From a virus, in the IMG/VR virus record IMGVR_UViG_3300040960_000264, positions 1 to 20,941 of that record: a stretch of 20,941 bases of DNA. The stretch is one strand, 5' to 3'. Made by a program: the position numbers and the translations under genes. A model generated the notes under the pieces. It was not told where the DNA came from. It saw only the letters and a list, made by a program, of their open reading frames with translations, and searched no databases. Shown in pieces: positions 1-20,941 of this stretch (the stretch's first letter is position 1; each line of letters opens with the position of its first letter).

Positions 1-1
1 C

Positions 2-313
2 GTGGAGTTTGACCCTTATCATGTATATCTCCCTGACCACTGCAGCTACCGTGCAGAGGACATTTGCATTGATGTTTATGAAGCAATGCTTGAACAAGGT
101 GTAGCCCCAGAGCAAGCACGTATGGTATTGCCACAGTCTATGATGACTGAGTGGTACTGGTCAGGTTCACTCTTTGCCTTTGCCAAGATGTGTAGCCTAC
201 GGTGTAAGGATGATACACAGGCAGAGACTCGTGTAGTTGCAGATGCTATTGACGAGGAGATGGAAAACCTGTACCCTGTATCGTGGGAAGCATTACGAGC
301 ATACGAGGATTGA
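2..313 (+). CDS. thyX: FAD-dependent thymidylate synthase ThyX, C-terminal part (partial)
   Basis: This is the 3' end of a flavin-dependent thymidylate synthase, which makes dTMP from dUMP using methylene-tetrahydrofolate and FADH2. The reading frame is open to the left edge, so the GTG at position 2 is probably internal and the N-terminal flavin/dUMP motif (RHRxxS) lies outside the window. What remains is the conserved C-terminal core: ARMVLPQSMMTEWYWSGSL, then a segment ending in SLR and TQAETR, matching the family pattern A-R-x-x-L-P ... L-R ... Q-x-E-x-R. The family usually has Ala before that Gln; here it is Thr. ThyX fits the dNTP-synthesis theme of the block (MazG, RNR, glutaredoxin downstream). 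Family identity is confident; activity cannot be judged from a fragment. Confidence 0.85.
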   Translation: MEFDPYHVYLPDHCSYRAEDICIDVYEAMLEQGVAPEQARMVLPQSMMTEWYWSGSLFAFAKMCSLRCKDDTQAETRVVADAIDEEMENLYPVSWEALRAYED

Positions 314-321
314 GTTAACGG

Positions 322-410
322 CGAGTCAGACCCGACTAGAGATTCCTGACTAGTATATGGCCTTTTACGGCGAAGTTCTAACACGAAGCACCAACTGTGA
401 TGTGCTCAAT
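322..410 (+). repeat. Structured element, copy 1 of a tandem duplication
   Basis: This 89-nt element is repeated once, 95 nt downstream (417-506), at roughly 88% identity by eye (10 substitutions and one indel). It lies in the non-coding interval between thyX and the next gene. It can fold as a 6-bp stem AGTCAG/CTGACT (324-329 with 346-351), a short GCC/GGC hairpin (360-362 with 369-371) and a 5-bp stem AGCAC/GTGCT (387-391 with 402-406). Several differences between the copies keep pairing, which suggests a folded RNA. No tRNA cloverleaf or known riboswitch core was recognised. The function is unknown. Confidence 0.7.
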
Positions 411-416
411 AAAAAA

Positions 417-506
417 CGAGTTAGACCCGACTAAAGATTCCTGACTAGTATGTGGCCTCTTACGGCGAAGTTCTGACACGGAGTGGCAAACTGTGATGCA
501 CTCAAT
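417..506 (+). repeat. Structured element, copy 2 of a tandem duplication
   Basis: This is the second copy of the element at 322-410, separated from it by AAAAAA (411-416). The first stem becomes AGTTAG/CTGACT (419-424 with 441-446), where a C-to-T change turns a G-C pair into a G-U wobble. The GCC/GGC hairpin stem is unchanged. The last stem becomes GAGTG/CACTC (481-485 with 499-503); in the aligned positions one C-G pair is replaced by U-A and one A-U by G-C, although a third pair is lost. The copy ends about 50 nt before the ATG at 558, so it could be part of a leader RNA or a separately processed RNA. Confidence 0.7.
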
Positions 507-557
507 ACCGTGACCACCCTGAGCAAGGTGTAAAACTGCTCACTTATAAGGAGACGA
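507..557 (+). promoter_or_regulatory. Leader of the first small gene: hairpin, promoter-like stretch and RBS
   Basis: The stretch after the tandem element holds a possible hairpin GAGCA/TGCTC (521-525 with 537-541), or alternatively CACC/GGTG (515-518 with 527-530). A block at 531-554 looks like the T7 RNA polymerase promoter with one inserted T. AAGGAG (548-553) is a good ribosome binding site for the ATG at 558 or 561. Apart from this and the two repeat copies, nothing else is visible in the 314-557 gap. Confidence 0.4.
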
Positions 558-860
558 ATGATGACTGACTCAGGTATGATAGGAGTAGAACAAGTAGAGG
601 AGCACGAGGATGGTAGTGCCACCTATCAGTTCCACTTGGATAACAACTGTGCCAAGCTACTACAAGAAGAAGGGCTGAAGCTAGTTCTGTACTGTGCAGC
701 TGCAAAGCTAGACTTGCAGGTAGTCTACGACTTCATTGAGGATCACATAAAGTATGAGACAGATGAACTTACAGAGTATCAGTTTGGTACAAACAAGTGT
801 GTGTCTTGTGGTAACCCATCTAAGGAAGACTTCTGTGAGTTCTGTTTGAAGGAAGAATAA
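558..860 (+). CDS. Small unknown protein with C-terminal zinc ribbon
   Basis: This 100-aa acidic protein was not assigned to a named family. The visible feature is a C-terminal treble-clef/ribbon-like set of cysteines, C81-x2-C84 and C93-x2-C96, likely to bind one zinc. The N-terminal half reads as a small alpha/beta domain, with a strand around residues 19-27 and a helix around 31-50. Two adjacent ATG codons (558, 561) follow a clear AAGGAG, so either may be the start. It is the first gene after the duplicated RNA-like element and overlaps the next gene by one base (TAATG). A regulatory or DNA-binding role is possible but is inference only. Confidence 0.75.
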   Translation: MMTDSGMIGVEQVEEHEDGSATYQFHLDNNCAKLLQEEGLKLVLYCAAAKLDLQVVYDFIEDHIKYETDELTEYQFGTNKCVSCGNPSKEDFCEFCLKEE

Positions 861-1102
861 TGTACACAGTTGAATTAGAATATGATCATGCATTCATCCG
901 TACCCTTGACGAGAGGGATAGGTTCGAGGATGTGAGTGTGATCATCAGTGATGATGGCCGTGTATATATGATGCAGTACAACGAAAAGACAGAAAAGAAT
1001 GACGTAATAGTTATGTCTTTACAACAGCTCGTAGATCTGTATGCTGCAATGGAGAGTCCCGAGGGGGCTTTCAGATTGGAGGTTAATCGTGGCAAACAAT
1101 GA
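860..1102 (+). CDS. Small unknown phage protein
   Basis: This 80-aa acidic protein has no recognised domain. It starts at the TAATG overlap with the upstream gene, implying translational coupling. The predicted fold alternates short strands (residues 1-7, 24-39) with a helix (about 52-65). Its 3' end overlaps the GTG start of the primase-helicase by 14 nt, so it belongs to the replication operon. No function can be assigned. Confidence 0.7.
   Translation: MYTVELEYDHAFIRTLDERDRFEDVSVIISDDGRVYMMQYNEKTEKNDVIVMSLQQLVDLYAAMESPEGAFRLEVNRGKQ
1078..1082 (+). promoter_or_regulatory. RBS that sets a GTG start for the primase-helicase
   Basis: GGAGG lies 6 nt before the in-frame GTG at 1089. The longer reading frame from ATG 1041 sits inside the upstream gene, has no ribosome binding site, and would add 16 residues with no resemblance to the family before the zinc motif. 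Confidence 0.75.
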
Positions 1103-2702
1103 CAACCCACACTTAGCTTGTCCGTACACTGATTGCGGATCAAGTGACGCTTTTAATTGGAATGATGACGGTTTTGGCCATTGTCATTCTTGTTCGAGAG
1201 CCTACCCATCCAAGGATATGCCAGAGGTATTTGAATGGGTGAAGGCTGAATATCCTTTGAAAGAAAGGAGAAACCCTATGGACATACCCATAGTGTCACA
1301 AACACATGAGGGCATACGTGGCCTTGATGCTGATGTAGCTGAACTGTATGGCATTGCCTTGCAGCAAGGTGAAGATGGTAGGCCAGTACGTTATGCTTAC
1401 AAGTATCCACACACGGTCAAGTACCGACTGGTGGATGATAAGTCCAAGTCATGGACTAAGGATCGGGGCATGGGCATGAACCATCTGTTCGGTCCAGAGT
1501 TCAACGCAGGTACATCTCAACGTATCTATCTTACCGAGGGTGAGTTCGATGCTGCCTCGCTGTATCAAATCCTGGGCAAGACATTCCCCGTGAAGTCACT
1601 ACCCAGCGCATCAATCGGTGAGAAGTTCATTGCACACAATCACCTTTATCTGTCGTCGTTCAAAGAGATCATCTACGCAGGTGAGCTTGATCATGCAGGA
1701 CGTAGGGCAGCTGACAAGTTGTACCAAGCATTCCCAGATAAGTTCTGGTATGTCCCTATGTCCAAGCACAAGGATGCCAATGACTTCTTGCAAGCAGGTG
1801 ATGGTAAGGACTTGATGTGGGCAGCTAAGAAGCCCATGCGATACAGCCCTGAAAACTTCTTCTGCTCTAGTGAAGACTTCTCTAACGCACTACGCACAGA
1901 GAACCCTTACGAGTATGTACCTACAGGTCATGCAGGACTTGACGAGAAGATTCGTGGTATGGTTAAGGGTGGCCTGACGTTTATCAAAGCCCCTCGTGGT
2001 ACTGGTAAGACTGAGGTGATCCGTTACTTCGAGACTGGCTTACTGCACAACGAGGGTGTCAAGGTAGCTCTCTTGCACATGGAAGAGATGAAGTCTACCA
2101 CGCTACGTGCTATGGCTACGTATGAGCTAGGTGTCAACGTCCGTACCAAAGAGGATGCAGATCGTAATGGCTATACCCTTGATCAAGTTGAAGCAGCAGC
2201 CAACAAGATTGCTGACTCTGATAACAACAGGACGATCATCTTTGAGATGCAGTCTCATGACGATCCTCTGACCTTGCTTGACTACACACGTATGGCAGTC
2301 ACATCTTTCGGTGCTGACTTCGTGTTTGTTGATCACGTACAACGTCTGGCTTACTTGTCCAACTCTGGTGTTGATGGTGCTACCAGTACTCTGACCACAC
2401 TTGGGTCACGTATGGCGCAGCTTGCCAAGGAGTTGAACATCGGTGTGGTATTTATATCACAGGTCAACGACGATGGACGCACAAAGTATGCAGCCTCTCT
2501 TGAAGAGGAAGCAATTATCTGTGTAAAGATCGAACGTGATACCGAGTCCGAGGATGAAATACTTCAGAACACTACTGAATTTATTGTTGACAAGAACCGT
2601 CCATTTGCTAAGTTGGGCAGAGCAGGTTCAGTCTACTACGATCCAGAGACAACGATCCTGACAGAAGAGATACCTTACGAGAGGAGTGATATAGCAGCAT
2701 GA
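1089..2702 (+). CDS. T7 gp4-like DNA primase-helicase
   Basis: This is a bifunctional replication protein that makes RNA primers and unwinds DNA at the fork. From the GTG start (537 aa) the order of domains is clear. An N-terminal zinc motif has C11, C16, C32 and C35. A TOPRIM primase domain shows E150-G151, the acidic pair E199-L-D201 followed by HAGRRA, and KDANDF. A RecA/DnaB-type helicase has Walker A APRGTGKT (301-308), Walker B VFVDH with D415, and the sensor-like FISQ. The C-terminal DKNRPFAKLG resembles the arginine-finger region. In TOPRIM the usual DxD is ExD, a conservative change. It overlaps the polymerase gene by ATGA, so both are translationally coupled. T7 gp4 is 566 aa, so the length is normal. 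Confidence 0.93.
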   Translation: MANNDNPHLACPYTDCGSSDAFNWNDDGFGHCHSCSRAYPSKDMPEVFEWVKAEYPLKERRNPMDIPIVSQTHEGIRGLDADVAELYGIALQQGEDGRPVRYAYKYPHTVKYRLVDDKSKSWTKDRGMGMNHLFGPEFNAGTSQRIYLTEGEFDAASLYQILGKTFPVKSLPSASIGEKFIAHNHLYLSSFKEIIYAGELDHAGRRAADKLYQAFPDKFWYVPMSKHKDANDFLQAGDGKDLMWAAKKPMRYSPENFFCSSEDFSNALRTENPYEYVPTGHAGLDEKIRGMVKGGLTFIKAPRGTGKTEVIRYFETGLLHNEGVKVALLHMEEMKSTTLRAMATYELGVNVRTKEDADRNGYTLDQVEAAANKIADSDNNRTIIFEMQSHDDPLTLLDYTRMAVTSFGADFVFVDHVQRLAYLSNSGVDGATSTLTTLGSRMAQLAKELNIGVVFISQVNDDGRTKYAASLEEEAIICVKIERDTESEDEILQNTTEFIVDKNRPFAKLGRAGSVYYDPETTILTEEIPYERSDIAA

Positions 2703-4546
2703 TTGTATTTGATGTAGAAGCTGACGGACTACTTGATCAGGCTACAAAGATACACTGCTTATCCTATACCCATGATGGTAAAGACTACACAACTTTGTAC
2801 GACTACTCTGATATGCGTGATCTAATCCTAAGCCAACGTGGTTTGATTGGTCATAACATTATCAGATATGACGTACCACTTCTTGAAAAGATCTTGGGTA
2901 TCAAGGTGACAGCACGTCTCTTTGACACACTGCCTATGTCTTGGGTACTAAACTACGATAGACCTAAGCATGGCCTTGAGTCTTTCGGTGAGGACTTTGG
3001 TGTACCCAAACCTCAGATTGATGATTGGCACAACTTAACTCAAGAGGAGTATGCACACAGATGTACCGAGGACGTGAAGATAAACTGGTTGCTATGGCGA
3101 GACCTGCTAAAGCGGTTCATGTTTATCTACAAAGACAAGGTACAGCTAGACAAGTTTTTTCGCTACCTGCAGTTCAAGATGGATTGTGCTTCAGTTGCGG
3201 AACGAATCGGATGGAAGTTGGATATCGAGTTGGCACAGAAATGTGTTGACGACCTTACTCAACAGAAGTCTGAGAAAGAGGCAGAGCTTATTCAAGTGAT
3301 GCCAAAGCGCAAGGTGACCACCAAGAAAAGAAAACCAAAGAATTGTTTCAAGCAAGATGGTTCTCCATCTGCTCATGGACAACGTTGGTTTGACCTCCTA
3401 CAAGAGAACAACCTTCCACCACACTTTGATGGTGAGGTAGAGGTTATCAAAGGTTGGGATGAACCTAATCCTAACTCTACCGATCAAGTCAAAGATTGGT
3501 TGTACTCTCTTGGTTGGGAACCTTGCACTTTCAAGTATGACAAAAACAAGGAGACTGGTGAAGAGAAGAAGATTCCACAAGTCCGTAAGGATGGTGAACT
3601 AACAGACTCAGTGAAGCTGATTGCCGAAAGTAATCCTGCTGTAGAAGTTCTTGAGGGTTTGACTGTGATGCAACACAGACTCAAAATCTTTGAGGCATTC
3701 ATCGAGTGTGAGCAAGATGGGTATGTCCGTGCTGAAGTTGATGGTCTTACCAACACCTTACGATTCAAACACAAGAAACCTTTGGTCAACCTTCCTGGGG
3801 TAGACAGACCGTGGGGTAAAGAGATACGTGGCTGCTTGGTTGCACCAGACGGTTACATTCTTTGCGGTGCTGACATGACATCTCTTGAAGATACAACCAA
3901 GAGGCACTATATGTATCCATATGATCCTGGGTATGTACACGAAATGTCTCAAGAAGGTTTTGATCCACACTTAGACTTGGCTAAACACGCAGGTGCTATC
4001 AAGCAGTCTGACATTGACGCTTACAATCAAGGTCAACGTCCAGAACTCAAAGCACTACGCAAGAACTACAAGGTTGTGAATTACTCTGCGACCTATGGAG
4101 TTGGTGCAGCTAAGTTATCTCGCACGACAGGTATGGCTATTCCCCATGCTCAGTCATTGCTTGATGCTTATTGGAAACGTAACTGGTCAGTCAAAGCATT
4201 TGCTGAGGCGCAGAAGATACGTAAGATCAACGGTGAGATGTGGGTACAAAATCCTGTCAGTGGTTTCTGGCATTCGCTTCGTTATGAGAAGGACGTGTTC
4301 TCCACGCTTAACCAATCCACTGGTGCCTACTGCTTTGACAAGTGGGTTGCGTACTACAGAACACGTAGACCAAACATCATTGGTCAGTTTCATGACGAGT
4401 CTATCAACCTAGTAAAACAAGGGGAACAGAATGAACACAGTGATGCATTAAACTGGGCTATTGAAAAACTTAATCAAGAACTTAAATTAAATGTTGACTT
4501 GGGTATTGATATTCAATATGGTCAACGTTATAGTGACGTACACTAA
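2699..4546 (+). CDS. Family A DNA polymerase (T7 gp5-like) with 3'-5' exonuclease
   Basis: This is the replicative DNA polymerase, 615 aa against 704 in T7. The N-terminal proofreading exonuclease has Exo I D5-V-E7, Exo II N53 to D58 and Exo III D125, although the usual Tyr four residues before D125 is R121. The polymerase has motif A with D392 and E397 (DMTSLEDTT), motif B RKNYKVVNYSATYG (R454, K458, Y462, Y466-G467) and motif C HDE (565-567). Y462 corresponds to E. coli Pol I Phe762 and T7 Tyr526, the residue governing ddNTP discrimination. Motif A has Thr at 399 where Arg is usual. An ATGA overlap couples it to the primase-helicase; the SSB gene follows 15 nt later. Confidence 0.95.
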   Translation: MIVFDVEADGLLDQATKIHCLSYTHDGKDYTTLYDYSDMRDLILSQRGLIGHNIIRYDVPLLEKILGIKVTARLFDTLPMSWVLNYDRPKHGLESFGEDFGVPKPQIDDWHNLTQEEYAHRCTEDVKINWLLWRDLLKRFMFIYKDKVQLDKFFRYLQFKMDCASVAERIGWKLDIELAQKCVDDLTQQKSEKEAELIQVMPKRKVTTKKRKPKNCFKQDGSPSAHGQRWFDLLQENNLPPHFDGEVEVIKGWDEPNPNSTDQVKDWLYSLGWEPCTFKYDKNKETGEEKKIPQVRKDGELTDSVKLIAESNPAVEVLEGLTVMQHRLKIFEAFIECEQDGYVRAEVDGLTNTLRFKHKKPLVNLPGVDRPWGKEIRGCLVAPDGYILCGADMTSLEDTTKRHYMYPYDPGYVHEMSQEGFDPHLDLAKHAGAIKQSDIDAYNQGQRPELKALRKNYKVVNYSATYGVGAAKLSRTTGMAIPHAQSLLDAYWKRNWSVKAFAEAQKIRKINGEMWVQNPVSGFWHSLRYEKDVFSTLNQSTGAYCFDKWVAYYRTRRPNIIGQFHDESINLVKQGEQNEHSDALNWAIEKLNQELKLNVDLGIDIQYGQRYSDVH

Positions 4547-4560
4547 CAATGGAGGGCCAA

Positions 4561-5064
4561 ATGGCTACACGTAAAGTAAAACTAACTGGCATTGCCGAAT
4601 GGGCAAAAGTATTTCCACAGAACCGTGACATGCAGGGTTTTGATGGAGCCTATCAAGATTGCAACGGTGCTTGCACAATCGACCTCATCCTTGACGATGA
4701 CAACTTATCCGCACTAAAGGCTTCACGTTCTATGAAGCGTGGTGTTCCTGATCAGATGGGGCGTGGTACAAAGGTAAAGTTAGTCCGTAAGTTTGACACT
4801 GGAAGGGATTGGGATAGTGGTGCACCTGTTGTTAAAAAGTCTGATGGTACTAATTGGGACTATGATCTTGATGGCACCATTGGTAACGGATCTACTGTAG
4901 AAGTAGTTCTATCAGTCTACGATACTAAAATGAAAAGTATTGTAGGTACACGTCTGGATGCGGTCACAGTACTTGACCATGTTCAGTACGTTCCAGATAC
5001 TGTGGCAGATGATGCTTCGCCATCTACTGCAGATGAAAATAATAACAGCGAAGTGTTGTTTTAA
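4561..5064 (+). CDS. Single-stranded DNA-binding protein (T7 gp2.5-like)
   Basis: This 167-aa protein follows the polymerase. It has a beta-rich OB-like body and a C-terminal tail (about residues 140-167) rich in Asp, Glu and Ser and ending in Phe (SEVLF). That tail is the hallmark of T7 gp2.5-type ssDNA-binding proteins, whose acidic aromatic tail contacts polymerase and helicase. The start at 4561 is preferred because GGAGGG (4551-4556) lies 4 nt upstream; the earlier ATG at 4549 contains that ribosome binding site within its first codons. A strong hairpin terminator follows directly. Assignment rests on position, composition and tail rather than on a catalytic motif. Confidence 0.82.
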   Translation: MATRKVKLTGIAEWAKVFPQNRDMQGFDGAYQDCNGACTIDLILDDDNLSALKASRSMKRGVPDQMGRGTKVKLVRKFDTGRDWDSGAPVVKKSDGTNWDYDLDGTIGNGSTVEVVLSVYDTKMKSIVGTRLDAVTVLDHVQYVPDTVADDASPSTADENNNSEVLF

Positions 5065-5083
5065 CCTCCTCCCAAAACAACTA

Positions 5084-5110
5084 GTGGCCCCCTTCGGGGG
5101 GCTACCTTTT
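5084..5110 (+). terminator. Intrinsic terminator/attenuator after the SSB gene
   Basis: GTGGCCCCC (5084-5092), loop TTCG (5093-5096) and GGGGGCTAC (5097-5105) form a 9-bp stem with one G-U pair and a stable UUCG tetraloop, followed by CTTTT. The U tract is only four long and runs straight into AAGGAG, the ribosome binding site of the next gene. Partial termination that lowers downstream expression is plausible. Confidence 0.85.
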
Positions 5111-5121
5111 AAGGAGATAAC

Positions 5122-5985
5122 ATGAAAAAGATTGATACATTAGTTGAAGACCTTGAGTCCGTGATCTATGGACAAGGCGGCTGGAACGGAACCATCGGTT
5201 CTATGCTAGGCAACAACATTGCGATGTCTGCCAACAAAAGATTTAGTAAGCCGCAAGAGCCTCGTGGGTATCTATCTCTTTCGTCTATTGGCACACCGTG
5301 CAAACGTAAGCTTTGGTATAAAGTGAACAAGCCTGGGTTTGGCGAGCCACTCAGTGCTAACTTACTTCTTCGTTTCTTTTACGGAGATATGATCGAGGAA
5401 CTTATCCTGTCTATGGTGATAGCTTCTGGTCACAGCATGAAGGGTTCTCAGGACAGACTAAACGTACATGGCATACGTGGTCACCGTGACTGTGTGATTG
5501 ACGGTATGACTGTTGATGTTAAGTCTTGTAGCCCATATGCTTTCAAGAAGTTTAAAGAAGGCACACTTCGTGAGAACGATGCCTTTGGTTACATCAGTCA
5601 GCTTAGTTCTTATGTCTATGCAGGTAAGGATGATCCGCTTGTTGTAGACAAGACGCATGGTGCATTTCTTGCGATTGATAAAGTCAGTGGTGAGATTTGC
5701 CTAGATGTACACGACTTCACAGAAGACCTTAAGACTAAGGAAGAAGAGATGTTAGCAGCTAAAGAGTTAGTTGCAGGTGACATTCCTACTGACCGTATTC
5801 AACCTGTACCTGCAAGTAAGGCAAGTCCTAACACAAAGCTAGATAAGTCTTGTCAGTTCTGTGAATACAAGAAAGCTTGCTGGCCTAACCTACGTATGTT
5901 CAAGTACTCATACGGTATTGAATATCTAGTACACGTAGAGAAGGAACCAAAGGTAGAAGAGGTGTTCGATGACACGGGCAGCTAA
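5122..5985 (+). CDS. PD-(D/E)XK exonuclease, Cas4/RecB-like with Fe-S cysteines
   Basis: This 287-aa nuclease of the PD-(D/E)XK superfamily probably degrades host DNA or processes phage DNA ends, the role played by gp6 in T7. The catalytic core reads H121, D123, then V131-D132-V133-K134 (DxK) and the RecB-type QxxxY motif, Q160 to Y164. Four cysteines match the pattern of Cas4/AddB-type iron-sulfur nucleases: one before the core (C60, in GTPCKRKLWY) and three after it (C244-x2-C247-x5-C253). It starts after a perfect AAGGAG at 5111 and overlaps the next nuclease by 17 nt. Nuclease fold is confident; exonuclease activity and the 4Fe-4S cluster are inferred. Confidence 0.85.
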   Translation: MKKIDTLVEDLESVIYGQGGWNGTIGSMLGNNIAMSANKRFSKPQEPRGYLSLSSIGTPCKRKLWYKVNKPGFGEPLSANLLLRFFYGDMIEELILSMVIASGHSMKGSQDRLNVHGIRGHRDCVIDGMTVDVKSCSPYAFKKFKEGTLRENDAFGYISQLSSYVYAGKDDPLVVDKTHGAFLAIDKVSGEICLDVHDFTEDLKTKEEEMLAAKELVAGDIPTDRIQPVPASKASPNTKLDKSCQFCEYKKACWPNLRMFKYSYGIEYLVHVEKEPKVEEVFDDTGS

Positions 5986-6310
5986 GGCAAAAGGACGTGG
6001 TGGACAAAATGAAATCAGGGACAAGCTATTAGAAACCTTTCCTGAGTTCGAGCCTGATGACATAAAGTCCACAACTATGGGAGACACTGGAGAAGACATC
6101 CAGCTGTCTCCCGCAGCTAGAAAAAAGCTACCAATTACCATTGAAGTAAAACGTAGAAAGTCTGGAATGAAGATGGCCTACGATTATATTGAGCAAGCCA
6201 GTAAGCACGGTAAAGGAGAGCCAGTTGTGTTCTTTCGTGCAGATAGAAAAGACTGGATAACTATGATTAGTATAGATCATTACATGGAGTTATTAAGGAA
6301 ATGGAAGTGA
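5969..6310 (+). CDS. Small PD-(D/E)XK endonuclease, resolvase-like
   Basis: This 113-aa protein has the layout of a small endonuclease/Holliday-junction resolvase: a basic start, an N-terminal helix with E14, G41-E42-D43, and the core I58-E59-V60-K61 (ExK) followed by a basic patch RRKSGMK and a helix. Spacing between D43 and the ExK motif fits PD-(D/E)XK. By position and size it may substitute for T7 endonuclease I (gp3) in branch resolution or host DNA breakdown. It overlaps the upstream nuclease by 17 nt, with a GAGG upstream inside that gene. Superfamily is likely; the exact substrate is not determinable here. Confidence 0.72.
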   Translation: MTRAAKAKGRGGQNEIRDKLLETFPEFEPDDIKSTTMGDTGEDIQLSPAARKKLPITIEVKRRKSGMKMAYDYIEQASKHGKGEPVVFFRADRKDWITMISIDHYMELLRKWK

Positions 6311-6549
6311 AGATCTGGGGAGTTACTGAGGGTCCAATAGCTATTGAAGAAGTCTCTGAGTTAGAGCTTGAAATGGCACCTGATGGATCTAAGTATTTTA
6401 TGGTATGTAGAACAGAGATAGATGGTGTTGTTGGTGAAGATAACTTTTGGTTCGAAGACTTTGATGATGCTTACGAATGGAAGAAGCATTTTATGAAGAG
6501 CATTGATCCGATTGTAATTGACATGGATGGCACTAGTGCGTATAACTAG
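6301..6549 (+). CDS. Small unknown acidic protein
   Basis: This 82-aa protein without a recognised family is rich in Asp, Glu and aromatics, with several predicted strands. Two starts compete. ATG 6301 has AAGGAA immediately in front of it, too close for good use. GTG 6307 overlaps the upstream stop as GTGA and sits 6 nt after the same AAGGAA, so the 80-aa version is perhaps the better one. It is part of a chain of coupled small genes between the nucleases and the nucleotide-metabolism genes. Confidence 0.65.
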   Translation: MEVKIWGVTEGPIAIEEVSELELEMAPDGSKYFMVCRTEIDGVVGEDNFWFEDFDDAYEWKKHFMKSIDPIVIDMDGTSAYN

Positions 6550-6560
6550 GGGTCTTTCGA

Positions 6561-6722
6561 ATGAGGTTTGAGCTATCTATAAAAATAAAAGTGGACCCCG
6601 ATGCTAACTTTCTTGAGACCTTTGGGGATAACTCTGATGTGATAAGAGAACTAATCGAAGCCAGTCTGTATGACATAGATGATGTAATTGTAGAAGAATG
6701 TGAGGTAAAGAATGTTGAATGA
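6561..6722 (+). CDS. 53-aa unknown protein
   Basis: This small gene fills the apparent gap before MazG. ATG 6561 follows AGGGG (6548-6552) at 8 nt and reads to TGA 6722, overlapping the MazG start by 11 nt. The product begins MRFELSIKIKV and contains VIRELIEASLYDIDDV, a strand-helix-strand pattern seen in many short phage proteins. The good ribosome binding site, the tight fit and the coherent amino acid pattern support it as real. The function is unknown. Confidence 0.68.
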   Translation: MRFELSIKIKVDPDANFLETFGDNSDVIRELIEASLYDIDDVIVEECEVKNVE

Positions 6723-7083
6723 ATCAGACTTGGAAGCTTGGGAATATTACAACGAAGCTTTCAAGGAACGTATGACTATGGATCAGTATCAAAGAGCAGC
6801 ATCTAAGACTGCTATCTATAACAGCACCCATAGCATACTTTACCCTGCCCTTGGCCTAGCAGGTGAGGCAGGTGAAGTCGCAAACAAAGTCAAGAAGATG
6901 ATTCGTGACAACAACTTTGATCGACAAGGTATTGCTGCAGAGATCGGTGACGTGCTGTGGTATCTAGCCGCACTGTCCCGTGACCTTAACATTGACTTGC
7001 ATGACATCGCTTTTCAAAATCTAGAGAAACTCTACGGTCGTAAAGCACGAGGTACACTATCAGGCTCAGGAGACAACAGATGA
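6712..7083 (+). CDS. MazG-like nucleotide pyrophosphohydrolase
   Basis: This 123-aa all-alpha NTP-PPase of the MazG superfamily hydrolyses (d)NTPs to monophosphates and pyrophosphate. The metal-binding signature is complete: E52-x2-E55 (GLAGEAGEVANKVKK) and E77-x2-D80 (EIGDVLWYLA). The domain seems to start near M21, leaving a 20-residue N-terminal extension. ATG 6712 has GAGG 6 nt upstream. In phages such enzymes are thought to clean the dNTP pool or alter nucleotide signalling; here it sits with ThyX, RNR and DUF3310, favouring a dNTP-pool role. Its stop overlaps the next small gene as ATGA. Confidence 0.88.
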   Translation: MLNESDLEAWEYYNEAFKERMTMDQYQRAASKTAIYNSTHSILYPALGLAGEAGEVANKVKKMIRDNNFDRQGIAAEIGDVLWYLAALSRDLNIDLHDIAFQNLEKLYGRKARGTLSGSGDNR

Positions 7084-7232
7084 AGATTAGGCGTTTTTAC
7101 TTTACGAAAGAAAGTGAATGGTCTCGAAATGTCCGTAGAGATGACAAGGATGGGCCTTGGTGTCGTTATGAAGATGTAGAGAAACTACTGGAACGCATCG
7201 AAGAACTGGAAAAAGGAAAAACAGATGAATAA
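7080..7232 (+). CDS. 50-aa unknown protein with C-terminal helix
   Basis: This small gene bridges MazG and the ribonucleotide reductase. ATG 7080 overlaps the MazG stop (ATGA), has AGGAG at 7068-7072, and ends at TAA 7232, overlapping the RNR start by 8 nt. The product is basic and aromatic at the N-terminus (MKIRRFYFTKESEWSR) and ends in a charged amphipathic helix, YEDVEKLLERIEELEK, that could form a short coiled coil. The function is unknown. Confidence 0.68.
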   Translation: MKIRRFYFTKESEWSRNVRRDDKDGPWCRYEDVEKLLERIEELEKGKTDE

Positions 7233-9171
7233 CTATTTACCAACAGACTACCAGTCATTCATTCACAAGTCACGCTATGCTAAATACTTTGATGGTAAGG
7301 GACGTGAGAACTGGGACGAAACTGTCTACAGATACGTCTATGAAGTAGTCTACAAAGCTTTACCCAACAATGATTTTGACGGACCTGTAAGCAAGGAAGT
7401 TTATGAGTTTGATTGGGGTGCTGTTGAAAAAGAAATACACGATGCTATCTTGAACCTAGAGATCATGCCATCTATGAGAGCTATGATGACTGCTGGTCCT
7501 GCACTAGAACGTGACAATACAGCAGGGTACAACTGCTCGTACCTACCAGTAGATGACCCCAAGTCTTTTGATGAAGCCATGTTCATCCTTCTGTGTGGCA
7601 CTGGTGTTGGCTTCTCTGTAGAACGTCAGTACATCAGCAAACTTCCAGAAGTACCAGAGTTGTTCGAGAGTGACACCACAATCGTTGTGAAGGACAGCAA
7701 AGAAGGTTGGGCTAAGGCATTCCGTCAACTACTTGCACTTTTATGGGCTGGTGAGATCCCTCAGTGGGATGTCTCAAAGGTTCGTCCTGCAGGTGCAAGA
7801 CTTAAAACATTTGGCGGCAGAGCATCAGGCCCAGCGCCTTTGGTTGAGTTGTTTAACTTTGCTGTGTCTACATTTAAGAATGCACAAGGACGTAAGCTAA
7901 GTTCTATTGAATGCCATGACCTAATGTGCTTCATTGGTCAGATCGTTGTGGTAGGTGGTGTACGTCGATCAGCAATGATTTCCCTATCTAATCTAAGTGA
8001 TGACCGTATGCGTCACGCTAAGTCTGGTCAGTGGTGGGAAACAGCAGCACACCGTGCACTAGCTAATAACTCTGTATCTTATACAGAGAAGCCTGACGTA
8101 GAGACATTCATGCGTGAGTGGACAGCTTTGGTTGAATCCAAGTCAGGAGAACGAGGAGTATTTAATCGTGAAGCATCTAAGAAACAAGCTGCAAAATATG
8201 GTAGACGGGATAGTGATTACGACTTCGGTACAAATCCTTGCAGTGAGATCATCCTTCGCCCATATCAGTTCTGTAATCTTACCGAGTGTGTCGTACGTGC
8301 TACAGACACTATCGACGACTTGGAAAGAAAGGTCCGTCTGGCAACAATTCTGGGAACTATCCAATCCACATACACAAAGTTTCCATATCTGCGAAAGGTG
8401 TGGAGAGACAACACTGAAGCCGAACGACTGCTTGGTGTGTCACTCACGGGGATAATGGATAACCCATTACTAACTGCAAAGAACAAGGGACTCAATGAAA
8501 CACTTGCTCATCTTCGCCAAGTGGCTGTTAATACTAATGCTGAGTGGGCTGATCGTCTTGGTATCCCTGTATCTGCTGCTATCACATGCGTTAAGCCAAG
8601 CGGCACTGTCTCTCAGCTTGTTGATTCAGCATCTGGTATCCATGCTCGCCACTCACGGTTTTACATTAGGACTGTTAGAGGGGACAACAAAGATCCTCTT
8701 ACTCAGTTCATGATTGATCAGGGTATTCCTCATGAGCCATGTGTGTTTAAGGGTGACACTACTACAGTGTTTAGCTTCCCTCAGAAGTCACCTAACAAAG
8801 CTGTGACTCGTAACGACATGTCAGCTATCGAACAGTTAGAGATGTGGTTGGCTTATCAACGTAATTGGTGTGAGCATAAACCATCGGTGACTATCTCAGT
8901 CCGTGACTCTGAATGGTTAGATGTAGGTGCCTTTGTGTACAAACACTTTGATGAGATGTCTGGTGTGTCCTTCTTACCACACTCTGATCATACCTACCAA
9001 CAAGCACCATATCAAGATTGTAGTGAACGTGAATACAAAGAACTTCTAAAGTTGATGCCAAAAGCTATTGACTGGTCAAAGCTTTCAGAGTATGAACAAG
9101 AGGACAACACTGTGGCAATGCAAACTATGGCTTGCTCTGGTGACTCATGCGAAATCGTAGACCTAGTGTAG
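7225..9171 (+). CDS. Adenosylcobalamin-dependent (class II, monomeric) ribonucleotide reductase
   Basis: Reduces ribonucleoside triphosphates to dNTPs using a cobalamin-generated thiyl radical. The pattern matches the monomeric Lactobacillus leichmannii type. C104 (TAGYNCSY) and C350 would be the redox pair (C119/C419 there). C339 in NPCSE is the thiyl cysteine with E341 two residues on (C408/E410). C350 lies exactly 11 residues after C339. The C-terminal shuttle pair C637-x4-C642 (ACSGDSCE) has the same spacing as C731/C736. The protein is 648 aa against about 739, with roughly 50 residues less between C104 and C339, so part of an insertion is missing. AAGGA at 7213 serves ATG 7225. A glutaredoxin two genes downstream is a likely reductant. 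Activity depends on host or environmental B12. Confidence 0.93.
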   Translation: MNNYLPTDYQSFIHKSRYAKYFDGKGRENWDETVYRYVYEVVYKALPNNDFDGPVSKEVYEFDWGAVEKEIHDAILNLEIMPSMRAMMTAGPALERDNTAGYNCSYLPVDDPKSFDEAMFILLCGTGVGFSVERQYISKLPEVPELFESDTTIVVKDSKEGWAKAFRQLLALLWAGEIPQWDVSKVRPAGARLKTFGGRASGPAPLVELFNFAVSTFKNAQGRKLSSIECHDLMCFIGQIVVVGGVRRSAMISLSNLSDDRMRHAKSGQWWETAAHRALANNSVSYTEKPDVETFMREWTALVESKSGERGVFNREASKKQAAKYGRRDSDYDFGTNPCSEIILRPYQFCNLTECVVRATDTIDDLERKVRLATILGTIQSTYTKFPYLRKVWRDNTEAERLLGVSLTGIMDNPLLTAKNKGLNETLAHLRQVAVNTNAEWADRLGIPVSAAITCVKPSGTVSQLVDSASGIHARHSRFYIRTVRGDNKDPLTQFMIDQGIPHEPCVFKGDTTTVFSFPQKSPNKAVTRNDMSAIEQLEMWLAYQRNWCEHKPSVTISVRDSEWLDVGAFVYKHFDEMSGVSFLPHSDHTYQQAPYQDCSEREYKELLKLMPKAIDWSKLSEYEQEDNTVAMQTMACSGDSCEIVDLV

Positions 9172-9344
9172 GGTCTACACCTTCACCCTGCGTAAAGATC
9201 TGTCGAATAGAAGATGGATACTGCGCAGGGTGTTTACGAACCGTAGATGAGATACGTGACTGGATGATCATGTCTGACTACGAACAAAAGAAACTGTTGT
9301 ACGAATTGAAATGGAGACAAGATGTACGTAATGATCACTCGTAA
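9147..9344 (+). CDS. DUF1289 cysteine-rich protein
   Basis: This 65-aa protein has the DUF1289 signature: SPCVKICRIEDGYCAGCLRT with C15, C19, C26 and C29, followed by DEIRDWMIMSDYEQKKLL. The four cysteines suggest a bound metal or Fe-S centre. DUF1289 is common in proteobacteria and has no established biochemical function known to me. The ATG at 9147 lies within the RNR gene (25-nt overlap) and has only a weak ribosome binding site, so expression is probably coupled. Its place between the RNR and glutaredoxin genes hints at a redox or RNR-related role, which is inference. Confidence 0.82.
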   Translation: MRNRRPSVGSTPSPCVKICRIEDGYCAGCLRTVDEIRDWMIMSDYEQKKLLYELKWRQDVRNDHS

Positions 9345-9573
9345 CCAATGTAACTTTTGTGATCAAGCCAAGGCTTTGTTGAAAGGAGCTAACTTACAAT
9401 ACACCGAATATAATATCCAATCTAAATCTAGTTCGTGGTTGCTTTACCTTTTAAAACGTTCTAGTATTACCACAGTACCTCAGATCTTTAGCCCTTTAGG
9501 CTCTCACATTGGTGGGTACACAGAATTAAAGGAGTACCTAGAACATGGGCAAACCAGTCAGAAAAGCGTTTAA
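9322..9573 (+). CDS. Glutaredoxin/NrdH-like redoxin
   Basis: This 83-aa thioredoxin-fold redoxin has active site C10-N-F-C13, the cis-proline motif T51-V52-P53 and the GGY motif (64-66). Length and motifs match bacterial and phage glutaredoxins. It probably supplies electrons to the C-terminal cysteine pair of the RNR encoded just upstream. It overlaps DUF1289 by 23 nt and the next gene by 29 nt. ATG 9322 follows GGAGA; ATG 9331 (M4) is an alternative start. Whether it uses glutathione or thioredoxin reductase cannot be told from sequence. Confidence 0.88.
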   Translation: MYVMITRNQCNFCDQAKALLKGANLQYTEYNIQSKSSSWLLYLLKRSSITTVPQIFSPLGSHIGGYTELKEYLEHGQTSQKSV

Positions 9574-9994
9574 TAGAGCACTATATGAGGCATACGATTC
9601 ACAAGCTAAAGATGCTTTGACAGAGTACCTCACTAAGAAGGGACATGTGTTAGTCAACACTGAAGAAAACTACCACGTAGATGTTGTCTCTCAGAAGCAT
9701 GGCTACACTTACTTTAATGAGGCTGAGGTAAAGGTAGCTTGGGATGGTGACTGGCCTACACACTGGAGAGAGATACGTATTCCAGAACGTAAGCAACGTC
9801 TACTTGATAAGTACCAAGGTGAGAATGGAGTTCTTAACTTCTACGTCTTTCGTAAAGACCTTAAACAAGCTTGGCGTATCAGAGACTTCTTGTTGACTCA
9901 AGAGAGTCTTGGTGAAGCAAAGGGTAGGTACATCAGACCAGGTGAGTTGTTCTTTCACATTCCATATACAGAAGCGGAGCTGATTATACTATGA
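9545..9994 (+). CDS. Unknown protein, possible PD-(D/E)XK-like fold
   Basis: This 149-aa protein belongs to a type of hypothetical protein I associate with marine phages. H44-V-D46-V-V followed by N58-E59-A60-E61-V62-K63 resembles the D...ExK core of PD-(D/E)XK nucleases, with a downstream basic helix IPERKQRLLDKY (79-90) where such folds place a helix. The C-terminus carries FRKDLKQAWRIRDF. The start at 9545 overlaps the glutaredoxin gene by 29 nt; its stop overlaps the DUF3310 start (ATGA). The nuclease idea rests on motif spacing only; it could instead be an inactive relative or an unrelated fold. Confidence 0.7.
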   Translation: MGKPVRKAFNRALYEAYDSQAKDALTEYLTKKGHVLVNTEENYHVDVVSQKHGYTYFNEAEVKVAWDGDWPTHWREIRIPERKQRLLDKYQGENGVLNFYVFRKDLKQAWRIRDFLLTQESLGEAKGRYIRPGELFFHIPYTEAELIIL

Positions 9995-10212
9995 CAGATA
10001 ACGTAAACAAACCCCCTCACTATGGTCAGGGTAACATTGAATGTATTGATTACATCAAAGATATCTTGACAGACGAGGAACTTATCGGTTATTATCGGGG
10101 CAACGTTGCGAAGTACTTGCACCGTTGGCGTTACAAAAATGGTCTAGAGGATTTGAAGAAAGCAAGATGGTACCTAGAAGCACTTATAATACAGCAGCAA
10201 AACAAAAGATAA
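9991..10212 (+). CDS. DUF3310 protein (often annotated nucleotide kinase)
   Basis: This 73-aa protein matches DUF3310 along its length: NKPPHYGQGNIECIDYI, then GNVAKYLHRWRYKNGLEDLK and KARWYLEALI. The domain is found in many phages, including within T7 gp1.7, a nucleotide kinase that phosphorylates dTMP and dGMP. Whether the isolated domain has kinase activity is uncertain. It starts at an ATGA overlap with the upstream gene and is consistent with the dNTP-supply cluster (ThyX, MazG, RNR). Confidence 0.85.
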   Translation: MTDNVNKPPHYGQGNIECIDYIKDILTDEELIGYYRGNVAKYLHRWRYKNGLEDLKKARWYLEALIIQQQNKR

Positions 10213-10397
10213 AACCTTTTAACGAAGGTTATCAATCCTTCCTTGAAGGTAACTTGGATAATCCCTACCAAGTTAATACAAAAGATAATAGGGATTGGGA
10301 GATGGGTTTTAACAAAGCCTATTTCAAAAACAAGGAGCTAGTAGTTGAAAGAGAGCTTAGAGAAAGAAGCAAAAAAGTTTACTCAGCAAAAGCGTAA
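10167..10397 (+). CDS. Small Rmf/CrpP-like protein
   Basis: This is a 76-aa protein if started at ATG 10167; an earlier in-frame ATG at 10125 lies deeper inside DUF3310 with no ribosome binding site. The core reads FNEGYQSFLEGN ... NPYQ ... WEMGFNKAY. This fits the general pattern of the ribosome modulation factor/CrpP superfamily: G-x-x-A/S-F-x-x-G, N-P-Y, then W-x-x-G-F/W-x-x-A. Members bind ribosomes (Rmf), and plasmid CrpP has been linked to quinolone resistance; phage versions are uncharacterised. The C-terminus is a charged helix. It overlaps both neighbours in a coupled chain. Confidence 0.6.
   Translation: MVPRSTYNTAAKQKIKPFNEGYQSFLEGNLDNPYQVNTKDNRDWEMGFNKAYFKNKELVVERELRERSKKVYSAKA
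10332..10337 (+). promoter_or_regulatory. RBS that sets a TTG start
   Basis: AAGGAG lies 7 nt before TTG 10345, inside the 3' end of the upstream gene. No ATG or GTG in the same frame is better placed, so TTG is the likely start of the last plus-strand gene. Confidence 0.65.
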
Positions 10398-10551
10398 AGC
10401 TCCTACAACAAAAAGCCTGACTGCAAGAATCTACTTGGCGGGTCAGGCTCTAACTGGTTTGTTGGCAGGGGCAAGGCCGAGTAATGATATGCGGGAAATA
10501 AAACGGCAAGCGTATGATTGGGCAGATTATATGCTAGATGATGATACATAA
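10345..10551 (+). CDS. Small unknown protein, last gene of the plus-strand block
   Basis: This 68-aa protein starts with TTG after a strong AAGGAG. The N-terminus is very basic (KEAKKFTQQKRKAP). The C-terminal part, IYLAGQALTGLLAG followed by AYDWADYMLDD, matches the two-helix pattern of a widespread small phage protein whose function I do not know. Its stop codon sits against the bidirectional terminator shared with the minus-strand block. Confidence 0.68.
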   Translation: MKESLEKEAKKFTQQKRKAPTTKSLTARIYLAGQALTGLLAGARPSNDMREIKRQAYDWADYMLDDDT

Positions 10552-10552
10552 A

Positions 10553-10577
10553 AAGAGGGGGCTTGATGCCCCCTTTT
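10553..10577. terminator. Bidirectional intrinsic terminator between convergent blocks
   Basis: GGGGGC (10557-10562), loop TTGAT and GCCCCC (10568-10573) form the core stem, extended by A/T pairs outside (10553-10556 with 10574-10577). Reading plus, the stem is followed by TTTTATTTT; reading minus, by TCTTTTTA. It ends both the replication block and the virion block. Confidence 0.9.
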
Positions 10578-10580
10578 ATT

Positions 10581-13500
10581 TTACCTACCGTATTGTCTAG
10601 CTCCAACCTCCGCAGGAACCTTGAGCAGTTCTATCTGCTCTACTGTAGAGAGATATTCTTTGAGGACATACAGTTCTCCCCTGGTCATATCCCCAATCTC
10701 ACCATCGAAGTTCAGCTCTTCAATAGCTTCATCAAGTTTTTTGTTGTTGTACTTACCTGCCAGTTCATATTGAAGGTCGATGGTATCAAGTGGTCCTGAG
10801 TATTGTAAGTATAAGAAGTTCTTAGCTAACTCTTGAGCTTCAGGTAGTATCTCTTTTTTCCAATACAGTCTTTGCCTATCCAGCGGCATATTTCTAAATG
10901 CCTTGCTGTCCATTAAGGCTGAAGCTTTTGCTTCGATAACATCAAACAAAATACCATTATATTCGTTAGCAGCTTCAGGAGCTTTTGTTCTGACTTGTCT
11001 AGCAGCATTGATATCAAACTGTTCGTAACCTAACATATTCATAACACGCTGGGTATCAGTAAGCCTGATAGACCTTACACCTAATGACTTTGTAGATGTA
11101 ATATCAGCTTCTCCTGTTGCTGCTTGCTTAAGTGTTTCACCGACTGGTTCACCAGTAAACAGTGGAATAATATTGTCAATATAACGAACAGAGTCATTGT
11201 AGAATTTGTTTCCTTGATAACGATCAATAGGTCTAGCTTGTTCACCTCTAGCAATACCAGCTAGTGTGTTTACAGGTTCAATAAAACGTGTACCTGCAGA
11301 GATTACCTGTGAACCCACACCACCAAAAGATTTGCCAAAAGATCTCCACATTTCTTTCATATCACCCTGAAGCATGTAGAAACCAATACCTGCAACATCT
11401 TGTTGAGTTTGATCTAGATTTCTAAGTACACCTTCAAGTGTAAAGTCTCTAGCTACTTGGGCAAGAAGTTCTGCAGGAACTTCCTCTCCATCCATCCAAT
11501 AAGATGCTATTCTTGCAGCAGCTTTAAATGCTGATACTGGGTAATCATACTGACGTGTAACAACTTCACCACCAATAGACTCTTGATAGAGACCTAGCCC
11601 TGCCTTACGGTTTTCACTTTCTTGCATGACCAATGTAGAAGTAAGACTCCAAGATACTGCAGCTTTAGTAAACAACTCACCATAGCTTTTGTTACTGTAC
11701 TTACCCGCAGCTTTACCTGCCATAGAAAAGCCAATTGATTGTAATCCAAAATCTACAGTGTTGTTAAAGAATCTACCAAAAGGAATAAGCAGACCAACAC
11801 CAGGGATGTTTCTAGCATCCTCGATAACTGCGGCAACTTCACCAACAAGTCCTGGCCCTTTGTAAGATTTACTAAAGATAGATTCTAAAGTTTTATCTAC
11901 AGCCTTGGCCTCTATCTCAGCATACTCTTTCGTAGCCATAAACTTTGCAGCATCTTCCCAGTTGTAAAACTCTGACCAACCTTTTCCAGTTACTAGTCTA
12001 AGTTCTTTATCCATCTGAAAGATAAACTCTTGAGACTTGGTAAAACTGTCCTGTGCCTTAACGAAAGATAGTGTTTGAATAAAGTCTACTGCATCATCTG
12101 TAGCCACACCTAGAAGTTTTTGATTGGGAGTAAACTTACCATCTGTTACAAGTTTAGTAACGTTATCAATACCCCCAGGCAATGTAGTTGCCAGTGTTTG
12201 CAATGCTTCTGTATTACGTGTAAGTGCAGATTCAAATGCAGCATGAGTCATATCAGGATCAAGTAACAGTCTCATACGAAATGCATTAGACTCAAAAAGT
12301 GCTCTAGCAATTCTATAAGACTTTTCTCCAGCCTTTTCCATACCAATAGCTTTAGCTAGTGTACCTCTACCTGCATGTAGAGTCATCAGTGCTATATCAG
12401 ATACAGTATTGATACCCGCATTAGCACCCCAACCAATCATGTTAAGTGCACTGGTTGATGGGTTAGATACAAGTAACCTGATCAATCTGTTTTGGTTGTT
12501 ACGAATAAAGTCTGGTAACTTGTCTGAAAGACTGGAGGCAAAAGGGTCTTTAGGTTTATTTAAAAGTCCTAAGTCCAGTGCTTCGTTAATCATTTGTGCA
12601 ATCTCAAAGTCTTTAGCAGAAAGACCGTTAAGTTTCGAACCTTGTGATGCAGCATTAAGTACTCTAGCAGCACCATTCATTTTAGCTGCAAAAGTGTTTG
12701 CAAAATCTTCAACAGTTAAAGTCTTAGCTTGTTTTAACTTATTACCTGTAGACTTCTCAAAGGCTTTGATAAACTGCTTAATCTCTGCTGGGTCTGACTG
12801 CTTGATTAAATCAGCTATCCAGTTGCTATATAGATCGCCATCACCACGTTTAGTATATCTTAACCCACGTTCTTGGGCAATCTGAGCCAGACCCTTTAGT
12901 ACAACATTACCCTCATCATCAACGTGACCTAGCAACAAGTCAACAAAGAAGTCAGTGTCTAGATCTTTAAGTTCTACACCACCCTTAACTTTGTTCTTCC
13001 AACTGCCAGTCTTTGGTACAAGAGCATTTGTGTATTCTTCAATAGACTTAGCAAGATCAACCAGCATATTCTCAGCACTTGGTTCTTTTACAGTAACAGA
13101 AGGTGCAGCAACATCAGAGCTACCACGAAGTACAACTTTACCTGCTTGAACTGCACCAATGGCAGTAGCACCTAGAGCTGCAATACCCATTGCAAACTTG
13201 TCGTAGTCATCACGTACACCCAGCTCGATTAGTCCGTCTTGGTACAGGTACTCCATACCAACACTGACAGCAGCTTCAATGCTTGTAACTGTAGCGATCT
13301 CAGCAAGAGCACCTTTTTGTGCTAGACGCTTGAGACCCTTAGATGATAGTAGTTGGGCTGAGTAGTTCTTGATCTGGTTACTCGTAGTTTTGCCAGCCTC
13401 GTCTACAGCTTTTATAAAAACTCTTTTGCCAGTTTTAGATACCTCTTTTGCACTAGCACCTGCTGCTTGCTTCTTAGCCATCTCACGTAGTGCTACTTTC

Positions 13501-14027
13501 TTAGCACCCTGAGTTCCTACACGAACAGCACCACCACCGATAAACTTACCGATAAGACCTCCAGCTAAGTTGATTGGGTCTAGCAGTGCCGTACGAACAT
13601 AGTCACCAGTACCTCTAACCTTTTCACCCAGTGTAGTCTCTTTTGAGTATAGCCCTGCCATGTTCTCAAAGAGAGCTGCAGCAGCGGCTGCATTAGCAAT
13701 CTTATCCTGGTCGTCTTTAATGTCGTTAAGGTAGTCCATCTCAGATAAACCACGTACCGTGTTACCTGCAGATACACCACGACGATTGTCTAGGAAATCA
13801 TCTACAATCTTCTCACGACTAAGACCCTCTACAGACTGCAGTCCATAGCGGTCGAGCATATAGTTGTTGATGATGTTAAACATACGATCATCTTCAACCA
13901 TCTCATTTTCTGTATAAGTTCCTGGCTCAGGTAGAGCTGGTTGCTGTACAGATGATGTATCAAATTGATCAAAGAAGTTACCTGTCGGTTCTTCCTGTGG
14001 ATCGAATTGATCAAAAAAGTTTGTCAT
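10581..14027 (-). CDS. Large internal virion (ejection) protein
   Basis: This 1148-aa protein is the last gene of the minus-strand block, in the place and size class of the large inner-core/ejection proteins of podoviruses (T7 gp16 is 1318 aa). The N-terminus carries the motif NFFDQFD twice (residues 3-9 and 17-23). The rest is mostly helical and rich in Ala and Lys, with glycine/hydrophobic stretches (for example LINLAGGLIGKFIGGG-like near 150-170 and FAMGIAALGATAIGAVQAG near 280-300) that could insert in membrane. No transglycosylase motif is seen in it; that activity seems to be in the separate protein at 15483-16331. It starts at a TAATG overlap. Role in DNA ejection is inferred from size, position and composition. 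Confidence 0.75.
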   Translation of the reverse strand: MTNFFDQFDPQEEPTGNFFDQFDTSSVQQPALPEPGTYTENEMVEDDRMFNIINNYMLDRYGLQSVEGLSREKIVDDFLDNRRGVSAGNTVRGLSEMDYLNDIKDDQDKIANAAAAAALFENMAGLYSKETTLGEKVRGTGDYVRTALLDPINLAGGLIGKFIGGGAVRVGTQGAKKVALREMAKKQAAGASAKEVSKTGKRVFIKAVDEAGKTTSNQIKNYSAQLLSSKGLKRLAQKGALAEIATVTSIEAAVSVGMEYLYQDGLIELGVRDDYDKFAMGIAALGATAIGAVQAGKVVLRGSSDVAAPSVTVKEPSAENMLVDLAKSIEEYTNALVPKTGSWKNKVKGGVELKDLDTDFFVDLLLGHVDDEGNVVLKGLAQIAQERGLRYTKRGDGDLYSNWIADLIKQSDPAEIKQFIKAFEKSTGNKLKQAKTLTVEDFANTFAAKMNGAARVLNAASQGSKLNGLSAKDFEIAQMINEALDLGLLNKPKDPFASSLSDKLPDFIRNNQNRLIRLLVSNPSTSALNMIGWGANAGINTVSDIALMTLHAGRGTLAKAIGMEKAGEKSYRIARALFESNAFRMRLLLDPDMTHAAFESALTRNTEALQTLATTLPGGIDNVTKLVTDGKFTPNQKLLGVATDDAVDFIQTLSFVKAQDSFTKSQEFIFQMDKELRLVTGKGWSEFYNWEDAAKFMATKEYAEIEAKAVDKTLESIFSKSYKGPGLVGEVAAVIEDARNIPGVGLLIPFGRFFNNTVDFGLQSIGFSMAGKAAGKYSNKSYGELFTKAAVSWSLTSTLVMQESENRKAGLGLYQESIGGEVVTRQYDYPVSAFKAAARIASYWMDGEEVPAELLAQVARDFTLEGVLRNLDQTQQDVAGIGFYMLQGDMKEMWRSFGKSFGGVGSQVISAGTRFIEPVNTLAGIARGEQARPIDRYQGNKFYNDSVRYIDNIIPLFTGEPVGETLKQAATGEADITSTKSLGVRSIRLTDTQRVMNMLGYEQFDINAARQVRTKAPEAANEYNGILFDVIEAKASALMDSKAFRNMPLDRQRLYWKKEILPEAQELAKNFLYLQYSGPLDTIDLQYELAGKYNNKKLDEAIEELNFDGEIGDMTRGELYVLKEYLSTVEQIELLKVPAEVGARQYGR

Positions 14028-14959
14028 TATAAATACTCGTCAGCAGATCCTGGTCCATACTTTAATTCAAAGTCTTGTTTTAAGCTGGGATTATTTTGAA
14101 GTGCAGCAATAGCCTCAGCTGGAGGTGTTGGATACGTTGTCTGATTTTGTGGTACTGAAGTTGTAATATAGGGTTTGATTAGGAAGTTGTTAGACAGTCC
14201 ACGATAAGCCGATGGGTTTTCTGTTTCAAGACTTGTGATAAAGTCTGGTGTAATAAACGTAGAGAGTAGGTAATCTCTAGCATCAGCTACTGTCCCTGGA
14301 TCACGGGAACTTAAATTGTTTAAAGCATTTTGTGTCTGAACTCTGTTAGGATCGTTCTCCAAACCTGCACGAGCAGTTCTAATTACGTTTTGTAATACAC
14401 CTTTGAACTGCTCCTCTCTTGCAGTGAAATCAGTCTTTTGGATAGCTCCTGGTTGCACATCAACAAACACAGTACGACCACCTTTAGTAGTCATGTTGTT
14501 AATTTTTTTAGCTAGTTTATAATACTCTTCTTTGTTGCTAAGATCAACAACATCAAACTCTTTAAACAGATCAATCTTATCTTCTACTGATGTAGGTGCT
14601 TTGATAATACTGATCATAGTAGGTAAGTCTTGAAGATTAATTATCCTGTCATAATCTGTAGCTTGCTCATTAATAAACTCAAGAACTTCCTGAGAAGCAA
14701 AGGGATCTGAGACAATATTATTCAAGTAGTTTAAAGTTTCTTCATCTTGAATGCCTGAACCATCAATACGTTCCTGTAGTTTTAATGCAGCTTCAGCAGC
14801 ACTTTGTTTTTTATCTGTGTCTGTAGATGTACTGCCACCCTTTTTAAGGTACAAACCAAGTAAGGCATCCTCACGAGAAGCAATAAGATCTTCTTGTCGT
14901 TTTCTTTCTTCATCTACAGTTTTTAAGTAGTCTAATGCACCTATTGCACTGAATGCCAT
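14027..14959 (-). CDS. Virion-type protein with C-terminal KYGPG motif
   Basis: This 310-aa protein has no named family. The N-terminal part (about 12-75) is a charged helical region. The C-terminus (about 283-310) reads AIAALQNNPSLKQDFELKYG, then PGSADEYL: a short helix with KYGPG and a final YL that I have seen at the ends of many podovirus internal proteins. Position between the transglycosylase and the large ejection protein suggests an inner-core or tail component. Its stop overlaps the ejection-protein start by one base. Confidence 0.7.
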   Translation of the reverse strand: MAFSAIGALDYLKTVDEERKRQEDLIASREDALLGLYLKKGGSTSTDTDKKQSAAEAALKLQERIDGSGIQDEETLNYLNNIVSDPFASQEVLEFINEQATDYDRIINLQDLPTMISIIKAPTSVEDKIDLFKEFDVVDLSNKEEYYKLAKKINNMTTKGGRTVFVDVQPGAIQKTDFTAREEQFKGVLQNVIRTARAGLENDPNRVQTQNALNNLSSRDPGTVADARDYLLSTFITPDFITSLETENPSAYRGLSNNFLIKPYITTSVPQNQTTYPTPPAEAIAALQNNPSLKQDFELKYGPGSADEYL

Positions 14960-14961
14960 GA

Positions 14962-15483
14962 TTATGCCCTCGCCATTAGGCCAGTCTTAACTGGCTCTTC
15001 TTCTTCGACTTCAGGTTCCATCTTAGGCTCTTCAGTCATCTCTTTCATAGTAGTTGGGATAGCTTCGCCTTCTTGCTCACTAAGCTTTTTCATAAGTTCT
15101 CTAGCACGTTCAACATCACGTTTGTACGACAATGCTTTCTCTTCTTCTTCAGTTTCCCAACCTTCTTTGTATTCAATACCCTCTGCATCAGCAAAACCTT
15201 TGATATACTCGTGGATAACTGGTGCAATAATCAGGCTTACATCAATGCTATGTATACCTTCCATAACAGCACCACGTAAAATACCTTGTACCATTGTCAC
15301 TAAGTCTACACCAAACTCAAGAAAGTATAGTACATCTTCCATAGCACCTGGTTTAAGAAGGTTTTCAATATGTGCATCAAGAGCCTCAACAGGGTCTGTT
15401 ATTTCTGGAGGTCTTTCATATGGAGCATTCTTTGGCTCTGTTGTAAGTGACTGCCCTGGAATGGGTCTTTCAAATGTCAGCAT
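14962..15483 (-). CDS. Unknown structural-type protein
   Basis: This 173-aa protein has three visible parts: a proline-rich N-terminus (1-30); a conserved-looking helical centre (30-105) with hydrophobic stretches around LVTMVQGILRGAVMEG and VSLIIAPVIHEYI; and a highly charged C-terminus (108-167) that is helical and then Glu/Pro-rich. It starts at a TAATG overlap with the transglycosylase gene and ends 2 nt before the next start. The central part is not hydrophobic enough for a confident transmembrane call. A virion assembly role is inferred from context only. Confidence 0.68.
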   Translation of the reverse strand: MLTFERPIPGQSLTTEPKNAPYERPPEITDPVEALDAHIENLLKPGAMEDVLYFLEFGVDLVTMVQGILRGAVMEGIHSIDVSLIIAPVIHEYIKGFADAEGIEYKEGWETEEEEKALSYKRDVERARELMKKLSEQEGEAIPTTMKEMTEEPKMEPEVEEEEPVKTGLMARA

Positions 15484-16331
15484 TAGTAATTCTCCAGCAT
15501 TTTTTCATATAAATTTACGTAAGGCATTACTTGTTGCCTAGACTTTTTAAGTCCACCACTGTCTAACCCTGGTCCATCATGATGCAGTGCGTAAACATAG
15601 TCTTCACTATAACCTTTTTTACGTGCCATCTCAATATTATCTACAGTATGATCTACTATAGCTTGAACTTGCATATCTACATCCCAACGATTTTCATCAG
15701 TAAGCCCATACTTACTACCAGTTTCATTAATAAACTGACCAAGACCAGATGCACTAGAAGTTTTTGCAGCTGCATCTGGATTAAAACCAGATTCAAATCT
15801 CACGGTTGCAAGGGTTAAAGCTATTTCCCTGTTAGACATACCTTCCTGACGACCAGTTGAAATAATCATTTTCATGATTTCTTCTTGTTGCTCTTTAGAG
15901 ATATCCCCAGCTTTTCTTGAATTACCTTTAAAGGGTCTATCAACAATCTCAAAGTTAAAGTAAGATTGTGGTGCAGGTTGACCTTCTTGTACGCCTTGTT
16001 TACCGTAAAGTTTTTCAGTCAAAGAAAGTTTTTTAGTTGTCTCTCCAGTTACAGGATCAACTTCACCGCCAAGGCTTTCTACAAGTTCTCTTTGTGCTTG
16101 AGACTTTGCTTTAGCTGCATTGTTCTGTTCATCTATGTCAGAAAAATAACTAAGCATAGTTTCTGAAAGGCTCTTAGCTTCTGAGTCAGTAACCTTTTGA
16201 GTATCCATGATACGTCTACCACCAAGGCCTCTTGTAGCTCTTGCTTGTTTAGCTTGAGAAGCTCCTTCAATGCCACCAGATTGCAGTGCCTTAATTAACT
16301 GCATGTAATTTGGTTGATAGTTAAAAGACAT
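15483..16331 (-). CDS. Lytic transglycosylase (SLT-like), virion-associated
   Basis: This 282-aa protein has a lysozyme-fold lytic transglycosylase domain at the C-terminus (about 150-280). The catalytic glutamate is E180 in VRFESGFNPDAAA, followed by SASGLGQF (193-200), the usual SLT signature, then YALHHDGPG (246-254), which occupies the place of the family's YNxG motif. The N-terminal 150 residues are charged and probably mediate virion attachment. Lying among the ejection-type proteins, it most likely cuts host peptidoglycan during DNA entry, the job of the N-terminal domain of T7 gp16. A role in final lysis is less likely but possible, since no other endolysin is visible here. Confidence 0.85.
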   Translation of the reverse strand: MSFNYQPNYMQLIKALQSGGIEGASQAKQARATRGLGGRRIMDTQKVTDSEAKSLSETMLSYFSDIDEQNNAAKAKSQAQRELVESLGGEVDPVTGETTKKLSLTEKLYGKQGVQEGQPAPQSYFNFEIVDRPFKGNSRKAGDISKEQQEEIMKMIISTGRQEGMSNREIALTLATVRFESGFNPDAAAKTSSASGLGQFINETGSKYGLTDENRWDVDMQVQAIVDHTVDNIEMARKKGYSEDYVYALHHDGPGLDSGGLKKSRQQVMPYVNLYEKMLENY

Positions 16332-16334
16332 TGA

Positions 16335-18218
16335 TTAACCCCCTAGTCCAAATAAGCCGTTCTTAAAGATATCTCCAAGGATACCTTGTGGGCTTGTACC
16401 GAACAAGAATCTCATAGCCAAGCTAGTGTTTGCTGAATCCTCAGCTTGAGCTAGTTTTTGTCTAGCAAGTTCTAATTCTTTATCACCTAAAATAATTTGC
16501 AAAGATCTGTCCATCGCAGATTGATCAGCAGTAAATGCAAACGACATAATATCACGTTCACGCTGCCAGATCTCATCCAAGTTCTTAGATGTCAAAGCGT
16601 TGATAGTCTTTGCGTAATCCATGTTAGCTTCGTTCTGTGCCGCTGTGTTTAGTGTAGCAATGTTCTGCCTCCACTGAGCATTAGCTTGTGCAACTACCAG
16701 ACCATTCTGAGCATTGAACTGATCACGTTGTTGTTGCATCTGTGCATTAAATTGTCTGATAGAGTTTATTGAACTTGCATCGTACTGAGCCATAGCATTG
16801 CTTTGAGATGCATTAAACTGTGACACTTGAGATGCAAGATTAGCAAAGAACTGATTAGTCTGGTTTTCACTCGAAGCATTAAACTGTGCTGCAGCATTCT
16901 CTGCTGCTTGATCCGTAAACAATGCTTGAATGTTTTGCTGCGCTTTAAACAACTCTGTCTGCTGTGCATTAGATAGGTTAGCCATATCCATTTGCATAAA
17001 GTTTTGAGCATTTTGTACAGCAGCTTGCTGTCTATTGTTTAAGTTAGCCATGTCTAAATTAGACAGTGCAGCAGCTTCAGCCATTACCATAGCCTGTCTA
17101 TTAGACAAGTTGTTTAGATTCATGGTGTTAGCTGCACGGCTATTCTCAAGAGCAATCTGTTGCTCTGCAGTAAAATTCATATTGGCAATATCACCAATAC
17201 GAGCAGAGTTAGCCACACGAGCTTGGAATGCTTGGTCAAACTCCATACCCATAAACTGAGCACGTTGTTGAGCCGCAAGCATAGCACGTTGTTGTCTGTT
17301 TGACAAGTTCTGTGCTTCAAACTGTGCGACAATATTGGCATCAGCTTGGGCAACTGGTAGTGCAGCTTCCATAGCAGCTTGTACTACAGCCTGACCTGCT
17401 AAAGAAGAGGCACCCAGACCACGGGAAGCCATAGTAGCCGCTGCGGCTCTCATAGCACCAGCAGCCCATGCAGGAGTAGCACCGCCTTGAAACTGCTGCA
17501 ACAATCCGTCTAACTGACCTTGTACTGTGGCTTGAGTTGTAGGAGTTGCTGTAGCAGCTTGGATCTGTTCGTTAAAGGTAGAAGCTACTTGTGCATCAGC
17601 AACACCAGAGATAAGTTCACCTTGTTGAATCTGTCTAGCTGCAGGGGCATTGACCATAGTAGCCGCACCCTGAGCAGCTTGCATTCCAGTCACAGATGTA
17701 GTTGCTTGCTGCTGTGCTTGTACTTGTGCATCTTGAGATACAGTACCAGTCTGTGCTTGTGTAGCTGCTGTTTCAGTTTGTACTGCAGGAGCCGCTGTAG
17801 CCGCAGTCATAGTAGCAGCAGGAGTAGCTGTTGGAGTTGTAGCAGCTTGAGCTTGCCCTACTGTTTCTGCAGTTGTTGTTGGTGCTGTAGGTGTAACCTG
17901 CCCAGCTGTAGTTGCAATTTCTTGAGTAGAGTCTGGAGTAATAGTTTCAACTTCAGCAGCAGTAGGTGTCATAGTCCCAGAAATAAGTTCTTGCTGTTGT
18001 TTTTGAAAATCTTCTAGTGTAGGAGTACCACCCTCAGCAAAACCTTTTTTAGCCATGCCAGCCATAGCTTGTTGATATTTACCCATACGTGCAGCTGCAG
18101 CAGGATTCGAAGCTAGGAAGTTTTCTAGTTGCGATGAAGGACCACTAAAGCCTAGAAACTTTCTTGCAAGTAGTACGTCTGGCGAATTTTCTGCCACACT
18201 ATTTTCTTTGTTCATCAT
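16335..18218 (-). CDS. Ala/Gln/Asn-rich virion protein with 11-residue repeats
   Basis: This 627-aa protein has three regions. The N-terminus (1-75) contains LLARKFLGFSGPSSQLENFL and KYQQAMAGMAKKGFAEGG, motifs I recognise from marine phage structural proteins. A linker (about 85-235) is low-complexity Thr/Ala/Gln/Pro. Residues 293-556 are 24 unbroken 11-residue units starting mostly with Asn followed by Leu/Ala (NLSNRQQ-type), a hendecad pattern typical of long helical coiled coils. The C-terminus ends FGLGG. Its length, extended helix and place next to the transglycosylase and ejection protein suggest an inner-core or tail-tube component. The start has two ATG codons and a weak AAGG upstream. 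The function is inferred. Confidence 0.75.
   Translation of the reverse strand: MMNKENSVAENSPDVLLARKFLGFSGPSSQLENFLASNPAAAARMGKYQQAMAGMAKKGFAEGGTPTLEDFQKQQQELISGTMTPTAAEVETITPDSTQEIATTAGQVTPTAPTTTAETVGQAQAATTPTATPAATMTAATAAPAVQTETAATQAQTGTVSQDAQVQAQQQATTSVTGMQAAQGAATMVNAPAARQIQQGELISGVADAQVASTFNEQIQAATATPTTQATVQGQLDGLLQQFQGGATPAWAAGAMRAAAATMASRGLGASSLAGQAVVQAAMEAALPVAQADANIVAQFEAQNLSNRQQRAMLAAQQRAQFMGMEFDQAFQARVANSARIGDIANMNFTAEQQIALENSRAANTMNLNNLSNRQAMVMAEAAALSNLDMANLNNRQQAAVQNAQNFMQMDMANLSNAQQTELFKAQQNIQALFTDQAAENAAAQFNASSENQTNQFFANLASQVSQFNASQSNAMAQYDASSINSIRQFNAQMQQQRDQFNAQNGLVVAQANAQWRQNIATLNTAAQNEANMDYAKTINALTSKNLDEIWQRERDIMSFAFTADQSAMDRSLQIILGDKELELARQKLAQAEDSANTSLAMRFLFGTSPQGILGDIFKNGLFGLGG
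16551..17342 (-). repeat. Hendecad (11-residue) repeat array inside the 627-aa protein
   Basis: Residues 293-556 can be written in 24 rows of 11 with no insertion. Column 1 is Asn in most rows (otherwise mostly Asp, Glu, Lys or Ala, with Phe and Tyr once each). Column 2 is Leu, Ala, Phe or Ser. Gln/Asn are frequent elsewhere. Large and small residues tend to alternate at column 2 in rows 304-425 (L, A, F, S, F, S, L, A, L, A, L), giving a 22-residue super-period. Rows 425-511 mostly end in Gln-Phe/Tyr. Confidence 0.8.
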
Positions 18219-18229
18219 TGTTTCTACCT

Positions 18230-18487
18230 TTATTTATTTCCTATCTGCATCCATACAGACGCTGCTATAAATGATAGCAAGGCTACTGTTGATATTTTTA
18301 CTGCTGTATTCCAAATACTTTTCTTTGTGTCACGAAAAGCTTCCAATAGATTGCGCATCTCTATAATATCTTTATGAGCTTCTTCATCCTGTAAACCAAG
18401 AGATTTCAATGCCTCACGAGCACCACGTCTTGCCGCACGATCAAGCATAGCCTCTAATTCTTCTGATGTCAAGTTTATGTTGCTCAT
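18230..18487 (-). CDS. Small one-TM protein, DUF6127-like, possible holin
   Basis: This 85-aa protein has a charged N-terminal half (EELEAMLDRAARRGAREALKS), a heptad-like middle helix around 38-56 and one C-terminal transmembrane segment (about 62-82, VKISTVALLSFIAASVW). The layout resembles DUF6127-type phage proteins as I remember them. One membrane helix with a charged tail in a late gene block makes a holin or membrane-anchored injection component possible, but no endolysin-holin pair is obvious. It starts at an ATGA overlap with the 54-aa gene upstream. Confidence 0.7.
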   Translation of the reverse strand: MSNINLTSEELEAMLDRAARRGAREALKSLGLQDEEAHKDIIEMRNLLEAFRDTKKSIWNTAVKISTVALLSFIAASVWMQIGNK

Positions 18488-18648
18488 TGATGTTTACCTA
18501 TTGGACAAGTATTTCCAGTTAATCTAGCTTTAATTGGCATTATACATTTACATATACTACAAGTTTTAGTTAGTTCTTTATACTCTTCACAAGATTTACA
18601 TATTTCTATCTTTTTGAGGTACTTATCTGTCGCCTCTAAGAAGGACAT
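18484..18648 (-). CDS. 54-aa cysteine-rich (zinc-ribbon-like) protein
   Basis: This short gene fills the gap between the thioredoxin-like and membrane-protein genes. It starts at the TAATG overlap with the upstream stop and ends at an ATGA overlap with the next start. The product has C17-x2-C20, C30-x2-C33-x-C35 and C48 followed by PIGKH. Cysteine pairs, then a C-x-C and a final CPxGK, recall small zinc-binding proteins common in tail regions of marine and T4-like phages. Metal binding is likely; the function is unknown. Confidence 0.78.
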   Translation of the reverse strand: MSFLEATDKYLKKIEICKSCEEYKELTKTCSICKCIMPIKARLTGNTCPIGKHQ

Positions 18649-19022
18649 TACGTACTAAACTCATGGATAGATGTAGCCCCCGAGATCATGTCAAAGTTAA
18701 CTTGCATGTTAAGCCAGTTAGTAATAGTTGTTTCTAAGTTAGTCGTATTGGAGAATGTACCCAATGCTTCCCAAATACGTGTACCGTTATGTAAAGCTAA
18801 AATAGCTGGCAGTACTGGTGGGGCAAACAGAGGAATATCATCTGATGTAACATCTAGCTTAGAAAATGTAACTGTAGGGTAATTACCTGCAATACCTTCT
18901 AGCTGTCCCTCAATGTCGCCACAAGCTGTGCATTCACTGTGGTGTAGTAGTACGATATCCCATGCATTAGTCTCTGCACGTTTATCAAATAAGTCTTGTT
19001 GTGTTACTGTTGGTAAAGCCAT
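18648..19022 (-). CDS. Thioredoxin-fold protein in the tail module
   Basis: This 124-aa protein has a thioredoxin-like pattern: strand WDIVLLHHS (21-29), active-site-like C31-T-A-C34 at the start of a helix, strand VTFSKLDVTSDD (51-62), then VLPAILALHNG (70-80) with P72 in the cis-proline position and a terminal helix (about 94-107). The usual Trp before the CxxC is absent (Ser-Glu precedes). A 20-residue C-terminal extension follows. It lies between the tail-fibre/adhesin genes and a zinc-ribbon gene, so a role in disulfide formation or as a structural tail component is possible. The fold is likely; redox activity is unproven. Confidence 0.75.
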   Translation of the reverse strand: MALPTVTQQDLFDKRAETNAWDIVLLHHSECTACGDIEGQLEGIAGNYPTVTFSKLDVTSDDIPLFAPPVLPAILALHNGTRIWEALGTFSNTTNLETTITNWLNMQVNFDMISGATSIHEFST

Positions 19023-19516
19023 TATACGTATCCTGTTGAACCTGCTGTTCTATAACAATATCTAATTGAGTATCCTGCAACGTATCCTGATGGGCAACCG
19101 TATGCATTTACAAAGTAGAACATCCAAGGTATAGTACCGTGTTGAACACCTGTAGCACCATTGTAATCTATAGCATTACCTGTGCCATTCACTACACCAC
19201 CATCTGTATAACCAGAGCTACAAGCACCTGGGGTGTTATAACTACCTGCAAAGTAAGGTGACCAACAAGGTCCAGTTGCATGTGCAGTAGGATTGACATA
19301 CAAATTATTACTGTAGCCGTAGCCTCCTGTATACTTGTAAGGAAAGTAATTATAAACAGACTCACGTTCAGCAGCAGTGGCTTCTGGAATAAACATAGTA
19401 TAACCAGAGTTATTGTAAAGGTATACCCACCTGTTTAACTCTGGTCTACCACTATTGCCACCAGGTCCATATCTACCCAGAATAGTAGCTCCATCTGCTA
19501 TATCACGACTGCTCAT
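19022..19516 (-). CDS. Gly/Tyr/Asn-rich tail protein, possible adhesin
   Basis: This 164-aa protein is dominated by Gly, Tyr, Asn, Ser and Thr with four cysteines (near 85, 98, 140 and 153) and almost no Lys; it starts inside the S74 coding end (14-nt overlap) and reaches the thioredoxin-like gene start with a one-base overlap. No family recognised. Composition (repeated aromatic/glycine runs such as TGGYGYSNNLYV) is typical of receptor-binding tips or C-type-lectin-like adhesins. Following a fibre with a self-cleaving chaperone, it may be a fibre tip or separate receptor-binding subunit. The cysteines and the CxxC protein next door could be functionally linked; this is inference. Confidence 0.65.
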   Translation of the reverse strand: MSSRDIADGATILGRYGPGGNSGRPELNRWVYLYNNSGYTMFIPEATAAERESVYNYFPYKYTGGYGYSNNLYVNPTAHATGPCWSPYFAGSYNTPGACSSGYTDGGVVNGTGNAIDYNGATGVQHGTIPWMFYFVNAYGCPSGYVAGYSIRYCYRTAGSTGYV

Positions 19517-20941
19517 TTAAACGATCAACCTCTGCCTTAAGCTCTTTAACTGCCTCAATCAAGTAAGCAATAATTGGAGCAGCACTAACTGTCTTATGCT
19601 CTTGTTCTTTTACAGCTTCAGGAATAACTGCTTCTACTTCTTGAGCAATAACACCAATGTCATGTACGCCATCTTCCTTCCAATCAAATGAAACACCACG
19701 TAGGCTATTAATCACATCTAGTGCATTTGTGACTGGTGCAATGTTCTCTTTTAAACGTTCATCTGATGAGTAGTAGAATGCTGTAGCTGTTACTGAGCTA
19801 GATGCTGTAAGTGTACCACAAGAGAAGTTCTGTCCACTTGTACCTGCTTTGTATGCATAACGTCCATCTGATTCAGACTCTGTGTAGTAACGACCATCGT
19901 GTGTATGGCTATCATCTGCGACAGTAACGGTTAGAGTAGCATTACCTAAGTTAGTAAATGTAGCTGAACCTGTTGCATCTCCTGCCAGTGTAAGTGTAGG
20001 ATCTGCAGTAGCTGTTGTAGCAATACTAACACTACCCAAGTTAGTCATAGTGCCTGAGCCTGTGACTGCCCCTGTGAGTGTGATTGTAGGGTCTTTAGCT
20101 AGGGATACTGCACCAGATGATACAGAGAAGTCTGTGCTGTTAAATGATGCAATACCTTTGTTTGAAGTAGAGGCATCCTCACCAGAGATAACACCAGATG
20201 AAACATCAATACCTTCACCTGCACTAAAGTGTGCACGTACTTCTGTTGCGCTGGGGCCAGTATAAGTAATAACACCTGTGCTGTTGTTGTAAGACAACGA
20301 ACCGTCACCACCTGCATCAGTTACAGATACTGCTGTTCTAGCTCTAGCAGTTGTATGGTACAGATTTGTAGAACCTTCAGCTAGATCATCTGTAGTAGAT
20401 GAGGCTAGACCTTGAGTACTGATAACACCTGTAGAAGAGTTATAAGATAGGTCACCACTTACACTAATAGCAGCTCTTGCTCTTGCATCAGTGTAATAAA
20501 GATTAGTACCCTCTGTTAGGTTTGTAGTGCTGTGGTTACTAATACTTGATACTGTACCTGTAACATCTCCTGTAACATCACCTGTAACATTGCCAGTTAC
20601 GTTGCCTGTGACATTACCTGTCAAGTTACCTGTTACGTTACCTGTAACCGCACCACTAAGAGTACCAGTAATAGTACCAGTGACACCTAGTGTACCGCCA
20701 ATAGATACGTTACCTGTGTTGACTGTTAAGTTACCTGTAGAAATAGATGTATTACCAGTAACAGTCAGAGTACCACCAACAGTGGTATTGCCTGTAACGT
20801 CAAGAGTACCTAAAGCATCTACATCTGCACCGTTTAACCGTAGTGATTCCACACTACCAGAATAAATAGAAAGCTGATTAGTACGATTAGTAAGCTTACC
20901 ATAGTCAACACCACCATCTTGTAGTTTTACATCACCACCAT
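19503..20941 (-). CDS. Tail fibre with S74 intramolecular chaperone domain (5' end outside window)
   Basis: The frame is open to the right edge: the bases before the GTG at 20852 continue in frame without a stop (reading GGDVKLQDGG and LTNRTNQLSIYSGS), so this GTG is internal and the gene is partial. Visible parts in order are a beta-rich TGN-type shaft, a TGxV four-residue repeat (20550-20645), two LYYTDARARA-type repeats, HTHDGRYYTESESDGRY, and a C-terminal peptidase S74 domain beginning at SSDERLKENI (about 19769). S74 domains help trimerise fibres and then cut themselves off at a conserved Ser near the domain start. The C-terminus is a coiled coil (YLIEAVKELKAEVDRL). It is a virion component binding the host surface. 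Confidence 0.88.
   Translation of the reverse strand, partial: GGDVKLQDGGVDYGKLTNRTNQLSIYSGSVESLRLNGADVDALGTLDVTGNTTVGGTLTVTGNTSISTGNLTVNTGNVSIGGTLGVTGTITGTLSGAVTGNVTGNLTGNVTGNVTGNVTGDVTGDVTGTVSSISNHSTTNLTEGTNLYYTDARARAAISVSGDLSYNSSTGVISTQGLASSTTDDLAEGSTNLYHTTARARTAVSVTDAGGDGSLSYNNSTGVITYTGPSATEVRAHFSAGEGIDVSSGVISGEDASTSNKGIASFNSTDFSVSSGAVSLAKDPTITLTGAVTGSGTMTNLGSVSIATTATADPTLTLAGDATGSATFTNLGNATLTVTVADDSHTHDGRYYTESESDGRYAYKAGTSGQNFSCGTLTASSSVTATAFYYSSDERLKENIAPVTNALDVINSLRGVSFDWKEDGVHDIGVIAQEVEAVIPEAVKEQEHKTVSAAPIIAYLIEAVKELKAEVDRLNEQS
20550..20645 (-). repeat. 12-bp tandem repeat coding TGxV in the tail fibre
   Basis: Eight consecutive four-residue units T-G-N/D/T-V/L occupy this 96-bp stretch. 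The DNA units are similar but not identical, with many synonymous differences, so the repeat is maintained at protein level and is not a fresh slippage product. It most likely forms a regular beta-structure in the fibre shaft. Confidence 0.85.

Follow-up and report, generated by a model that had tools for sequence, protein, structure and literature searches.

Rickettsia palindromic elements are bacterial, multicopy sequences of about 100 nt that occur in coding as well as RNA genes, often in frame, and T7-type phages carry RNase III intercistronic sites, in which an interrupted hairpin separates genes of a shared transcript. Bacterial 23S rRNA genes, among them those of many Alphaproteobacteria, can contain intervening sequences that RNase III removes (PMC4990558). 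The intervening sequence of tmRNA also tolerates inserts, for example a tRNA gene (PMC11915505), and the permuted, two-piece form of tmRNA (Rfam RF01849 / RF04321) is known to be carried by marine phages (PMC9004378).

The RNA element described here can be set beside each of these. Like the 23S rRNA intervening sequences (PMC4990558), it is a sporadic insertion, compact and base-paired, that occupies a tolerant loop in a structured RNA and has apparently been transferred horizontally; it differs in belonging to phages, in residing in tmRNA or intergenic RNA rather than in a 23S rRNA helix, and in forming a three-way junction with invariant loops, and its excision would be by analogy. It shares with the Rickettsia elements the form of a palindromic insertion of about 100 nt, but is non-coding and phage-borne, with covarying helices and conserved loops. 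Like the T7-type sites it is an interrupted hairpin between phage genes on one transcript, although we know of no conserved junction of this kind in those sites, nor of any movement of them into tmRNA. Permuted tmRNA is directly connected, since in three homologous loci the element lies within the intervening sequence of that RNA and lengthens its stem, whereas the copy studied here lies between protein genes, with no tmRNA in the same stretch, and the tmRNA models count the element as an insertion that they do not model. We tentatively favour the view that it represents a new RNA family of about 100 nt, mobile among marine phages, which could act in cis as a processing or insulation module in the manner of rRNA intervening sequences.

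The window, by which we mean the whole stretch of DNA analysed, is a 20.9-kb marine phage fragment with genes for thyX, a DnaB-type primase-helicase, a family A polymerase, a Cas4-type nuclease and RNR on the + strand and structural genes on the − strand. Its nearest isolates are Roseobacter phages such as CRP-6, whose polymerase is 55% identical, and a large structural protein is 25–28% identical to that of the Roseobacter phages CRP-9 or CRP-207. The 244-nt gap from the thyX stop codon (313) to the reading frame at 558 is mostly occupied by two copies of a repeat, and the element was found at this one place in the record, itself a fragment. Open reading frames overlapping the element region are antisense only, and a promoter and terminator scan of the sense strand was empty. 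Neither Rfam nor ARAGORN found a tmRNA, with its tRNA-like acceptor and tag reading frame, in the window. The features of the locus are as follows.

2–313, + strand: C-terminal part of thyX (flavin-dependent thymidylate synthase; Pfam Thy1 1.1e-19, PHROG 85), the upstream neighbour
314–511, + strand: whole structured element, most likely a single three-way-junction unit in which 95 nt are duplicated internally; ends match the single-copy loci L281, L434, L439, L445, L416 and L426
318–321, + strand: 5' strand of P0, ACGG, pairing with CCGT at 508–511
322–411, + strand: repeat copy 1
322–341, + strand: 5' arm of the outer unit (P1 322–323 and 325–330, P1c 332–334, P2 337–341), pairing with 457–480 of copy 2; cross-copy double changes C327–G475 and G339–C459
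349–354, + strand: apical palindrome ACTAGT, pairing in the joint fold with ACTAGT at 444–449 of copy 2; GCTAGC in L281 and L439
362–385, + strand: 3' arm of the inner unit (P2 362–367, P1c 368–370, CGAAGT 371–376, P1 377–382 and 384–385), pairing with 417–436 of copy 2; A380–T422 and T364–A434
387–406, + strand: P3 hairpin of copy 1, AGCAC/GTGCT, loop with AACTGTGAT
417–507, + strand: repeat copy 2
417–436, + strand: 5' arm of the inner unit (P1 417–418 and 420–425, P1c 427–429, P2 432–436)
457–480, + strand: 3' arm of the outer unit (P2 457–462, P1c 463–465, CGAAGT 466–471, P1 472–477 and 479–480)
481–503, + strand: P3 hairpin of copy 2, GAGTG/CACTC, loop with AACTGTGATG
548–553, + strand: Shine-Dalgarno-like AAGGAG, which arrived with the cassette
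558–860, + strand: next gene, a small protein of unknown family, which abuts or overlaps thyX directly in relatives lacking the element

A preliminary description of this DNA had reported two copies 95 nt apart, and these are present: positions 322–388 and 417–483 are 91% identical, and the full copies carry the described substitutions and one 1-nt indel. The 3' hairpin that it had singled out also stands, with two double changes between 387–391/402–406 in copy 1 and 481–485/499–503 in copy 2. The 5' stem that it had put forward, AGTCAG with CTGACT, is possible in the window but not conserved in the homologues, where the partner region is variable; the conserved partner of 325–330 is TCTRAC, located in the other copy. 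Similarly, GACCCGACTA, which had been read as a loop, includes helix P1c together with the first part of P2.

Single-copy homologues begin with ACGG, end with CCGT and fold into a three-way junction of P0, a P1–P2 arm and a P3 hairpin. In an alignment of eight units, P0 (ACGG/CCGT) is lengthened by flanking pairs, P1 joins CG and GTYAGA to TCTRAC and CG across an A·A mismatch, P2 (TAAAG/CTTTTA) leads into a variable apical part, and P3 (GAGTG/CACTC) closes the invariant loop AACTGTGATG, conserved at the RNA level as AACUGUGAUG; P1c is CCG/CGG, or CAG/CTG in L281. CGAAGU is a conserved internal loop of the P1–P2 arm, so that two unpaired motifs, CGAAGT and AACTGTGATG, are invariant next to the freely varying apical part. 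The three-way junction appears in the fold of lowest energy for the window as well as for L445, L416 and L426. Folding energy is no better than chance for copy 1, copy 2 or the pair (z = +1.0, +0.3 and +0.1 against dinucleotide shuffles), nor better than shuffles for most units, and the case therefore rests on the homologues and their covariation.

This covariation supports the earlier proposal of a structured RNA under selection, for which it had been named as the deciding evidence. Nine pairs are changed on both sides among the eight units. The covariation score was 0.202 against 0.108 ± 0.015 in shuffles, none of 500 reaching it, and slid-structure controls were only 21–49% paired; the eight distinct units are mutually related, a relatedness that the shuffle control leaves in and the slid control removes. 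When the arms are taken within each copy, 95.0% of cells are paired, the misses in P1 and P2 being C·A in copy 1 and A·C in copy 2; when they are taken across copies (5' half of copy 1 to 3' half of copy 2 and vice versa), P1 and P2 are 100% paired, and 96.9% of cells are paired overall (P0, P1, P1c, P2 and P3). We rejected a fold of each copy by itself, which is no better than shuffles and leaves these mismatches. The outer ends of the two-copy block are also those of the single-copy element, and together with the cross-copy pairing this makes it most likely that the window holds one element, internally duplicated and re-paired across its copies, instead of the two independent units of about 90 nt envisaged at first; this reading is well supported but not proven, the choice between the cross-copy and within-copy phases being decided by two pairs only. 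The window copy thus appears, as modelled, to be a natural RNA domain swap that followed duplication and yielded one long interrupted hairpin, to which two older variants could have contributed as a mosaic.

Seven IMG/VR contigs (L002–L008) share the element region of the window. In five of them the element is identical over 198–199 nt, whereas thyX is only 77–91% identical where comparable and the following genes differ, which indicates that the element spreads as a cassette among marine phages. Close relatives provide the empty site: their thyX continues straight into the next gene, and the element is therefore an insertion that brought its own AAGGAG. At thyX a clear target duplication was not seen. 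In element-bearing contigs the final 40 nt of the gene (273–313; the same place in L003–L007 and L281) are 97–100% identical and further upstream the identity is 71–91%, as if the end of the gene were a recombination anchor.

Beyond these contigs, a single-copy version lies behind thyX in L281 and L434, and L426/L432 carry copies on the downstream side of a gp2.5-like gene, in a T7-like phage that encodes a family A polymerase. In L426 (~90–450) two pairs of direct repeats flank the element, one of them a hairpin (GGGAAAAGAGGGAGTGCCTTCACAAGAAAGACTC), making this another modular intergenic region. A first gapped pattern, GATTCCTGAC..GGCGAAG, matched only known contigs, because it lay partly inside the variable apical part, and a 5'-arm pattern gave one more partial copy, L462, of the L416 type. 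The element was absent from INPHARED; a covariance model found no copy in 385 + 296 (about 680) alphaproteobacterial genomes, and a pattern search none in 398 genomes of the phylum; absence from these genomes is not proof. One weak covariance match, L456, was taken as chance; it is antisense to the reading frame of ribosomal protein S10.

Further copies lie within permuted tmRNA genes (L416/L442/L462, L439 and L445). The Rfam alpha_tmRNA and tmRNA_permuted models place them in the intervening-sequence loop, between CGCCTCCACCA and GGGGGCGAA, and a tRNA-like acceptor and a tag reading frame were found in L416, L439, L442 and L445. These copies lengthen the stem CATAAACAC/GTGTTTATG, which, where the element is missing, ends in a short loop in Pelagibacter phage Mosig and encloses a small reading frame in Methylophilales phage Melnitz (L465, ~230–400); Roseobacter phage DSS3P8 has a different structured insert in the loop (L467, ~535–650). 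In marine phages generally, this loop appears to serve as a landing site. L416 also encodes an ssDNA-binding protein, PhoH and thyX typical of T4-like phages, and is the one clearly T4-like carrier. Its tmRNA and thyX are close neighbours (2656–4480), as they are in Mosig (L466, 464–1067), a closeness that may explain how the element reached thyX loci. Homologues had been anticipated between thyX and the following genes; such copies exist, but their company inside tmRNA and beside a gp2.5-like gene points to a mobile cassette and not to the leader of one operon.

In the cis-acting reading that we tentatively favour, the element would settle where an extra RNA domain is tolerated, in the intervening-sequence loop of permuted tmRNA, behind thyX or between replication genes, and would act on its own transcript, as bacterial rRNA intervening sequences do. 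Its stacked helices may form an RNase III-type processing or insulation site that parts the thyX mRNA from the following mRNA, and its own ribosome-binding site could make up for the coupling that thyX and the next gene have lost. The strong conservation of unpaired bases exceeds what a bare RNase III hairpin needs and counts against a processing site.

That same conservation of CGAAGT and AACTGTGATG leaves room for a trans-acting small RNA or decoy, a possible but doubtful reading in which a stable RNA is released from a well-expressed precursor (the tmRNA intervening sequence or an operon mRNA) and its loops bind a host protein or RNA. Processing is expected on both sides of the element in a tmRNA precursor, as this would demand; excised rRNA intervening sequences, however, are usually unstable (PMC4990558). 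We hold with similar reserve a wider scenario, in which a mobile RNA specific to phages lands in tmRNA intervening sequences and intergenic RNA, is set free as a stable RNA that acts in trans and has conserved loops, and can become a domain-swapped double structure by internal duplication.

Sporadic presence, empty sites in close relatives, spread across unrelated phages and the internal duplication are also what one would expect of a selfish palindromic insertion, kept without benefit because its landing sites are tolerant, as with the Rickettsia elements. We consider this unlikely: compensatory changes, together with unpaired motifs that do not vary, imply that the RNA as such is under selection; neither a transposase nor a clear target duplication nor a multicopy genome was found for the element; and in each context seen it is oriented with transcription. 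More improbable is a cis-regulatory leader of the downstream replication genes, as the preliminary description had allowed, or a riboswitch for them. The element does lie directly 5' of a ribosome-binding site and the replication operon, but identical elements precede differing genes in different contigs, other copies sit in tmRNA, and there is neither an Rfam riboswitch match nor a sigma-70-type promoter in front. Least probable is a new class of self-cleaving ribozyme, since the compact junction, the conserved unpaired bases and the location in transcripts where cleavage is tolerable are countered by the lack of an Rfam ribozyme match and, to our knowledge, of any resemblance to known catalytic cores. 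Across Rfam, no family (riboswitches, ribozymes or others) reached its gathering score, and a relaxed threshold gave only chance-level snoRNA matches, in keeping with the earlier statement that no known family is present. The covariation, the tmRNA placement and the length together are not matched by any of origin iterons, tandem phage promoters, solitary CRISPR-repeat mimics or packaging RNA. The data give no firm decision between cis processing and its rivals (trans-acting RNA, selfish palindrome, leader and ribozyme).

A second structure, separate from the element, follows it.

515–542, + strand: H-type pseudoknot, CACC 515–518 with GGTG 527–530 and TGAGCA 520–525 with TGCTCA 537–542

Written as NNNC-C-TGAGCA-A-GNNN-TAAAAC-TGCTCA, or in general form C-CTGAGCA-x-GNNN..AAAACTGCTCA, this pattern matched at least 120 stretches in viral contigs; besides the window, the motif is represented by loci L279–L399, L400–L405 and L468–L475. 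Stem 1 was left free in the pattern, and among the matches listed its two innermost free pairs are Watson-Crick in all 118 with a 3-nt arm, and four types of pair occur at each; stem 1 covaries strongly. The pattern prescribed stem 2, and compensating variants of it occur in L279 (TAGCCA/TGGCTA) and Rhizobium phage RHph_Y65. Of the listed pseudoknots, 89% follow the stop codon of an open frame of 40 codons or more at a distance of at most 30 nt, compared with 15% of random positions. A tRNA begins 2–13 nt downstream in 45 of the 127 matches listed, 43 of these being tRNA-Asp, and the tRNA-Asp-linked cases are probably largely one phage lineage. Isolated phages of Mycobacterium, Arthrobacter, Paracoccus, Rhizobium, Lentibacter and Synechococcus also carry the pseudoknot. 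It is absent from Rfam, was not found in the part of the literature covered by our search, and among the thyX loci examined never lies directly behind a thyX that lacks the element. Its simplest role would be to protect the 3' end of the upstream mRNA after cleavage.

With the element, marine phages gain an RNA family that is supported by covariation and uncatalogued in Rfam. The pseudoknot, which follows stop codons and precedes tRNAs in phages whose hosts differ widely, is probably the finding of wider reach. The occurrence of one element both in a stable-RNA gene, that of tmRNA, and at intergenic sites of unrelated phages implies that non-coding RNA domains travel between phages as cassettes.
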